Of a stretch of DNA of 64,000 nucleotides, positions 1 through 64,000 are shown one piece after another (positions within the stretch are counted from its first letter, which is position 1; the number at the start of each line of letters is the position of its first letter). The stretch comes from Marinobacter sp. C7 (GTDB lineage Bacteria; Pseudomonadota; Gammaproteobacteria; Pseudomonadales; Oleiphilaceae), in NCBI RefSeq assembly GCF_022343555.1, contig NZ_JAKQZH010000002.1, forward strand, positions 620,001 through 684,000, read 5' to 3'. Both the position numbers and the translations under genes were made by a program. The notes under the pieces were generated by a model. It ran no database searches. It worked only from the letters and a program-made list of their open reading frames with translations, and had not been told where the DNA came from.

Positions 1-80
1 AATATGACAAAGCCTGCGCATACGGGATAACCCCTACTTACTCGCTCTCAGCAGAATGGTTCCCACCACACAGGTGGCAC

Positions 81-88
81 AACAACAA
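81..88 (+). promoter_or_regulatory. Hfq/Crc-like A-rich motif before the sulfatase
   Basis: AACAACAA lies 18 bases upstream of the sulfatase start and fits the AANAANAA pattern recognised by Hfq with Crc in pseudomonads. Function is inferred only from sequence and position. Confidence 0.35.
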
Positions 89-106
89 GCTGACTGAGGG
101 CATAGT

Positions 107-1795
107 ATGTACAAAAACAATGCACTGCTTCGTCGGTTGGGTATGGCTCTGGGGCTGATGGCAGCCTCCACACTGGCTTCCGGAAGCCAGGATGAAAAAC
201 CCAACTTTCTTCTGATCGTGGCCGATGACCTCGGCTATTCGGACATCGGCGCGTTCGGCGGCGAAATCGAAACGCCGACCCTCGATGCCTTGGCGGATGA
301 AGGCATCCGCATGACCAACTTCCACACCGCACCGACCTGTTCTCCCACCCGCTCCATGCTGTTGTCGGGTACCGACAACCACCAGGCAGGCATTGGCAAC
401 ATGGCCGAATTGCTGACGGCGGAGCAGAAAGGCAAACCGGGCTATGAAGGTTATCTGAATGATCTGGTGGCCACCCTGCCGGAAGTCCTGCGTGACAATG
501 GTTACAGCACATCAATTGCCGGTAAGTGGCACCTGGGCCGAACCGAAGAGCTGAGCCCGGCTGCCCGCGGTTTTGATCATTCCTGGGTGCTTGTGCAGGG
601 GGGTGCCAGCCACTTTGATGACGGTCGCGCCATCATCGGGGTAGACCCGAAAGCGATCTACCTTGAGGACGGCAAGCAGGTTGAGGTCCCGGAAGGTTTC
701 TTCTCCTCGGATTTCTATGCCGACAAGGTGATTTCCTACATTGACGCTGCCGGCGACAAACCCTTCTTCAGTTTTCTCGCCTTTACCGCGCCGCACTGGC
801 CGCTGCAGGCACCCGACTCCTACATCAACAAGTACGAAGGCCGTTACGACGAGGGCTATGAAGCCATCCGTCAGCAACGCCTCGGCAAGATGAAGGAAAT
901 GGGCTTGGTGGGCCACGAGTTGGCGGCCAACGTGCCTTTTGACGAGTTGCCCAGCTGGGATGAATTGACGGACGAACAGCGCAAGATCGAGGCGCGCAAG
1001 ATGGAAGTCTACGCCGCCATGGTCGACAACATGGACGACAACATCGGTCGCGTTCTTGCCCACCTGGAGAAAACCGGTGAACTCGACAATACCGTGGTGC
1101 TGTTCATGTCTGACAACGGCGCTGATGGCAACAGCCCTGAGGTACTGCCGAAGAACAAGGAGTGGATCGCCAATGAATACGATAACAGCTACGACAACAT
1201 TGGCCGGCCCGATTCCTACATCTGGTATGGCCCGCAGTGGGGTCAGGTGAGCGCTACGCCTTGGCCAATGTGGAAAGGGTACCCGGCTCAGGGAGGGCTG
1301 GTTGTGCCTGCCATTCTCAACCTGCCGGGTGACGAGGCCGGTGGCGAGATCAGCCACGAGTTCTTCCATGTGATGGATGTCATGCCTACCTTCCTTGAGC
1401 TGGCGGGTATCGAGCAGCCGACCAGCCCCTATAACGGGCGCGACATCTTCGAGATCCAGGGTGTTTCCATGCTGCCGGGCCTGAATGGCAATGGCCCCGA
1501 GGATCGCGTGGTTGGCTGGGAGTTGTTTGGACGCTCTGCTGTGCGCATGGGTGACTGGAAAATTCGACTGCTGGAAGATCCCTACGGCCCGGGCCAGTGG
1601 CAACTGTTCGACCTGGCCAACGACCCGACCGAAACCACCGATCTGTCCGAGCAAGAGCCGGAAAAGCTGAAAGAGCTGCTGGCTGAATGGGACAACTATA
1701 TCCGTCGGAATGGCGTCTTTCCGGCCGATCCTGCGGACATGCGGAAAGTCGGTTACAGCTTCACCACCTGCCTGTATGGCGAGTGTGTCGAGTAA
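107..1795 (+). CDS. Periplasmic arylsulfatase
   Basis: A sulfatase-family enzyme predicted to hydrolyse sulfate esters in the periplasm. The first ~26 residues form a signal peptide ending near ASG. Metal-binding Asp residues occur in VADD (about residues 38-41), and the sulfatase signature CSPTR (C78 to R82) supplies the Cys that is matured to formylglycine. GKWHLG (about 139-144) and SDNGADGN (about 335-342) are further active-site blocks. At 562 aa it has the usual length for type I bacterial arylsulfatases. The start is an ATG after GAGGG. A porin follows 30 bases downstream, so the pair probably takes up and desulfates a sulfated compound. A sulfatase-maturation enzyme is not present in this window. 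The substrate is unknown. Confidence 0.9.
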   Translation: MYKNNALLRRLGMALGLMAASTLASGSQDEKPNFLLIVADDLGYSDIGAFGGEIETPTLDALADEGIRMTNFHTAPTCSPTRSMLLSGTDNHQAGIGNMAELLTAEQKGKPGYEGYLNDLVATLPEVLRDNGYSTSIAGKWHLGRTEELSPAARGFDHSWVLVQGGASHFDDGRAIIGVDPKAIYLEDGKQVEVPEGFFSSDFYADKVISYIDAAGDKPFFSFLAFTAPHWPLQAPDSYINKYEGRYDEGYEAIRQQRLGKMKEMGLVGHELAANVPFDELPSWDELTDEQRKIEARKMEVYAAMVDNMDDNIGRVLAHLEKTGELDNTVVLFMSDNGADGNSPEVLPKNKEWIANEYDNSYDNIGRPDSYIWYGPQWGQVSATPWPMWKGYPAQGGLVVPAILNLPGDEAGGEISHEFFHVMDVMPTFLELAGIEQPTSPYNGRDIFEIQGVSMLPGLNGNGPEDRVVGWELFGRSAVRMGDWKIRLLEDPYGPGQWQLFDLANDPTETTDLSEQEPEKLKELLAEWDNYIRRNGVFPADPADMRKVGYSFTTCLYGECVE

Positions 1796-1825
1796 GTCAA
1801 AACCAACTTTCCAGGCAGGAGATCG

Positions 1826-2854
1826 ATGATGAAACTGATCAAAACTTTTCTGGCTGCTGCGGTTTCCGCGGCAGTCGCAACGCCGGCGCTGGCGGTCGAG
1901 CTGGACAAACCCGACTTCTATGGCTTCCTGAGTGCCGGGGCGCTGAAAGTCGAGGGTGAGGATGCTGAGGCGGATGCCTTTGAAATAGAACTCGGACTGC
2001 AGGGCAAGGTCGCTCTGGAAGAAAAACTCAACCTCAACTATGCCGTCGAGGTGGATCTGGCCGGCGCTGCCAACAGCGCTGACGATCCCTCGACCGGGCG
2101 TGACGGTGAAGCCGATATCCACGTGAAAGAGGCCAAGTTCTGGTTGCCCACCCGGTACGGTATGTTTGTGGTGGCGCCGCGGGGCACCAGTGGCCAGTGG
2201 CGAGATATCTATGGCCCGATCAATCATTACGAATACAACGAATCCCACGCCGATCTGAACCCGGATGGCATCTTTGCCCAGCCGGACCGGACCTCGGGCA
2301 CCTTCGCCTATCACACCCCCTGGTTCCTGAACACCAAGCTGGTGGTGGCGGCGATCACCCTGAACGACAGCAACGATGAGAATGTTGATGGCCGTTCGAT
2401 GCGGCTGGTGCACAGAAGCGGCAACCTCGGCGTGGCCATCGGGACCACGCTGCTGATGCAAAATCAGCTGCCGCCCTTTGCGACCGATGATTATCTGATC
2501 ACTGCGGCGGGCGCCAGCTACAGGATCGGCGGGCTCACGCTCGGGGCGACCTGGGAGAATAACCGTAACGCGCCCTATCCCCTCGACCCTGAGGGCAAGG
2601 CGGATTATGACGCCTACGGTGTTTCAGCCTATTACCAGGCGGATAATGGCGCCGGGATCGCACTCGGGTTCAAGGAAAAGAACCATGATTACGATGCGGC
2701 CGATAATTCGGTGTACACCCTGAAAGTCGAACAGCGGGTCACCCCGGCGGTGAAGGTCTGGGCGGAAACCGGCCAGTATGATGAGCCGGCAGTTGTCGGG
2801 GGCGAGAAAGTCGTGGACACCAACTACGCCGTGGGCTTCAACGTAAGATTCTGA
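1826..2854 (+). CDS. Outer-membrane porin
   Basis: A 342-aa protein with a signal peptide cleaved near ALA (about residue 23), followed by alternating beta-strand sequence, and ending in FNVRF with the C-terminal Phe typical of outer-membrane beta-barrels. The sequence has the style of the OprP/OprO-like porins of gammaproteobacteria (family assignment by eye). AGGAG lies 5 bases before the chosen ATG and 8 before a second ATG at 1829, so either may start translation. It follows the arylsulfatase by 30 bases and is probably co-transcribed with it, letting a sulfated substrate or its product cross the outer membrane. A strong terminator follows. Confidence 0.8.
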   Translation: MMKLIKTFLAAAVSAAVATPALAVELDKPDFYGFLSAGALKVEGEDAEADAFEIELGLQGKVALEEKLNLNYAVEVDLAGAANSADDPSTGRDGEADIHVKEAKFWLPTRYGMFVVAPRGTSGQWRDIYGPINHYEYNESHADLNPDGIFAQPDRTSGTFAYHTPWFLNTKLVVAAITLNDSNDENVDGRSMRLVHRSGNLGVAIGTTLLMQNQLPPFATDDYLITAAGASYRIGGLTLGATWENNRNAPYPLDPEGKADYDAYGVSAYYQADNGAGIALGFKEKNHDYDAADNSVYTLKVEQRVTPAVKVWAETGQYDEPAVVGGEKVVDTNYAVGFNVRF

Positions 2855-2869
2855 CTCTGAAAGCGTCTT

Positions 2870-2903
2870 GCCCGGCTCAGTTCGCCTGAGACCGGGCCTT
2901 TTT
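2870..2903 (+). terminator. Intrinsic terminator after the sulfatase-porin pair
   Basis: GCCCGG-CTCAG pairs with CTGAG-(A)-CCGGGC around a TTCGC loop, followed by CTTTTTA. It ends the sulfatase-porin unit and lies against the 3' end of the convergent AraC gene. Confidence 0.85.
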
Positions 2904-3867
2904 ATTGGAAGAGAACCCGGCTTTTACGTCGCTGGCGAACGGTCTCGGACGGAAGCTCGCCAAACGCCTCCTGATAGTGTCGGGTAAAGTGGCTCAGATG
3001 CTGAAAGCCGAAAGCAAAGGCTGCATCTCCCACGCTGATGTCAGCATTGGAACGCAACAGATCCCGAACCCCTTTGAGCTTGTGGCACAGAATGTATTTT
3101 GCCGGTGTGGTGTTGAGGTAGGTGCGGAACCCGGATTCCAGCGAGCGCCGACTGCTGCCGGACACCTGCAACAGATCAGCCACGGAGATGGGCTCCCGGA
3201 GATGGGCCTGTATCCATTCGGTCGCCAGTCGCACCCTGGCTGGCAGAATCGTCGGGCTGATTCGGGATGCCTGCAGGATCCGGTTCGAGAAATGCGTCAG
3301 TAAGAGGCTCTGCCACTGTTTCTGAAGGGCGGGATCCAGGTTTCCCTGACAAATTTCGTGTTGCTGCGCGATGCATTCAATGCCCTGGCGGATCAGGCGG
3401 GCATCCTGGTCATCCGGTGCCAGTACGGCGGAAGTTTTTCCCAGCACTTCCAGACATGGAATGCCAAGGTGATCCACAAGCGCCTGACGGGACAGGTTGA
3501 TCACCACCGAGCGGGTGGTTTTTTCCCAGATCAGGTCCGCCTGTTGCCCCGGGGCGATCAGCAGAAGTCCACCGGCTTTAATGTCGGTTTTACTGGTTTT
3601 GCAGTGAATGCAGCCAGCCAGTACCAGAATGGCATGAAAGGTGGTTTGAGGTTCCGACTGGATGTGTACCTTTTCCGACCAGCGAGCACCGAACAGGGTG
3701 GAACGGTCCAGGGGTTGCCAGGTCAGGATGTTCTCGGTGCGGCCGCCTGCGGAGACCGGTGAAACTTCCCGGTCGTCAATCCGGGAATTGATAAAGTGTC
3801 GGGCCTCCTCAAAATCGGGCGATTGCACACCGACATTGTTGAGAAACGGAACGTTGTGTTGATTCAT
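2902..3867 (-). CDS. AraC-family transcriptional regulator
   Basis: A 321-aa regulator with an N-terminal cupin-like AraC-binding domain (the AraC_binding_2 type is suggested) and a C-terminal double helix-turn-helix. The second helix-turn-helix ends in FGELPSETVR, a hallmark of the XylS/BenR-like branch. The reading frame extends upstream to 3954, but the ATG at 3867 gives the usual length. It is convergent with the sulfatase-porin pair and divergent from the multihaem cytochrome gene, so either could be its target. The effector cannot be told from the sequence. Confidence 0.8.
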   Translation of the reverse strand: MNQHNVPFLNNVGVQSPDFEEARHFINSRIDDREVSPVSAGGRTENILTWQPLDRSTLFGARWSEKVHIQSEPQTTFHAILVLAGCIHCKTSKTDIKAGGLLLIAPGQQADLIWEKTTRSVVINLSRQALVDHLGIPCLEVLGKTSAVLAPDDQDARLIRQGIECIAQQHEICQGNLDPALQKQWQSLLLTHFSNRILQASRISPTILPARVRLATEWIQAHLREPISVADLLQVSGSSRRSLESGFRTYLNTTPAKYILCHKLKGVRDLLRSNADISVGDAAFAFGFQHLSHFTRHYQEAFGELPSETVRQRRKSRVLFQ

Positions 3868-4068
3868 GGCAGCATCGTTATTGTTGTCAGCATTGCCAGG
3901 AGTCGCTTCCTGTGCCTGGATAAAAACAAGCAATTGCCAGGCCATACCGTGCAAAAACGGGCCGGGTCTTGCAGGTAAAACAGTGAGAACACTTTCGCCC
4001 GCTGAAAGAGCGATACCGGCTTTACGATCTGGTCAAATTTCTGGAATTATGGCCTGGAATTGAATGAT

Positions 4069-6147
4069 ATGGTCAACTATTTTCTGAGCGCTTTTGCAAG
4101 CTTTGCGCTATTGCTGGCCAGCACGGAGGTCGCCCTCGCCGATGTCTCCGGCTGCGCGGGCTGTCATGCTTCCGAGGTGCGCCAGTGGTCCCGTTCCCAG
4201 CATGCCGCAGCAATGGCACCGGCCACCCCGGACACGGTGGCGGGGAACTTTTCAAAGGGCCGGTATGCAGACAGCGATGTCCAGGCAAGCTTCCGGCGTG
4301 AAGACGACGGGTTTGTTATCCGTGTGAACGAAGGCGGAAACACCCGGGAGTGGCAGGTCAGATACACCTTTGGCGTTTACCCGCTTCAGCAGTATCTGGT
4401 TGCTGTCGGTAGTGGCCGTCTGCAGGCCTTCAATATCGCCTGGGATACGAGACCGGAGTCCGAAGGCGGGCAGCGCTGGTTCCGGCTGGATGCCCCGGAT
4501 CAGAATCATCCCGGCGATGCGCTGCATTGGACCGGTGTTTACCAGAACTGGAACAATCAATGTGCGGATTGCCATTCCACCGGGCTGAAGCGCAACTACA
4601 ATGCAGAATCGGACAGCTATGACACTCGCTGGCAACAGGTTTCCGTCGGTTGTGCGGCGTGCCATGAGAGCGCGGAAGAGCATGCGCAGGCAGCCCGTGA
4701 AGGCGAGTCTCTGGCCCCGGGTGTCGAGCTTGCCGCCATGGGCGCGTGGCTGGTCAGCCAGGGCGCACAACCGCCCAGGCATGAGGGACCGGAATCCAGC
4801 CCGAGTCAGGTGGTGAGCTGTGGTCGTTGCCATTCACTGCGGACCAGCCTGACTGACCGTGGCGCTGGTCAGGTCCATGATCAGTACAGCCTGAGCCGCC
4901 TGGACCAGCCGCTTTACTATCCCGATGGCCGGGTTCGCGAAGAAGTGTTTGTGCTGGGCTCCTTTGAGCAGAGCAAGATGTTCCAGGCCGGCGTGGTCTG
5001 CAGCGATTGCCACAACCCCCACACCGGTAAGCTCAAAGCCCAAGGCAATGCTGTCTGTACCCAGTGTCATAACGCCGGGGACTTTGACACCCCCGAACAT
5101 CACCGGCATACCGCGGGCAATGAAGGGGCGCAGTGTGTGAACTGCCATATGCCCGAAAGCACGTTCATGAAGATCGACGACCGCCGCGAACACAGTTTCA
5201 CGCTACCGAGGCCCGATATCTCGACAGCCAGCGGCAGCCCGGATGTGTGCCTGGCTTGCCATACCGATCAAGACCGTGACTGGTCGATCGCGACGGTGAG
5301 TGGCTGGTTCCCGGAACTCTATGAGCAGGAAACCTGGTACCAGATTCAGCAGCGCCCAGCTTCGGGCATCATGGAATACCTGCAGAATACCAACGAACCC
5401 GCGCTGCGCAGGGCCACCTTGCTGGAACAGCGGGGCCAATGGCTGGCTCAGGAACAGCCGGCCCTGCTTGCGAACCTGGCGGCCAGTGACGACGCCGTCA
5501 TTCGGGAAAGCGCGTTCCGGGTGCTCCGGCACGGTTCGGCCGATCATGCCCGGAAGTTGGGTGAGGCGGGGCTGAGGGACAGGTCACTGGCGGTGCGGAT
5601 CGCTGCGTTCGAGTCCCTGACCTGGCTCGGGGTTGAACTGGATTCCGGGGATTGGGCCAGGGCACGTGGCGAGTATGAGCACTTTCTCGACATGCAGTCC
5701 GACCTGCCGTCGGGGCTTGTGCTGAAAGCCCGCTACCTGCTTGCGCGTGATTTTGTCTACAAGGCCGAAAAAGCGCTGGAGAGGGCTTTGAACAAGGACC
5801 CGGGCTATGCCCCTGCCACCATTCTTCTGACCGATATCCTGAGATCCGGCGGTCGCAACCTGGAGGCAATCGATGCCATCAACCGTACTCTGGAGAAAAC
5901 TCCGGAGGAGGCAGGCCTCATTCACTTACGTGGCCTGATCAATCTGAAGCTGAAACGCTATAGCTCGGCTCTGGAGGATCTCGAACAGGCCGTGGTCCTG
6001 GCGCCCGATCAGTGGCTGTTCGGTTACCGCTATGCCGTGGCCCTGTTCCAGCTTCAACAGCGGGACAAAGCCCGGGAGGTGACAAGCGCACTGCTGCAGC
6101 GTTTCCCGGATAACCCAAGGTTGAAGGCGCTGATGAATCACCTGTGA
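4069..6147 (+). CDS. Octahaem cytochrome c with C-terminal TPR repeats
   Basis: A 692-aa exported protein. A signal peptide (about 25 residues, ending ALA) is followed by eight CXXCH haem-binding motifs (CAGCH, CADCH, CAACH, CGRCH, CSDCH, CTQCH, CVNCH, CLACH) within roughly the first 400 residues. Extra His residues could serve as distal ligands. The C-terminal ~150 residues carry TPR-like repeats (LKRYSSALEDLEQAVVLAP), preceded by a stretch resembling HEAT repeats. The frame also allows a TTG start at 4060, but the ATG at 4069 has GGAA 9 bases upstream. It resembles the NrfA/hydroxylamine-oxidoreductase-like multihaem superfamily but I cannot assign a reaction. It probably acts in periplasmic electron transfer or protein-protein assembly. 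Confidence 0.8.
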   Translation: MVNYFLSAFASFALLLASTEVALADVSGCAGCHASEVRQWSRSQHAAAMAPATPDTVAGNFSKGRYADSDVQASFRREDDGFVIRVNEGGNTREWQVRYTFGVYPLQQYLVAVGSGRLQAFNIAWDTRPESEGGQRWFRLDAPDQNHPGDALHWTGVYQNWNNQCADCHSTGLKRNYNAESDSYDTRWQQVSVGCAACHESAEEHAQAAREGESLAPGVELAAMGAWLVSQGAQPPRHEGPESSPSQVVSCGRCHSLRTSLTDRGAGQVHDQYSLSRLDQPLYYPDGRVREEVFVLGSFEQSKMFQAGVVCSDCHNPHTGKLKAQGNAVCTQCHNAGDFDTPEHHRHTAGNEGAQCVNCHMPESTFMKIDDRREHSFTLPRPDISTASGSPDVCLACHTDQDRDWSIATVSGWFPELYEQETWYQIQQRPASGIMEYLQNTNEPALRRATLLEQRGQWLAQEQPALLANLAASDDAVIRESAFRVLRHGSADHARKLGEAGLRDRSLAVRIAAFESLTWLGVELDSGDWARARGEYEHFLDMQSDLPSGLVLKARYLLARDFVYKAEKALERALNKDPGYAPATILLTDILRSGGRNLEAIDAINRTLEKTPEEAGLIHLRGLINLKLKRYSSALEDLEQAVVLAPDQWLFGYRYAVALFQLQQRDKAREVTSALLQRFPDNPRLKALMNHL

Positions 6148-6168
6148 CTGGGCTTGCCTTCGAAGGGG

Positions 6169-6768
6169 TCAACGGCTGTTTCGGCGGTGATCCGGGAACA
6201 GCCAGAATCTGAACCACCGGGTCATCCTGGGCATCAATACATAACTCATCAACACCATCACCACTGCAGTGACAAGCAGTGTGCGCACCAGAAGCGGTAT
6301 CTGTGCCAGCAGGTCTCCGAACAGCACGAACACCAGAGTCACGGCGGGATAAAGCGCCAGCCAGCTGACCAGGGTCATCTTCCACTTGGGTGGTGGCTGC
6401 ACCGGGTTCTGGCCTGGCAGGGTGAACCAGGTAACGATGCCCGAGGTGACTTCCCGTTCGCTGGGCTGTACCAGCAAGCTTTCAATCTGTTCCAGCAGTT
6501 CCGCACGTTCCTCCGATTCTTCCCAGGCGGTCAGCGTTTCCCGGTCGCGGAACTTGAAGACAATGCGGTACTCGGGATCGTCCGGGGAGGATGGCCGGAA
6601 CATGGTGGCCCCGAGGTAGCCCGGGAAATTCGCTGCCCGTTCGGTCATCTGGCTGCTGAGCTGCTCGAATGCGCGCTGCTCTCCTTTTCTCACCCTTCGT
6701 GACACAACGACCGTCAGCGGCTCCTGGCTCTGATCCCTTGCGGTTGAAGTGGTTTCTGCTACTGACAT
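6169..6768 (-). CDS. Antibiotic-biosynthesis-monooxygenase-fold protein with membrane anchor
   Basis: A 199-aa protein. Residues ~15-110 look like an ABM-type ferredoxin-like domain (GYLGATMFRP, YRIVFKFRD), the fold of small heme-degrading and quinol monooxygenases. The C-terminal third has two hydrophobic membrane segments (TLVSWLALYPAVTLVFVLF and LLVTAVVMVLMSYVLMP). The frame opens further upstream, but the ATG at 6768 is preceded by GAGGAA, and the longer form would run through the terminator at 6789-6815. It lies downstream of the DUF1329 gene on the same strand, after that terminator, so it may be read only by read-through. The specific function is unknown. Confidence 0.7.
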   Translation of the reverse strand: MSVAETTSTARDQSQEPLTVVVSRRVRKGEQRAFEQLSSQMTERAANFPGYLGATMFRPSSPDDPEYRIVFKFRDRETLTAWEESEERAELLEQIESLLVQPSEREVTSGIVTWFTLPGQNPVQPPPKWKMTLVSWLALYPAVTLVFVLFGDLLAQIPLLVRTLLVTAVVMVLMSYVLMPRMTRWFRFWLFPDHRRNSR

Positions 6769-6769
6769 G

Positions 6770-6777
6770 TTTTTCTT
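6770..6777 (-). promoter_or_regulatory. Hfq/Crc-like motif at the ABM gene
   Basis: AAGAAAAA on the minus strand overlaps the ribosome-binding region just before the ATG at 6768. It fits AANAANAA but could be an ordinary purine-rich leader. Confidence 0.25.
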
Positions 6778-6788
6778 CCTCATGATCC

Positions 6789-6815
6789 AAAAAAGGGGCC
6801 CGCGAAAGCGGGCCC
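6789..6815 (-). terminator. Intrinsic terminator after the DUF1329 gene
   Basis: On the minus strand GGGCCCGC-TTTC-GCGGGCCC is a perfect 8-bp stem followed by CTTTTTT. It closes the YCF48-RND-DUF1302-DUF1329 operon and separates it from the ABM gene. Confidence 0.9.
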
Positions 6816-6842
6816 AATAGAGGAGCAACAATGAATGGCAGA

Positions 6843-8171
6843 TCAGCTGCCGGTGGCGCGCAGGTATTGCACGTTGAACATGTTGGTCGGCGTCAGCTCC
6901 GGATCGACCTGACCCTTGAACTGGCCAGTGGTGCAATGGCTGGCCTGGACGTCGATCATGCTGAAGCTGTCGTCAATGGAGACGCCGCTACCCTTGTTCT
7001 TGGGCAGATGGTGGTCCGGATGGGCCTGACCGATGGTGAAGGTCTTCCACAGGCTGCCCTTGCGATCGTAGGAGACCGTGCGCGGGATGGTGAAGGTCTG
7101 TGCATCCATGAAGTGCACACGCTTGGACAACGGGTGGCTTTCGTCGACCGGCACGGATTCCACTTCATACACCTTGCGCAGCTGCCAGGTGATGTTCGGG
7201 AAACAGCCGCCCTTGCCGCTGAAGGCCACGACCTGGTAACCGTCATCATCCTGGTGGGTCTCGCTGTCCAGTGTCAGCTCGTTGTGGTTGTAGAACGGCA
7301 TCAGCATGTACCGGGTGCCCTTGTAGGTCCAGTTCATGTCCGAGATGCGGCCGTTATAGCCTTCGAAGTCCTCGATCATCAGGTCCGAGCCGAGGAAGGC
7401 ATCGGTGACCTGACCGGTGGCCAGACGACGGACCCGGCGCTGGAAACCCAGGTACAGCCAGGAGTTGTCGCGCTTGAGGTCGTCGGCAGCACGGTGAATC
7501 AGCAGCTGGGTGTCCCGCACGTCCGCCGGGTCCAGTACCTGAACGTAGATGGCCCGGAACAGGTCAGACGGGTTCGGGGTAATTTCCGGAGTCGGCTCCT
7601 GGTTCACCCGGCCCTTGTAGTTCAGGAAGTGGAAGTTGAACTTGATGGTCCGCTCGACATCGCCGGAGTCCATGTCCCGGTACTTCCAGTAGAACGGGTA
7701 GATGGCGGCACTGTCGCCCCAGTTGTAGCCGTACTTGTAGTTCCAGGCCAGTTTCTCGCCGGCGCGGGGGTCATCGGCGCTGGGCTCTTGCGGGAACGGA
7801 CGCCCGGCCTGCCAGCCGTTGATCTCGCCCACCTTGTCACCGAGCGAGACATTACCGAGGGAAACGCGGGTGGCTTCGACGTAATTCGGGTGAAGGTCGA
7901 AGGAGGTTGTTTCGCCGACCGTGATCGTGGTCCAGCCCTGCTCGATAAACCGGTAGAAGGCGGGATCGATCACCTCCTTGAACTGGGCAACGTTGTCCTG
8001 GTTGATCACCATGCCCGGTTGCAGGCCCTCGAACTGCGGGGTTTCGGTCTTGTACGGATAGAACGACTCGGTAATGACCGCTTCCTCTGCGAAGGTCGCC
8101 GTGGCCATCATGCCGGCTGTGCAGCCGGCGATCAGTGTGCGCGTCAGGGTATTCATCTTGTTGTGTTTCAT
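6843..8171 (-). CDS. DUF1329 family protein
   Basis: A 442-aa exported protein with a signal peptide (MKHNKMNTLTRTLIAGCTAG..., cleavage near ATFAEE) and a sequence typical of DUF1329, which is distantly related to the LolA/LolB-like outer-membrane lipoprotein-carrier fold. The family is often found beside DUF1302 and an RND/MMPL permease, as here. It starts 14 bases after the DUF1302 stop, with GAGG upstream of the ATG. A role in moving a hydrophobic molecule across the periplasm is inferred from fold and context; no substrate is known. Confidence 0.85.
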   Translation of the reverse strand: MKHNKMNTLTRTLIAGCTAGMMATATFAEEAVITESFYPYKTETPQFEGLQPGMVINQDNVAQFKEVIDPAFYRFIEQGWTTITVGETTSFDLHPNYVEATRVSLGNVSLGDKVGEINGWQAGRPFPQEPSADDPRAGEKLAWNYKYGYNWGDSAAIYPFYWKYRDMDSGDVERTIKFNFHFLNYKGRVNQEPTPEITPNPSDLFRAIYVQVLDPADVRDTQLLIHRAADDLKRDNSWLYLGFQRRVRRLATGQVTDAFLGSDLMIEDFEGYNGRISDMNWTYKGTRYMLMPFYNHNELTLDSETHQDDDGYQVVAFSGKGGCFPNITWQLRKVYEVESVPVDESHPLSKRVHFMDAQTFTIPRTVSYDRKGSLWKTFTIGQAHPDHHLPKNKGSGVSIDDSFSMIDVQASHCTTGQFKGQVDPELTPTNMFNVQYLRATGS

Positions 8172-8185
8172 GGTTTACCTCGTGA

Positions 8186-10105
8186 TCAGAAGCTGTAGCG
8201 AACGGTCAGCTGGACTTCGTCTTCTTCCTGGGCCATGCCAATCGGTCCGGACTGGAAGCGGCCAAGGGGTTCATAGCCGGACAGGCCCGCGGATTCACCC
8301 GGCTGGTGGTTCACGACACCGGGCGTCTGGGTGAACGGATCCCAGGGGTTACAGGAACGGCAGTCGTCGAATTTCCGGGCACCGTCACCCACCTTGATGT
8401 TGGCGCCGGCGGTCAGCTTGAGGTTGTCGGTGACAATCCAGTCGACGCTCGGGGCCAGCGTGGTGGCCTGGGCACGGAAATCATGAGCGGTGATCAGTTT
8501 CGGGGTCAGACGGTTGTTCATGTAGAAGCCCTGAATCAGCAGGGTGCCAATCCAGTTGTGTTCCCAGTCGGGAATGCCGGCTTCGCCATAGGTCCGCTGC
8601 TCACGTTCGTGATCAAGAATGTGCTGACCAAAGATCTGGCCGGAGAACAGGAACGACTGGTTTTCGTTCAGGAACGGGATGAAGATGTTCTTGTCCGCGC
8701 CGATGACGTAACGCAGCACGTCAGACTCGGAATAGAGTCTTTCCCGCAGGGTATTGGCAAATTCCTCACCGGAGGTGTAGGCGGTTTCGAACCGGAACAC
8801 CGTGTCGATGCCCTGGGAGTAGTAATCCAGGGAGCCGCCCACCAGGTTGACCCTTGGGAAGTGGATGTCGAACGCGATCAGTGAGGGCCAGACGGCGGTT
8901 TCACTGGTGAACGCGTTTTCGGCCGGGATTCCGCCACGCAGTGACGGCAGCTGGGACCGGTAGGTCAGGGCGTTCAGGGAGAAGCCCAGATCGCCGTAGA
9001 CGCCTTCCAGTTTCAGACCGAGCTGGGTGTTGGACAGTTTCCAGCTGGGCAGGTTGGCCCGGCGGATACCGATCTGGCCCGGGCCGAAGTCGGTTGCCAG
9101 ACCGCCGTCCGGGGTGGCGCCGGCAAAGTTGGCCACGGTGCCGCCGTTCTCCCACAGGTTGTTCATGCCGCGGAAGAAACAGCCGGCATCGAGGATCACG
9201 TTGGGCTGGCCACACTGGCCGATGTCGTGGGGCCGGAACTCATCGAAGTTCCACACCACCTGGAAGTTGAGATCGTCAAACGCGAATCCCTCGAAGACTT
9301 CCGTCGGGCCCATGCGGTAATCCGTTTTCAGGATCCACATGGGAATCCGGATGTCTTCCAGTTCGTCATAGATGTTGTTGCGGGAATAATCCACGGGGTT
9401 GATCACATCCAGCACCCGGAACAGGTCCGTCCGGCCCCAGATCACCTGCTGTTTACCCAGGCGGGTGCTCAGTACGTTACCGCTGTCGAAGTTCAGGTCG
9501 AAATCGACATAGAGCTCGCGGATGAAATCCAGGTGGTCGTTGAATTCCTGGAACCGGAGTTCGTCCTCGTCCTTGTCCAGGTAATCGTCGATACAGCCGC
9601 GGCTGTCGACATCACAGGGGCGGACCGGCACACCGAAGGCGACGCCGTTATCCTGGGGGTGCAGGTGCTCACCAAGAACCACCATGCCGTCGTTGGGGTT
9701 CTCGGTGATGTCAAAGCCCAGCTCGGTACCGGGGACAACCAGACCGCCGCCATGGGGTACGGATCCCTGGGCCAGATCCTGGAGCTGGATGGGGCCGCCG
9801 GCCTCACTGCCGTATTCGTCCTCGTTGAGATCGTAGACACCGTCGTAGGTGCCCCGGAGCGTGGCATTCACGGAGACGTTGCTGAAAATGCCTACGTCGC
9901 CATAACGCTTTTCCCCTTCCAGTTGAACGGTGTTGCGGAATTTCGACAGTCCGACACCGTCGCGTGCATACGTCGCGTTCTCGTAGAAGCCGTTGATCCT
10001 GGCATCTTCTGCAGCAACAGCCTGTGACAGCGGAGCCAGGGTGAGCCCGGTGGCGCCCGTGAGGGCGGCACACCAGAGGCTCAGGCCTTTTATTTTTGTT
10101 TGCAT
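8186..10105 (-). CDS. DUF1302 family outer-membrane protein
   Basis: A 639-aa protein with a signal peptide (cleavage near AVAAE, about residue 33) and a long beta-strand-rich body ending in VRYSF, the terminal aromatic residue expected of an outer-membrane barrel. The composition and motifs (KQQVIWGRTDLFRVLDVINP) are characteristic of DUF1302. Third gene of a minus-strand operon between the RND permease and the DUF1329 protein. It is likely the outer-membrane channel or receptor of a transport system. The substrate may be an aromatic compound or a lipid, inferred only from the operon's position beside dmpR. Confidence 0.85.
   Translation of the reverse strand: MQTKIKGLSLWCAALTGATGLTLAPLSQAVAAEDARINGFYENATYARDGVGLSKFRNTVQLEGEKRYGDVGIFSNVSVNATLRGTYDGVYDLNEDEYGSEAGGPIQLQDLAQGSVPHGGGLVVPGTELGFDITENPNDGMVVLGEHLHPQDNGVAFGVPVRPCDVDSRGCIDDYLDKDEDELRFQEFNDHLDFIRELYVDFDLNFDSGNVLSTRLGKQQVIWGRTDLFRVLDVINPVDYSRNNIYDELEDIRIPMWILKTDYRMGPTEVFEGFAFDDLNFQVVWNFDEFRPHDIGQCGQPNVILDAGCFFRGMNNLWENGGTVANFAGATPDGGLATDFGPGQIGIRRANLPSWKLSNTQLGLKLEGVYGDLGFSLNALTYRSQLPSLRGGIPAENAFTSETAVWPSLIAFDIHFPRVNLVGGSLDYYSQGIDTVFRFETAYTSGEEFANTLRERLYSESDVLRYVIGADKNIFIPFLNENQSFLFSGQIFGQHILDHEREQRTYGEAGIPDWEHNWIGTLLIQGFYMNNRLTPKLITAHDFRAQATTLAPSVDWIVTDNLKLTAGANIKVGDGARKFDDCRSCNPWDPFTQTPGVVNHQPGESAGLSGYEPLGRFQSGPIGMAQEEDEVQLTVRYSF
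10093..10100 (-). promoter_or_regulatory. Hfq/Crc-like motif at the DUF1302 start
   Basis: AACAAAAA on the minus strand covers codons 2-5 of the DUF1302 gene and fits AANAANAA. Start-codon-proximal sites of this kind are known Hfq/Crc targets; here it is inference. Confidence 0.3.
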
Positions 10106-10138
10106 GGCAGATCCTCGTTTAAGTTGTGGTGGAGGACG

Positions 10139-10155
10139 CCCGGGTCAGACCCGGG
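10139..10155 (-). other. Intercistronic hairpin between RND and DUF1302 genes
   Basis: CCCGGGTCAGACCCGGG is a self-complementary 17-mer that includes the stop codon of the RND gene. It has no U-tract, so it is more likely an RNA-processing or stability element than a terminator. Confidence 0.5.
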
Positions 10156-12610
10156 ACGTCGCTCCGGCTACGTATCCGTCACCTTCCAGCGTGTTGCTGG
10201 CGGGCGATGGAGTCGGTTCAGGGCGTGGACGATCGGCATGGAGGATGCCGTCTTCGTCGGCGTAGACGTTGGTAATGAAACGGGGCTTGAAGACCAGCAC
10301 CCAGGATGGCACCAGCAGCATCGCGGCGATGCCGTTGATCACGATCATCACGCACAGCAGCATCGCCGCGTCGGACTGGAAGCGCAGATCGGAGAAGATC
10401 ACCCACATGATGATTCCGGCCATCAGGGTCAGGGCGGTGAAGCTGATCGCCATGCCGGTGGTGGCGATGGCCCGGCGTACGGCCTCGCGCAGCTCTCCAC
10501 ACTTGGCCATTTCCTCGCGGATCCGGTCCATCATGTAGATCGAATAGTCGATCCCGACACCGATACCGACGGCAATGACCGGTACCGTATTGATGTCGAT
10601 GCTCAGGCCATAGAGCCCCATGTAGGCGTAGGTCAGGGTGGTGGCGAACAGCATCGCCAGCAGCATCATCAGGCCCGCGTGCCAGGAGGTGTAGAACAGC
10701 ATCACGAAGGCAAAGATGAGCAGGAAAACCAGCGGCAGCACGATCAGGTTGGTGTCGAAAGCCGACTCGTTCATCGCGGCAGCGACGCCGAGGGTGCCCC
10801 CGGCCAACCGGATGGTCAGGCCTTCGACGTCGTTGCCATGCTCGGCAATCCATTGCTTGGCCATGTGGATGGCCCGGCGAATGGTTTCCCCCTGACGGTC
10901 CTTGTAGAAGAACACCAGGTTGGCAACACGGTCGTCGGTGTCGTTGAACTCGTCCAGGGCGCCGGGGATCGGGCTGGACGCCATGTAGGTGAACATCAGG
11001 CCGCCGACATAGCGCTCGTCGTGGGGGATCTGGTACCAGCGCGGATCGTCATTGTGCATCAGGCGATTCACCTGCTTGACCAGATCCGGCAGGCCCTTGC
11101 TGCCGCCGACGGCCGGGTCACCCAGCATATGGGCCTGGAAATCGGCCAGCGCCTTCAGGACCTCCGGCCGTTTCAGGCCGCCTTTCTCGTCGGTTTCCGC
11201 AATCACATACAGTTCTTCGGAACCGGGGAAACGGTCATTCACCACGCGGGAAGAGATGTTGTAGTCGTGGTCGGGGTAGAGAATGGGGGATCCGGGTTCG
11301 GAATCGCCGATCTGGACATTCGAGGCTGCCAGAACTCCCGCGCCCATGACGATGGCCGCCGCCACGAGAACCACTCGGGCGCGGCCGGGGCGGGTCACGG
11401 TCCGGGAGCAGCTGCTGCCGATGTAACGCAATGCGGTTTCCCGCATCTCGGCGTTCTTCGGAGTCGGCAGGATGGACAGCAGCAGCGGGACACCGATCAG
11501 CACGGTGAAGACCACGGTGATCGCCCACAGGGAGGCGTAGATGCCCAGGTGGGTATTCAGCGGAATCGAACCGATGGCGATCAGTGACAGACCGATGGCA
11601 TCGGAGACCACACCCAGTGAGCCCGGGCGGAACAGACTGTCAAAGGTGGCTTTGGCGGCCTTCGGACCTTCGCCCAGGATGCGGGTCTCGGCGTAGTAGC
11701 GCTCCACCAGTTGAACGCCGTGACTCATGGCTCTGGCAGCGATCAAAAAGGGGATCACCAGCCCGAGTGGGTCCAGGTTGTACCCGAGCAGACTGATGAT
11801 CCCAAGCCCCCAGATCGTGGAGATCAGGACGCCGCCAAGCGGTATGAGCACGCCATAAGCCTTGCGGAAGTGAAAGACCAGCAGCGCGAGCATGGCAAGT
11901 ACGGTGAAGATGAAAATCTGCAGGATCTGGTCCATGTAGGTATAGGCCCAGCCCACCAGCACCGGCTGGCCGGTGGCGTAGATAGTGACACCGTCGTGGG
12001 CCTCCTGCTGGCGCAGTTCCTGCAGCTGGGCGAAGGTCTCTGCGTAATCGAGCTTGCCCTCGATCAGCTGGGCCTTGACCAGTGCCATTCTGAAATCCGG
12101 AGAAACCAGTGGTCCGTAAACCCGGGGGTTGGCGGCAACGGCGGCTTTCATTTCCGCCAGGGCCTGCTCGGAGTATTCGCCCTGGGTGGAGTCGTAGTAG
12201 GGCTCGGAATTGATGCTGCCTACCTCGGTCAGCCAGATTTCCCGGGAGTTGCGGTGAGTGACACTGGCCACCAGGTTGTGGTTGACCCCGGGCAGGTTGT
12301 CGACGGCCTGGGTGACCCGGTCGATGGTGGCCAGGTTCTCGTTGGAGAAGATGTCGCCTTCGGCGAATTCAACCCCGACCACCAGGACATTGGCGCCGCC
12401 AAAGTCGTCCTTGATGCTGTTGTGGAGCTCGATGTAGGGATGCTGCTGTGGCAGCAGGTCCGCGAAGTCCGTGTAGATCTTCAGCCCCGGAATCCGCAGG
12501 GCGAAGAACAACGTGAGCAGTGCGATGAGCGTCAGTACTTTCCTCGGATTCCTGAATATCCAGAGTTCCAGCAGGTGCAGGAAATGCGTGAAGCGATGCA
12601 GTCCGGCCAT
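10145..12610 (-). CDS. RND/MMPL-family permease
   Basis: An 821-aa inner-membrane protein of the MMPL branch of the RND superfamily. A short N-terminus and TM1 (VLTLIALLTLFFALRIPGL) lead into a large periplasmic loop, then a five- to six-helix bundle (~residues 230-400); a second loop and helix bundle follow (~620-790), with NTVPVIAVGIGVGIDYSIYM as the sterol-sensing-like repeat. This two-fold layout gives about 12 membrane helices, as expected for proton-driven RND permeases. It starts 3 bases after the YCF48 gene stop and is followed by DUF1302. MMPL relatives move lipids or other hydrophobic substrates; direction and substrate here are unknown. Confidence 0.85.
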   Translation of the reverse strand: MAGLHRFTHFLHLLELWIFRNPRKVLTLIALLTLFFALRIPGLKIYTDFADLLPQQHPYIELHNSIKDDFGGANVLVVGVEFAEGDIFSNENLATIDRVTQAVDNLPGVNHNLVASVTHRNSREIWLTEVGSINSEPYYDSTQGEYSEQALAEMKAAVAANPRVYGPLVSPDFRMALVKAQLIEGKLDYAETFAQLQELRQQEAHDGVTIYATGQPVLVGWAYTYMDQILQIFIFTVLAMLALLVFHFRKAYGVLIPLGGVLISTIWGLGIISLLGYNLDPLGLVIPFLIAARAMSHGVQLVERYYAETRILGEGPKAAKATFDSLFRPGSLGVVSDAIGLSLIAIGSIPLNTHLGIYASLWAITVVFTVLIGVPLLLSILPTPKNAEMRETALRYIGSSCSRTVTRPGRARVVLVAAAIVMGAGVLAASNVQIGDSEPGSPILYPDHDYNISSRVVNDRFPGSEELYVIAETDEKGGLKRPEVLKALADFQAHMLGDPAVGGSKGLPDLVKQVNRLMHNDDPRWYQIPHDERYVGGLMFTYMASSPIPGALDEFNDTDDRVANLVFFYKDRQGETIRRAIHMAKQWIAEHGNDVEGLTIRLAGGTLGVAAAMNESAFDTNLIVLPLVFLLIFAFVMLFYTSWHAGLMMLLAMLFATTLTYAYMGLYGLSIDINTVPVIAVGIGVGIDYSIYMMDRIREEMAKCGELREAVRRAIATTGMAISFTALTLMAGIIMWVIFSDLRFQSDAAMLLCVMIVINGIAAMLLVPSWVLVFKPRFITNVYADEDGILHADRPRPEPTPSPASNTLEGDGYVAGATSRV

Positions 12611-12612
12611 GA

Positions 12613-13614
12613 TCAGTTTCCTCGGTTGTTACTGGCCACGTTGGCCACGGGAATGTCGAGATGAAGAAGCAGCCCTCGTCCACCGGCAACCAGTAGTTGA
12701 CGGTTCCTGAGGACAACGCCGTCGCGCAGGTACAGGGGCTGATTGGGCGTCTCCAGGCTTGTCCAGTGGTCGTTCTGGAGTGTGAGGACCGTGGCGTTGT
12801 CGCCGAGCGCGAACAGGGCACCGTCAGCATCGATAAAACCGAACACCGGCATGCTCGTGTCCGTGGCCTGGCGGTCCCAGCTCTCGCCGCCATCCGTGGT
12901 GTGATAGATGAAGCCGTTAAGGCCCCCCACCCATCCCTCGTCGGAAGACTCGAAGTGGGCGGAGTGGGGGTAGAATTCCTCCGGCAGGTAGCCGGCGTAA
13001 TCCCAGGTCTGGCCGCCGTCCCGGGTTCTCAGAACCAGGCCGTATTCCCCGGTGGCAATGGCGGTGTCAGTGTCCAGGAACTGGAGATTGGTCAGGATGG
13101 CATCTTCGTTCAGGGTGGTTTCATTCCAGGTTGCGCCCTGGTCAAACGAACTCTGGAGCGTGGTGAAGCTGCCGCCTGTCCACCAGGAACCGTCAGGCGC
13201 ACAGGTCGCGGTCATCATCTGTTCCCGGCTGGGCAGATCGTGGGGTGTCCAGTCGGTACCGGCCGGGTTCCCGTGCCAGAGTCGGTTGTCGAAGGTCAGT
13301 GCAATGAAACTTCCGTCCGGACAGGTATCCAGGGACAGGAAGCTTTCGCTGGTGGATACGGAGATCCGTTGCCAGTCCTGACCGTCATTCCGACTGACCA
13401 GCAGCGCGCCGGAATTACCGGCCATGGCAACCACCTGATCGTTCTGCGCCAGGGATTGAAAGAAGTCGGTGCGCTGAATGGCCTGCTGGGACTGCTCCCT
13501 GACAGCTTCAAGATTCAGCGGTGCTTCACATCCGGTCAGCAACATCGCGGACAGGCCGGCGATGGCAATCGAAGGGGGGAATATGCCGCGAGGGCACTCC
13601 GAAGCGTATGGCAT
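12613..13614 (-). CDS. YCF48-like beta-propeller lipoprotein
   Basis: A 333-aa protein with a lipobox LLTGC (lipidated Cys at residue 29) and repeated propeller blades of the YCF48/BNR type, each containing a W near a D-G-x-x-W turn (NDGQDWQRIS, FDQGATWNET, RDGGQTWDYAG, TDGGESWDRQA). YCF48 relatives in plants and cyanobacteria help assemble photosystem II. In heterotrophs they appear in DUF1302/DUF1329/RND clusters, where they may act as a scaffold or assembly factor. First gene of the operon, about 39 bases after the predicted sigma-54 transcription start. I see no strong Shine-Dalgarno sequence. Confidence 0.8.
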   Translation of the reverse strand: MPYASECPRGIFPPSIAIAGLSAMLLTGCEAPLNLEAVREQSQQAIQRTDFFQSLAQNDQVVAMAGNSGALLVSRNDGQDWQRISVSTSESFLSLDTCPDGSFIALTFDNRLWHGNPAGTDWTPHDLPSREQMMTATCAPDGSWWTGGSFTTLQSSFDQGATWNETTLNEDAILTNLQFLDTDTAIATGEYGLVLRTRDGGQTWDYAGYLPEEFYPHSAHFESSDEGWVGGLNGFIYHTTDGGESWDRQATDTSMPVFGFIDADGALFALGDNATVLTLQNDHWTSLETPNQPLYLRDGVVLRNRQLLVAGGRGLLLHLDIPVANVASNNRGN

Positions 13615-13629
13615 GTTATGTCACCGTCT

Positions 13630-13637
13630 TTGTTTTT
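13630..13637 (-). promoter_or_regulatory. Hfq/Crc-like motif in the leader of the YCF48-RND operon
   Basis: AAAAACAA on the minus strand lies between the predicted transcription start (~13653) and the ATG at 13614. It fits AANAANAA. Confidence 0.35.
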
Positions 13638-13664
13638 GTGGATAAAGCGACTGACGGTGACTCA

Positions 13665-13679
13665 GCAACCGCTGTGCCA
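13665..13679 (-). promoter_or_regulatory. Sigma-54 promoter for the YCF48-RND-DUF1302-DUF1329 operon
   Basis: On the minus strand TGGCAC-AGCGG-TTGC matches the -24/-12 sigma-54 consensus with the exact spacing. The predicted start is near 13653, giving a leader of about 39 bases before the YCF48 gene. The same sequence class is found before dmpK. Confidence 0.85.
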
Positions 13680-13735
13680 TGACGGCTAAAGTGCTTTCAA
13701 GCTACTGAAAAATAATGCCTAAATCGGAGTTTTGA

Positions 13736-13824
13736 GCATTTGATCAATGCTTTGATGGGAGCAGGAAAGTGGTTTGATTTTTATCAAATCGTTAACTGGG
13801 TGGAGGGGTTGTCGATTTGATCAA
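13736..13824 (-). promoter_or_regulatory. Cluster of TTTGAT/ATCAAA activator-like sites
   Basis: TTGATCAA at 13740-13747, TTTGAT again at 13751-13756, the perfect palindrome TTTGATTTTTATCAAA at 13773-13788, and TTGATCAA at 13817-13824. They lie about 87 to 171 bases upstream of the predicted sigma-54 start, the normal place for enhancer sites, and resemble the TTGATCAATTGATCAA-type UAS of DmpR/XylR activators, although the palindrome has a 4-base rather than 6-base spacer. DmpR binding is inferred. Confidence 0.6.
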
Positions 13825-13834
13825 GGAGGAGGGA

Positions 13835-13850
13835 GGGACATCCATGTCCC
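13835..13850 (-). terminator. Hairpin downstream of dmpR
   Basis: GGGACAT-CC-ATGTCCC, 14 bases past the dmpR stop codon, can form a 7-bp stem but lacks a U-tract. It may stop or stabilise the dmpR transcript before the divergent operon's control region. Confidence 0.35.
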
Positions 13851-13863
13851 GGGATTTCAGGCC

Positions 13864-15573
13864 TCAGGTTTCGGCCAGGATTCCGGATTTCTTCAGTCGG
13901 TAAGCCAACGCCGGGCGTGTCAGCCCAAGGATGCGCGCTGCCTTGGACACGTTCTGGTTCGCCCGTTCCATGGCTTCGCGCATGAGCGTCTCTTCGACTT
14001 CCTCAAGACTGATGTTTGCGCCGAGGATATGTTCAGACCAGTGCCCTGTGGCGCTGCTTTCCGGTCCGCCGGTGGTGACCTTGCCGCCCGGATCCACGCA
14101 GTCGGTGGGTGAACTCTCTGTCGTAGGCGGGGAGACTACGAACAGCGCTTCCTGGCTGATGGTTTCGTTGTTGTCGGTGAGAATCACGCCACGCTCGATG
14201 ACATTCTCCAGCTCCCTGATGTTGCCGGGCCAGTGATATCTCAGACACAGGTCCAGGGCCTTGTCGGACAGGCCAAGTGTCCGTTTGTCATACTCTGAAT
14301 GGAATTTGCCGAGGAAATGCTCGATCAATACCGGCAGGTCCTCCAGCCGTTCCCGCAGCGGAGGGATCTTCACCGGGAAGACATTGAGTCGGTAGAACAG
14401 GTCGGCCCGGAACCTGCCTTCTTCGACAGCTTGCTCAAGGCTTTCGTTGGTGGCGGCAATAACCCGGACGTTGACCTTGCGTGTCCGGTTGTCGCCAACC
14501 CGCTCCAGTTCACCTTCCTGCAGAACCCTCAGGAGCGTGGCCTGGGCCCTGGGCGTAAGCTCGATCACCTCATCCAGGAAAATCGTGCCGCCGTTGGCGC
14601 GCTCGAAACGCCCCTCCCGGGATTGATTGGCGCCGGTATAGGCGCCTTTTTCGACCCCGAACAGTTCTGCCTCGATGAGATCCGGCGGAATGGCTGCACA
14701 GTTCACCGCGACGAAAGGACTTTCCGCGCGCTCGCTCCGAAGATGGACGCTGCGGGCAATGACTTCCTTGCCGACCCCGGTTTCACCCAGGAGCAGGACG
14801 GAAACCTTGCCCTGGGCGGCCTTGTCGATCATCTTGCAGACCTTGTTGTAGGCGGCGGACTGGCCGATGCCGTAGTACTGGCCTTGCTGTTTCTGCAGGC
14901 TGCTGCGCAGGGAGCTCAGCTGGGCCTGCAGGTCATATAGTTCTTCAATGATCGGGTCGGCCCTGAAATAGCGGGCAAATTCCTCGGCGTCGTCCCACTG
15001 TTCCGCCGGTTTGCCCTCAATGATGCACTTTTCATCACCGCAACCGCGGCAGCTGATCTCCCGGAAAATGATTTCCCGGCCCATGAACGAGGACGTGTAG
15101 GCACAGGCGTAGCCAAGCAGTGCCCAACAGACGGGCTCATCCATCTGGCCAAGCTCGGTCTGGCAGATCTCGACCTCGAAGGAATCGATCCACTCCAGCT
15201 TGCCATAGAATTCCCCGGTTTCCTGGTCAATATCGATTTCCAGCGGAATCACCTTGACCATGCCTTTGAGGGAATGGAGCTGGGGGCCGGCAAGAAAGAT
15301 GTCCAGTTCGTCACAGTGAGGTCGCAGTTTGCGGGCCAGTTCGGCATCCCGGACCCCGGATTGGTAACCAAGCCTGAGGAAGAACCCCTTGGCCCTTTCC
15401 ACGCCCATGCTGTTCACCATCTCCCGGCGGAACGCCGCCATGGCATTCAGGTGCATGAGCAGCATTCGTTGCTCGCCGAACCAGATTTTGCCTTCCGTGC
15501 TCTGAAACCGGATCTGTTCCGTAAGATCCCGGAAATCCACGTAATTCAACTGTGGCTTGTAGGTAACGGCCAT
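13864..15573 (-). CDS. dmpR: DmpR/XylR-type sigma-54-dependent phenol-responsive activator
   Basis: A 569-aa activator (DmpR of Pseudomonas CF600 is 563 aa). Residues ~15-205 form the XylR_N/V4R sensory region; His100 and Trp128 line up by eye with phenol-binding residues of PoxR, and C157, C175, C178 and C183 fit a zinc site. The AAA+ domain has Walker A GETGVGKE (263-270), the sigma-54 contact loop as GAYTGA (310-315, Tyr for the usual Phe) and Walker B IFLDE (331-335). A Fis-type helix-turn-helix (ILGLTRPALAYRL) ends the protein. In the family, phenols relieve repression of the ATPase by the sensory domain. It is divergent from dmpK, with a second sigma-54 promoter behind its 3' end. Confidence 0.93.
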   Translation of the reverse strand: MAVTYKPQLNYVDFRDLTEQIRFQSTEGKIWFGEQRMLLMHLNAMAAFRREMVNSMGVERAKGFFLRLGYQSGVRDAELARKLRPHCDELDIFLAGPQLHSLKGMVKVIPLEIDIDQETGEFYGKLEWIDSFEVEICQTELGQMDEPVCWALLGYACAYTSSFMGREIIFREISCRGCGDEKCIIEGKPAEQWDDAEEFARYFRADPIIEELYDLQAQLSSLRSSLQKQQGQYYGIGQSAAYNKVCKMIDKAAQGKVSVLLLGETGVGKEVIARSVHLRSERAESPFVAVNCAAIPPDLIEAELFGVEKGAYTGANQSREGRFERANGGTIFLDEVIELTPRAQATLLRVLQEGELERVGDNRTRKVNVRVIAATNESLEQAVEEGRFRADLFYRLNVFPVKIPPLRERLEDLPVLIEHFLGKFHSEYDKRTLGLSDKALDLCLRYHWPGNIRELENVIERGVILTDNNETISQEALFVVSPPTTESSPTDCVDPGGKVTTGGPESSATGHWSEHILGANISLEEVEETLMREAMERANQNVSKAARILGLTRPALAYRLKKSGILAET

Positions 15574-15666
15574 GGGGATGTCCCTGTTGTAGTTGTAGTG
15601 GGACGGCTCTGTTGGAGCTCGTTTTCGGTTGTTGGCTCTTTATATAACACCTGATGAAAGTCAAAA

Positions 15667-15684
15667 ATCAACCAAATGATAAAA
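15667..15684 (+). promoter_or_regulatory. Possible distal UAS for the dmp operon
   Basis: ATCAACCAAATGATAAAA shares only the right arm (GATAAA) with the better site at 15748-15763 and lies about 230-245 bases upstream of the predicted start. Weak candidate. Confidence 0.3.
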
Positions 15685-15747
15685 TTTTTTGTTCAGAAAG
15701 TGGCCAGTCCAGGCCTTCTCAGCATTTGCTTACGCGAGTGATGAAAA

Positions 15748-15763
15748 TTGATTATTTGATAAA
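15748..15763 (+). promoter_or_regulatory. UAS-like site for DmpR
   Basis: TTGATTATTTGATAAA matches the arm pattern TTGAT-N6-ATCAA with one change (ATAAA) and lies about 148-163 bases upstream of the predicted dmpK start, similar to the position of the known Po UASs. Confidence 0.55.
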
Positions 15764-15884
15764 AAATGCCCGCCTCTTTTTTCCTTCCCCGCTCTCCTTC
15801 CGGAAAGCCCTCGACCCAAAGACTGCTAGAAAAAACATTTAAAAACAGTGATCTGAAAACTCTTTCCTGATCCTGAGGCCAATC

Positions 15885-15899
15885 TGGCACAGCCGTTGC
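15885..15899 (+). promoter_or_regulatory. Sigma-54 promoter (Po-like) for the dmp operon
   Basis: TGGCAC-AGCCG-TTGC is a consensus -24/-12 sigma-54 promoter with exact spacing. The predicted start is near 15911, 29 bases before dmpK. Confidence 0.93.
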
Positions 15900-15915
15900 T
15901 CCACCCCTTGCAGCC

Positions 15916-15923
15916 AACAACAA
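15916..15923 (+). promoter_or_regulatory. Hfq/Crc-like motif before dmpK
   Basis: AACAACAA lies in the short dmpK leader, immediately upstream of the AAGGGG ribosome-binding site. In Pseudomonas dmp systems Crc represses phenol genes, so a translational-repression role is plausible. Confidence 0.5.
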
Positions 15924-15939
15924 ACACAAGGGGCAAACA

Positions 15940-16200
15940 ATGACCTCTCCGACTGACATCAAAACCTTCGACGAATTGACCCGATACATCCGGGTCCGCA
16001 GCGAGCCGGATGAGAAGTTCGTTGAATTCGACTTTGCCATTGGCTACCCGGAACTGTTCGTCGAGCTTGTGCTGCCTCGCGAGGCCTTCGAACTCTTCTG
16101 CAAGCACAACAAAGTTGTCCACATGGACTCCGACATGATCCGCGAGATTGACGAAGACATGGTCAAGTGGCGGTTCGGGGAGCGGGGACAGCGTTACTAG
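15940..16200 (+). CDS. dmpK: Phenol hydroxylase assembly subunit P0
   Basis: An 86-aa protein of the DmpK/PhK family. In CF600 it is not needed for catalysis in vitro but helps incorporate iron into the oxygenase. Recognised from its size, sequence (RYIRVRSEPDEKFVEFDFAIGYPELF) and position as first gene of the dmp operon. The ATG has AAGGGG 7 bases upstream. It is the first gene transcribed from the sigma-54 promoter. Confidence 0.92.
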   Translation: MTSPTDIKTFDELTRYIRVRSEPDEKFVEFDFAIGYPELFVELVLPREAFELFCKHNKVVHMDSDMIREIDEDMVKWRFGERGQRY

Positions 16201-16227
16201 GCAACACCCATCAACCTCCACGTTCAC

Positions 16228-16235
16228 AACAACAA
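16228..16235 (+). promoter_or_regulatory. Hfq/Crc-like motif before dmpL
   Basis: AACAACAA lies 15 bases upstream of the dmpL ATG. It sits where a ribosome-binding site would be expected, and I see only a weak one here. Confidence 0.4.
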
Positions 16236-16250
16236 GACGGTTAAGTTGAT

Positions 16251-17252
16251 ATGAGCATCGAAATCAAGACCAACTCGGTGGAACCTATCCGCCAGACCTA
16301 CGGCCACATTGCCCGTCGTTTCGGCGACAAGCCGGCCTCGCGTTACCAGGAGGCCAGCTACGACCTTGAGGCCAAGACCAACTTCCACTACCGCCCGCTG
16401 TGGGATTCCGAGCACGGACTCAACGATCCGAACCGCACCGCCATCCGCATGGAAGACTGGTATGCGGTGACCGATCCACGTCAGTTCTACTACGGCGCCT
16501 ACGTGGGCAACCGCGCCAAGATGCAGGAAGCGGCCGAGACCAGTTTTGGCTTCTGCGAAAAGCGCAACCTGCTGGGCCGACTGCCCGAGGAAACCCAGAA
16601 GCAGCTGCTACGCCTGTTGGTTCCGCTTCGTCACGTCGAGCTCGGAGCCAACATGAACAACAGCAAGGCTGCCGGTGACGCCACCGCCACGACCGTCGCC
16701 CAGATGCATATCTATCAGGCCATGGACCGCCTCGGCATCGGCCAGTACCTGTCCCGGATCGCGCTGATGATCGACGGCAGTACCGGTACCAGTCTGGACG
16801 AGTCCAAGGGCTACTGGATGGACGATGCACTCTGGCAGCCGCTGCGCAAGCTGGTGGAAGACACCCTGGTCATGCAGGACTGGTTTGAGCTGAGCCTGGT
16901 CCAGAACGTTCTGATGGACGGCCTGCTCTACCCGCTGGTCTACGAAAAGATGGATCAGTGGCTGGGCGAACAGGATGCCGAAGACGTCTCCATGCTCACC
17001 GAGTTCATGCGCGACTGGTACAAGGAATCCCTGCGCTGGACCAACGCCATGATGAAAGCGGTGGCCGCTGACAGCGAAGCCAATCGCGAGCTGCTGCAGA
17101 CCTGGATCGATCACTGGGAGCCGCGGGTTTACGACGCACTCAAGCCTCTGGCAGAAGCCAGCACCGGTATTGAAGCCCTGGACGAAACCCGGGCCCAACT
17201 CGCCACCCGTCTCAAGAAATTCGGTCTTAACAGCCAGGGAGTATCCGCATGA
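16251..17252 (+). CDS. dmpL: Phenol hydroxylase oxygenase subunit P1
   Basis: 333 aa, the beta-type subunit of the multicomponent phenol hydroxylase, which pairs with DmpN (P3) and a small subunit in the heterohexameric oxygenase. It lacks the iron ligands found in DmpN, as expected of this subunit. Helical sequence such as LLRLLVPLRHVELGANMNNS is typical of the family. It lies 50 bases after dmpK; its stop overlaps the dmpM start by 4 bases (ATGA), indicating translational coupling. Confidence 0.93.
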   Translation: MSIEIKTNSVEPIRQTYGHIARRFGDKPASRYQEASYDLEAKTNFHYRPLWDSEHGLNDPNRTAIRMEDWYAVTDPRQFYYGAYVGNRAKMQEAAETSFGFCEKRNLLGRLPEETQKQLLRLLVPLRHVELGANMNNSKAAGDATATTVAQMHIYQAMDRLGIGQYLSRIALMIDGSTGTSLDESKGYWMDDALWQPLRKLVEDTLVMQDWFELSLVQNVLMDGLLYPLVYEKMDQWLGEQDAEDVSMLTEFMRDWYKESLRWTNAMMKAVAADSEANRELLQTWIDHWEPRVYDALKPLAEASTGIEALDETRAQLATRLKKFGLNSQGVSA

Positions 17253-17518
17253 GCCAGCTCGTATTCATTGCCTTCCAGGACAACGACAACGCCCGCTACC
17301 TGGTGGACGCCATTGCCGAGGACAACCCGGAAGCGGAGGTTCAGCACCAGCCCGCGATGATCCGGATCCAGGCGGAGAAACGCCTGGTGATCAACCGGGA
17401 AACCATGGAAGAAAAGCTCGGTCGCGACTGGGACGTGCAGGAGATGCTGATCGATGTGATCAGTATCGGCGGCAACGTCGATGAAGACGACGACCACTTC
17501 ATTCTTCAGTGGAACTGA
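17249..17518 (+). CDS. dmpM: Phenol hydroxylase effector/coupling protein P2
   Basis: 89 aa, the cofactor-free regulatory protein (MmoB/DmpM family) that binds the oxygenase and is required for efficient hydroxylation. Size and sequence (MSQLVFIAFQDNDNARYLVD) match DmpM. The start overlaps the dmpL stop, and dmpN follows 14 bases on. Confidence 0.93.
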   Translation: MSQLVFIAFQDNDNARYLVDAIAEDNPEAEVQHQPAMIRIQAEKRLVINRETMEEKLGRDWDVQEMLIDVISIGGNVDEDDDHFILQWN

Positions 17519-17532
17519 TTGGGAGACATACC

Positions 17533-19080
17533 ATGCCTGTTAAAAACAAGAAGCTTAATCTCAAAGACAAGTACCAGTACCTGACCCGGGATATGGCCTG
17601 GGAGCCCAGCTACCAGAAGAAAGAGGACATCTTTCCGAACGAATCGTTCGAAGGCATCAAGATCACCGACTGGTCCCAGTGGGAAGACCCATTCCGTCTG
17701 ACCATGGATGCTTACTGGAAATACCAGGCCGAGAAAGAGAAGAAGCTGTATGCGATCTTCGATGCGTTTGCCCAGAACAACGGCCACCAGAATATCTCGG
17801 ATGCCCGTTATGTGAATGCCCTGAAACTGTTCCTGACCGGCGTATCTCCTCTGGAGCACGCTGCGTTCCAGGGCTATGCCCGCGTTGGCCGGGACTTCAG
17901 CGGCGCCGGCGCCCGGGTGGCGTGTCAGATGCAGGCGATCGACGAGCTGCGTCACTCGCAGACCCAGCAGCACGCGATGAGCCACTACAACAAGCACTTC
18001 AACGGCCTGCATGATGCTGCTCACATGCACGACCGGGTGTGGTTCCTGTCCGTACCGAAGTCGTTCTTTGACGACGCGCGTACCGCCGGCCCGTTCGAGT
18101 TCCTGACCGCTATCTCGTTCTCGTTCGAGTATGTACTGACCAATCTGCTGTTCGTACCGTTCATGTCAGGTGCCGCCTACAACGGTGATATGGCCACCGT
18201 GACCTTCGGTTTCTCGGCCCAGTCCGACGAAGCGCGCCACATGACCCTGGGGCTTGAAGTCATCAAGTTCATCCTGGAGCAGCACGAGGACAACGTACCC
18301 ATCGTGCAGCGCTGGATCGACAAGTGGTTCTGGCGTGGTTTCCGCCTGCTGAGTCTGGTGGGAATGATGATGGATTACATGCTGCCGAACCGGGTCATGT
18401 CCTGGGCGGAGGCCTGGGAGGTGTACTACGAGCAGAATGGTGGTGCCCTGTTCAAGGATCTGGAGCGTTACGGCATCCGTCCGCCCAAGTACCAGGACGT
18501 GGCCAATGACGCCAAGAACCATGTCAGCCACCAGGCCTGGGCCACCTTCTACCAGTACGGCCATGCGACCAACTTCCACACCTGGATGCCGGAAAAGGAC
18601 GAACTGGACTGGCTGTCCCAGAAGTACCCGGAAACTTTCGACAAATACTATCGCCCCCGCTTCGAGTACTGGGCGAAGGAACACGCGGAAGGTCGCCGTT
18701 TCTACAACAACACCCTGCCGCAGCTGTGCCAGGTGTGCCAGATCCCGACCATCTTCACCGAGAAAGATGATCCGACTGTCCTGAGTCACCGCCAGATTGT
18801 CCACGAGGGCGAGCGCTATCACTTCTGCTCGGACGGCTGCTGCGACATCTTCAAGGACGAACCGGAGAAGTACGTTCAGGCCTGGTTGCCCGTGCACCAG
18901 ATCTACCAGGGCAACTGCGAAGGTGGGGACGTCGAGACCGTGGTGTCGAAGTACTACCACATCAATATCGGCGAGGACAATTTCGAGTACATCGGGTCCC
19001 CGGACCACAAGCGCTGGTTGTCCATCAAGGGCAAGCAGAGTGATGACAAAGAAAGCGGTTCCAGCCAGGACGCCGCCTGA
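17533..19080 (+). CDS. dmpN: Phenol hydroxylase catalytic di-iron subunit P3
   Basis: 515 aa (CF600 DmpN is 517). Holds the carboxylate-bridged di-iron centre that inserts one oxygen atom into phenol to give catechol. All six ligands are visible: Glu108, Glu138 and His141 (IDELRH), Glu199, Glu233 and His236 (SDEARH). The C-terminal part carries a Cys-rich TRASH-like zinc motif (CQVCQIPT ... HFCSDGCCDIF). The frame extends upstream to 17509, but the ATG at 17533 has GGGAG upstream and gives the family start MPVKNKKLN. An unusual 26-base hairpin lies between this gene and dmpO. Confidence 0.95.
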   Translation: MPVKNKKLNLKDKYQYLTRDMAWEPSYQKKEDIFPNESFEGIKITDWSQWEDPFRLTMDAYWKYQAEKEKKLYAIFDAFAQNNGHQNISDARYVNALKLFLTGVSPLEHAAFQGYARVGRDFSGAGARVACQMQAIDELRHSQTQQHAMSHYNKHFNGLHDAAHMHDRVWFLSVPKSFFDDARTAGPFEFLTAISFSFEYVLTNLLFVPFMSGAAYNGDMATVTFGFSAQSDEARHMTLGLEVIKFILEQHEDNVPIVQRWIDKWFWRGFRLLSLVGMMMDYMLPNRVMSWAEAWEVYYEQNGGALFKDLERYGIRPPKYQDVANDAKNHVSHQAWATFYQYGHATNFHTWMPEKDELDWLSQKYPETFDKYYRPRFEYWAKEHAEGRRFYNNTLPQLCQVCQIPTIFTEKDDPTVLSHRQIVHEGERYHFCSDGCCDIFKDEPEKYVQAWLPVHQIYQGNCEGGDVETVVSKYYHINIGEDNFEYIGSPDHKRWLSIKGKQSDDKESGSSQDAA

Positions 19081-19089
19081 TCCGGGATT

Positions 19090-19115
19090 CATCCGGAGCC
19101 TCAGGGCTCCGGATG
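19090..19115 (+). other. Intraoperonic hairpin between dmpN and dmpO
   Basis: CATCCGGAGCC-TCAG-GGCTCCGGATG is a perfect 11-bp stem with a 4-base loop, starting 9 bases after the dmpN stop codon. There is no U-tract, so it is probably an mRNA stability or partial-attenuation element that sets the ratio of the oxygenase subunits to the rest. Confidence 0.75.
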
Positions 19116-19128
19116 CTTCACCCACAAA

Positions 19129-19136
19129 AACAACAA
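19129..19136 (+). promoter_or_regulatory. Hfq/Crc-like motif before dmpO
   Basis: AACAACAA directly abuts the AAGGTG ribosome-binding site of dmpO. Confidence 0.4.
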
Positions 19137-19146
19137 GGTGACCATC

Positions 19147-19506
19147 ATGAGTGTAAATGCCTTATACGACTACAAATTCGAACCGAGAGACAAGGTCGAG
19201 AACTTCCACGGCATGCAGCTGCTGTATGTCTACTGGCCGCATCACCTGATGTACTGCTCCCCCTTTGCCTTTCTGGTTGCGCCGGACATGACCTTCGGCG
19301 CGATGATCGAGGAAGTGCTGAAGCCGGCGGTGTCGGCCCATCCGGATGCCGCGAAAGCCGATTTCCTCGGCGCCACGTGGCAGTTGAATGGCGAATCATT
19401 CATCCCCGATGCCAATGCCACCCTCAAGGACAGCGGCATTGATCACAAGAGCATGCTGACCGTCACCACCAAAGGGCTGGACGGCATCGCCGGCACCGCA
19501 TCCTGA
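19147..19506 (+). CDS. dmpO: Phenol hydroxylase subunit P4
   Basis: 119 aa, the small (gamma-type) oxygenase subunit, the same length as CF600 DmpO. The chosen ATG follows AAGGTG by 6 bases; an upstream GTG at 19138 is less likely. It is preceded by the hairpin at 19090-19115 and followed by dmpP after 10 bases. Confidence 0.92.
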   Translation: MSVNALYDYKFEPRDKVENFHGMQLLYVYWPHHLMYCSPFAFLVAPDMTFGAMIEEVLKPAVSAHPDAAKADFLGATWQLNGESFIPDANATLKDSGIDHKSMLTVTTKGLDGIAGTAS

Positions 19507-19516
19507 GGGCACTGTC

Positions 19517-20578
19517 ATGAGTCACACCGTAACCATCGAGCCGATTGGCGAGCAGATTGAGGTGGAGGATGGCCAGACCATTCTCCAGGCGGCTCTCCGC
19601 CAGGGCGTCTGGCTGCCCTTTGCGTGCGGCCATGGCACCTGTGCCACCTGCAAGGTCCAGGTGCTGGAGGGTGATGTCGAAGTTGGCGATGCATCGCCGT
19701 TCGCCCTGATGGATGTGGAACGGGACGAAGGCAAAGTCCTTGCCTGCTGCGCCACGGTCGAGAGCGACGTCACCATCGAAGCGGACATTGATGTAGACCC
19801 GGACTTCGAGGGCTACCCGGTCGAGGATTATGAAGCAACGGTCACCGATATCGTTGATCTGTCACCGACCATCAAGGGTGTGCACCTGAAGCTGGATCGG
19901 CCGATGACTTTCCAGGCCGGCCAGTACATCAACATTGAACTGCCTGGCGTGGATGGGCCGCGGGCTTTCTCGCTGGCCAATCCGCCGAGCAAGGCCGATG
20001 AAGTGGAGTTGCACGTGCGTCTGGTACCGGGCGGTGCCGCCACCACGTACATCCACGAGCAACTGAAGAACGGCGAGAAGCTGAATCTGTCCGGCCCCTA
20101 CGGTCAGTTCTTCGTTCGCAGCTCCCAGCCAGGGGATCTGATCTTCATCGCCGGCGGTTCGGGGCTCTCCAGCCCGCAATCCATGATCCTCGATCTGCTG
20201 GAGCAGAACGACGAGCGCAAGATCACCCTGTTCCAGGGCGCCCGGAACCAGGCCGAACTCTATAACCGGGAGTTGTTCGAGGCCCTGGACCGGGATCACG
20301 ACAACTTCACCTACGTACCGGCCTTGAGTGACGCAGCAGACGATGCCGACTGGCAGGGATTCCGGGGCTATGTCCATGAAGCGGCCAAGGAGCATTACGA
20401 CGGTCGTTTCTCGGGCAACAAGGCCTACATGTGCGGGCCACCTCCCATGATCGATGCTGCCATCACCGCCCTGATGCAGGGTCGGCTGTTCGAGCGGGAC
20501 ATCTTCATGGAGAAATTCCTGACAGCGGCGGATGGCGCGGAAGAAACCCAGCGCTCGGCCCTGTTCAAGAAGATATGA
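19517..20578 (+). CDS. dmpP: Phenol hydroxylase reductase P5
   Basis: 353 aa, NADH-dependent flavin and iron-sulfur reductase that supplies electrons to the oxygenase. The N-terminal domain has the [2Fe-2S] motif CGHGTCATC plus a later Cys (VLACCATV); residues ~105-210 are the FAD domain with RAFSLANPP; the C-terminal NAD domain contains FIAGGSGLSSPQSM and YMCGPPPMI. Domain order (ferredoxin, FAD, NAD) is that of DmpP and related class reductases. It is preceded by GAGGGC with a short spacer, and dmpQ follows 14 bases on. Confidence 0.94.
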   Translation: MSHTVTIEPIGEQIEVEDGQTILQAALRQGVWLPFACGHGTCATCKVQVLEGDVEVGDASPFALMDVERDEGKVLACCATVESDVTIEADIDVDPDFEGYPVEDYEATVTDIVDLSPTIKGVHLKLDRPMTFQAGQYINIELPGVDGPRAFSLANPPSKADEVELHVRLVPGGAATTYIHEQLKNGEKLNLSGPYGQFFVRSSQPGDLIFIAGGSGLSSPQSMILDLLEQNDERKITLFQGARNQAELYNRELFEALDRDHDNFTYVPALSDAADDADWQGFRGYVHEAAKEHYDGRFSGNKAYMCGPPPMIDAAITALMQGRLFERDIFMEKFLTAADGAEETQRSALFKKI

Positions 20579-20592
20579 CAGGGGAGGCAGTC

Positions 20593-20922
20593 ATGGCCGG
20601 ATTCCATGTACTGAACCGGACCACCGGAGATCGCTTCACCTGCCAGGATGGCCAGAGTGTGCTCAAGGCCATGGAGCAACTGGGCCTGAAGTGTGTGCCT
20701 GTCGGTTGCCGCGGTGGGGGTTGCGGTTACTGCAAGATCAGAGTGCTGGAGGGGGAGTTCGAGTGCGGAAAGATGAGCAAGGTGCATGTTCCCCCCGAAG
20801 CTGTTGAAAAGGGGGAAGTGTTGGCCTGCCGGATCTACCCCCTGACGGATTTGACCATAGAGTGCGTGCCCCTTCCTGAGGCCGCACTTGCCAAGCAAAC
20901 AACAACAAAATCGTTGAGGTAA
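20593..20922 (+). CDS. dmpQ: Chloroplast-type ferredoxin of the catechol 2,3-dioxygenase operon
   Basis: 109 aa. A [2Fe-2S] ferredoxin of the XylT/DmpQ type with [14 protein letters not shown] and a later Cys in VLACRIYPL. XylT reactivates catechol 2,3-dioxygenase by reducing its oxidised iron, which explains its place just before dmpB. The frame runs back into dmpP, but the ATG at 20593 follows GGGGAGG, a strong ribosome-binding site. Confidence 0.93.
20901..20908 (+). promoter_or_regulatory. Hfq/Crc-like motif before dmpB
   Basis: AACAACAA (inside the CAAACAACAACAAAA run) lies within the last codons of dmpQ, about 20 bases upstream of the dmpB ATG. Confidence 0.45.
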
Positions 20923-20927
20923 TTGTC

Positions 20928-21851
20928 ATGAAGAAAGGTGTAATGCGCCCCGGCCACGTCCAGATCCGTGTTCTCGATATGGATGAAGCTGTAAAACACT
21001 ATACGGACCTGCTGGGCATGATCGAAACCGATCGCGACGACCAGGGCCGTGTGTATCTCAAAGCATGGACTGAAGTGGACAAGTTCTCTCTGGTTCTGCG
21101 TGAAGCCGACGAGCCAGGCTGTGACTTCATGGCCTTCAAGGTGGTTAATGAAGAGGCTCTGAACCAGCTGGAAAGGGATCTGGTGGAGTATGGCGTCGAG
21201 GTTGAGCAGGTACCGGCTGAGGAGCTGAAGGATTGTGGCCGTCGGGTCCGCTTCCAGGTGCCCTCAGGCCATACCTTCGAGTTGTTTGCTGACAAGCAGT
21301 ACACCGGAAAGTGGGGCCTGTCGAGCGTGAACCCGGAAGCCTGGCCCCGTGGCCTGCAGGGCATGAAGGCCGTTCGTTTTGACCACTGCCTGTTCTATGG
21401 CCCGGAGCTGGCCGCCGTATACGACATCTTCGTGAATGTTCTGGGCTTCCACCTTGCCGAGCAGGTGCTGGACCCTGAAGGCACCCGCATTGCCCAGTTC
21501 CTCACCGTGTCGATGAAAGAACACGACATTGCCTTCATTCACCATGAAGAGAAAGGCAAGTTCCACCATGCATCGTTCTTCCTGGAAACCTGGGAAGACG
21601 TGCTGCGGGCAGCGGATCTGATCTCCATGACCGATACCTCCATTGATATCGGGCCGACCCGCCACGGTCTCACCCATGGCAAGACCATCTACTTCTTTGA
21701 CCCGTCCGGCAACCGTAACGAGGTGTTCTGTGGCGGCGATTACTTCTACCCGGATCACAAGCCGGTGACCTGGCAGGCTGAACAGCTCGGCAAAGCGATC
21801 TTCTATCACGATCGTGTGCTGAACGAACGCTTCCTGACCGTTTTGACCTGA
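20928..21851 (+). CDS. dmpB: Catechol 2,3-dioxygenase
   Basis: 307 aa, type I extradiol dioxygenase of the vicinal-oxygen-chelate fold that opens catechol to 2-hydroxymuconic semialdehyde. The Fe(II) ligands are exactly placed: His153 (FDHCL), His214 (FHHAS) and Glu265 (NEVFCGGD). Length and N-terminus ([19 protein letters not shown]) match DmpB/XylE. GAGG precedes the ATG. Confidence 0.96.
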
Positions 21852-21883
21852 TCCCGAACCGATTGAAACAGGACTAAGCAGCA

Positions 21884-23344
21884 ATGAAAGAGATCAAGCA
21901 CTACATCAACGGCGAGTACGTGGGTTCTGCCAGCGGAAAGCTGTTTGACAACGTCAACCCGGTGAACGGCAAGGTGATCGCCAAGGTTCACGAGGCCGGC
22001 CGGGAAGAAGTGGACGCGGCCGTGAAAGCGGCCCGTGCCGCTCTGCGCGGTCCCTGGGGCAAGATGACGCTGGAGGAGCGCACCCGGATTCTGCACAAGG
22101 TGGCCGATGGCATCAACGACCGCTTTGACGAGTTTCTGGAGGCGGAGTGCCAGGACACCGGGAAACCGAAGTCCATGGCCAGTCACATCGACATCCCCCG
22201 GGGTGCGGCCAACTTCAAGGTATTCGCGGACATGATCAAGAACGTGCCCACCGAATCCTTTGAAATGCCCACTCCGGATGGCACCGGTGCACTGAACTAC
22301 GCGGTGCGTCGACCCAAAGGTGTCATCGGTGTAATCAGCCCGTGGAACCTGCCTTTGCTGCTGATGACCTGGAAAGTGGGGCCAGCCCTCGCCTGTGGTA
22401 ACACCGTCGTGGTCAAGCCTTCAGAGGAAACTCCGAGCACCACGGCCTTGTTGGGTGAGGTGATGAAGGACGCCGGCGTACCGGACGGCGTGTACAACGT
22501 CGTTCACGGCTTCGGTGGTGATTCCGCCGGCGCCTTCCTGACTGAACACCAGGACGTAGACGGCTTCACCTTTACCGGTGAAACCACCACCGGTGAAATC
22601 ATCATGAAATCCGCTGCCAAAGGAATCCGGGATATCTCCCTGGAACTGGGTGGCAAGAACGCCGGCCTGGTCTTTGCCGACTGCGACATGGATAAGGCGA
22701 TCGAAGGCACCATGCGTTCCGCATTCGTGAACTGTGGCCAGGTATGCCTCGGCACCGAGCGTGTCTACGTGGAGCGTTCGATCTTTGATGAGTTCGTGTC
22801 GCGCCTGAAGGAAGAGGCGGAAAAACTGCGGATTGGCCCGCCCGATGATGACAAGGCCAACTTTGGCCCCCTGGTCAGCCTCAAGCACCGGGAGAAGGTT
22901 CTGTCCTACTACCAGAAAGCGGTTGAGGACGGTGCAACGGTTGTCACCGGCGGTGGTGTCCCGGACATGCCGGAGGAATACGCCGGTGGTGCCTGGGTTC
23001 AGCCCACGATCTGGACAGGTCTTTCCGAGGATTCTGCCGTCGTCACCGATGAAATCTTTGGGCCCTGTTGTCATATCTGTCCGTTCGACACTGAGGAAGA
23101 AGCGATTGAACTGGCCAACAGGCTCCCCTATGGCCTGGCATCGGCAATCTGGACCGAGAACGTGAGCCGCGCTCACCGTGTGGCCGGTCAGGTTGAAGCC
23201 GGCATCATCTGGGTCAACAGCTGGTTCCTCCGTGACTTGCGCACACCCTTTGGTGGCAGCAAGCAGTCAGGTATTGGCCGTGAAGGTGGTGTGCACTCCC
23301 TGGAGTTCTACACCGAAATGAAGAACGTCTGCATCAAGCTGTGA
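21884..23344 (+). CDS. dmpC: 2-Hydroxymuconic semialdehyde dehydrogenase
   Basis: 486 aa, NAD-dependent aldehyde dehydrogenase that oxidises the ring-fission product to 4-oxalocrotonate (2-hydroxymuconate). Family blocks are seen: SPWNLPLLLMTWKVGPALA, catalytic-Glu region ELGGKNAGLVF, and catalytic Cys in NCGQVCLGTERV. It belongs to the oxalocrotonate branch of meta-cleavage, complementing the DmpD hydrolytic branch. Confidence 0.94.
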   Translation: MKEIKHYINGEYVGSASGKLFDNVNPVNGKVIAKVHEAGREEVDAAVKAARAALRGPWGKMTLEERTRILHKVADGINDRFDEFLEAECQDTGKPKSMASHIDIPRGAANFKVFADMIKNVPTESFEMPTPDGTGALNYAVRRPKGVIGVISPWNLPLLLMTWKVGPALACGNTVVVKPSEETPSTTALLGEVMKDAGVPDGVYNVVHGFGGDSAGAFLTEHQDVDGFTFTGETTTGEIIMKSAAKGIRDISLELGGKNAGLVFADCDMDKAIEGTMRSAFVNCGQVCLGTERVYVERSIFDEFVSRLKEEAEKLRIGPPDDDKANFGPLVSLKHREKVLSYYQKAVEDGATVVTGGGVPDMPEEYAGGAWVQPTIWTGLSEDSAVVTDEIFGPCCHICPFDTEEEAIELANRLPYGLASAIWTENVSRAHRVAGQVEAGIIWVNSWFLRDLRTPFGGSKQSGIGREGGVHSLEFYTEMKNVCIKL

Positions 23345-23351
23345 GGTAGCC

Positions 23352-24212
23352 ATGAACGCACCTGTAGACAGCCCGGAAATCGGGCGCGAAATCATCGCGG
23401 CGGGCTATCGGACCAACGTCCATGACCAGGGTGAAGGTGGTTTCCCGGTGATGATGATCCATGGCTCTGGTCCCGGCGTGACCGCCTGGGCCAACTGGCG
23501 CCTGGTCATCCCAGAGCTGGCGAAACACCGCCGTGTGATCGCGCCGGATATGCTCGGCTTTGGTTACAGCGAACGGCCGGAGGACCAGACCTACAACCGG
23601 GAACGCTGGGTCAGGCATGCGCTTGGCGTGATGGATGAGCTGGGCCTGGAACAGGTGGATCTGGTGGGCAACTCTTTCGGCGGTGGTCTGGCTCTTGCTC
23701 TGGCCATCGAACACCCGGACCGGGTTCGTCGCCTGGTTTTGATGGGTTCGGTTGGCGTCAGCTTCCCGATCACCAAAGGCCTGGATGAGGTCTGGGGTTA
23801 CGAGGCGTCACTCGAAACCATGCGTCGCCTGATGGATGTATTTGCCTACAACAAAGGCCTGCTGACCGATGAGCTGGCGGAGATGCGCTATCAGGCAAGC
23901 ATTCGACCCGGTTTCCAGGAGTCCTTCGCAGCCATGTTCCCGGCGCCCCGGCAGCGTTGGGTCGATAACCTGGCGAGCAACGAGGACGATATCCGGGCCT
24001 TGCCCCACGAGACCCTGATTCTCCATGGCCGCGAGGATGAGGTGATCCCGCTGGAAGCGTCTTACCGGTTGGCTGAGCTGATTGATCGCGCCCAGCTACA
24101 CGTGTTCGGCCGCTGTGGCCACTGGACCCAGATTGAACATGCCGACCGGTTTGCCCGGTTGGTCAACGATTTTCTCAATGAAGCCGATCAAGCGGCTGCA
24201 GGAGACTCCTGA
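23352..24212 (+). CDS. dmpD: 2-Hydroxymuconic semialdehyde hydrolase
   Basis: 286 aa alpha/beta hydrolase that cleaves the ring-fission product directly to 2-oxopent-4-enoate and formate. The nucleophile is in GNSFGGGLAL and the catalytic His in GRCGHWTQIEH. The start lies 8 bases after dmpC; the stop overlaps the dmpE start by one base (TGATG). Confidence 0.94.
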   Translation: MNAPVDSPEIGREIIAAGYRTNVHDQGEGGFPVMMIHGSGPGVTAWANWRLVIPELAKHRRVIAPDMLGFGYSERPEDQTYNRERWVRHALGVMDELGLEQVDLVGNSFGGGLALALAIEHPDRVRRLVLMGSVGVSFPITKGLDEVWGYEASLETMRRLMDVFAYNKGLLTDELAEMRYQASIRPGFQESFAAMFPAPRQRWVDNLASNEDDIRALPHETLILHGREDEVIPLEASYRLAELIDRAQLHVFGRCGHWTQIEHADRFARLVNDFLNEADQAAAGDS

Positions 24213-24997
24213 TGGAACAAACACGAATCCAGGCGCTCGGCGACGAGCTCTACCAGGCCATGGTCAAGCGGGAGGCGGTGTCCCCCCTGACCAGCCGGGG
24301 CGAAGACATCACCATTGATGACGCCTACCACATTTCCCTGCGCATGCTCGAGCGCCGTCTGGCGGACGGTGCTTCGGTCATCGGCAAGAAGATCGGCGTT
24401 ACCAGCAAGGCGGTGCAGAACATGCTGAATGTGCACCAGCCGGATTTCGGCTACCTCACCGACGACATGGTGTTCAACAGCGGTGAAGTCATGCCGATCA
24501 GTGACCGGCTGATCGCACCCCGTGCCGAGGGCGAGATCGCCTTCATCCTGAAAAAGGATCTGAACGGGCCGGGGATTACCAATGCCGATGTCCTGGCCGC
24601 GACCGAGTGTGTGATGCCCTGTTTCGAGATCGTCGATTCCCGAATCCAGGACTGGCAGATCGCCATCCAGGACACCATCGCCGACAACGCCTCCTGCGGA
24701 CTGTTCGTGCTGGGTGACCAGGCCGTCTCCCCACGCAAGGTGGATCTGGTGACCTGCGGCATGGTGGTGGAGAAGAACGGCAGTGTGATCAGCGCCGGTG
24801 CCGGTGCTGCCGCCCTGGGTTCCCCGGTGAACTGTGTGACCTGGCTGGCCAACACGCTGGGCGAATTCGGCATCCCCCTGAAGGCGGGTGAGGTGATTCT
24901 CTCCGGCTCGCTGGTACCGCTGGAGCCGGTCAAGGCCGGGGACTACATGCGTGTGGATATCGGTGGCATTGGCAGCGCGTCGGTGCGCTTTGCCTGA
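24212..24997 (+). CDS. dmpE: 2-Oxopent-4-enoate hydratase
   Basis: 261 aa, hydrates 2-hydroxypenta-2,4-dienoate to 4-hydroxy-2-oxovalerate. It belongs to the same fold family as DmpH and fumarylacetoacetate hydrolase-like proteins, with acidic metal-binding residues in [10 protein letters not shown] and [13 protein letters not shown]. It is translationally coupled to dmpD and followed by dmpF after 23 bases. Confidence 0.93.
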
Positions 24998-25020
24998 CCC
25001 GGATTGAAGAGGACAAGACT

Positions 25021-25956
25021 ATGAGCAAGAAACTGAAAGCCGCCATCATCGGCTCGGGCAACATCGGCACCGACCTGATGATCAAGATCCTGCGCAACGG
25101 CCAGCACATCGAGATGGGCGCCATGGTCGGGATCGATCCGGAATCCGACGGCCTGGCCCGCGCCGCCCGCATGGGCGTGGCCACCACCCACGAGGGTGTG
25201 GACGGGCTGGTGAAGATGCCGGAGTTCGCCGACATCGACATCGTGTTCGATGCCACCTCCGCCAAGGCGCACATGCACAACGAGGTGTTCCTGCGCGGTC
25301 ACAAGGAAAACATCAAGATCGTCGACCTGACCCCGGCGGCCATCGGCCCGTACTGTGTGCCGGTGGTGAACCTGGAGCAGAACCTCCAGGAAGGCAACGT
25401 CAACATGGTTACCTGCGGGGGCCAGGCCACCATCCCGATGGTGGCGGCGGTGTCCCGGGTCGCCAAGGTGCACTACGCCGAGATTGTGGCCTCGATCTCC
25501 AGTAAATCCGCCGGACCCGGCACCCGCGCCAACATCGACGAGTTCACCGAAACCACCTCCAAGGCCATCGAAGTGGTGGGCGGTGCCCAGAAGGGCAAGG
25601 CCATCATCATCCTGAACCCGGCCGAGCCGCCGCTGCTGATGCGCGACACCGTCTATGTGCTGTCCGACGCCGCCGACAAGGCCGAGGTGGAAGCCTCCGT
25701 CGAGGAGATGGTCAAGGCCGTGTCCTCCTACGTGCCGGGCTACCGCCTGAAGCAGAAGGTGCAGTTCGACGACATCCCCGAAGACCAGCCCATGAACGTC
25801 CCGGGCCTGGGCCGCTTCAGCGGCCTGAAGACCTCCGTCTTCCTGGAAGTGGAGGGCGCCGCCCACTACCTGCCGGCCTACGCCGGCAACCTGGACATCA
25901 TGACCTCCGCCGCGCTGGGCACCGCCGAGCGCATCGCCGAATCGCTGGTCAAGTGA
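25021..25956 (+). CDS. dmpF: Acetaldehyde dehydrogenase (acylating)
   Basis: 311 aa, converts acetaldehyde, NAD+ and CoA to acetyl-CoA. The Rossmann motif [10 protein letters not shown] is at the N-terminus and the catalytic Cys lies in [10 protein letters not shown]. DmpF forms a complex with DmpG and receives acetaldehyde by channelling, so the adjacent pair is expected to work together. Third codon positions are almost all G or C, more than in dmpB-dmpE. Confidence 0.94.
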
Positions 25957-25968
25957 GGAGACTGACTC

Positions 25969-27006
25969 ATGACTTATAACCCCGGCAAGAAACTGTACAT
26001 CTCCGACGTGACCCTGCGCGACGGCAGCCACGCCATCCGCCACCAGTACTCCATCAAGAACGTCCAGGACATCGCACGGGCGCTGGACAAGGCCAAGGTG
26101 GACTCCATTGAGGTGGCCCACGGCGACGGCCTGCAGGGCTCGAGCTTCAACTACGGCTTCGGCGCCCACACCGACCTGGAGTGGATCGAGGCGGTGGCCG
26201 AAGTGGTCGAACACGCCAGGATCGCCACCCTGCTGCTGCCCGGCATCGGCACGGTCGAAGACCTTGAAGATGCCTACAAGGCCGGTGCCCGGACGGTCCG
26301 GGTGGCCACCCACTGCACCGAGGCGGATGTCTCGAAGCAGCACATCGAACACGCCCGCAAGCTCGGCATGGACACCGTCGGCTTCCTGATGATGAGCCAC
26401 ATGCAGACGCCCCAGGGCCTGGCCGAGCAGGCCAAGCTGATGGAAGACTACGGCGCGACCTGCCTGTACGTGGTCGACTCCGGCGGCGCGATGAACATGA
26501 ACGACATCCGCGACCGTTTCCGGGCCCTGAAAGACGTGCTGAAGCCGGAAACCGAGACCGGCATGCACGCCCACCATAACCTGGCCCTGGGTGTCGCCAA
26601 CTCCATCGTGGCGGTGGAAGAGGGTTGTGACCGTATCGATGCCTCCCTGTCCGGCATGGGCGCCGGTGCCGGCAACGCCCCGCTGGAAGTGTGCATCGCC
26701 GCCTTCGACAAGATGGGCTGGGAGCATGGCACCGACCTGTACGCCCTGATGGACGCGGCCGACGACATCGTGCGCCCGCTGCAGGACCGTCCGGTTCGCG
26801 TGGACCGCGAGACCCTGGCCCTGGGTTATGCCGGCGTCTACTCCAGCTTCCTGCGTCACTCCGAAGTGGCGGCGCAGAAGTATGGCCTGAAGACCGTGGA
26901 CATTCTGGTAGAGCTTGGCCGCCGCCGCATGGTGGGGGGCCAGGAAGACATGATTGTGGATGTGGCGCTGGATCTGCTCGCCGCACAGAAGGAGCAAAAC
27001 GCATGA
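25969..27006 (+). CDS. dmpG: 4-Hydroxy-2-oxovalerate aldolase
   Basis: 345 aa, TIM-barrel class II aldolase that cleaves 4-hydroxy-2-oxovalerate to pyruvate and acetaldehyde. The metal region has [14 protein letters not shown] near the N-terminus and HAHHNLALG, the metal-ligand histidines. Its stop overlaps the dmpH start (ATGA). Codon use is very G+C-rich in the third position, as in dmpF. Confidence 0.94.
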
Positions 27007-27797
27007 GCAAGACACTGACCCGAGAGCAGGTGCTGGCGCTGGCCGAGCACGTCGAGAACGCCGAACTGAAGGCCCATGACATCACCAAGGTCACCAACGA
27101 CTATCCGGACATGACCTTTGAGGACGCCTACGACGTCCAGTGGGAAATCCGCCGTCGCAAGGAAGAGCGGGGCAACAAGGTGGTCGGCATGAAGATGGGG
27201 CTGACCTCCTGGGCCAAGATGGCCCAGATGGGCGTGGAAACGCCGATCTACGGTTTCCTGGCGGATTACTTCAGCGTGCCCGATGGCGGCGTGGTAAACA
27301 CCAAGGAGCTGATCCACCCGAAGATCGAGGCCGAGATTGCCTTTGTCACCAAGGAGCCGCTGAAAGGCCCGGGTTGTCACATTGGCCAGGTGCTGGCCGC
27401 CACCGATTTTGTGATCCCCGCGGTGGAAGTGATCGACTCCCGCTACGAGAACTTCAAGTTTGACCTGGTGAGTGTGGTGGCGGACAACGCCTCCTCGACC
27501 CGCTTCATTACCGGTGGCCAGATGGCCGATGTGGCGGACGTCGACCTGAAGACCCTGGGTGTGGTTGTCGAAAAGAACGGCGAAGTGGTGGACGTGGGTG
27601 CCGGTGCTGCGGTGCTGGGCCATCCGGCCTCCAGTGTTGCCATGCTGGCCAACCTGCTGGCAGAGCGCGGCGAGCACATCCCGGCCGGCACCTTCATTAT
27701 GACCGGCGGTATTACCGCGGCCATCACGGTCGAGCCGGGTGACAACATCACCGTTCGTTACCAGGGGCTGGGCACCGTATCTGCCCGGTTCGAGTAA
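27003..27797 (+). CDS. dmpH: 4-Oxalocrotonate decarboxylase
   Basis: 264 aa, decarboxylates 2-oxo-3-hexenedioate to 2-oxopent-4-enoate and forms a complex with the hydratase DmpE. It is homologous to DmpE along its length ([39 protein letters not shown]). The open frame runs back into dmpG, but the ATG at 27003 follows AAGGAG and overlaps the dmpG stop, giving the exact family length. Confidence 0.93.
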
Positions 27798-27806
27798 GGA
27801 GGCATC

Positions 27807-27998
27807 ATGCCTGTTGCGCAGATCAACATTCTGGAAGGTCGGACTGACGAGCAAAAGGAAGAGCTGATCAGAGAAGTGACCGATGCAATCTCACGCTCCC
27901 TGGGAGCACCCGTAGAAAGCGTTCGGATCATCATTACGGAAATGCCCAAGCAACACTTTGGTATTGGTGGTCAATCTGCAAAGAAGCTGGGGCGATGA
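27807..27998 (+). CDS. dmpI: 4-Oxalocrotonate tautomerase
   Basis: 63 aa with the catalytic amino-terminal proline ([11 protein letters not shown], the initiator Met being removed) and family residues [17 protein letters not shown]. Converts the enol to the keto form of 4-oxalocrotonate before decarboxylation. Spacing of 9 bases from dmpH with an AAGGAGG ribosome-binding site. Completes the canonical dmpKLMNOPQBCDEFGHI order. Confidence 0.95.
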
Positions 27999-28036
27999 GC
28001 CTCAGCTTCTGATCCGATTTTTCAGGAGAAAGACCC

Positions 28037-28711
28037 GTGAACAAGTTGCCGGTGTTATTCGTCTCTTGCAACGCGAGCAGCCTGCAGGCTCAGCAGCAAG
28101 CTGGCTCCGGGCCAGCCCGGATGATCTGGGGCAAGCACTTCGAAAGTGTGGTGCTGATCAGTACGGACGCAGATCTTCAGGCGCCACTTGTCGTGCCGCT
28201 CAAAGGCGGCGCTGCTCGGGCCGAGCGCATTCAGGCACTGCTGAGTTCACAGGGTTTTAAAGCCAGCATCCAGTCGGAGCCTGCAAGCACACGTGACGGC
28301 TTGCTTCATGTGCTGTTGTCCGAGGAGCCTGGAGATCTCTCAGAAGTACGGCTGAATACCGGGATGAGCGAGCAGGAGTATCGTCGTATCGGCCAGTGTC
28401 TGGAGGTCCTGCGCGAGCAGGGCGTACTCATCATTTGCCTGGACGATAAGACCGATAGCCAGGTGCTGCTGCATGACCGTCACTTGCGGGAGATGATCAA
28501 CAGCTGGGTCCAGAACCAGCAATGGGGAGACGTCATGACATTCAAGGGGGGCTCTCAGAAAATCGTACCAACCCTGCGACTGGACGATCCGACGGTGTGC
28601 CTGCTCAATGCGGCCTTCGGTCTTGGTGGTTCGCAATTTCCCCAGAGGATGTTCAGCAGCGGCATGGACAACTCCGAACGGATGCTCTCCGGGTTCGGTT
28701 GGATGAGGTAG
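28037..28711 (+). CDS. Degenerate DODA/LigB-type extradiol dioxygenase homologue
   Basis: 224 aa with a GTG start 8 bases after AGGAGAA, 38 bases after dmpI, so likely the last gene of the operon. It aligns by eye over its whole length with the 4,5-DOPA dioxygenase/LigB class III extradiol family: PVLFVSCNASS for PxLFxGHGSP, VVLISTD for VVVSAHW, and LLNAAFGLGG for LLYVLGA near the end. The metal-ligand histidines are replaced (HG by CN, SAHW by STDA, and the NVVHN segment by DDKTD). It therefore looks like a non-enzymatic relative or an enzyme with a different chemistry. It may regulate, scaffold or bind an intermediate. Family assignment is moderate; loss of the His ligands is clear if the alignment is right. 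Confidence 0.6.
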   Translation: MNKLPVLFVSCNASSLQAQQQAGSGPARMIWGKHFESVVLISTDADLQAPLVVPLKGGAARAERIQALLSSQGFKASIQSEPASTRDGLLHVLLSEEPGDLSEVRLNTGMSEQEYRRIGQCLEVLREQGVLIICLDDKTDSQVLLHDRHLREMINSWVQNQQWGDVMTFKGGSQKIVPTLRLDDPTVCLLNAAFGLGGSQFPQRMFSSGMDNSERMLSGFGWMR

Positions 28712-28732
28712 CCCTCCTGAGCGCCTGCACAG

Positions 28733-29779
28733 TTAGCGATCTGTCAGTTTCAACTCAATCCGCCGGTTCTTCTGCAGCGCTTCCGGACTGGTGCCTTCGG
28801 CCACGGGGAAGAACTCGCCGAAACCGGCGGCCACCATGCGCCGCTCGGGTACCCCCTGGGCGGCCAGGTAACGCACCACCGCTACCGCGCGAGCGGTGGA
28901 CAGCTCCCAGTTGGAGGGGAATTTCGGCGTGTTGATGGGCAGGATGTCGGTGTGGCCATCAATTCGCAGGATCCAGTCGACATCTTCGGGAATCTTGCTG
29001 GCAACATCCAGCAGCAGACTCGCCAGCTTGTCGAGTTCGCGCTTGCCGTCCTCGCCCAGTTCCGCCGAGCCTGAGGCAAACAGCAGTTCCGAAGGCAGCA
29101 GGAAGCGGTCGCCTACGATCCGGATGTTCTCGTTGCTGGCGAGAATGTCCCGGAGCCGGGCGAAAAACTCGGACTGGTACTGCTCCAACTGACTCACCCG
29201 TTCGGCCAGCAGGGCGTTCAGTCGCTGGCTGACCTTGGCCAGCTCTTCTTCCTTCTCCGCGGTCATCTGTTCCTGCAGTTCCAGCGCCGAGGCTATCTTC
29301 CGTAGTTGTTCCCGCAGCGAAGCGATCTGGTTGGAGAGGCGCAGGATCATGGCCTGCTGGCTCGCGGACATTTCGTCCTTTTCATCGATGGAGGCTTCCA
29401 TGCTGGCCAGGCGTTCGGCCTGCGCCTCGGCGGTGGCCGTTTGCTGCATCAGCTGTTCGCGGGTGGACTCCAGGCTGCTCACCAGTTCGTCGTTACGGGT
29501 CAGGCTGCTGCTGTAATCCTCCTGCAGGGCGATCATCTGCTCTTCAAGAGCATCGGTTTTGCTCTGCTCCAGCCCCAGAAGCTCGGACAGCTCGTTCAAC
29601 TGGGCGTTCAGGCGCGCGAGCTGGGTATCGCGGTCGGACAGGGTCTGGGACAGATAGAGCTGACTGACCACATAAACCAGCAGCATGAAGATAACCAGCA
29701 TCAGCAGGGCCGACAGGGCGTCCACATAGCCCGGCCAGATGTTGGTACTGCTTCGGCTGCGGCGTTTGGATCCGATCAT
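28733..29779 (-). CDS. MotB/OmpA-family stator protein of an ion-driven motor-like pair
   Basis: 348 aa. A single N-terminal membrane helix (YVDALSALLMLVIFMLLVY) carries an Asp at its start, like the proton-binding Asp of MotB; a long coiled coil (~residues 50-200) follows, then a C-terminal OmpA peptidoglycan-binding domain with DGHTD and NRRIEL. The partner lies upstream and overlaps by 4 bases. No flagellar, Zorya or Tol genes are adjacent. Predicted to anchor an ion-driven complex to the cell wall. Confidence 0.85.
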   Translation of the reverse strand: MIGSKRRSRSSTNIWPGYVDALSALLMLVIFMLLVYVVSQLYLSQTLSDRDTQLARLNAQLNELSELLGLEQSKTDALEEQMIALQEDYSSSLTRNDELVSSLESTREQLMQQTATAEAQAERLASMEASIDEKDEMSASQQAMILRLSNQIASLREQLRKIASALELQEQMTAEKEEELAKVSQRLNALLAERVSQLEQYQSEFFARLRDILASNENIRIVGDRFLLPSELLFASGSAELGEDGKRELDKLASLLLDVASKIPEDVDWILRIDGHTDILPINTPKFPSNWELSTARAVAVVRYLAAQGVPERRMVAAGFGEFFPVAEGTSPEALQKNRRIELKLTDR

Positions 29780-30504
29780 GACAGGTCTTTCTCGTCATCG
29801 ACCCGATCCACCAGGTTGGTGACGCCGGTCAGCCACTCCTCCAGGCCGTCATAGAAACGGTTCTGGGCGTGACCGGCCTGGATGTCGAGAAAGCCCAGGA
29901 TCAGGGAGCCACCGAGTCCGAGAAGCGACGAGCTGAAAGCCGTGCCCATACCTTCCAGCGGTTTAAGCAGGCCGTTCTGCAGCTCTCCAAACACCTTGCC
30001 GAAATCCTCCTGGCTCATGTCCAGCCCGGTGATGACCTGCCCCACCGCATTGATGGTGCCCAACAGCCCCCAAAAAGTGCCCAAAAGGCCGAGGAATACC
30101 AACAGGCTGATGAAATACCGGGTGATCTCCCTTTGCTCATCCATGCGCGAATGAATGCCATCCAGCACCGTGCGAAGGGACAGCGTCGACAGCGTAAACC
30201 GGTCCCGTTTGGCCTCTTCGCCAAGCTGCCGGGCCAGCGGTTTGAGCAGGCGGGGCTCCTGCACCACCGAAAGACCGGCATGGCCGGTGCGGAACTGGGC
30301 GATCCAACGCAGCTCCGGAAACAGCACAAACACCTGTCGGTAGGTCAGGGCGATACCAACGATCAGAACGCCGACGATCAGCAGGTTGAAAACCCAGTTG
30401 GCCATGAAGGCGGTCATCAGCGGTTTGTGGATCAGAACACCGACAACCACGACCACGCCGAGGAAAAGCGTCATCCAGAAGAGAGTGTGTTTGGGATTGC
30501 TCAT
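29776..30504 (-). CDS. MotA/TolQ/ExbB-family proton-channel protein
   Basis: 242 aa with two N-terminal membrane helices (TLFWMTLFLGVVVVVGVLI, WVFNLLIVGVLIVGIAL) and a pair later (YFISLLVFLGLLGTFWGLL and a Gly-rich AFSSSLLGLGGSLILGFLD), the family layout. The open frame extends to 30633 and would overlap the divergent AraC gene, so the ATG at 30504 is preferred; no strong ribosome-binding site is visible. Transcribed with the MotB/OmpA partner. Function is unknown: possibly envelope integrity, or surface motility or defence-like motors. Confidence 0.82.
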   Translation of the reverse strand: MSNPKHTLFWMTLFLGVVVVVGVLIHKPLMTAFMANWVFNLLIVGVLIVGIALTYRQVFVLFPELRWIAQFRTGHAGLSVVQEPRLLKPLARQLGEEAKRDRFTLSTLSLRTVLDGIHSRMDEQREITRYFISLLVFLGLLGTFWGLLGTINAVGQVITGLDMSQEDFGKVFGELQNGLLKPLEGMGTAFSSSLLGLGGSLILGFLDIQAGHAQNRFYDGLEEWLTGVTNLVDRVDDEKDLS

Positions 30505-30568
30505 GACGAAAGGCCAGCCTGAAGGAAGTTTCACAGAAACATAGCACAGGCTGCGCAGGTACGTGGTT

Positions 30569-30582
30569 GTTGATTGATCAAC
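30569..30582. promoter_or_regulatory. Palindrome in the MotA-AraC divergent region
   Basis: GTTGAT-TG-ATCAAC is a perfect 6+2+6 palindrome between the two divergent starts, so it is a possible operator for either gene. The flanking region is A+T-rich. Confidence 0.4.
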
Positions 30583-30631
30583 GTGATTTATATAAAGTAA
30601 ACGCGTTAACAATAAATACAACGGAGCAGTC

Positions 30632-31576
30632 ATGTTCTCTCAGTCCCTAGCCGCCGCCACCATCTTTCATGGTGCCCATCCCGAGGACGTCTCGGCCTTC
30701 GTCAATCGCCATATCGGCGGTCACAGCCTGGATCTGCTGGGCGGGGAAAACCGCGCGTCGAGCCTGAGCTATCGGGAGTTTGCCGGCTTTGGCCTGTCCC
30801 GGGTCAGTTACGGCAATCATGTCCGGGTGAAAAGCCCGGCCCTGGAGGACATCTACCATTTCCAGATCGTAACCCGCGGGGAGTGTCGCTGGCGCCAGGG
30901 CAGTGACTGTCTGACCATGCGCCGTGGCCAGGCGCTGATGGTCAACCCGGATGAAGCGATTGACCTGGAATACAGCCCCGAGTGTGAGAAGGTCATTATC
31001 AAGGTGCCGGAGTCGGTGCTGAATTCGGCACGCGGAAGTGTCTGCAGGCAGCCTGTCCGCTTCGACCGGGTGCCGGTGAACCTGACGCTGTGTCCATCAC
31101 TGACCAACGTGCTGGAAGCGGTCTTTGCCGAGTTGGAAGAGGCCGGGGAGGATGGGGCGCCGGAAATCTCGCTGTCCTACCGCGAGATCATTCTGAAAAA
31201 GCTGCTGCGGGTGTTTCCCAGTAACCTTGAGGATCCGCAATCCGGTGCCGCCACTCCTCCGGGAGTCGACCGTATGGTCCGTTACATCGAGCAGAACGTG
31301 AAGGAGGATATCGGCGTGGACGAGCTGTCGCGGATTTCCAACATGAGCGTACGCTCCATCTACAACGCTTTTTCCCGGGCGTTCTCAACCACCCCGAAAA
31401 CCTACGTGAAGCAGGCCAAGCTCCGGCAGTTGCGGGAGGACTTGCTGCGTGGCCAGTGCCGAAACATCACCGAAGTGGCGCTGGATTACGGTTTCAGTCA
31501 CCTGGGCCGTTTTTCCTCCGACTACCGCAAGCTGTTCGGCGAACTGCCCTCGGAGACGGTCCGGCTGGTGGGCTGA
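30632..31576 (+). CDS. AraC/XylS-family activator (BenR-like)
   Basis: 314 aa with a cupin-type effector domain and a C-terminal double helix-turn-helix ending in YRKLFGELPSETVR, the signature of the XylS/BenR branch that responds to benzoates. GGAG precedes the ATG by 6 bases. It lies ~17 kb from benA and I do not see the XylS/BenR box (TGCA-N6-GGNTA) upstream of benA, so a benR role is tentative; its neighbours are the MotA/MotB pair and an IclR gene. The last 55 bases overlap the convergent IclR gene. Confidence 0.75.
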   Translation: MFSQSLAAATIFHGAHPEDVSAFVNRHIGGHSLDLLGGENRASSLSYREFAGFGLSRVSYGNHVRVKSPALEDIYHFQIVTRGECRWRQGSDCLTMRRGQALMVNPDEAIDLEYSPECEKVIIKVPESVLNSARGSVCRQPVRFDRVPVNLTLCPSLTNVLEAVFAELEEAGEDGAPEISLSYREIILKKLLRVFPSNLEDPQSGAATPPGVDRMVRYIEQNVKEDIGVDELSRISNMSVRSIYNAFSRAFSTTPKTYVKQAKLRQLREDLLRGQCRNITEVALDYGFSHLGRFSSDYRKLFGELPSETVRLVG

Positions 31577-32370
31577 CCACAGATCTGCCGCGTGACCTTG
31601 ATCGCGCACTGACGCACCTGGTTGAACAGCTCCGATCCCTCGCTGATGTCGGTGTCCCGATCCAGGCCGAGCAGGGTGATGACAGTCACGATATTCCCGT
31701 TCAGGTCGTGCACCGGCATGCTCAAGACGTTGATCTCGGGCAGGTAATCGCTGAAGAAGGCGCAGTAGCCCTGCGCGCGGATCATCTCCAGGTGCGCTGC
31801 AAGTTTTTCCCGTGGAATGTCCTCACCGCGGTATTTCGGGAGCGTGCGGGTGGAGCGGTAATGCTGATCGATCAACTCCCGGCGCCGTTTTTCCGGCAGG
31901 CTGGCCAGGTAGATCCGGCCGGCAGCCGAGTTCAGGGCTGACAGTTCCGCGCCGAGGCGCACGTTTACCGAGATCGGCTGGCTGGAATCCAGCCATTTGA
32001 TCACCAGGGGACCATTGCCGTTCCAGACTGTCACGGAAACGGTCTTGTCGGTGTCCTCGTTCAGCTGGTCCACCGCCTCGTAGGAAAGCTGGATCGGGTT
32101 GATCCGTCTCAGGGCGGAGATGCCCAGGGTGAGGCTGGAGTTCCCCAGGGTGTACTGGGTCTGGTTGACCTGGTTGATGTAGCCCTCGCGAAGCAGGCTC
32201 ACCAGATACTTGTGGGCGCGGCTCGGGGACAGGTCCAGCGCTCCGGACAGCTCCTTGAGTGTCGGCGGCCTGGCAGCATTGGAAATGTAGTCGAGGATGT
32301 GGAGGCCGATTTCGAGGGAACCGATCCCTTGCCGTTTGGGACTTTCTTCTGCCATGGAGGTCGCCGTCAT
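31522..32370 (-). CDS. IclR-family transcriptional regulator
   Basis: 282 aa with an N-terminal winged helix (TLKELSGALDLSPSRAHKYLVSLLREGYI) and a C-terminal IclR effector domain (LNSAAGRIYLASLPE, GYCAFFSDYLPEINVLSMPV). The frame continues upstream to 32457; ATGs at 32370 and 32355 are the likeliest starts. It lies beside a porin and a Liv-type ABC operon on the same strand, a typical local regulator. A shared motif ATCCGTTTTCTG in their control regions is a candidate operator. Effector unknown. Confidence 0.8.
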   Translation of the reverse strand: MTATSMAEESPKRQGIGSLEIGLHILDYISNAARPPTLKELSGALDLSPSRAHKYLVSLLREGYINQVNQTQYTLGNSSLTLGISALRRINPIQLSYEAVDQLNEDTDKTVSVTVWNGNGPLVIKWLDSSQPISVNVRLGAELSALNSAAGRIYLASLPEKRRRELIDQHYRSTRTLPKYRGEDIPREKLAAHLEMIRAQGYCAFFSDYLPEINVLSMPVHDLNGNIVTVITLLGLDRDTDISEGSELFNQVRQCAIKVTRQICGQPTSRTVSEGSSPNSLR

Positions 32371-32402
32371 GAAGTTGCTGATTGAGCCTGGAGGTGAAGG
32401 AT

Positions 32403-32434
32403 AACAGACGCCGGGAAGACGGTCGGCGTCTGTT
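32403..32434. terminator. Hairpin between the porin and IclR genes
   Basis: AACAGACGCC and GGCGTCTGTT form a perfect 10-bp stem with a 12-base loop downstream of the porin on the minus strand. The trailing T-run is weak, so termination is only partial or uncertain. Confidence 0.5.
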
Positions 32435-32472
32435 TCCATTGGCAGCAAGGTGCTCAATTCTGAACGCTCAAA

Positions 32473-33474
32473 TCAGAACGAGTACTTGGCCATCACCTCG
32501 ACCTGCTGTCCTTCCGGAATCAGCGGGCCGAAGGCCAGATTGTACTTGCGCCATTCAACCCCGACCTCAAGCTCCGGGATGATGTTGTGGATCAGGTTGA
32601 CCCGGTGGGCTTCGTAATCGGTTTCCGCCTGGTCGTCCACCTCGACCTTTGTGTAGGCGATATTGGCGCGCCACTGGTCGTTGAAGACATAGCGGAACCC
32701 GGCGTTCACACCGGTCTGGCTGACCGCGTCGCCATTTTCCACATCGCCGGACAGGGAACCGCCCACACCGACACCGGAAAAGGCGCCAAGACCCTCACCA
32801 TGGTGGGCGTTGAGGTTCAGGCTGTGGCGACCGAGCATGATCCGGGTGCCGATGGCGCCGCCGGCGACGAAGTCCCCGTTGTCCACTTCCCGGCCGCTGG
32901 CCGTCAGGATCAGCTTGTGCCCGGACTCGGAGTTCAGGGTGTAGTTGACCGCCAGGTCGGGGAGGTCCGCGTCATTGTAGACCGGATCCTGGGCGGTTAC
33001 CCGGAACCCGGCAAACTCGTAGCTGGCGAGAGTGGTGCGGAAGTTCAGGCCGCCCAGGGTGCCGCGCGGTCCACCGAGGAAGTCCAGGTAGTCGGTGTGG
33101 GCCACGGCCCAGAACTGGCCGGTCCAGGTCTGGCCGACGGTGGCATTATCAATCTTGATAAAGGCGTGGCGCAGGCGCCAGTCGTTGTCTTCGCCCGGGT
33201 AGTCCCCGCCGTAGAAGTCGCCCTCCACGAACCCCACCACGGTATGACCCTGCTTCTGGGTGACGGTTTTCAGGTTGAAGCGGCTCTGGTTGGCCCGGCC
33301 AAAGAAGCGGCTGTCGCCGGTTTCGGGATCCTCGAAGATGCCCTCGGCTTTCAGGTAGCCGCCGATACTGAAGCTAGTGTCGTTGTAGGTGCCGAGATCG
33401 ACCGCCTGGGCGGCGGGTGCGGCGCTGAGACCGGAAGCGATCGCCAGCGCCAGAAGGGAATTGCGATAGTTCAT
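32473..33474 (-). CDS. Outer-membrane porin (DcaP-like)
   Basis: 333 aa with a signal peptide ending AAQA and a strand-rich body (TSFSIGGYLKAEGIF, SRFNLKT, FVEGDFYGG) ending in VMAKYSF with a terminal Phe. The sequence style is that of DcaP-like porins, which pass dicarboxylic and aromatic acids. The ATG at 33474 has GGAGAGGG upstream; the open frame extends further. It lies downstream of a Liv-type ABC operon and upstream of an IclR gene, suggesting uptake of the same substrate. Confidence 0.8.
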   Translation of the reverse strand: MNYRNSLLALAIASGLSAAPAAQAVDLGTYNDTSFSIGGYLKAEGIFEDPETGDSRFFGRANQSRFNLKTVTQKQGHTVVGFVEGDFYGGDYPGEDNDWRLRHAFIKIDNATVGQTWTGQFWAVAHTDYLDFLGGPRGTLGGLNFRTTLASYEFAGFRVTAQDPVYNDADLPDLAVNYTLNSESGHKLILTASGREVDNGDFVAGGAIGTRIMLGRHSLNLNAHHGEGLGAFSGVGVGGSLSGDVENGDAVSQTGVNAGFRYVFNDQWRANIAYTKVEVDDQAETDYEAHRVNLIHNIIPELEVGVEWRKYNLAFGPLIPEGQQVEVMAKYSF

Positions 33475-33489
33475 TGTTTTGCCCTCTCC

Positions 33490-33497
33490 TTTTTGTT
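33490..33497 (-). promoter_or_regulatory. Hfq/Crc-like motif before the porin
   Basis: AACAAAAA on the minus strand directly precedes the GGAGAGGG ribosome-binding site. Confidence 0.35.
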
Positions 33498-33556
33498 TGG
33501 CCAGTGAACTATCGGCTATTCCGGGGAGGTCAAATATCCGGTGAATGAACATCCCT

Positions 33557-33568
33557 ATCCGTTTTTTG
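33557..33568. promoter_or_regulatory. Candidate shared operator (porin promoter)
   Basis: ATCCGTTTTTTG differs by one base from the ATCCGTTTTCTG arms found upstream of the ABC binding-protein gene. It lies between livF-type and porin genes. See the finding on the shared motif. Confidence 0.4.
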
Positions 33569-33573
33569 TAGCG

Positions 33574-34287
33574 TTATACGCTCAGTGCGGTTTCGACCTT
33601 TTCCAGGTTCTGGTCGAGGTCCTCGGAGCTGCCGTCAAAGTGCACCTTGCCCTTGACCAGCACCACATGCCGGTCGCACAGCTTCTTGAGGGCCTTGATG
33701 TTCTTGTCCACCACGAGGGTGGAGATACCGGACTCCCGGATGGTGGCAATCACGTTCCAGATGTCCTGGCGAATGAGCGGCGCCAGGCCTTCGGTGGCCT
33801 CGTCCAGGATCATCAGGCGCGGATTGGTGACCAGCGCCCGGCCGATGGCCAGCATCTGCTGTTCGCCGCCGGACAGCTCGGTACCCAGGTTGGACAGTCG
33901 CTCCTGCAGGCGCGGGAAGGTTTCCATCACCCGGTCGTAATCCCAGCTGGTCTGGCCGTCGCTGCCCGGACGGGCGGCCATCTGCAGGTGTTCCTTCACG
34001 GTCAGGTTGTGGAACATGCCCCGCCCTTCGGGCACGTAGGCGATGTCCCGGCGCATGCGCTTCCAGGTGGGCAGTTTGCCAATGTCCTCGCCATCAAAGT
34101 ACACGTGCCCGCTGCGGGGCGGCACCAGGCCGAGGATGGACTTCAGCGTGGTGGTCTTGCCCATGCCGTTACGGCCCATGAGGCTCATGGACTGGCCCTT
34201 GTCGAGCCGGAACGACAGGTCGTGCAGGATGTGGCTGCGCCCGTACAGGGTGTTGATGTTCTTGATTTCCAGCAGTGCCGTGCTCAT
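33574..34287 (-). CDS. LivF-type ABC transporter ATPase
   Basis: 237 aa ATP-binding subunit of a branched-chain-type importer, with Walker A GRNGMGKT, signature LSGGEQQM and Walker B LMILDEATEGLAP. Overlaps the preceding livG-type gene by 4 bases (ATGA). Last gene of a five-gene ABC cluster (binding protein, two permeases, two ATPases). Confidence 0.92.
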   Translation of the reverse strand: MSTALLEIKNINTLYGRSHILHDLSFRLDKGQSMSLMGRNGMGKTTTLKSILGLVPPRSGHVYFDGEDIGKLPTWKRMRRDIAYVPEGRGMFHNLTVKEHLQMAARPGSDGQTSWDYDRVMETFPRLQERLSNLGTELSGGEQQMLAIGRALVTNPRLMILDEATEGLAPLIRQDIWNVIATIRESGISTLVVDKNIKALKKLCDRHVVLVKGKVHFDGSSEDLDQNLEKVETALSV

Positions 34288-35060
34288 GCCGCTTGCTCCT
34301 CTGCGTCGTCCTCTTCCGCGCCCAGATAGGCTTCTTTCACCCGCGGGTCGGCCCGTACCTCATCCACCGTGCCGGTAATCAGGTGGCGACCGTTGTCCAG
34401 TACCGTGAGCTGGTCCGAGAGCTCGAAAATGGCGTCCATGTCGTGCTCCACCAGCACGATGCAGTAGGTTTTCTTGAGTTCCTTGAGCAGTGCGATGATG
34501 CGTTGGGACTCCTCGTGACCCATCCCGGCCATGGGTTCGTCCAGCAGCAGGATGCAGGGATCGGTGGCCAGCACCATGGCGATTTCCAGCTGCCGCTGCT
34601 CGCCGTAGGAAATCTCGGCGGCAATGGTGTGGGTCCGGTCGTCGAGGCCCACCTGCGCCAGCGCCTGCTCGGCGGCCTTGCGCACCATCTGGTTGCTGTG
34701 GCGGGAGGCAAACAGGTTGAAGTTGCCGCCGAAACGTCGCTGGGCCGAGATGGCACAGTTCTCGAGGCAGGTCACTTCCGGATAGATGTTGGTCTTCTGG
34801 AAGCTCCGGCCGATACCCCGGCGCACGAACTTCCAGGGTTTCAGGGTGTCGATGCGCTGGCCCTTGTGGAAGATGCAGCCGGAGGTGGGCTTGAGGGTGC
34901 CGCAGAGCATGTTCAGCAGGGTGCTCTTGCCGGCGCCGTTGGGCCCCACCACGCCGTGCAGCTGCCGGTCCCGGAACTGCAGGCTGATGTCGTTGAGGGC
35001 CTTGATGCCGCCCCAGTGCTTGCTGAGGGCTTCGGTTTCCAGAACGATGTCGTTAGCCAT
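34284..35060 (-). CDS. LivG-type ABC transporter ATPase
   Basis: 258 aa, with Walker A GPNGAGKST, the variant signature ISYGEQRQLEIAM and Walker B ILLLDEPMAGMG. The frame continues upstream to 35096 but the ATG at 35060 follows GGAG. Co-encoded with the LivF-type ATPase; this pair powers the importer. Confidence 0.92.
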   Translation of the reverse strand: MANDIVLETEALSKHWGGIKALNDISLQFRDRQLHGVVGPNGAGKSTLLNMLCGTLKPTSGCIFHKGQRIDTLKPWKFVRRGIGRSFQKTNIYPEVTCLENCAISAQRRFGGNFNLFASRHSNQMVRKAAEQALAQVGLDDRTHTIAAEISYGEQRQLEIAMVLATDPCILLLDEPMAGMGHEESQRIIALLKELKKTYCIVLVEHDMDAIFELSDQLTVLDNGRHLITGTVDEVRADPRVKEAYLGAEEDDAEEQAA

Positions 35061-35061
35061 G

Positions 35062-36018
35062 TTATTTCTCCAGAAGCTTTTCCAGGTAGCCGGCAATGCC
35101 TTTGCGCAGCACGATGACCATCAGGATGATGGCGGAGCCCATGAACAGCAGCCAGTCTTCGGTCAGGTGCTCGAAGAAGTACTGCAGGCCCTCGTAGGTA
35201 AAGGTGCCGAGGATGGCGCCGTAGATGGTGCCCAGACCGCCCAGGATGGACATGACCAGCGCCGTACCGGACATCTCCCAGGCCAGGAAGGATGGGTTCA
35301 CAAAGCCGTATTGCAGCGCAAACAGGAAGCCGGCGTAGGCCCCCAGGGTGCTGCCGATGACGTAGCAGGTCAGGCGGAACGCGAAGATGTTGTAGCCCAG
35401 GGCCTCGGTGCGATCCGGGTTCTGCTTGGTGGCCTCGACGATGCGGCCGAAGCGCGAACGCAGCACCACCTTGAAGAACACCAGGGTGTTGAACAGGGAG
35501 AACAGCGCCAGGTAGTAGAAGTGCTGCGGGTCGTCCAGATTCAGGAAGCTGAGGCCGAAGATGCTGGTCTCGGGCTTCATGAAGATGAACACGCCGTCGT
35601 CCCCGCCAAACTCCAGAGAGTCGAAGAAGTAGTAGAACATCATCTGGGAGATGGCGAGGGTGATCATGATGAAGTAGATACCCGTGGTCCGGAGCACCAC
35701 CGCGCCGGTCACCAGGGCGATCAGGGCGGCAATGCCGCAGATGTAGAAGGTGTAGACCCAGAAGTTCACGGCCTCGTATTCCGGCGACAGGATGACGAAC
35801 AGGTAGCCACCCAGGCCATAGAACAACGCGTGGCCCAGGGTGATCAGGCCCACCCGTCCGACCAGGAAATCCAGGGACATGACGAAGATGGACAGGATGA
35901 TGATGGTGGTCACCTTGCCCACGAAAAAGGAGTTGGACTCCAGGAACAGTGGCACGAACAGGGCCACCATGAAGAACATCGGGACGAGGATGCGCTCGGT
36001 GCGTTTCTCGAAAATCAT
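35062..36018 (-). CDS. LivM-type ABC permease
   Basis: 318 aa inner-membrane permease with eight or so hydrophobic helices and the family motif GRVGLITLGHALFYGLG near the N-terminus. Lies 1 base from the livG-type gene and 13 bases after the livH-type gene, in one operon. Confidence 0.92.
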   Translation of the reverse strand: MIFEKRTERILVPMFFMVALFVPLFLESNSFFVGKVTTIIILSIFVMSLDFLVGRVGLITLGHALFYGLGGYLFVILSPEYEAVNFWVYTFYICGIAALIALVTGAVVLRTTGIYFIMITLAISQMMFYYFFDSLEFGGDDGVFIFMKPETSIFGLSFLNLDDPQHFYYLALFSLFNTLVFFKVVLRSRFGRIVEATKQNPDRTEALGYNIFAFRLTCYVIGSTLGAYAGFLFALQYGFVNPSFLAWEMSGTALVMSILGGLGTIYGAILGTFTYEGLQYFFEHLTEDWLLFMGSAIILMVIVLRKGIAGYLEKLLEK

Positions 36019-36031
36019 GATCGGCTCCCGC

Positions 36032-36895
36032 TTACTTGGCGAACAGGCCCTGGGGCTTCACCAGCAGCACCAGGATCATAAAGATGTAGATAATCATGTT
36101 GGACATGCTCGGCATCAGCACCGACGAGAAGGTGCTGATCAGGCCCACCAGCAAGGCCCCGACGAAGGCGCCCTTGATCGAGCCCATGCCACCGATGACC
36201 ACCACCACGAAACAGGTAATCAACACGCTCTCACCCATACCCGGAACGATCGAGCGCATGGGCGCGGCGATGATGCCGGAGACGGCGGCCAGCATGACCC
36301 CGATGGCGAACACGACGGTGTAGAGGCTTTTGATGTTCACGCCCAGGGCTTCCACCATCTCCCGGTTGGATTCCCCGGCGCGGATCAGCATGCCCAGGCG
36401 GGTGCGGGAGACCACGTAATACAGCACGCCGGCGATGGCCACGCAGACCAGGGCCGCGAAGATGCGGTAGATGGGGTAACTGGAGTTGTCGGTGAACGGA
36501 ATGCCGCCGTCCAGGGCGCCGGGCACGGCCACGCCGTAGGGATCGTTGCCGAACAGGATGCTCTGCAGCGAGTTGAACACGAAGATCATGCCGATGGTCA
36601 GCAGCACCTGGTCCAGGTGGTTGCGGTTATACAGCCGCTGTATCAGTACCCGCTCGATCAGGATGCCGAGGGAGAGGGCGATGATGGCCGAGAGCACCGC
36701 CGAAACGGTAAAACTGCCGGTCACCGTGGCGAAATACCAAACCAGGTAGGCGCCCACCATGTACATGGAGCCATGGGCCAGATTCAGGATGCCCATAACG
36801 CCAAACACCAGCGTCAGTCCGGAGGCAATCAGGAACAGCAACAAGCCGTACTGAACGCCGTTGATGAGTTGTACGAAGAAGAGTTCGGTCGTCAT
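36032..36895 (-). CDS. LivH-type ABC permease
   Basis: 287 aa permease with the characteristic start LINGVQYGLLLFLIASGLTLVFGVMGILNLAHG and helices to the C-terminus. First permease of the operon, separated from the binding-protein gene by two tandem hairpins. Confidence 0.92.
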   Translation of the reverse strand: MTTELFFVQLINGVQYGLLLFLIASGLTLVFGVMGILNLAHGSMYMVGAYLVWYFATVTGSFTVSAVLSAIIALSLGILIERVLIQRLYNRNHLDQVLLTIGMIFVFNSLQSILFGNDPYGVAVPGALDGGIPFTDNSSYPIYRIFAALVCVAIAGVLYYVVSRTRLGMLIRAGESNREMVEALGVNIKSLYTVVFAIGVMLAAVSGIIAAPMRSIVPGMGESVLITCFVVVVIGGMGSIKGAFVGALLVGLISTFSSVLMPSMSNMIIYIFMILVLLVKPQGLFAK

Positions 36896-36918
36896 AGAGG
36901 TACCCAGGGATGTTGCAG

Positions 36919-36937
36919 CGGACCCGGGCCGGGTCCG
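36919..36937 (-). other. Hairpin between binding protein and LivH genes (proximal to livH)
   Basis: CGGACCCG-GGC-CGGGTCCG is an 8-bp perfect stem. With the hairpin at 36960-36985 it forms a tandem structure typical of elements that protect the mRNA of an abundant binding protein. Confidence 0.55.
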
Positions 36938-36959
36938 GAAGGGTGGTTTGCATGGGGCA

Positions 36960-36985
36960 CCCCGGCCGGTGCCAGCCGGCCGGGG
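36960..36985 (-). other. Strong hairpin downstream of the binding-protein gene
   Basis: CCCCGGCCGG-TGCCAG-CCGGCCGGGG is a perfect 10-bp GC-only stem. No U-tract follows, so it is more likely an mRNA-stabilising or partial-termination element. Confidence 0.65.
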
Positions 36986-37002
36986 CAGGGTTTACCGGCG
37001 GA

Positions 37003-38172
37003 TCAGAGCTTGCAGCCTCGGGCCGGATCTTCCAGTGCTTCGGCCGCGACGCTCGTCACCACGTTCACGCCATCTTTCACTTCCCGCAGGTAAATGTTCT
37101 GCACCGGGTTATGGGCCCGGGAGAAGGTGAAGTCGCCACGGGGGCTGTTGATGGTCAGCTTCGCCATGGTGTCGATCACCGCCTGCTTGTCGCTGACATC
37201 GCCGCTGAGCTGGTTGATGGTGTTGGCGATGGCCAGGCCGGCGTCGTAGCCCTGGACCGCGTAGATGTCCGGGTAGTGGCCGTACTCGGTATTGAAGGCC
37301 TCGCGGAATTTCTCGTTCTGCGGTACGTCCAGCTGTTCGGCGTAGTGCAGACCGGTGAGCACGCCTTCGGCGGCTTCACCCTGGGCTTCCAGCGTACCTT
37401 CGGTGAGGAAGCCGGAACCCAGCAGCGGGATCTTGCCGCGCAGGCCCATGGCATCGTAGTCCTTCACGAACTTGATGGCGCCGCCACCGGCGAAGAAGAC
37501 GAACACGGCGTCCGGGTCCTGCGCGGCGATGTCACTGATGTGCGGCTGGAAATTGGTGGACGGGAAGGGCATCAGCACCTTCTTGACCACGTTGCCGCCG
37601 CCGGCCTTGAAGGATTCCTCGAAGGCTTCGAGGCTTTCCCGGCCCATGCCGTAGTTCCAGCTGATCAGGTAGACGTCCTTGTAGCCCTTATCCAGGGCGA
37701 CCTTGCCCATGGGGTAGGACGGCTGCCAGGAGGAGAAGGAGGTGCGGAAGATGTTCGGTGAGCACAGCGGGCCGGTGGCTGCGGCGGCGCCGGCGTTCGG
37801 AATAATCATCACGGTGTCCTTGCCTCGCAGCACCTTGATCATCCCCATGGCCACCCCGGAGTGCACCGGACCGATCACAAAGTCGGCTTCGTGCTGGCCG
37901 AGCATGGATGACGCCAGTTCCGGGGCACGCGCCGGCTTGGCTTCGGTATCCATCTCGATGAACTCGATGTCCGCGCCGTGCAGTTCTGCGGCCTTCTCCT
38001 TCAGGGCCAGCTTCAGGCCATCACGGCCCGCTTCACCCAGCTGGGCGTAGATGCCGCTGAACGGAAGCATGACGCCGACCTTGACCGGATCAGTGGCGGC
38101 TGCGGAAGTGGTTGCCGTGGCGGCAAGGGTGGTAGCCAGAACAGCGCTGGCCAGGGTTTTCATACGGGACAT
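37003..38172 (-). CDS. ABC transporter substrate-binding protein (Leu/Ile/Val-binding family)
   Basis: 389 aa exported protein with a signal peptide (TLASAVLATTLAATATTSAAA) and the family fold (KVGVMLPFSGIYAQLGEAGRDGLKLAL). First gene of the ABC operon, so it is probably the most abundant product. GAGG precedes the ATG at 38172; an ATG at 38163 is possible. Aromatic acids are known ligands for some members; the neighbours (porin, IclR, pca genes) suggest such a substrate, but this is inference. Confidence 0.9.
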   Translation of the reverse strand: MSRMKTLASAVLATTLAATATTSAAATDPVKVGVMLPFSGIYAQLGEAGRDGLKLALKEKAAELHGADIEFIEMDTEAKPARAPELASSMLGQHEADFVIGPVHSGVAMGMIKVLRGKDTVMIIPNAGAAAATGPLCSPNIFRTSFSSWQPSYPMGKVALDKGYKDVYLISWNYGMGRESLEAFEESFKAGGGNVVKKVLMPFPSTNFQPHISDIAAQDPDAVFVFFAGGGAIKFVKDYDAMGLRGKIPLLGSGFLTEGTLEAQGEAAEGVLTGLHYAEQLDVPQNEKFREAFNTEYGHYPDIYAVQGYDAGLAIANTINQLSGDVSDKQAVIDTMAKLTINSPRGDFTFSRAHNPVQNIYLREVKDGVNVVTSVAAEALEDPARGCKL

Positions 38173-38186
38173 ATCAACACCTCGGA

Positions 38187-38194
38187 TTCTTGTT
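38187..38194 (-). promoter_or_regulatory. Hfq/Crc-like motif before the binding protein gene
   Basis: AACAAGAA on the minus strand lies just upstream of the GAGG ribosome-binding site. Confidence 0.35.
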
Positions 38195-38235
38195 GTGCGG
38201 TTGTCCCATTAGAGGCGTGTGTCGCAGCCGGCAAT

Positions 38236-38304
38236 ATCCGTTTTCTGCAGAGGGGTGTCCGTGCTTTGCACGGGTATCGGCAGCTGCGATTACAGAAAAC
38301 GGAT
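38236..38304. promoter_or_regulatory. Inverted pair of candidate operators upstream of the ABC operon
   Basis: ATCCGTTTTCTG at 38236-38247 and its inverted copy CAGAAAACGGAT at 38293-38304 form a perfect 12-bp inverted repeat 45 bases apart, between the divergent binding-protein genes. A close copy lies at 33557-33568 by the porin. It is likely a binding site of a local regulator, perhaps the IclR protein. Confidence 0.55.
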
Positions 38305-38405
38305 AAACCTTTTCCTGATCAGGATATTGGCGTCAGGGAAGTTCGCCGATAGTGACGTTGCCGATGTGGCGATAGTTAAAAGAATCAACATAAAAGGAGT
38401 TTCGA

Positions 38406-39209
38406 ATGCACGCCATGACTGCTGTTGTCATCGGCGCCCTTGTTCGGGGTGCCGGTGTTGCATTATTCACATTCGCCCTGGGTGCCGGCTCTGTCGCCAT
38501 GGCCGGGGAGCGTCTCTATCTGTTCACCCAGAACTATCCGCCTCTGCACGCCTCCACGACCGGTAAGGGTTTTGCCCACAGCGCGGATGACATCGAGGGT
38601 GTCTGCAGTGACATGGTAAAGGCCATTCTGGCGCGCGCCGGGTATGACTATGTGATGAAAATGCGGGCCTGGAGCTACGCGTTCGAGCGAGGTCAGGGGA
38701 GTGAGAACCATGGTGTGTTCTGCACCGCACGAACGGATGAGCGTGAGGATCTGTTCCAGTGGGTCGGGCCCCTGATGTCACTGCGATGGACTCTGTTTGC
38801 AGCGCCGGGTTCCAGCATTACCCTCGCCAGCCTCGAAGACGCCAGAGGAATGCGCATCGCCGGTTACAAGGGGGATGTCATGTCCGAATACCTGTTGGAG
38901 CGGGGCTTCAACATGACGATGGGAGCCTTCGGCGCGGTCAATGCCCGACGGCTTGTACTGGATCAGGCCGACCTTTGGGTGGCCGATGCGGTCATGGGGC
39001 CGATGGTGGCGCGCTCGGAGTATGGTATTGAAGGATTGCGGCCGGTGCTCGAATTCAAGGAAACACCGCTGTATCTGTCGATGAGCAAGGAAACCTCGCC
39101 AGAGATTGTGGCCGGGCTCCAGCGGGCCCTGGATGCTGCCCGACACTCCGGACAGTTGGGGGCGCTGGTGCAGCTCTCCCGGGCGGAGCCGGATCGGGAA
39201 ACGGATTAG
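38406..39209 (+). CDS. Periplasmic binding protein (SBP_bac_3 family), solitary
   Basis: 267 aa with a signal peptide (about 31 residues, ending AMAG) and an extracellular solute-binding domain of the SBP_bac_3 type (YLFTQNYPPLH, GVCSDMVKAILARAGYDYVMKMRAW, GYKGDVMSEYLLERG). AAGGAG lies 6 bases before the ATG. No transporter gene accompanies it. Divergent from the Liv-type ABC operon, sharing its operator region. Such orphan proteins sometimes serve sensors; ligand unknown. Confidence 0.75.
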   Translation: MHAMTAVVIGALVRGAGVALFTFALGAGSVAMAGERLYLFTQNYPPLHASTTGKGFAHSADDIEGVCSDMVKAILARAGYDYVMKMRAWSYAFERGQGSENHGVFCTARTDEREDLFQWVGPLMSLRWTLFAAPGSSITLASLEDARGMRIAGYKGDVMSEYLLERGFNMTMGAFGAVNARRLVLDQADLWVADAVMGPMVARSEYGIEGLRPVLEFKETPLYLSMSKETSPEIVAGLQRALDAARHSGQLGALVQLSRAEPDRETD

Positions 39210-39227
39210 GCCTGCCCTTTCAATGGA

Positions 39228-39255
39228 CCGGGCCCGGACGTCTGTCCGGACCCGG
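39228..39255. terminator. Hairpin between convergent genes
   Basis: CCGGG-C-CCGGAC-GTCT-GTCCGG-A-CCCGG, an imperfect stem without a U-tract, could end both the solitary binding-protein gene and pcaD. Confidence 0.35.
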
Positions 39256-39274
39256 CGTCCGGGTAGCCCGAGGA

Positions 39275-40063
39275 TCAGGCCAGACGGTTGATCAGGATCT
39301 CACTGAGACTTCCCGGGCATTCCACCGACGGTACGTGGCCGATCCCATCCAGAATCACCGGATCCGGAGCGCCGCTGAACTGTGCCAGGGCTTTCAGTGA
39401 CTCCGGCGGGGTAGCCAGATCGTCGGCGCCGCCAATCAGCAGCACCGGCACATCGCGGCCGCGGAGTTTCTCGCGGAAATCCGCCTTGCCCAGCATCTCG
39501 CACAGCAGCGCATAACTGTTGTCGTCACCGCGCCCCATGATCACTTTCCAGCCGTCGAGCAGGGCCGGCTGCTCCTTGCAGGCCGCCGGACCGAACCAGC
39601 GCGGCACAATCTCCCCGGCCATGGCGGCCAGACCCTTGGCGCGAACGTTGGCGGCACGCAGATTCCAGGCTTCCACGGTGCCGATGATGGCGCCGGTGTT
39701 GGTCAGCGTGGCCGAAATCAGCCTGTCGCTGTACCCGGAAACCAGCTGCTGGCCGATCACACCGCCGATGGAGGTCCCGGCAAAGTGGAAGGCGCTGGCG
39801 CCGGCCACCTGGGCGAGGGTCAGCGCTTCCTGGGCCAGGTCATCGGGGGTGATTTCCCCGGCGTCCTCCGGCCAGGCGCTGCTGGCACCGTGGCCGGGCA
39901 GGTCCCAGGTCAGCACCCGGAATTTGCCGAGCAGGGCCGGCAGCATGTCGTCCCAGACGCCCTGGGTCATTCCCAGCGGGTGGGCCAGTACCAGCAGGGG
40001 CTTCTCGCTGTCACCGAGCAGGCGGTAGCAGATGGTTCGGCCGTTATGGTTAACAAATGACAT
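39275..40063 (-). CDS. pcaD: 3-Oxoadipate enol-lactonase
   Basis: 262 aa alpha/beta hydrolase that opens 3-oxoadipate enol-lactone to 3-oxoadipate, the step after CatC. The nucleophile is in GTSIGGVIG, the catalytic His in GIGHVPSVE. Family start MSFVNHNGRTICYRLLGDSE. It lies downstream of pcaF with 14 bases between, consistent with a pcaIJFD operon. Confidence 0.93.
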   Translation of the reverse strand: MSFVNHNGRTICYRLLGDSEKPLLVLAHPLGMTQGVWDDMLPALLGKFRVLTWDLPGHGASSAWPEDAGEITPDDLAQEALTLAQVAGASAFHFAGTSIGGVIGQQLVSGYSDRLISATLTNTGAIIGTVEAWNLRAANVRAKGLAAMAGEIVPRWFGPAACKEQPALLDGWKVIMGRGDDNSYALLCEMLGKADFREKLRGRDVPVLLIGGADDLATPPESLKALAQFSGAPDPVILDGIGHVPSVECPGSLSEILINRLA

Positions 40064-40077
40064 GGACGCTCCTTCGG

Positions 40078-41280
40078 TCAGACCCGTTCAATCAGTGTAG
40101 CAATACCCTGACCCACACCCACACACATGGTGCACAGGGCATAACGGCCGCCGGTACGCTGCAGCTGGTGGGCGGCAGTCATCAGCAGGCGGGCGCCGGA
40201 CATGCCCAGCGGGTGGCCAAGGGCGATGGCACCGCCGTTCGGGTTGACCCGGGCATCGTCGTCGGCGACGCCCAGCTCGCGCAGGACGGCCAGGCCCTGG
40301 GCGGCGAAGGCTTCGTTCAGCTCGATCACGTCGATGTCGTCGATGCTGATGTTCTGCTTCTCCAGCAGCTTCTGAACCGCCGGTACCGGGCCGATGCCCA
40401 TGATGCGGGGTTCCACGCCAGCGGTGGCCATACCAATGATCTTGGCCATGGGCTTGAGGCCCTGCTGTTTCACTGCCGTTTCGCTGGCCACCAGCATCGC
40501 GGCGGCGCCGTCGTTGACGCCGGAGGCATTGCCCGCGGTCACACTGCCGTTGTCACGGAAGGGCGTGGGCAGGGAAGCCAGCTTCTCCAGGGTGGTGCTG
40601 CGGGGGTGCTCGTCGGTGTCGAACACCAGCGGATCCTGCTTCCGGCGCGGGATGGAGACCGGGACGATCTCCTCGGCGAAGACGCCATCCAATTGTGCCC
40701 GGGCGGTCTTCTGCTGGGACCGGAAGGCGAACAGATCCTGATCTTCGCGGGAAATGTTGAACTGTTCGGCGACGTTCTCCGCCGTTTCCGGCATGGAGTC
40801 GATGCCGTACTGTTTCTTCATCAGCGGGTTCACAAAACGCCAGCCGATGGTGGTGTCCTCGATCTTCTGGCCGCGGGAGAAGGCGGTGTCGGCCTTGCCC
40901 ATTACGTACGGGGCGCGGGACATGGATTCCACGCCGCCGGCCAGCACCAGATCCATTTCACCGGCGCGGATGGCGCGGAAGGCCGTGCCCACGGCGTCCA
41001 TGCCGGAGCCGCACAGCCGGTTGAGGGTGGTACCGGGTACGGAAGTGGGCAGACCGGCCAGCAACGCGGACATGCGGGCCACGTTGCGGTTGTCTTCACC
41101 GGCCTGGTTGGCGCTGCCCATCATGACTTCATCGATGGCAGCGGGGTCCAGCTCCGGAGCCTGCTCGAGCACGGCCTTGAAGATATGCGCCGCCAGGTCG
41201 TCCGGGCGCACGCTGGCAAGGGTGCCGCCGAAGCGGCCGATGGCCGAACGGCGGGGATGGCAGAGAAATACGTCAGTCAT
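40078..41280 (-). CDS. pcaF: 3-Oxoadipyl-CoA thiolase
   Basis: 400 aa, the family length. It splits 3-oxoadipyl-CoA to succinyl-CoA and acetyl-CoA, the last step of the beta-ketoadipate pathway. The acylated Cys lies in [38 protein letters not shown] and the second Cys in [11 protein letters not shown] are seen. The open frame runs further upstream, but the ATG at 41280 has GAGG upstream. Confidence 0.94.
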
Positions 41281-41288
41281 GGTAGACC

Positions 41289-42065
41289 TCACTGTTGGCC
41301 GGAATGGTGGGCATTGGTGCGGGCTTTCAGGTCTCGCAGCACTTCCAGTTCTTCGGCGGTCGGCGCCGGTGTGGTTTCCAGCTGGTCCGCGAAGCGGATG
41401 TCCCAGCCGGTGGCCTCGATCACGTCTTCCCGGGTCACATTCGGGTGCAGGGAGGTGACCACCAGCTCCTTGGTCTCCGGATCCGGCTTGAGGATGCACA
41501 GGTCGGTGATGACCACTGTGGGGCCACGGCCGATGTTCGGCACGTTGTCCCGGGCCTTGCCGTCACGGCCGAAGCCGACGGTGGTCACGAAGTCCACGTC
41601 CTTCACGAAGGTGCGCCTGGAGTGCTTCACGGTAATGAACACTTCCTTCGCGTTGGTGGCAATCTCAGGGGCGCCACCGCCGCCGGGCAGACGAACCTTC
41701 GGTTCGCGGTAATCGCCGATCAGGGTGGTGTTCAGGTTGGCGAAACGGTCGATCTGGGCGGTACCCAGGAAGCCGACGCTGATGTGGCCGCCTTGCAGCC
41801 AGTACCGGAACATCTCGGGTACGGAGACGGTGGTCAGGGCAGACTCGCACAGCTCGCCGTCACCGATGGACAGCGGCAGCACGTCCGGCTTGGTCTGTAG
41901 GGTGCCGGATTCGTAGATCAGGGTCACATCCGGAGCGTGGGTCAGACGCGCCAGGTTGGCCGCCTCACTGGGCAGGCCGATACCCACGAAACAGGTCATC
42001 TCGTTGGTCAGCGCCCGGGCGGCGGTGATGCTCATCATTTCCGAGGAAGTAAATTCAAGGCTCAT
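41289..42065 (-). CDS. pcaJ: 3-Oxoadipate CoA-transferase subunit B
   Basis: 258 aa, beta subunit (CatJ/PcaJ-like) of the succinyl-CoA:3-oxoadipate transferase. The active-site Glu is expected near YESGTLQTKP. It lies 1 base after the pcaI stop and 8 before pcaF, so the three are co-transcribed. The type is closer to the longer CatI/CatJ group than to the ~220-aa PcaI/J. Confidence 0.9.
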   Translation of the reverse strand: MSLEFTSSEMMSITAARALTNEMTCFVGIGLPSEAANLARLTHAPDVTLIYESGTLQTKPDVLPLSIGDGELCESALTTVSVPEMFRYWLQGGHISVGFLGTAQIDRFANLNTTLIGDYREPKVRLPGGGGAPEIATNAKEVFITVKHSRRTFVKDVDFVTTVGFGRDGKARDNVPNIGRGPTVVITDLCILKPDPETKELVVTSLHPNVTREDVIEATGWDIRFADQLETTPAPTAEELEVLRDLKARTNAHHSGQQ

Positions 42066-42066
42066 C

Positions 42067-42882
42067 TCACGCTGCTCCTTTCTCGAATACGTTGTCTTTC
42101 AGCCAGGCCTGGAAGGTGTCGCGGTCACGGGCGATGCCGTCCCAGTCCTTGTAGAAGGCGTTGTCCCGGTCGTAGTAGCCCAGGGCATAGGAGGGCCTGG
42201 CACCTTTCGGAGCCTCGGCAATGGCGGTCACCGCCCAGGACGGCAGTACGCAGGCGTTCACGGAAGCGCCGAGGTCGTCCACGATCTCTTCCACGGTGAC
42301 GATGCTGCGCCTGGCGGCCAGCACGGCTTCTTTCTGGATGCCGACGATGCCTTCCACCAGCACATTGCCCTTGCGATCGGCGCGCTGGGCGTGGATCACG
42401 GTCACGTCCGGGCGAACCGACGGCACGGCAGCCAGACGCTCACCGGTGAACGGGCATTCGATGAACTTGATCTGGTCGTTGACCTTGGGCAGGTCGCTGC
42501 CGACATAACCGCGCAGGACAGCCAGCGGCAGGCCGGCGGCGCCGGCTTCATAGGCACAGGCCATGGCGGCGTGGCTGTGCTCCAGGATTTCCAGCTTGTT
42601 CGGCCAGCCTTTCTCGACGGCATCCCTCAGTCTGTGCAGGGAGCCGACACCGGGGTTACCGCCCCAGGAGAAAATCAGTTTTTTCGCGCAGCCGGCCCCG
42701 ATCAGCTGGTCGTACACCAGGTCCGGGGTCATCCGGATCAGGGTCAGGTCGCGCTTTTCCTGGCGAATGATTTCGTGGCCCGCCGCGAACGGGATCAGGT
42801 GGGTGAAGCCTTCCATCGCCACGGTGTCACCGTTGTTGATGTGTTTGCTCACCGCTTCCTGGAGGGAGAGGAATTCAGCCAT
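42067..42882 (-). CDS. pcaI: 3-Oxoadipate CoA-transferase subunit A
   Basis: 271 aa, alpha subunit of the CoA transferase (FVEGDTVAMEGFTHLIPFA-like start, SWGGNPGVGSLHRLRDA). The frame extends to 42930 but the ATG at 42882 is preceded by GGAGA. First gene of the pcaIJFD operon, behind two GTTCG-N5-CGAAC-type operators. Confidence 0.9.
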   Translation of the reverse strand: MAEFLSLQEAVSKHINNGDTVAMEGFTHLIPFAAGHEIIRQEKRDLTLIRMTPDLVYDQLIGAGCAKKLIFSWGGNPGVGSLHRLRDAVEKGWPNKLEILEHSHAAMACAYEAGAAGLPLAVLRGYVGSDLPKVNDQIKFIECPFTGERLAAVPSVRPDVTVIHAQRADRKGNVLVEGIVGIQKEAVLAARRSIVTVEEIVDDLGASVNACVLPSWAVTAIAEAPKGARPSYALGYYDRDNAFYKDWDGIARDRDTFQAWLKDNVFEKGAA

Positions 42883-42913
42883 CGCAGTGTCTCCATCGTG
42901 TTTCGGTTGAAAA

Positions 42914-42928
42914 GTTCGATATACGAAC
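42914..42928. promoter_or_regulatory. PcaR-type operator 1 (pcaI promoter)
   Basis: GTTCG-ATATA-CGAAC, perfect inverted 5-bp arms. Resembles the IclR-family PcaR site (GTTCGATAATCGCAC in Pseudomonas putida). Confidence 0.7.
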
Positions 42929-42932
42929 ATAA

Positions 42933-42947
42933 GTTTAATATGCGAAC
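42933..42947. promoter_or_regulatory. PcaR-type operator 2 (imperfect)
   Basis: GTTTA-ATATG-CGAAC, same spacing with one degenerate arm, starting 19 bases from the first site. Confidence 0.55.
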
Positions 42948-43013
42948 ATGATGGCGTGATTGGTTTTGTGTCGTCAAGTACAAATTTTCACCAGCTGGCA
43001 AAAATGCACCGAT

Positions 43014-43028
43014 GTTCGGAGAGCGAAC
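43014..43028. promoter_or_regulatory. PcaR-type operator 3 (pcaR side)
   Basis: GTTCG-GAGAG-CGAAC, perfect arms, 52 bases upstream of the pcaR ATG. Suggests autoregulation. Confidence 0.65.
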
Positions 43029-43079
43029 GAGCTGATACCATGCGCTCATATCGACGCGCGACGGGTTAAAGGAGCCGGA

Positions 43080-43859
43080 ATGGACGAACAGATTCTCAAA
43101 CCCGGAGACCGGGATTACGTGGGCGCGCTGGCCTCGGGGCTGGACGTGCTCCAGGCGTTTGATGCCGAACACCCGCGCATGACCCTGAGTGAGGTGGCGG
43201 CGAGAACGGAGATGGACCGGGCCAAGGCCCGCCGCTTCCTGCTCACCCTGCATGCGCTGGGGTTTGTGAAGCGCACGGGGCGCCAGTTCGAGCTGACTCC
43301 GCGGGTCCTGCAACTGGGTTACGCCTACCAGGCCTCAAACCAGTACCGCGCGGTGATCCAGCAATACCTGGAGGACATCACCGCCGAGCTGGGTGAATCC
43401 TCCTCGCTGGCGGTACTGGATGGGGATGATGTGGTGTACGTGGTGCGCTCGGCGGCTCGTCATCGGCTCATGGCTATTACCCTGTCGGTGGGTACCCGCC
43501 TGCCGGCGGCCTACACGTCCATGGGGCGGGTGTTGCTGGCGCAGTTGCCGGAGGCGGAACTCGATGCGTTTCTGGCGCGGGTCCGGCTGGAACGTTTCAC
43601 GGTCTCCTCGGTGACGGACAAGGATGCGTTGCGCGCAGCGATCGATCAGGCGCGGACTCAGGGTTATGCGGTGGTGGACCAGGAACTGGATCTTGGTTTG
43701 CGCTCCGTGGCGGTGCCGGTGTTCTCCGGTAGCGGGGAATTGCTGGGTGCGCTCAATATCAGCACCAATGCCGCCCGGGTAGACATGGACACCCTGCTGG
43801 AGGTGTATCTGCCGCGCTTGCAGGCGGTGGCAGAAAAGGTGCGGCAGACCGCACGCTGA
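43080..43859 (+). CDS. pcaR: IclR-family regulator of the beta-ketoadipate pathway
   Basis: 259 aa with an N-terminal winged helix (MTLSEVAARTEMDRAKARRFLLTLHALG) and the IclR effector domain. The start sequence GDRDYVGALASGLDVLQAF and the divergent pcaI context match PcaR/PobR-type proteins, which use 3-oxoadipate as inducer. The open frame begins at 42960 but AAGGAG lies 6 bases before the ATG at 43080. Three candidate operators lie in front. Confidence 0.85.
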   Translation: MDEQILKPGDRDYVGALASGLDVLQAFDAEHPRMTLSEVAARTEMDRAKARRFLLTLHALGFVKRTGRQFELTPRVLQLGYAYQASNQYRAVIQQYLEDITAELGESSSLAVLDGDDVVYVVRSAARHRLMAITLSVGTRLPAAYTSMGRVLLAQLPEAELDAFLARVRLERFTVSSVTDKDALRAAIDQARTQGYAVVDQELDLGLRSVAVPVFSGSGELLGALNISTNAARVDMDTLLEVYLPRLQAVAEKVRQTAR

Positions 43860-43864
43860 GCCCG

Positions 43865-44767
43865 TTACGGATAACGGCCGGTCAGCCGGTTCTCCACCAG
43901 TTCCGCCAGGATGGTGTTGGCCAGACGCATCACCGCATTGGGATTCTCGCCCCGCCGCCGGGAAGCGATGACCGGGGTAGAGATGCTGCTGTCCTCCAGT
44001 GGCATGTACTCCACGCCCTCCCGGTGTAGCCGGCGCACCTGCTCGGGTACGAGGGTAAAGCCCATGTCCGAGGCTACCAGCGACAACGCTGTCTGCAGGT
44101 CATTCACCTGCTGGACGACATGAATCTTCAGGCCACGACGGTGGAACAGGCCCTGGGTAATGTCGGCGAAATTCGGGCCGGGCCCGGAGGGGAAAGCCAC
44201 CATGGGCCATTCGGACAACTCCTTCATGGATGGCGGGTGCCGGGTCAGCGGGTGCTTGGCCGGGAGTGCGGCAATAATGGGCTCATCAAACAGGTTTTCC
44301 TGTTCCACGTCCGGGTCCTCAATCCTCAGGCGGCCGAAGCCGATATCAATCTTGCCGGACTTCAGGGCTTCCACCTGTTCCCGGGTTTTCAGTTCGTGCA
44401 ACACAATTTCCAGGTTCTTGTTCTGGCGCAGGCGTCGCACCATGAGCGGCAACTGGCCATAGAACACCGATGGTACGAAGCCGATGGAGAACAGAGTCTT
44501 TCGGTGTTGCGCAATACGCCGGGTGTCGTCCACCGTTGCTGATACCTTGTCCAGAATCTGGCGCGCCTGCTCCAGGAAGTACTCCCCGCCCGTTGTCAGT
44601 TCCAGCCCCCGCGGTTTACGGATAAACAGCTCCACCCCGATTTCCTCTTCCAGCTGTTTGATGGCCCGGGTCAGCGGTGGTTGTGCAATGAACAACTTAT
44701 CCGCTGCCCGGGTGAGGTTGCCTTCCTCCGCCACGGCGACGAAGTACCGCAAGTGTCTCAGCTCCAT
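43865..44767 (-). CDS. catR: LysR-type activator of the catechol pathway
   Basis: 300 aa with an N-terminal helix-turn-helix (LRHLRYFVAVAEEGNLTRAADKLFIAQPPLTRAIKQLEEE) and a LysR effector domain. Divergent from catB, 106 bases away, the standard CatR/ClcR arrangement; cis,cis-muconate is the usual inducer. GGAGGT precedes the ATG and is part of the ATAC-N7-GTAT operator. Its 3' end is 5 bases from pcaR, with a small CCGTTA-CGGA-TAACGG hairpin across both ends. Confidence 0.9.
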   Translation of the reverse strand: MELRHLRYFVAVAEEGNLTRAADKLFIAQPPLTRAIKQLEEEIGVELFIRKPRGLELTTGGEYFLEQARQILDKVSATVDDTRRIAQHRKTLFSIGFVPSVFYGQLPLMVRRLRQNKNLEIVLHELKTREQVEALKSGKIDIGFGRLRIEDPDVEQENLFDEPIIAALPAKHPLTRHPPSMKELSEWPMVAFPSGPGPNFADITQGLFHRRGLKIHVVQQVNDLQTALSLVASDMGFTLVPEQVRRLHREGVEYMPLEDSSISTPVIASRRRGENPNAVMRLANTILAELVENRLTGRYP

Positions 44768-44769
44768 CC

Positions 44770-44784
44770 ATACCTCCAGGGTAT
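44770..44784. promoter_or_regulatory. CatR-type operator
   Basis: ATACC-TCCAG-GGTAT has the ATAC-N7-GTAT LysR dyad used by CatR/ClcR. It lies about 57-71 bases upstream of the likely catB start and also overlaps the catR ribosome-binding site, so CatR may repress its own translation or transcription. Confidence 0.65.
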
Positions 44785-44804
44785 CGGTTATTACTTAATC
44801 AATA

Positions 44805-44834
44805 TTGGTTCACATCCGTGAAACTTCGTACTGT
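44805..44834 (+). promoter_or_regulatory. Probable sigma-70 promoter of catB
   Basis: TTGGTT (44805-44810), an 18-base spacer and TACTGT (44829-44834). Start near 44841. The spacing to the CatR dyad is the normal one for a LysR-activated promoter. Moderate match only. Confidence 0.4.
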
Positions 44835-44873
44835 TCGAATCACAGGATTTATTACTTGCGATTCGGAGAGCCC

Positions 44874-45995
44874 ATGTCCGCCACCATTCAGTCCATTGAA
44901 GCGATCCTGGTCGATATCCCGACCATCCGCCCTCACAAGCTGTCCATGACAACCATGGGGGTTCAGAGCATGGTGATCGTGCGGATGAAAGACTCCGACG
45001 GCCTTGAAGGCCTCGGCGAGGCGACCACTATCGGCGGTCTGGCCTACGGCCCGGAAAGTCCCGAAAGCGTAAAGCTTACCATTGATACTTATTTCAAACC
45101 GCAACTGATTGGCCAGCCTGCAGGCAACATCAATACCCTGAGGGTAATGCTAAACCGCTCAACCCGCGGTAACAACCTGGCCAAATCTGCCATCGAGACC
45201 GCACTGCTGGATCTGCAGGGCAAGCGCCTGAACCGTCCGGTCTCGGATCTGCTCGGCGGAGCCATTCATCAGCACCTTCCGGTGCTCTGGACCCTGGCCA
45301 GTGGTGATACCGGAAAGGATATCGAAGAGGCCCTGGGGCTGATCGAAACCCGTCGTCACTGCGACTTCAAACTCAAGATCGGTTCCCGTTCGGTGATGGA
45401 CGACGTTCGCCACGTCGCGGCTATCAAGGAAGCCGTGGGTGAGAGCGCCAGTGTGCGAGTGGATGTGAACCAGGCCTGGGATGAAGCCACCGCTGCCAAG
45501 GGCATGGCGGAGCTGCAGGCTGCCGGTATCGACCTTGTCGAGCAGCCGACCCCGATGAAAGATCACGCCGCGCTGGTGCGTCTGTCCGGGAAATTCCATC
45601 TGCCCATCCTGGCCGACGAGGCCGTGGCCGATGCCAAGGATATGTACAACCTGGCCGCAGCCGGTTTCGCCGGTGCGGTCGCCATGAAAATCGCCAAGGC
45701 CGGTGGTCCGGCCCGCGCCCTGGAGCAGGCCGCGGTAGCTCAGGCTGCCGGGATTGGCTTGTACGGCGGCACCCTTCTGGAAGGCACCATCGGAACCGTC
45801 GCCTCCCTGCACGCCTGGTCCACGCTCGAGACCCTGCACTGGGGCACCGAGATGTTTGGTCCGCTTTTGATGAAGGACGACATCGTGGTCAAGCCGCTGA
45901 ACTTCCATGACAACGGCGTGGAGCTGCCGGAAGGGCCGGGGCTGGGTGTCGAGATCGATGAAGACAAGCTGGCCGAGTACCGCAGAAAGGCATAA
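44874..45995 (+). CDS. catB: Muconate cycloisomerase
   Basis: 373 aa, enolase-superfamily enzyme that converts cis,cis-muconate to muconolactone. Seen are the KLK base region (CDFKLKIGS), metal ligands in VDVNQAWD, EQPTP and ADEAVAD, and the second acid/base region GFAGAVAMKIAKAGG. GGAGAG precedes the ATG at 44874. First gene of the catBCA cluster, divergent from catR. Confidence 0.95.
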   Translation: MSATIQSIEAILVDIPTIRPHKLSMTTMGVQSMVIVRMKDSDGLEGLGEATTIGGLAYGPESPESVKLTIDTYFKPQLIGQPAGNINTLRVMLNRSTRGNNLAKSAIETALLDLQGKRLNRPVSDLLGGAIHQHLPVLWTLASGDTGKDIEEALGLIETRRHCDFKLKIGSRSVMDDVRHVAAIKEAVGESASVRVDVNQAWDEATAAKGMAELQAAGIDLVEQPTPMKDHAALVRLSGKFHLPILADEAVADAKDMYNLAAAGFAGAVAMKIAKAGGPARALEQAAVAQAAGIGLYGGTLLEGTIGTVASLHAWSTLETLHWGTEMFGPLLMKDDIVVKPLNFHDNGVELPEGPGLGVEIDEDKLAEYRRKA

Positions 45996-46044
45996 GCCGC
46001 CGGCCCCGAGAACGCCGCAAAGATCAGTAAACGGAGGAAAGCAC

Positions 46045-46335
46045 ATGCTGTTCAAAGTCGAGATGAAGGTGAATATCCCCCACGACATGCCCGCGGAAGT
46101 GGCTGCGGACATCAAGGCGCGGGAGAAAGCCTACGCCCAGGACCTGCAGAAGCAGGGCAAGTGGCGCCACCTGTGGCGGGTGGCGGGCAGCTACGCCAAC
46201 GTCAGCATCTTTGATGTGGAAGACAACGCCGAGCTGCAGGACCTGATCAGCAACCTGCCTCTGTTTCCCTACATGGATATCACTGTCGCGCCGCTGTGCC
46301 GGCATCCGTCCTCGATCCACGAAGACGACCGTTAG
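46045..46335 (+). CDS. catC: Muconolactone isomerase
   Basis: 96 aa, isomerises muconolactone to 3-oxoadipate enol-lactone, which PcaD then hydrolyses. Family length and start (MLFKVEMKVNIPHDMP). GGAGG precedes the ATG. Confidence 0.95.
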   Translation: MLFKVEMKVNIPHDMPAEVAADIKAREKAYAQDLQKQGKWRHLWRVAGSYANVSIFDVEDNAELQDLISNLPLFPYMDITVAPLCRHPSSIHEDDR

Positions 46336-46376
46336 GAAATCAACACACCGTTGCCAACAGATGAGCTGAATTGAGC

Positions 46377-46387
46377 AACAACAACAA
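46377..46387 (+). promoter_or_regulatory. Hfq/Crc-like motif before catA
   Basis: Two overlapping AACAACAA copies (AACAACAACAA) lie just upstream of GAGGAG, the catA ribosome-binding site. Confidence 0.5.
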
Positions 46388-46407
46388 AAGCACCGAGGAG
46401 ACCAACA

Positions 46408-47349
46408 ATGACCGTCAAGACCATGCAAACTGCGGAAGTGAAGGATCTGCTGGAGAAAGTTGCCGGCTTCAACCAGGAAGGTGGCAACGAGCGGGTGAAG
46501 AAGATCGTTCACCGTTTCATGCACGATGTTTTCCAGATCGTCGAGGATTTCGACGTAACGCCGGAAGAGTTCTGGCAGGCCGTCTACTACGTGGGTGATC
46601 TGGGCGCCAACGGCGAGGCTGCCCTGCTGGCCCCGGGCCTGGGTATGGACAAGTACCTGGACATCCGGATGGACGCCGAAGATGAACAGGCGGGCCTCAA
46701 TGGCGGTACCCCGCGCACCATCGAAGGCCCGCTGTATGTGGCTGGCGCACCGCTGAGCGAAGGCTTTGCCCGTATGGACGACGGTTCCGATGAGACCGCC
46801 GAGACCATGATCCTGACTGGTCAGGTGACCGACGAGAACGGCCAGCCGGTTGCCAATGCGGTGGTTGATGTATGGCACGCCAACACCATGGGCAACTACT
46901 CCTACTTCGACCAGTCCCAGAGCGAGTACAACCTGCGTCGCCGCATCAAGACCGACGAGAACGGCCGGTATACCGCCCGCTCCATCATTCCGGCTGGCTA
47001 CGGCTGCCCGCCCGAAGGTTCCACCCAGGCGCTGTTGAACCTGCTGGGTCGTCACGGTAACCGTCCGGCGCACATCCACTTCTTTATCTCCAAGCCGGGT
47101 TACAAGCACCTGACTACCCAGATCAACCTGGCCGGTGACGAGTACACCTACGATGACTTCGCCTTCGCCACCCGTGACGAACTGGTGGTTGAAGCCAACC
47201 GCATCGAGGATCCGGCCAAGGCTGAGCAGTTCGGTCTGAACAAGCCGTTCACCGAAGTGGAGTTCAACATCCAGCTGGTCTCCACCGACAAGCCCGAGCT
47301 GCAGAACCGCCACGAGCGCAAGCGTGCTCTGGAAGGCGAAGTAGCTTAA
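46408..47349 (+). CDS. catA: Catechol 1,2-dioxygenase
   Basis: 313 aa intradiol dioxygenase that cleaves catechol to cis,cis-muconate with Fe(III). The iron-ligand tyrosines lie in the GNYSYFDQ ... GRYTARSIIPAGYG region and the histidines in RPAHIHFF. The N-terminal helical part is the dimerisation domain with its hydrophobic lipid-binding tunnel. GAGGAG precedes the ATG. Follows catC by 72 bases and is followed by benA, so benzoate genes and the ring-cleavage enzyme are linked. Confidence 0.96.
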   Translation: MTVKTMQTAEVKDLLEKVAGFNQEGGNERVKKIVHRFMHDVFQIVEDFDVTPEEFWQAVYYVGDLGANGEAALLAPGLGMDKYLDIRMDAEDEQAGLNGGTPRTIEGPLYVAGAPLSEGFARMDDGSDETAETMILTGQVTDENGQPVANAVVDVWHANTMGNYSYFDQSQSEYNLRRRIKTDENGRYTARSIIPAGYGCPPEGSTQALLNLLGRHGNRPAHIHFFISKPGYKHLTTQINLAGDEYTYDDFAFATRDELVVEANRIEDPAKAEQFGLNKPFTEVEFNIQLVSTDKPELQNRHERKRALEGEVA

Positions 47350-47385
47350 GACCGAACCCTTAATCCCAAAGTTCTTGTGATCCGA

Positions 47386-47407
47386 CCGGCCTGCGGCTGC
47401 GGGCCGG
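47386..47407 (+). other. Weak hairpin between catA and benA
   Basis: CCGGCC and GGCCGG can pair around a 10-base loop; no U-tract. Perhaps an operon-internal element. Confidence 0.3.
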
Positions 47408-47442
47408 CCAGGGGACCTTCGCGCCCGAGAAACGGTTTTCAC

Positions 47443-47450
47443 AACAACAA
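47443..47450 (+). promoter_or_regulatory. Hfq/Crc-like motif before benA
   Basis: AACAACAA immediately before the GGAG ribosome-binding site. Crc control of benzoate genes is established in Pseudomonas. Confidence 0.5.
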
Positions 47451-47465
47451 AATGGAGTGACGAAC

Positions 47466-48839
47466 ATGACTCGCCAACTCGACCGACTTGAGAAAACGAT
47501 CCGCAACGCGGTGGAAGCCGATGCGGAAACCGGTCACTACCGCTGTGACCGCAGCATCTTCACCGACCAGGAGCTCTTTGAGCTCGAGATGAAGCACATC
47601 TTCGAAGGCAACTGGATTTTCCTGGCCCACGAGAGCCAGATCGAGAATCCGGGCGACTACTACACCACCACGGTGGGTCGTCAGCCGGTAATCATCACCC
47701 GGACCAAGGATGGCGAGCTCAAGGCGATTCTGAACACCTGCACCCACCGGGGTGCAACCCTGTGCCGCAAGAAGCGCGGCAATAAGACCTCCTTCACCTG
47801 CCCGTTCCACGGCTGGACCTTCAAGAACGACGGCAAGCTGCTGAAGGCCAAGGACCAGAAGAAAGGCGGTTACCCGGACAGCTTCAATGTCGACGGTTCC
47901 CACGACCTGAAGGAGCTGCCGAAGTTCGAGAACTACCGCGGCTTCCTGTTCGGCAGCCTCAATTCGGACGTTCTGCCGCTGGAAGAGTACCTGGGCGAGA
48001 CCACCAAGGTGATCGACGCGATCGTTGACCAGGCGGTAGACGGTCTGGAGATCCTGCGGGGCGCCTCCACCTACACCTACGAGGGCAACTGGAAGCTGAC
48101 CGCCGAGAACGGCGCCGACGGTTACCACGTCAGCACCGTGCACTGGAACTACCTGTCCACCATGGGCCAGCGTAACTACGAGAAGGGCGGCACCGAGGCG
48201 GTGGATGCCAAGAGCTGGTCCAACGAGGGCGGTTTCTACTCCTTCGAGAACGGCCACATGATGCTGTGGACCCGCCTGACCAACCCGGAAGTGCGTCCGG
48301 TCTACAACCACCTCGAGCGCCTGGAGAAAGAACTGGGCGAAGAGCGTGCCGATTTCATCGTACGGACCACCAAGAATCTGTGTCTGTACCCGAACGTGTA
48401 CCTGATGGACCAGTTCTCCACCCAGATCCGGGTGCTGCGTCCGATCGACGTCAACAAGACCGAGATCACCATCTACTGCTGGGCGCCGAAGGGTGAGCCG
48501 GCGGCCGATCGCGCCAAGCGCATCCGTCAGTACGAAGATTTCTTCAACGTATCCGGCATGGGTACTCCGGACGACCTGGAAGAATTCCGTGGCTGTCAGG
48601 AAGGTTACTACGCCAAAGGCGTGAAGTGGAACGACATGAGCCGTGGCGCCCAGCACTGGATCGAAGGTGCGGACGACTGGGCCAAGCGCATCAACATGAA
48701 GCCGATTCTCAGTGGCGCCAAGCCGGAGGATGAAGGTCTGTACGTGACTCACCACCAGCACTGGGTGGAAGAGATGACCAAGGCTGTCGAGACCGAGCGT
48801 GCGCGTTTCATTTCCCTGTCAGAGGAGGCTTCCAAATGA
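47466..48839 (+). CDS. benA: Benzoate 1,2-dioxygenase large (alpha) subunit
   Basis: 457 aa Rieske non-haem iron oxygenase that dihydroxylates benzoate. The Rieske cluster is seen as CTHRGATLC plus CPFHGW, and the mononuclear iron histidines in [15 protein letters not shown]. The ATG at 47466 has GGAG upstream; an earlier GTG at 47457 is less likely. The benB start overlaps its stop by 4 bases (ATGA). Confidence 0.95.
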
Positions 48840-49327
48840 GCATGTCTTTCGAACAGATCCAGGCGTTTATCTACCGGGAAGCCCGTCTGCTGGACGATCG
48901 GGAGTGGGACGAATGGCTCAAGTGCTACCACGAGGATGTCACCTACTGGATGCCGTCCTGGGACGACAATGACGAGCTGACCGAGGATCCGCAGACCGAG
49001 ATCTCGCTGATCTACTACCCGAACCGTAACGGCCTGGAGGATCGGGTTTACCGGCTCAAGACCGAGCGTTCCGGCGCCAGCTCCATTCCGGAGCCGCGCA
49101 CCGTGCACCTGACCAGCAACCTGGAAATCCTGGAGCGGGACGGCGACACCGTAAAGCTGCGCTTCAACTGGCAGACCAACAGTCACCGTTACCACAAGAC
49201 CCAGTCCTTCTTTGGCGTGTCTTTCTACACCCTGGACTGCAGTGGCGAGCAGCCGCTGATTACCGAGAAGAAGGTGGTTCTGAAAAACGATTACATCAAT
49301 CAGGTGATTGATATCTATCACCTGTAA
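48836..49327 (+). CDS. benB: Benzoate 1,2-dioxygenase small (beta) subunit
   Basis: 163 aa, NTF2-like structural subunit that forms the alpha3-beta3 oxygenase with BenA ([21 protein letters not shown], typical start). Translationally coupled to benA. Confidence 0.95.
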
Positions 49328-49347
49328 TTGATGGGGAGAGCATCATC

Positions 49348-50379
49348 ATGAGTTACAACATCGCGCTTAATTTTGAAGATGGCGTCACCCGCGTGATCAC
49401 CTGCAACGAGGGTGAGACGGTACTCGACGCCGCCTACCGGGCACAGATCAATCTGCCGATGGACTGCTCTGACGGCGTCTGCGGAACCTGCAAGGGTTCC
49501 TGCCAGCAGGGCGAGTTCGACATGGGCGACGAGTACATCGACGAGGCGCTGTCCGACGAGGAAGCCGAGCAGGGCATGGTCCTGACCTGTCAGATGGTGC
49601 CCTCCAGCGACTGTGTGGTGGAGATCCCGGCGGCCGCGTCCCTATGCAGCAAGGCCGGCAACGAAGCCGTGACCGGCACCGTGGACGAGGTCAACCTGAT
49701 CTCCCCTACCGCCATCGAACTGAAGATCACCGCAGACGCCGACATCGGCTTCCTGCCGGGGCAGTACGTGAACATCCAGGTACCGGGTACCGAAGAAACC
49801 CGCGCCTACTCGTTCAGTTCCCGTCCCGGCAGCCGCGAGCTGAGCTTCCTGATCCGCAATGTGCCCGGCGGCCTGATGAGCTCCTGGCTGGTGGGCAAGG
49901 CCAAGACCGGCGACCCGGTCACCATCACCGGCCCGATGGGCGTGTTCTACCTGCGTCCGGTCCAGCGCCCGGTGCTGATGCTGGCCGGTGGTACCGGTCT
50001 GGCCCCGTTCCTGGCGATGCTGGAAAGTCTGAAGGAGAAGGGCTGTGACCAGCCGGCCCATCTGATCTACGGCGTGACCAACGACGACGATCTGGTGTGC
50101 GTGGCGGCCCTCGAGAAGTTCGCCGAAGAGATCGAGAACTTCACCTTCAAAACCGTGGTGGCCAGCGATGAGAGCGATCATCCCCGCAAGGGCTATGTGA
50201 CCAATCACATGGAAGACGCACCCATCAACGATGGCGATGTCGATGTCTACCTGTGCGGACCGCCTCCCATGGTGGACGCGGTACTGGGTTACTTCCGTGA
50301 GCAGGGTATCGAGCCCAACTCGTTCCACTACGAGAAGTTCACCCCGAGCGTGTCTGCGGCGGAGGAGAAGGTCGCATGA
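49348..50379 (+). CDS. benC: Benzoate dioxygenase electron-transfer component
   Basis: 343 aa. The N-terminal [2Fe-2S] ferredoxin domain has CSDGVCGTC with a later Cys (MVLTCQMV), followed by an FAD domain (RAYSFSSRPG) and an NAD domain (LAGGTGLAPFLAM, YLCGPPPMV). Transfers electrons from NADH to BenAB. Overlaps benD by 4 bases. Confidence 0.95.
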   Translation: MSYNIALNFEDGVTRVITCNEGETVLDAAYRAQINLPMDCSDGVCGTCKGSCQQGEFDMGDEYIDEALSDEEAEQGMVLTCQMVPSSDCVVEIPAAASLCSKAGNEAVTGTVDEVNLISPTAIELKITADADIGFLPGQYVNIQVPGTEETRAYSFSSRPGSRELSFLIRNVPGGLMSSWLVGKAKTGDPVTITGPMGVFYLRPVQRPVLMLAGGTGLAPFLAMLESLKEKGCDQPAHLIYGVTNDDDLVCVAALEKFAEEIENFTFKTVVASDESDHPRKGYVTNHMEDAPINDGDVDVYLCGPPPMVDAVLGYFREQGIEPNSFHYEKFTPSVSAAEEKVA

Positions 50380-51155
50380 ACCCGCGTTTCACCAACAAGG
50401 TGATGGTGGTCACCGGCGCTGCCCAGGGTATCGGGCGGCGGGTGGCCGAACTGGCCGCCGCCGAAGGTGCCCGCCTGGTGCTGGTGGACATCGCTGACTA
50501 CGTGCAGGGCGTTGCCGCCGAGCTGCGCGACCGGGGCGCCGAAGCCCTGGCCGTGCAGGCCAACCTGGAAACCTGGGAAGGCGCGGAAATTGTGATGGCC
50601 AAAGCCCATGAGCAGTACGGCCGCATCGACATCCTGATCAACAACGTCGGCGGCACCATCTGGGCCCAGCCGTTCGAGCATTACCAGCCGGAGCAGATCC
50701 AGAAGGAAATCCAGCGTTCCCTGTTCCCGACCCTGTGGTGCTGCCGTGCGGTTCTGCCTTACATGGTGGAGCAGAAGGGCGGTGCCATTGTGAATGTGTC
50801 TTCGGTCGCGACCCGGGGCCTGATGCGGGTGCCCTACGGCGCCGCCAAGGGCGGGGTCAACGCCATGACCGTGAACGTGGCCTTCGAGTATGCCGAGCAT
50901 GGTATCCGGGTGAACGCCACCGCACCGGGCGGTACCGAAGCACCACCCCGGCTGACGCCGCGGAACACGGAGGAGCAGGGCGAACAGGAAAAGGCCTGGT
51001 ACCAGACCCTGATCGACCAGACCAATGACACCAGTTTCATGCACCGCTACGGCACCCTGGATGAGCAGGCGGAGCCGATCCTGTTTCTGGCCTCGGATGC
51101 GGCCAGCTACATGACCGGAACCATCCTGCCGGTAGCCGGCGGAGACCTGGGCTGA
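50376..51155 (+). CDS. benD: Benzoate diol dehydrogenase
   Basis: 259 aa short-chain dehydrogenase that oxidises the cis-diol carboxylate to catechol with CO2 release. TGAAQGIG is the cofactor site and the catalytic Tyr-x3-Lys is in PYGAAKGG. Start by overlap with benC. Confidence 0.95.
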   Translation: MNPRFTNKVMVVTGAAQGIGRRVAELAAAEGARLVLVDIADYVQGVAAELRDRGAEALAVQANLETWEGAEIVMAKAHEQYGRIDILINNVGGTIWAQPFEHYQPEQIQKEIQRSLFPTLWCCRAVLPYMVEQKGGAIVNVSSVATRGLMRVPYGAAKGGVNAMTVNVAFEYAEHGIRVNATAPGGTEAPPRLTPRNTEEQGEQEKAWYQTLIDQTNDTSFMHRYGTLDEQAEPILFLASDAASYMTGTILPVAGGDLG

Positions 51156-51161
51156 GAACAC

Positions 51162-51184
51162 GGCTTCCGGCCAGGCCGGAAGCC
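51162..51184 (+). other. Intercistronic hairpin between benD and benK
   Basis: GGCTTCCGGCC-A-GGCCGGAAGCC, an 11-bp perfect inverted repeat with no U-tract, lies right after benD. May separate expression of the enzymes from the transporter. Confidence 0.6.
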
Positions 51185-51263
51185 AATCTGACCGAACACA
51201 ACGACACTGACATCAAGCCAACGGACCGGCTCCGTACAAATAGAACAAACGGGGTAACAGACC

Positions 51264-52610
51264 ATGAGAAACATAGACGTCAACGACGTTATCGATAACG
51301 CACGATTCAACTCGTTTCACTGGAAGGTGCTCTTCTGGTGCACACTGATCATAATTTTCGACGGTTACGACCTGGTGATCTACGGCGTGGTTCTGCCGCT
51401 GTTGATGGACCAGTGGAACCTCAATCCCTATGTCGCCGGTTTGCTCGGCAGCAGTGCGCTGTTCGGCATGATGTTTGGCGCCATGGGCTTCGGTATGCTC
51501 TCGGACAAGCTCGGGCGCAAGAAAACCATTCTGATGTGTGTGGTGCTGTTCAGCCTCACCACGGTCATCAACGGCTTCGCCAGCACGCCCTGGCAGTTCG
51601 GCATTCTGCGCTTCATTGCCGGCCTGGGTATCGGCGGAGTCATGCCTAACGTGGTCTCGCTGATGAGCGAGTATTCACCCAAGAAGAGCCGTAGCACGCT
51701 GGTGGCCCTGATGTTTTCCGGCTACGCCGTGGGCGGCATGATGTCTGCCGGTCTGGGCATCTGGATCGTGCCCAATTATGGCTGGGAGATCATGTTCTAT
51801 CTGGCAGTGGTACCCCTGCTGATGCTGCCGCTGATGATGAAGTTCCTGCCGGAGTCGGTGGCCTTCCTGATGGCCCAGAAGCGTGAAGGGGAGGCCCGGG
51901 ACATTCTGCAGAAAGTGGCCCCGCTGCATGAAATCAGCGAGATGGACCGCCTGGAAGTCCCTCCCACCACCGAGAGCAAGGCACCGGTCCTGGAACTGTT
52001 CCGCGGCGGGCGAGCGTTCAGCACCAGCATGTTCTGGGTTGCTTTCTTCTGCTGCCTGCTGATGGTCTATGCGCTCGGCTCCTGGCTGCCGAAGCTGATG
52101 TCCATGGCCGGCTATGCCCTGAGCTCCAGCCTGATGTTCCTGATGGTTCTGAACATCGGTGCGATCATCGGTGCCGTGGGCGGCGGCTGGCTGGCAGACC
52201 GGTTCTCCCTGCGTTCGGTACTGGTGAGCTTCTTTATCCTCGGCTCGGTATCACTGGTCATGTTGGGCTATGAGAACCCGATGTGGTTCCTGTACACCCT
52301 GATGGGCATTGCCGGTGCCACCACCATTGGTTCACAGATCCTGCTGTACGCCTATGTGGCCCAGTACTATCCCACCAGCATCCGGTCGACCGGTCTGGGT
52401 TGGGCGTCGGGCATCGGCCGTAACGGTGCTATCGTCGGCCCCATGCTCGGCGGTACCCTGCTGGCCCTGGCTCTGCCGCACCATATGAATTTCCTGGCAC
52501 TGGCCATTCCCGGCGCCATTGCCACCGTTGCCATTGCCCTGGTGGGCCGCCGCTTCAGTGCGAAGCGCCTGTCGTCTGAAGGAGAGGCCAGTCTGGCAAC
52601 CAGTAACTGA
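51264..52610 (+). CDS. benK: MFS benzoate transporter
   Basis: 448 aa, twelve membrane helices of the aromatic acid:H+ symporter family (AAHS): FDGYDLVIYGVVLPLL near the first helix, and the loop motif GMLSDKLGRKKT between helices 2 and 3. Lies 108 bases after benD; an intrinsic terminator follows. Confidence 0.93.
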   Translation: MRNIDVNDVIDNARFNSFHWKVLFWCTLIIIFDGYDLVIYGVVLPLLMDQWNLNPYVAGLLGSSALFGMMFGAMGFGMLSDKLGRKKTILMCVVLFSLTTVINGFASTPWQFGILRFIAGLGIGGVMPNVVSLMSEYSPKKSRSTLVALMFSGYAVGGMMSAGLGIWIVPNYGWEIMFYLAVVPLLMLPLMMKFLPESVAFLMAQKREGEARDILQKVAPLHEISEMDRLEVPPTTESKAPVLELFRGGRAFSTSMFWVAFFCCLLMVYALGSWLPKLMSMAGYALSSSLMFLMVLNIGAIIGAVGGGWLADRFSLRSVLVSFFILGSVSLVMLGYENPMWFLYTLMGIAGATTIGSQILLYAYVAQYYPTSIRSTGLGWASGIGRNGAIVGPMLGGTLLALALPHHMNFLALAIPGAIATVAIALVGRRFSAKRLSSEGEASLATSN

Positions 52611-52665
52611 TTTTGTGGAGCGTTGATGCGACCCTGAGGGTGAGAGTCAGTCGAACCCCTCTTTT

Positions 52666-52696
52666 GCCCCGGCACGCAAGTGTCCGGGGCCTTTTT
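52666..52696 (+). terminator. Intrinsic terminator after benK
   Basis: GCCCCGG-CAC-gcaa-GTG-t-CCGGGGC followed by CTTTTT. Separates benE from the upstream operon, at least in part. Confidence 0.85.
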
Positions 52697-52724
52697 CGTT
52701 TTCCACCATCCGAACAATCTGACC

Positions 52725-52732
52725 AATAAGAA
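52725..52732 (+). promoter_or_regulatory. Hfq/Crc-like motif before benE
   Basis: AATAAGAA overlaps the AAGGA ribosome-binding region of benE. Confidence 0.35.
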
Positions 52733-52742
52733 GGATGTGCAC

Positions 52743-53909
52743 ATGCCCCAGCTATTCCGAGACATGTCGTTATCCGCCGTTGCAGCCGGTTTCCTGGCCG
52801 TACTGGTTTCCTACGCCGGCCCCCTGGCGATCTTCTTCCAGGCGGGTGCCGCCGCCGATATTTCCCCGCAGATGATGACCTCCTGGGTCTGGGCCATTTC
52901 CCTGGGCGCGGCCATCTCCGGGATCGTACTGTCGCTCTGGCTCAAGGCCCCGGTGGTGACCGCGTGGTCGGCTCCCGGTACCGCGCTGCTGGTCGCCCTT
53001 TTTCCGGAGCTGTCCCTGAACGAGGCGGTAGGCGCCTACCTCACGGCCGCCGTGATTATTTTCATTATCGGGGTGTCCGGCACCTTTGATGCGTTTGTGC
53101 GGGCGATTCCCAAGGGAGTCGCCGCTGGCATGATGGCCGGCATCCTGTTCCAGTTCGGGGTCGGTGCGTTTACTGCGATCGAGTCCACGCCGGCGCTGGC
53201 CATCGGCATGCTGCTGGCCTACGTGGTGTTCCGCCGGCTGGTGCCGAAATACACGCTGGTGTTGCTGCTGATCGTCGGCGTGATCCTGGCAGTGGTGCTG
53301 GAGGGCGCGTCCCTGGCTGGCGTACGGGTAAGCATGGCGGTGCCGCAATTCATCATGCCCGAATGGAATCTCGGAGCGACCCTGAGCCTGGCCATACCCC
53401 TGGTGCTGGTCAGCCTGACCGGGCAGTTTTTGCCAGGCATGGCCATCCTGCAGGGGGCCGGCTACAAGGTGAAGGCCAGACCGGTGATTGCGGTCTCCAG
53501 CCTGGTGTCCCTGCCCATGGCAGTCTTTGGTGGCATCACCACCGTGGTCGCCGCGATTACCGCCGCCATCTGTACCGGCAAGGATGCCCATGAAGACCCG
53601 GATAAACGCTACGTGGCCGGGGTATTCAACGGGGTGTTTTACCTCGTCGGGGGGCTGTTTGCCGGCACCATCGTGGCCCTGTTCACCTCGTTACCGGCGG
53701 CGTTCGTAGCCGTGCTGGCGGGCCTGGCGCTGCTGGGTGCCATTGCCAACAACCTGTTTGCCGCGCTGGAGGATGCCAGTCACCGGGAGGCGTCGTTGAT
53801 CACCTTTGTGGTGACTGCCTCGGGGTTGTCGCTGTTTGGGCTGTCCTCGGCGTTCTGGGGGGTGGTGATCGGGTATGGGTGTTATCTGGTGCTGAATGGC
53901 AGGAAGTAG
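52743..53909 (+). CDS. benE: BenE-family benzoate permease
   Basis: 388 aa hydrophobic protein with ~12 membrane helices and the BenE start MSLSAVAAGFLAVLVSYAGP. A second benzoate uptake system besides BenK. The frame extends to 52680 but the ATG at 52743 has AAGGA upstream. It follows the terminator after benK, so may have its own promoter. Confidence 0.93.
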   Translation: MPQLFRDMSLSAVAAGFLAVLVSYAGPLAIFFQAGAAADISPQMMTSWVWAISLGAAISGIVLSLWLKAPVVTAWSAPGTALLVALFPELSLNEAVGAYLTAAVIIFIIGVSGTFDAFVRAIPKGVAAGMMAGILFQFGVGAFTAIESTPALAIGMLLAYVVFRRLVPKYTLVLLLIVGVILAVVLEGASLAGVRVSMAVPQFIMPEWNLGATLSLAIPLVLVSLTGQFLPGMAILQGAGYKVKARPVIAVSSLVSLPMAVFGGITTVVAAITAAICTGKDAHEDPDKRYVAGVFNGVFYLVGGLFAGTIVALFTSLPAAFVAVLAGLALLGAIANNLFAALEDASHREASLITFVVTASGLSLFGLSSAFWGVVIGYGCYLVLNGRK

Positions 53910-53924
53910 TGCAAAGGCTAAGAC

Positions 53925-53954
53925 GGGGTCAGATGAAGGATTTCATCAGACCCC
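53925..53954. repeat. Palindromic element copy 1
   Basis: Thirty-base near-palindrome: left arm GGGGTCAGATGAA, right arm TTCATCAGACCCC, with one A-A mismatch. Looks like a hybrid of the arms of copies 2 and 4. Confidence 0.75.
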
Positions 53955-53985
53955 AGGTTCCAGTCAGGCTTCGGCGGTTAAAGTC

Positions 53986-54015
53986 GGGGTCAGATGAACG
54001 CCTTCATCTGACCCC
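53986..54015. repeat. Palindromic element copy 2
   Basis: GGGGTCAGATGAA-CGCC-TTCATCTGACCCC, perfect 13-bp arms. Confidence 0.85.
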
Positions 54016-54039
54016 AAGTTCAGGTCTGAATCCAACTCC

Positions 54040-54069
54040 GGGGTCAGAAGAACGCTTTCTTCTGACCCC
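54040..54069. repeat. Palindromic element copy 3
   Basis: GGGGTCAGAAGAA-CGCT-TTCTTCTGACCCC, perfect arms; one pair changed on both sides relative to copy 2. Confidence 0.85.
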
Positions 54070-54080
54070 TCTTTCACATC

Positions 54081-54110
54081 GGGGTCTGATGAACGCCTTC
54101 ATCAGACCCC
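54081..54110. repeat. Palindromic element copy 4
   Basis: GGGGTCTGATGAA-CGCC-TTCATCAGACCCC, perfect arms; one compensatory pair change relative to copy 2. Lies 15 bases from the stop of the convergent DJ-1 gene. Confidence 0.85.
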
Positions 54111-54124
54111 ATCTTCACCAGTAG

Positions 54125-54808
54125 TCAGGCCTCCTGCAATGCCTGCACCACTGCCTTCGCAGCCCCCTCGGAAGACGCCGGGTTCTGCCCGGTGATCAGC
54201 TTGCCGTCCACCACGATGTGCGGTGCCCAATCGTCGCCGCGGGTGTATTCCCCGGCATTGTCCTTGAGCATGTCCTCCACCAGGAACGGCACGATGTTGG
54301 TCAGCTGTACCGCATCCTCCTCGGTGTTGGTGAAGGCGGTGACCTTCCGGCCGCCGACGATGTTCTGCTCCGGCTTGATGAACACGTTCTTGAACACGGC
54401 CGGGGCGTGGCACACTGCGCCGATGACCTTGTCCTGCTCGTAGGCCTTCTTGATCAGCGCGATGGAGGCCTCGTCGTTGGCCAGGTCCCACAGCGGGCCG
54501 TGACCGCCGGGATAGAAAATCGCGTCGTACTCGTTCATGTCGACGTCGCTCAGCTTCTTGGTGCTGGCGAGCATTTCCTTGGCGTGGGCGTCCTTCATGA
54601 AGCGCTCGGTGGTCTCGGTCAGGGCGCCTTCGGCCTCACTGTTCGGGTCCACCGGCGGCTGGCCGCCCTTGGGAGAGGCGAGGGTGATCTCGGCACCGGC
54701 GTCCTTGAACACGTAGTAGGGCGCGGTGAACTCTTCGAGCCAGAAGCCGGTCTTGTGGCCGGTGTCGCCCATCTGGTCGTGTGATGTCAGAACCATCAGG
54801 ATCTTCAT
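54125..54808 (-). CDS. DJ-1/PfpI family protein
   Basis: 227 aa with the DJ-1/PfpI fold: the nucleophile Cys in GAVCHAPAVF and a neighbouring Glu/Asp motif (IFYPGGHGPLWDL). Closest in style to Hsp31-like glyoxalase/deglycase members. The open frame begins at 54844, but the ATG at 54808 (MKILMVL) gives the family start, with AGAGGT about 10 bases upstream. Stress-related role is inferred. Confidence 0.85.
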   Translation of the reverse strand: MKILMVLTSHDQMGDTGHKTGFWLEEFTAPYYVFKDAGAEITLASPKGGQPPVDPNSEAEGALTETTERFMKDAHAKEMLASTKKLSDVDMNEYDAIFYPGGHGPLWDLANDEASIALIKKAYEQDKVIGAVCHAPAVFKNVFIKPEQNIVGGRKVTAFTNTEEDAVQLTNIVPFLVEDMLKDNAGEYTRGDDWAPHIVVDGKLITGQNPASSEGAAKAVVQALQEA

Positions 54809-55006
54809 ACAGGTCGGTACCTCTCGTTTCGGAATGAATGGCACGTTTTGTCCGATGTACTTTCTGACTTGGCATCGGAGTGGTCCGGATTCAACCCTGC
54901 ATACGTAATTTCACAAGGGGTGGATCTGGAACAGCTATACTGAACGGTGATCGAAATCAACCGGTCTTAAGCCCCGGCGGCGAGACTTCAGCGAAAGGCA
55001 CTGCTG

Positions 55007-55759
55007 ATGCGACGTATCGCGACCTTCCTGCTGCTGATCATGGCGGTACCAGCCATGGCCCAGCAGGGTACCGAAACCATTGAACCCCTCTCGGTGACGG
55101 TGGGAGTCAATCACGCACCCCCGTACCGGATCATCGACGTTGGGAAAAAGAGCGGTCTCTACGTCGAGATTTTCGAGGAAATCTCCGATTTGCTGGGTTG
55201 GGAGGTGCATTACCGTGAAGCACCCTTCCGTCGTGTCCTCCGAATGACAGCCGAGGGGCAGGTGGACATCATGCTTGGCCCGGTTCGCACCGAGGAGCGA
55301 AGTAACCGCCTGGCGTTTGTCGCCCCGGCCTTCCCACCGGAGCGCCGGCTGTTTTTCTACCTGAACGACAAGAATCGGATTGAGCGCTACTCGGATCTGT
55401 ACGGCAAGCGCATCGGCGTGCTCGAGGGTGCCAGTTATTTCAATCGCTTCGATAACGACGAGAATCTGATGAAAGAGCCGGCGCCCCGCTATGAAAACCT
55501 GATGCTGATGATGGCCAGGGAGCGGGTGGATGTGGTGATCGCGCCGGAATTGCTGGGGCTGTACACTGTTCGCCAATTGGATCTGGCGGCCAGGGTATCC
55601 CCGTTCTTCGTGCCCGGCGAGCGTTCCTGGATTGCTGTCTCCCGGGAGTCGCCCGCCCTGGCCTATGCCGATGACATCCGGGCAGCGCTGAAACTGATCG
55701 AAATGAACGGAACCCACGAGGCCCTGGTGCTGAAATACCTGGAAAATGCTCCCCAATGA
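55007..55759 (+). CDS. Periplasmic binding protein (SBP_bac_3 family), solitary
   Basis: 250 aa, signal peptide (RIATFLLLIMAVPAMA) then a binding domain with GVNHAPPYRI, LYVEIFEEISDLLGW and VDIMLGPVRTEER. No transporter is beside it. Its stop overlaps the start of the RNase J-like gene (ATGA), an odd functional pairing. Confidence 0.8.
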   Translation: MRRIATFLLLIMAVPAMAQQGTETIEPLSVTVGVNHAPPYRIIDVGKKSGLYVEIFEEISDLLGWEVHYREAPFRRVLRMTAEGQVDIMLGPVRTEERSNRLAFVAPAFPPERRLFFYLNDKNRIERYSDLYGKRIGVLEGASYFNRFDNDENLMKEPAPRYENLMLMMARERVDVVIAPELLGLYTVRQLDLAARVSPFFVPGERSWIAVSRESPALAYADDIRAALKLIEMNGTHEALVLKYLENAPQ

Positions 55760-57138
55760 CTCCGGACCAAGACGATCTCTGGTTTTTACCCCTTGGCGGT
55801 ACCGGCGAAATCGGCATGAACCTGAACCTCTACGGGCACGACGGCCGCTGGCTGATGGTGGATTGTGGCGTGACCTTCCCGAAGCCGGGCCGGGTTGCCG
55901 CCGACGGCACCGTGCATCACCGGGGCGAGCCGCCGGTGCAGATGGCCGATCCGGCCTTTATCGCCGATCGTCGCGAGCAACTGGTCGGTCTGGTCATCAC
56001 GCACGCCCATGAAGACCATGTCGGTGCCGTGCCCTACCTCTGGCCGATGCTGCAGTGTCCGGTCTACACCAGCCGGTTTACCGCAGAGATCCTCCGGCGC
56101 AAGCTGGCGGAGTTCGACCTGTTGCACCGGGTGCCGATCATCGAGGTCAACACTGGCGAAGAGAAACAGATCGGTCCGTTCAGGGTGCAGTGGCTGGCCC
56201 TGACACACTCCATCCCGGACCCCAATGCCCTGATGATCCGAACCCCTCGCGGGAACATCTTCCACAGTGGCGACTGGAAGCTGGATGCCCACCCCCTGGT
56301 TGGCCACGGTTATTCGCCGAGGACCTTCACGGATCTGGCTGAGCTAGGCGTGGATGCCATGGTTTGCGATTCCACCAACGCCACAGTCAAAGGCCACTCC
56401 CTGTCCGAGGCCACACTGCACGAGGGACTCCTGGAGGCTGTCCGTGCCGCTGAAGGCCGGGTGGTGGTGACCTGTTTCGGCAGCAACATTGCCCGCTTGC
56501 ACACGCTGGCAGGGATTGCCCGGGAGACCGGCCGCTACATGGGCCTGCTGGGGCGGTCGCTGATCAATATGAGCGGGGCGGCCAAGGCTGCGGGAATCTG
56601 GGATCGGGCCGATGAATTGATTAATCCCGCCCATCTGGGTTACCTGCCCCGGGAGGAAGTCCTGGCGGTCGCGACCGGAAGCCAGGGGGAGCCCAGGACC
56701 GCGCTTCGGCGGCTGGCGATGGGCAGCCATCCGGACTTTGAGCTGGAGGCAGGCGATACCGTGATTTTCAGCGCCCGGGCCATCCCGGGCAACGAGGACG
56801 CAATCGAAGCCCTGATTTCCCGGCTCAGAGATCTGGGCGTCCGGGTGATCACGGCGGAAAACGCCGGCGTTCCTATCCACGCCTCGGGACATCCGGCCCA
56901 GGAGGAGCTGGAAACCATGTATCGTTGGGTCAAGCCCGCCCTCGCGATCCCGGTCCATGGTGAGATGGAACATATGGAAACCAACGCAGATATTGCCCGG
57001 GCCTGCGGGGTGCCCCGAACCCTGGTGGGCCGGGACGGCGACCTGTTCATGATCCGGCCGGTACCCGGCATCCGCCGGCAAGTGGTAGAAACCGGCCGGC
57101 TGGGTTGGGAAAAGCGCGAGCTGGTGCGGGTTTACTGA
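55756..57138 (+). CDS. RNase J-like metallo-beta-lactamase family ribonuclease
   Basis: 460 aa. Metallo-beta-lactamase/beta-CASP protein with FLPLGGTGEIGMNL, the metal motif THAHEDHVGAVP, GDWKLDAHPL, CFGSNIARLHTLAG and HASGHPAQEEL. It is close to RNase J but about 100 residues shorter, lacking the usual C-terminal domain, so the name is by family only. Overlaps the upstream binding-protein gene by 4 bases. Likely cytoplasmic 5'-3' exo- or endonuclease. Confidence 0.85.
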   Translation: MTPDQDDLWFLPLGGTGEIGMNLNLYGHDGRWLMVDCGVTFPKPGRVAADGTVHHRGEPPVQMADPAFIADRREQLVGLVITHAHEDHVGAVPYLWPMLQCPVYTSRFTAEILRRKLAEFDLLHRVPIIEVNTGEEKQIGPFRVQWLALTHSIPDPNALMIRTPRGNIFHSGDWKLDAHPLVGHGYSPRTFTDLAELGVDAMVCDSTNATVKGHSLSEATLHEGLLEAVRAAEGRVVVTCFGSNIARLHTLAGIARETGRYMGLLGRSLINMSGAAKAAGIWDRADELINPAHLGYLPREEVLAVATGSQGEPRTALRRLAMGSHPDFELEAGDTVIFSARAIPGNEDAIEALISRLRDLGVRVITAENAGVPIHASGHPAQEELETMYRWVKPALAIPVHGEMEHMETNADIARACGVPRTLVGRDGDLFMIRPVPGIRRQVVETGRLGWEKRELVRVY

Positions 57139-57244
57139 AAGGTTTTCCGAGACGATAAAAGCCATGGTGCTGAGCAAGCTAACCGGATAGACTCTGGCCA
57201 TAACAGCCTCGTGCACACATCCAACTCAGGAGATACCTAACACC

Positions 57245-57670
57245 ATGGCGATCTGGACCCGAACACCGAATCTTGAGCAAATGATGGAAGCCAGCCGAAA
57301 AACGGCGGTTGGCCACATGGGCATTGAGTACCTGGAAGTCGGTGACGATTACGTGAAAGGACGGATGCCGGTGGATGAACGCACGGTCCAGCCCTTTGGC
57401 ATCCTGCATGGCGGTGCATCGGTGGTGCTGGCGGAAACCCTCGGCAGCATGGCTGCCAACTGTTGCCTGAAGGATCCGGATACCGTCGCCGTGGGTCTGG
57501 ACATCAACGCCAATCATATCCGCCCGGTCAGCAAAGGCTGGGTTTATGGTACCGCCACCGCCCTGCACATTGGCAGTGCCACCCAGGTCTGGGAGATCCG
57601 TATCGAGAATGAGCTGGGTAAAACCACCTGCATCTCCCGGCTGACCATGGCTGTCACCAAACGTCCATAA
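57245..57670 (+). CDS. PaaI/EntH-like thioesterase (hotdog fold)
   Basis: 141 aa with the hotdog signature VQPFGILHGGASVVLAETLGSMA and a catalytic-type Glu/Asp in that helix. Members hydrolyse aromatic- or acyl-CoA thioesters. Separated from the RNase J-like gene by 106 bases and convergent with the HD-GYP gene. Substrate unknown. Confidence 0.88.
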   Translation: MAIWTRTPNLEQMMEASRKTAVGHMGIEYLEVGDDYVKGRMPVDERTVQPFGILHGGASVVLAETLGSMAANCCLKDPDTVAVGLDINANHIRPVSKGWVYGTATALHIGSATQVWEIRIENELGKTTCISRLTMAVTKRP

Positions 57671-57679
57671 CCGAAGGGT

Positions 57680-59011
57680 TCACCGAGCGGACGGCGCAGG
57701 CGTGCTTGTGATAAGCCCCTCATCCACGAAATCCTGAAGGACAATGTCGAAGCTGCCGTCCGGCACTTCTTTCTTGATGCGGTACGTGGTGCCGGCGCGG
57801 TCATCGGGTGAGGCCATCAGATCGATCAGCCGGTAGGGCGCAAGCTGTGATTTGTCGGCTTCCCGCACCAGCAGGACCTTCGGCTTCAGCTTGTGTCCGG
57901 GGTGTGTCTCCACCACGATGCCGACTTCGCCGTTGTGCATCTCCACGATCGAACCGGGTGGGTACACGCCGATCATCTGGATAAACGCCTCGGCCAGCTC
58001 CGTGTCGAACTGGGTGCCGCGATGGTTGTGGATGATCTCCAGAGCCTGCATGGATGCCCGGCCCTTGTCGTAGATCCGGTTGCTGGTGATGGCGTCGTAG
58101 GTGTCCACCAGCCCCACCATTTTGGCAAACAGTGGGATCTGGTGACTCTCCAGCCCGCGGGGGTAACCGGAACCGTCCATCCGCTCATGGTGGCTGAAAG
58201 CCACGTCAACCGCCGTTGCCAGCGCATTGCTGGTGCCCATCAGGATAGAGCGACCGTGATTGGTATGTTCCCGCATGATGCTGAATTCGTCGGGCGTCAG
58301 GGCGCCGGGTTTGTTCAGTACCCGGTCCGGAATCCGGGTCTTGCCCACGTCGTGCAGCAGGCCGCACAGGGCCAGGTTGCGGATTTCCCCTTCAAGCAAT
58401 CCCAGGTGCTTGCCAAATGCAGCAGAGAGGATGGAGACGTTGATGCAGTGCTCGGCCGTGTACTCGTCCTGGTTCTTGATCTTGGTAAGCAGCAGCAGGG
58501 CGTTTTCGTTTCTCAGCACACTGTCCACGCAGCTGTTGACCACCTTGCGGGCATTGTTCAGATCCAGGGTGCGACCAAGCCGAAGGCCCGCCATCAGGGA
58601 TTTTGCGGTATCCCGAGCGTCCTCGAAGCGCATAACGGCCGGCGCCATCTCTGCCGCCATACTCACCTTGTTGATGTAGTTGACCCGTTTGCGGGGCAGT
58701 TTGCTTCGTGGCGGGGACGATGTGGCTGGTGAGGCAGGGGGCTTTTTTCGTTTTCCGAACAGGCTGAAGCCTTTTCGGGCGGGTTGCTCGGGCCGGGCAG
58801 CGGGCATGGTCGGTTCGACCCGCCCCTCGATAAACACGAACCGGCACTGGGCCTGGAGGGCCTGAAGTTCGGATGTGTTCTGGATGATAAAGCCCTGGAG
58901 GAGGAAGTCGGTTTCCTCCCACGGCCGGTCCAGCCGGATTACGTGCATGCCGATTTCCAGATCAACGACGTCGATCCGGGTTTCAACGACTTCCTGATGC
59001 CGAAGAGCCAT
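57680..59011 (-). CDS. HD-GYP domain cyclic-di-GMP phosphodiesterase
   Basis: 443 aa. N-terminal DUF3391-like domain (VVDLEIGMHVIRLDRPWEETDFLLQGF), a basic linker, then HD-GYP: LCGLLHDVGKTRIP and HHERMDGSGYPRGL. Expected to degrade cyclic di-GMP, tying surface or motility behaviour to signals. The start ATG at 59011 is clear. Confidence 0.9.
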   Translation of the reverse strand: MALRHQEVVETRIDVVDLEIGMHVIRLDRPWEETDFLLQGFIIQNTSELQALQAQCRFVFIEGRVEPTMPAARPEQPARKGFSLFGKRKKPPASPATSSPPRSKLPRKRVNYINKVSMAAEMAPAVMRFEDARDTAKSLMAGLRLGRTLDLNNARKVVNSCVDSVLRNENALLLLTKIKNQDEYTAEHCINVSILSAAFGKHLGLLEGEIRNLALCGLLHDVGKTRIPDRVLNKPGALTPDEFSIMREHTNHGRSILMGTSNALATAVDVAFSHHERMDGSGYPRGLESHQIPLFAKMVGLVDTYDAITSNRIYDKGRASMQALEIIHNHRGTQFDTELAEAFIQMIGVYPPGSIVEMHNGEVGIVVETHPGHKLKPKVLLVREADKSQLAPYRLIDLMASPDDRAGTTYRIKKEVPDGSFDIVLQDFVDEGLITSTPAPSAR

Positions 59012-59132
59012 GGCAGAGTCCGCTTCTGTTGATTCCTTTGTCCTGCACCATTTTGGCCCCGATTGGGCAAAGATTGTCCATCTGGAATGTAAAATCTGGT
59101 GAAATGCGGGAATTTCGGGACGTAGTTGGCCC

Positions 59133-59864
59133 TCAGAGCGAAATCAGCCCGCGCACCAGAGCGGCGGTTCCAGCCAGGGCGGCAATCCCGAGGATGATCG
59201 GTCGGAGGCCCTCAAAAGGCAGGCGGTTCACCAGTTTTCCGGACAGCAGGAAGCCAATGAGCACCCCGGGAAAGGTGGCGGCGAACAGGCCCAGCTCCCG
59301 AACGCCCAGATAGCCGGACAGTGACAGGGCGGTCAGGCTGAAAAAACTGGCGACGAGAAAGAACGCCGACATGTTGGCCCGCACCAGCGGACCTTTTTCA
59401 TTCTGGTAGATGAGGGCAATCGGAGGCCCTCCCACTGCTGTGATGGTGCCCATGTAGGTGGAGGCGGCCCCGGCGAGGGCACTGTTCCGGGCATTGAGCC
59501 CCGGCTTCAGGCCGCCCACGCTCAGGGCAACGCCCGCGAGGATCAGGGCGCCGAACACCAGTTCAAACCCTTTCGGTGAAATCAGGGCCAGGGTAATGCC
59601 TGCCAGGATCATACCGACAAAACCGCCCCCGATGGCGAACCGCACCTGACGGATTTCCAGGGCACCGCGGTTGCGGATCAGCATCAGGATGGTCAGCAGC
59701 GTGGCGTTCAGCACCAGGGGAGCCGGTAGCAGAGCCGGGCTGATCAGGAACAGCAATGGCGCGGACAGGGTGCCGATGCCATAGCCGGCAACGCCCTGCA
59801 GGCAGGCACCGGCGATAATCGCCAGGTTGGCCAGCAGGAGTTGCACCACGGAAACATCAAACAA
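59133..59864 (-). CDS. TauE/SafE family sulfite/anion exporter
   Basis: 243 aa membrane protein (~8 helices) with the family repeats (LANLAIIAGACLQGVAGYGIGTLSAPLL and GAASTYMGTITAVGGPPIALIYQ). The frame continues to 60104, but the only sensible start I find is TTG at 59864 with AGAAGGA upstream; an ATG-starting version would overlap the divergent YchJ-like gene. Substrate not known. Confidence 0.8.
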   Translation of the reverse strand: MFDVSVVQLLLANLAIIAGACLQGVAGYGIGTLSAPLLFLISPALLPAPLVLNATLLTILMLIRNRGALEIRQVRFAIGGGFVGMILAGITLALISPKGFELVFGALILAGVALSVGGLKPGLNARNSALAGAASTYMGTITAVGGPPIALIYQNEKGPLVRANMSAFFLVASFFSLTALSLSGYLGVRELGLFAATFPGVLIGFLLSGKLVNRLPFEGLRPIILGIAALAGTAALVRGLISL

Positions 59865-59930
59865 GGCTTTCGGTCCTTCTGAACTTGGTACACTTTGGGG
59901 CCCACAGGTTAACCGGAGCACACCCACATC

Positions 59931-60389
59931 ATGATATCTGACCAGTCTAAGGGCCATTGCCCATGCGGCTCGGGTAAAGCTTACGAGCAGTGCTGCCAGC
60001 CCTGGCACCAGGGAAAACCGGCGCCTTCGCCGGAAGCTCTGATGCGGTCCCGATATACGGCGTTTGTACAGAAACGGGTGGACTATCTGCTTGAGACCTG
60101 GCACCCCGATACCCGCCCGGCCGAGCTGGACATGGAAGGCTCACCTGCCTGGGTATCCCTGCAGATCCTCGACAGCACTGGACAGGGTAACAGGGGCGTG
60201 GTCCATTTTCGCGCTGTTTATCGCATCGGTGACGGTTGGGGTTATCTCGAGGAACACTCGGATTTTGTTCGGGAGGAGGGCCGCTGGTATTACCTGTCCG
60301 GGGAAACCGAGGAAGGGCAGTTGAAGCCCGGTCGCAATGACCGTTGCCCATGTGGCAGCGGGAAAAAATTCAAGGCCTGTTGCCGGTAA
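59931..60389 (+). CDS. YchJ-like SEC-C motif protein (UPF0225)
   Basis: 152 aa, with Zn-binding CXCX8CC-like SEC-C motifs at both ends (CPCGSGKAYEQCC and CPCGSGKKFKACC) and an NTF2-like middle. Function unknown in the family. Divergent from the TauE gene. Confidence 0.88.
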   Translation: MISDQSKGHCPCGSGKAYEQCCQPWHQGKPAPSPEALMRSRYTAFVQKRVDYLLETWHPDTRPAELDMEGSPAWVSLQILDSTGQGNRGVVHFRAVYRIGDGWGYLEEHSDFVREEGRWYYLSGETEEGQLKPGRNDRCPCGSGKKFKACCR

Positions 60390-60456
60390 GCCGTTAGTTC
60401 AAGCGCATTCCCTGTTTGCCCTGTGGTAGATTGTCCGGCTGGATAATGAGGAACCT

Positions 60457-61347
60457 ATGAAAGCAGCCACCCCCGAGACGACCAAGGGCGTTCTCTACGG
60501 CCTCGCGGCCTACACCATGTGGGGGAGTTTCCCCCTGTATTTCGCCCTGTTCGAGGGCGTGCCGGCCTGGGAGGTCCTGATCCACCGGGTGATCTGGTCC
60601 TGCCTGTTCCTCGCCATCGTGATTACCCTCATGCAACGCTGGCAACCGGTCCGTGCGGCTCTGGCCCGCCCCCGAAAACTGGGCTTCGTGCTCGGCTGCG
60701 CCCTGTTCATAGCGCTGAACTGGGGCGTCTACATCTACGCGGTAGAGACCCGTCATGTCCTTCAGGCCAGTCTTGGTTATTTTCTGACGCCCCTGGTGAA
60801 TGTCGCCATGGGAATGCTGATCCTCCGGGAGACCATTTCCCGCCTGCAGGGCATGGCTGTGGCTCTGGCTACCGTGGCCATTCTGTACCAGCTATTCCTG
60901 CTGGGCATCGTGCCCTGGATTACCCTCCTGCTCGCCTTCAGCTTCGGCACCTACGGCCTGTTCCGGAAGAAAGTGGAGCTGGACGGTCTGTCCGGCCTGT
61001 TTGTGGAAACTCTCCTGCTTCTGCCCGTCGGCCTGCTCACCTGGACCTGGCTGGGCGCAGAGGGCATATCCCATTTCTCCGAAAGTACCGGCATGATGCT
61101 CTTGTTGATCTCGTCGGGAATCGTCACCGCCATCCCGTTGCTGGCCTTCGCGGGTGCCGCCCGTCGCCTGCGTCTGGCGACGGTTGGTTTTCTCATGTAC
61201 ATCAACCCGACGATCCAGTTCCTCATTGCCCTGTTTGTGTTTGAGGAGCCCCTGAGTGGGGAGAAACTGGTGAGTTTTGTCATGATCTGGGTCGCGCTGG
61301 CTATCTATTCCTGGTCGGCCTGGAGCGGGAGGAAGGCAGGACAATGA
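60457..61347 (+). CDS. rarD: RarD/EamA-family transporter
   Basis: 296 aa with ten membrane helices of the drug/metabolite (DMT) superfamily and the RarD start KGVLYGLAAYTMWGSFPLYF. Overlaps the DUF3565 gene by 4 bases. Substrate unknown. Confidence 0.9.
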   Translation: MKAATPETTKGVLYGLAAYTMWGSFPLYFALFEGVPAWEVLIHRVIWSCLFLAIVITLMQRWQPVRAALARPRKLGFVLGCALFIALNWGVYIYAVETRHVLQASLGYFLTPLVNVAMGMLILRETISRLQGMAVALATVAILYQLFLLGIVPWITLLLAFSFGTYGLFRKKVELDGLSGLFVETLLLLPVGLLTWTWLGAEGISHFSESTGMMLLLISSGIVTAIPLLAFAGAARRLRLATVGFLMYINPTIQFLIALFVFEEPLSGEKLVSFVMIWVALAIYSWSAWSGRKAGQ

Positions 61348-61553
61348 AACAACCCATTACCGGTTATCACAAGGACGAAGAGAACCATTGGGTCGCACAG
61401 CTTGCCTGCGGTCATAACCAGCATGTGCGCCATGATCCGCCCTGGGTGAATCGGCCCTGGGTTATCTCGGACCAGGGCAGACGCTCCATGCTCGGGTTCG
61501 AGCTGGACTGCAAGAAGTGTGATCAGGGCGCGCCGCCGGACGAGCAGCCCTGA
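61344..61553 (+). CDS. DUF3565 domain protein
   Basis: 69 aa. Zn-ribbon-like Cys/His pattern (CGHNQHVRHDPPW and LDCKKCD) typical of DUF3565. Coupled to rarD by overlapping start. Unknown role. Confidence 0.85.
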   Translation: MKQPITGYHKDEENHWVAQLACGHNQHVRHDPPWVNRPWVISDQGRRSMLGFELDCKKCDQGAPPDEQP

Positions 61554-61570
61554 GTTCCGGCCTCGATCCG

Positions 61571-61939
61571 TCAGCCCGGGTCGCACTCTGCGCAGCCGTA
61601 TTTGCGCTCGTAGCGCCGATCCGCCCAGAGTTCGTAAACCGGTGAAACCATCTGATAGATTCCCGGCCAGAGAAGGGGCTTGAAGAGAAAGCCGAACGGT
61701 GTGTGGGACCAGGCGCGGACAGTGGCGTGCAGCCCGGTGACCCATTCTCCGGTCCACGTCATCAGGTGCAGGCGGCGCAGGAGCATTTCATGAGGCGGCA
61801 GTACCGGACTGCCATTGTACTGCTGGTGGATATCCGCCAAAACCAGGTTGCCTCTATTCCAGCGCCTCAACGCCCGGACTTCCCGTGCGCACAGCGGGCA
61901 CTGGCCATCATGGAAAAGTGTGTCATAGCGGGGGTCCAT
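61571..61939 (-). CDS. DCC-family thiol-disulfide oxidoreductase (DUF393)
   Basis: 122 aa with the DCC signature DGQCPLCAREV near the N-terminus and the usual tail. Overlaps the SixA-CHAD gene by 17 bases on the same strand. Confidence 0.87.
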   Translation of the reverse strand: MDPRYDTLFHDGQCPLCAREVRALRRWNRGNLVLADIHQQYNGSPVLPPHEMLLRRLHLMTWTGEWVTGLHATVRAWSHTPFGFLFKPLLWPGIYQMVSPVYELWADRRYERKYGCAECDPG

Positions 61940-63278
61940 CGAGTCCTCCTAACGCGAGTATCTGGCGTCGGGCGTCCGTTTTCTGCTGTTCCAGTCTCTC
62001 CTTCAGACCGTCCACGGCCCCCGGTAACGTCTCCGGGGCCCGGGCTCGGAACGCTGTGATCAGCTCAATCTGTACGTGCAGGTCCTGAAACCGGCCATAC
62101 AGCTCCTGCCGGTATTTCAAGGCCTTGAGCGGCCGTTTCCAGCCTTTCGCATCCAGTTCCATCAGGTAACGGATGCGCTTGAGCAGCTTCCTGAGCCGGT
62201 GAATATCGTCATCCGGTGAGTTGTGGAGCAGCTCGGCGGTACGCCGGTTGAACTCGGTTATACGTCGCTCTACCGCCTTTCGGATGTCCTCCGGCGAGAG
62301 CCGCCCCGCGAGTTTGCGAAACTCCCGGGAATGAATCTGGTCCTCCCAGCGGTGCATGGCGTCCCGATAGCGCTTGCCTGCCAGCCGTTTCACCAGCCTG
62401 TGGTGTTCCAGCTCGGCTTCGGTTTCGATCCAGGTGCCCAGCGCGGACTGCAGTTCATTGTTGGGCTCGCACCACCCGGCAAGGTCCTGCAGGAAAACAT
62501 GCAGATCCCGCAATCGGCTGGTGGCACGGGCATGGCGCTTCAGTTGCTTGACGGGTTTGTCCAGGGACTTGTCACCGGTGACCTCGGCCACCGATTCGGC
62601 GATTGCCCGGCTGCGCCGGATCGCAATCCGGAACTGATGCAGGAACTCGTCATCCAGACCCACCCGGACCCCCGGTTCCAGTTCCCGCATTCGCTGGAGC
62701 TGGTGAGACAGGGCCTCGGGAATGTCTCGTCCGGGCTCCTTGCCCCTGGTTTTGGCCCTTTTCTTCTGCTTTCGGGCGAACTGCTCGTAGCTGAACTCTT
62801 TCGGGGTCAGGAAGTGTTCGAGCTGTCCCTTGCCGGCCGCCACTTTGCGCCAGGGCTTGTCCGGTAACCGGATGTGGACAAAGCTGGCCGTGGGCAGATG
62901 TGCCGGCGGGTGTCTGAGCAGATGCTCCGACAGCTCCAGCAAGGCCGGGTTATGGCCGATGAGGGTGACCGTTTCCTCTCGATCATCCAGGCCTTTGAGC
63001 CAACGCAGGAGCCGCCGATAGTCGAATGTATAAAGCTCCGCGCTGATGTGAATCCGGTTCTCGGGAAATCCCTGCGGAAGGATGCCGCCGAGGGTCTGCC
63101 GGGCCCTGGAGGCATCGCTGGCGTAGATGGTGCCGCCGAAACCACTGCTCCGTGCCAGTGCCCGGCCCAATGCCGCGAGCTGGCTTTCGCCCCGGTCGTT
63201 GAGGGGGCGTTCACGGTCACTGAGGTCTTCATCGGCCCAGCTGGATTTGGCATGGCGTACGAGAAACAGTTGCTTCAT
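61923..63278 (-). CDS. SixA-like phosphohistidine phosphatase fused to a CHAD domain
   Basis: 451 aa. The N-terminal ~155 residues are a histidine-phosphatase fold with the catalytic LVRHAKSSW and a second His in IGHNPALLEL. Residues ~195-440 form a CHAD domain, rich in basic/His helices (FRIAIRRSRAI, LKRHARATSRLRDLHVFLQDL), a polyphosphate-binding fold. A fusion of the two suggests phosphate-group handling, perhaps in polyphosphate or phosphorelay control. The linker is Lys/Arg-rich. Confidence 0.85.
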   Translation of the reverse strand: MKQLFLVRHAKSSWADEDLSDRERPLNDRGESQLAALGRALARSSGFGGTIYASDASRARQTLGGILPQGFPENRIHISAELYTFDYRRLLRWLKGLDDREETVTLIGHNPALLELSEHLLRHPPAHLPTASFVHIRLPDKPWRKVAAGKGQLEHFLTPKEFSYEQFARKQKKRAKTRGKEPGRDIPEALSHQLQRMRELEPGVRVGLDDEFLHQFRIAIRRSRAIAESVAEVTGDKSLDKPVKQLKRHARATSRLRDLHVFLQDLAGWCEPNNELQSALGTWIETEAELEHHRLVKRLAGKRYRDAMHRWEDQIHSREFRKLAGRLSPEDIRKAVERRITEFNRRTAELLHNSPDDDIHRLRKLLKRIRYLMELDAKGWKRPLKALKYRQELYGRFQDLHVQIELITAFRARAPETLPGAVDGLKERLEQQKTDARRQILALGGLDGPPL

Positions 63279-63446
63279 GGAATCTCGAGTCGGGGGAATT
63301 TGATAATAGCGTAGTGCCTGTGTGGCGTGATGTCGCAGAGTCTGCCGTCGATCTGTGACAAAGATTGGCTCATTGCCGTTAGCAGGCTATGATGGACATG
63401 GACCCGAAATACCTATTCATACCTATAAAAAACGGAAGCCAACACC

Positions 63447-64000
63447 ATGAATTTACGCAAGTCTTTCTTTGCCGCGGTGGCTGTTGCGGCGTCGGCGTTC
63501 AGCGTGTCTGCGCTGGCGCAGGAAACGTACACCCTGAGCCTGGCTCAGACCTGGGGACCGAACTCACCGATTCTGGGGGAAACCACTGAACACTTTGCCA
63601 AGATGGCAGAGGAAATGTCCGATGGCCGGCTGCAAGTGCGGATAGACGCATCCAACAAGCACAAGGCACCTTTCGGCATTTTCGACCTGGTGCGCACCGG
63701 CCAGTACGACATGGGTCATACCGCCTCCTACTATTACAAGGGCACCATTCCCAACGCGATGTACTTCACCACCATTCCGTTCGGCCTGATCGCCCCGGAA
63801 ATGTACGCCTGGTTCTACCATGGCGGTGGCATGGAGCTTATGCAGAAGGTCTACGAGCCGCACGGTCTGCTGTCCTTCCCGGGCGGTAATACCGGGAACC
63901 AGATGGGAGGTTGGTTCCGCAAGGAAATCAACTCCGTGGAAGATCTCCAGGGACTGAAGATGCGCACCCCGGGCTTTGCCGGCGAGGTTATGTCGGAACT
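63447..64000 (+). CDS. TRAP transporter substrate-binding protein DctP, 3' truncated by window
   Basis: Open at the window's right edge; 184 codons present. A signal peptide (KSFFAAVAVAASAFSVSALA) leads into a DctP-type binding domain (LAQTWGPNSPILGETTEHFAKMAEEMSDGRL and EDLQGLKMRTPGF). The ATG at 63447 follows CGGAAG. Binds an organic acid for a TRAP importer whose permease genes are presumably beyond the edge. Confidence 0.9.
   Translation, partial: MNLRKSFFAAVAVAASAFSVSALAQETYTLSLAQTWGPNSPILGETTEHFAKMAEEMSDGRLQVRIDASNKHKAPFGIFDLVRTGQYDMGHTASYYYKGTIPNAMYFTTIPFGLIAPEMYAWFYHGGGMELMQKVYEPHGLLSFPGGNTGNQMGGWFRKEINSVEDLQGLKMRTPGFAGEVMSE

Follow-up and report, generated by a model that had tools for sequence, protein, structure and literature searches.

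A putative DODA-fold pseudoenzyme at the end of a dmp-type meta-cleavage operon in Marinobacter

The dmp and xyl meta-cleavage operons are textbook pathways in which the genes have named roles. An operon of this type is present in the window analyzed here, a stretch of 64,000 nucleotides from the 4.06-Mb genome of Marinobacter sp. C7, and an additional ORF, here referred to as X, is located behind its tautomerase gene. The ring is cleaved in this pathway by DmpB, a class I enzyme of another superfamily than the class III fold of X. This raises the question of what a relative of the class III extradiol dioxygenases that appears to have lost its active-site histidines contributes to such an operon. 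On balance we lean towards the answer that X is a pseudoenzyme with the fold of the 4,5-DOPA extradiol dioxygenases (DODAs), selected as a non-catalytic accessory of the catechol meta-cleavage pathway. At the level of titles and abstracts, no paper describing the X family was found in the open-access literature with the terms used.

A dmp-type operon for the meta-cleavage of phenol/catechol ends with X (Table 1). The genes dmpB, C, D, E, F, G and H precede the tautomerase gene in this order, and according to the ORFs a gene for a DmpR-like regulator is likewise located upstream of the dmpB run. The tautomerase scored 52.1 against the NCBI DmpI model NF041920, which is below the cut-off of 70, and for DmpN no NCBIfam cut-off was reached in the window. 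The individual names dmpKLMNOPQ within the phenol hydroxylase region are presumably correct, as assigned from the gene order.

The ORF of X starts with a GTG codon, contains no internal stops and begins 38 nt behind the stop codon of the tautomerase gene. Its extent, ribosome-binding site and operon-like spacing were found as an earlier sequence-only reading had described them. The next long gene-like ORF (28733-29779) lies on the opposite strand, so that X closes the gene run. Judging from spacing and order, X and the Dmp enzymes are probably made from one transcript. There was no Rfam match at the gathering threshold between 27500 and 29000, and no terminator-like site was found between 27700 and 28900. 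On the minus strand, OmpA/MotB-like and MotA-like ORFs (28733-30633, assigned by eye) converge on the operon end.

Table 1. Features of the meta-cleavage operon and of gene X, in positions of the window
Feature	Position	Strand	Basis
dmpKLMNOPQ-type phenol hydroxylase genes and ferredoxin	15940..20922	+	ORFs; similar genes of the M. salarius plasmid pHL2708Z5 (L024) bear annotations as components of phenol hydroxylase
dmpB, catechol 2,3-dioxygenase, by which the ring is cleaved in this pathway	20928..21851	+	TIGR03211, 439.6 bits (cut-off 320.2)
dmpC, 2-hydroxymuconic semialdehyde dehydrogenase	21884..23344	+	TIGR03216 above cut-off
dmpD-type alpha/beta hydrolase	23352..24212	+	best NCBIfam models HsaD and BphD, below cut-offs; DmpD by gene order
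dmpE, 2-oxopent-4-enoate hydratase	24212..24997	+	TIGR03220 above cut-off
dmpF, acetaldehyde dehydrogenase (acetylating)	25021..25956	+	TIGR03215 above cut-off
dmpG, 4-hydroxy-2-oxovalerate aldolase	25969..27006	+	TIGR03217 above cut-off
dmpH, 2-oxo-3-hexenedioate decarboxylase	27003..27797	+	TIGR03218, 498.7 bits (cut-off 350.55)
4-oxalocrotonate (2-hydroxymuconate) tautomerase in the place of dmpI, adjoining X on the 5' side	27807..27998	+	PF01361, 1.3e-20; TIGR00013 and PRK01964.1 above cut-offs
AGGAGAAAGACCC, with Shine-Dalgarno-like AGGAG at 28024-28028, 8 nt ahead of the GTG of X	28024..28036	+	read from the sequence
X, 224-aa protein with predicted DODA fold, without the active-site histidines	28037..28711	+	ORF, translation, fold, family alignment
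X codon 11, Cys, aligned with BvDOD His15 (first iron ligand of DODAs)	28067..28069	+	joint alignment
X codons 134-136, Cys-Leu-Asp, at the Gly-Ser-Gly motif of DODAs	28436..28444	+	joint alignment
X codon 186, Thr, aligned with BvDOD His229 (third iron ligand of DODAs)	28592..28594	+	joint alignment

Homology and predicted fold of X

For the window protein no Pfam family was found at E ≤ 1, and 20 members of the X family gave no LigB match and only chance-like ones (three families with one member each, best 0.13). The NCBIfam DODA model did not recognize the family, with a weak match in 3 of 24 members and an E value of 0.019 at best, and two proteins compared with PHROGs yielded nothing. A PDB sequence search with a profile of 20 X sequences placed two DODAs on top with weak values (0.023 and 0.047).

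The comparison of profiles was more informative. Using hhalign, the 24 X members matched 26 active-type DODAs with a probability of 97.7 and an E value of 1.5e-12 over 219 columns, and the forced global alignment of the same two profiles reached 98.8. The X family HMM listed five DODAs among the fetched loci (1.7e-7 to 4.8e-4), four of which had been fetched via an earlier X profile; the window genome's own DODA (L035) was present in this locus set and absent from the list. With filters off and 27 DODAs as the only targets, the E values ranged from 1.4e-9 to 0.18, with L035 at 0.01. In the opposite direction, an HMM of five DODAs matched 19 of the 21 intact X-family ORFs in the set searched at E ≤ 0.001 (best 1.5e-9), missing the members L029 and L034. 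To judge from these profiles, the homology of X to the DODA/LigB proteins is real and covers nearly the whole length, and it is too weak to be recognized by Pfam or NCBIfam with single sequences.

The AlphaFold model of the window protein, based on the alignment of 24 sequences, had a pLDDT of 77.4 and a pTM of 0.79, with values below 50 at residues 22-27, 141-143, 170-178 and 210-212. All 30 Foldseek matches in the PDB at E ≤ 0.001 belonged to the LigB/DODA/APD/Memo superfamily. The best one was a DODA (5.4e-11); the TM-scores were moderate (about 0.5-0.6) and the rmsds large (6.8-11.8). VIA aligned the model with the beet DODA at a Z of 16.3 over 196 residues (rmsd 3.4), followed by YgiD (15.4), LigB (13.4), aminophenol dioxygenases (13.3 and 13.0) and MEMO1 (9.8), and the first unrelated chain appeared at Z 5.4. 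A second model was made for the divergent member L029, which is 24% identical to the window protein. Here the pLDDT was 79.0 and all 27 Foldseek matches at E ≤ 0.001 fell within the same superfamily, although both models were built from alignments of one family and are not fully independent.

X is thus predicted to possess the DODA/LigB fold of the class III extradiol dioxygenases, and a chance resemblance to DODA was rejected on the combined fold and profile evidence. The class III pattern that had been noticed from the sequence is borne out by hhalign, by the mutual HMM matches and by the fold. The structure comparison with LigB and DODA proposed at that time led to the same superfamily and to no unrelated fold.

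The three best PDB matches of the L029 model were chains of 7txy with 274-276 residues, a length that fits the alpha subunit of 2-aminophenol 1,6-dioxygenase as given in an excerpt of PMC10470539. They bear on an alternative in which X pairs, as a subunit without catalytic function, with a class III dioxygenase whose gene lies elsewhere in the genome, in the way the alpha subunit of that enzyme serves its beta subunit. A further, weak hint in this direction is that a PF02900 protein occurred in 17 of 17 X-bearing versus 26 of 35 tested X-free Marinobacter genomes (one-sided Fisher p about 0.02, calculated by hand and not corrected for kinship). However, these PF02900 sets consist of mixed subtypes, and in the window genome a single PF02900 protein was detected at E ≤ 0.01, on the same contig at a distance of approximately 480 kb. 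The known Dmp genes and X account for the operon's ORFs, none of which is matched by PF02900, and the best matches of the window model are DODAs rather than the aminophenol dioxygenase alpha subunit. We therefore regard this alternative as quite improbable.

Residues at the former active site

According to an excerpt of PMC11926856, His15, His53 and His229 of BvDOD are the iron ligands and His119 and His175 act in catalysis. At each of these five sites the joint alignment shows His in all 26 DODAs and in none of the 24 X members, the window included; the figure for the DODAs, in contrast to that for X, is due in part to the way the set was chosen. An HMM built from five motif-picked DODAs was used to assemble it: 27 ORFs scored above 240 bits, more distant LigB types scored lower, and one of the 27 (L080, a long open frame with an odd-looking motif pattern) was left out of the 26. 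Added later, it was found to carry all five histidines.

The first ligand column was occupied by Cys in 23 X members and by Ser in one, and the fifth (His229) by Thr in 22 of 24. At the second, third and fourth positions the replacements were highly variable. Near the third and fourth, where the loops are rich in indels, the alignment is uncertain. The Gly-Ser-Gly motif of the DODAs was replaced by C (24/24), L (22/24) and D (23/24). Furthermore, the stretch from SAHW to P-A-x-G, 31-32 aa long in the 26 DODAs, was reduced to 9 aa in every X member. The residues D, G, F, Y and Y that are conserved in DODAs fall into these gaps, and the missing segment of 22 residues presumably lines the substrate pocket of DODA.

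The sequence-only reading had stated that the histidine ligands are replaced by non-ligand residues. The replacement holds at all five sites, and the search for conserved ligands in the close homologues of X returned none in 24; the second half of the statement has to be qualified, since Cys at the first site is not strictly a non-ligand residue. The loss of the pocket segment in all 24 members is an addition to that reading. On the alignment, the loss of the histidines is common to the whole X family and no oddity of the window copy, and X would accordingly be devoid of dioxygenase activity.

Two readings in which X is still an enzyme have to be considered here. In the first, X remains an iron-dependent dioxygenase with displaced ligands which the alignment has missed. 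This could be argued from the uncertain indel-rich loops and from the four model stretches with a pLDDT below 50. However, no column of the X-family alignment contained His in more than 17 of the 24 sequences, which makes a three-His site common to the family impossible, and the pocket segment is missing in addition. This reading is very unlikely.

In the second, X has acquired new chemistry, with a thiol or Cys-metal site rebuilt from Cys11, Cys134 and perhaps Cys188 and acting on an intermediate of the meta-pathway. Cys134 was present in 24, Cys11 in 23, Cys188 in 22 and Cys121 in 21 of the 24 members, and C134 and R151 are among the nine invariant columns of the family. MEMO1 of the same superfamily binds iron via two His and a Cys, as stated in an excerpt of PMC11081632. 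On the other hand, L029 lacks both Cys11 and Cys188 and L034 lacks Cys188, none of the nine invariant columns is a His, Asp or Glu, and buried strand ends commonly carry Cys as well. We consider a rebuilt cysteine site doubtful, if worth keeping in mind.

Distribution and divergence of X

A search with the window protein detected X in 17 of 145 related genomes, all of them Marinobacter. The second matches in this search were a broken X copy in the genome G036 and a true DODA in the genome G063. In a sample of 390 genomes of the order, the X family profile matched 10, of which four represented DODAs and six X-family members: the window, G002, G401 and G418 as well as G294 and G455, which belong to another family and genus. 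In the samples of the class (369 genomes) and of the phylum (398 genomes), in which at most seven first-look candidates were scored per listed genome, the profile found the window and one further match each, in both cases a DODA with histidines. The window protein had no match among phages, and the divergent member L029 had none among plasmids. Named carriers of X are Marinobacter pelagius, M. litoralis and a Marinobacter MAG; a copy with 57.5% identity is encoded on plasmid pAltEZ55 of Alteromonas macleodii EZ55.

The position of X is conserved. The sequence-only reading had proposed a search for the same gene after dmpI in other genomes; the tautomerase gene was directly upstream in 23 of the 24 aligned members, the remaining one being cut off by a contig end. 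In 14 of 15 fetched X-bearing regions all 15 queried Dmp proteins (DmpM was not queried) were encoded in order up to X. One of these 14, region L112, has about 2 kb of DNA separating dmpH from the tautomerase gene. In G002 the operon stops at a contig end and X opens another contig. In four regions (L026 to L029) X is followed by a gene resembling 2-dehydropantoate 2-reductase (PanE; assigned by eye, and so annotated in L024), and in L048, where X is missing, a PanE-like gene is located directly behind the tautomerase gene.

In the Alteromonas plasmid the genes upstream of the meta-pathway are those of a benzoate dioxygenase and not of a phenol hydroxylase. A phenol-specific role for X was rejected, as this copy follows benzoate genes; X is tied to the lower meta-pathway and not to one substrate. 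The meta-pathway with X on pAltEZ55 is flanked by integrase, intron and transposase genes, the picture of a Marinobacter-like operon on the move. According to an excerpt of PMC6972757, toluene and xylene support growth of strain EZ55, and the catechol meta-cleavage section of this strain resembles Marinobacter clusters most closely. An operon holding X therefore appears to be functional.

Not every pathway carries X. Among the Marinobacter genomes with dmpH above the cut-off, 17 of 28 possess X; the other 11 had no match to the window protein anywhere and no match to the family HMM within 1.5 kb of dmpH, searches which a very divergent X elsewhere in these genomes could escape. The conservation assumed by the sequence-only reading thus applies to part of the genus. 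A tautomerase gene followed dmpH in 7 of these 11 genomes, and none was seen adjoining dmpH in 4. Since the seven have dmpH and the tautomerase without X, X is dispensable for the pathway. Of five X-free regions that were fetched, four (L115-L118) keep the genes from dmpB to the tautomerase and one (L119) is rearranged.

The absence of X from these 11 genomes, the lost active site and the fast evolution of the protein could also mean that X is a functionless, decaying remnant of a DODA gene. Broken copies do exist in G036 and on the M. salarius plasmid. Selection, however, contradicts decay. Pairwise dN/dS of X (Nei-Gojobori) ranged from 0.088 to 0.205 in 12 of 12 pairs, all taken within groups, and on this basis X as a pseudogene was rejected. 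Each of the 21 genomes with a family match keeps at least one intact copy, G036 included, and the predicted fold persists in L029 at 24% identity. A remnant is therefore largely refuted and, in our opinion, hardly credible. The broken copy of the plasmid pHL2708Z5 (L024:11651-12378) is located behind an otherwise ordinary meta-cleavage operon. The same holds for the broken copy of G036 (L021), the intact X of which lies elsewhere in the genome.

Although X is under purifying selection, it changes far more rapidly than the neighbouring genes of the operon. For dmpH, dN/dS was 0 to 0.045 in five of seven planned pairs, with 3 of 11 dmpH copies left out. Between the window and regions L109-L112 six core enzymes are 94% identical and X 34-37%; in comparison with L113 the core enzymes are 90% and X 23% identical. 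Strongly different versions of X (23-37% identical in L109-L113 versus the window) thus occupy one slot behind core enzymes with 90-94% identity.

This divergence at the operon end suggests exchange or bursts of change. As the 12 pairs within groups are all below 0.21, the gap between groups looks like the result of old versions being exchanged or of an earlier burst of change. A Mantel test of X against core-enzyme distances gave r 0.50, with 9 of 2000 permutations as high, and shows only partial co-inheritance. Additionally, the trees conflict: L111 groups with L101 by the core enzymes and with L109, L110 and L112 by X. Gene exchange and accelerated change cannot be separated here, because synonymous sites of X are near saturation between groups.

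Proposed role and comparison with known systems

That X is a conserved, non-catalytic relative of ring-cleaving enzymes within a meta-cleavage operon, as proposed by the sequence-only reading, is supported by the fold, the family-wide loss of the site, purifying selection and synteny. A function as regulator or scaffold is plausible. In the accessory role that we favour, the iron site, the catalytic histidines and the segment of the substrate pocket would have been lost from a class III extradiol dioxygenase fold of the 4,5-DOPA-dioxygenase type, and selection would keep the protein as a non-catalytic accessory of the catechol meta-cleavage pathway. X may then act by binding, most likely to a pathway enzyme which it could stabilize, assemble or tune; a ring-fission product would be a less likely target. 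The accessory role is the most economical reading, as it accounts for the loss of the site that defines DODAs, for selection, for the linkage to the lower pathway and for dispensability.

The low conservation of X in comparison with core enzymes of 94% identity nevertheless sits oddly with this proposal, since close contact with a conserved enzyme would be expected to leave X less variable. Nor do we know of a reason why DmpB, as a class I enzyme, should interact with a class III fold. A more far-reaching and tentative idea is that fast-evolving DODA-fold pseudoenzymes are a dedicated partner of the class I meta-cleavage pathway, a swappable tuning module at a fixed slot, possibly with a rebuilt Cys site. 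A selected and operon-locked X with a dismantled dioxygenase site would add an as yet unassigned component to a textbook pathway in marine hydrocarbon degraders.

Among known proteins X is most similar to the 4,5-DOPA extradiol dioxygenases (BvDOD, 8in2 and 9j2l; E. coli YgiD, 2pw6), both by best fold match and by profile homology. It differs from them by the absence of the five histidines, by CLD instead of GSG and by the lacking 22-aa pocket segment; accordingly, the members of the X family have 212-232 aa in comparison to 255-275 aa of the DODAs as trimmed by script.

The alpha subunit of 2-aminophenol 1,6-dioxygenase (AmnA/CnbCa; 3vsg, 7txy) shares the LigB fold with X, which is without iron ligands. 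In excerpts of the respective reports, the iron active site of this enzyme was shown in the beta subunit, with neither subunit soluble alone (PMC10470539), and the alpha subunit is encoded in a meta-cleavage operon (PMC3790839). However, the alpha gene adjoins the gene of its catalytic beta subunit, whereas the operon of X revealed no gene for a class III partner, and the model of the window protein matches DODA better than the alpha subunit.

MEMO1 is a LigB-fold protein which binds iron, has a Cys in the metal site and in which no dioxygenase activity was detected, according to an excerpt of PMC11081632. It keeps two His ligands (H49 and H81 in that excerpt), whereas X has no His at either of the places equivalent to them via the DODA/LigB ligands. 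By fold MEMO1 is farther from X than DODA is (VIA Z 9.8).

A functional rather than structural parallel is provided by the same kind of operon. The ferredoxin DmpQ/XylT is an accessory of the operon with the role of reactivating catechol 2,3-dioxygenase. If X is an accessory, both would be helpers encoded in the operon they serve, while belonging to unrelated kinds of proteins; and as a DmpQ-like gene is present beside X, X is no stand-in for DmpQ. To the few non-catalytic proteins of LigB fold known to us, X would add a case of the DODA type.
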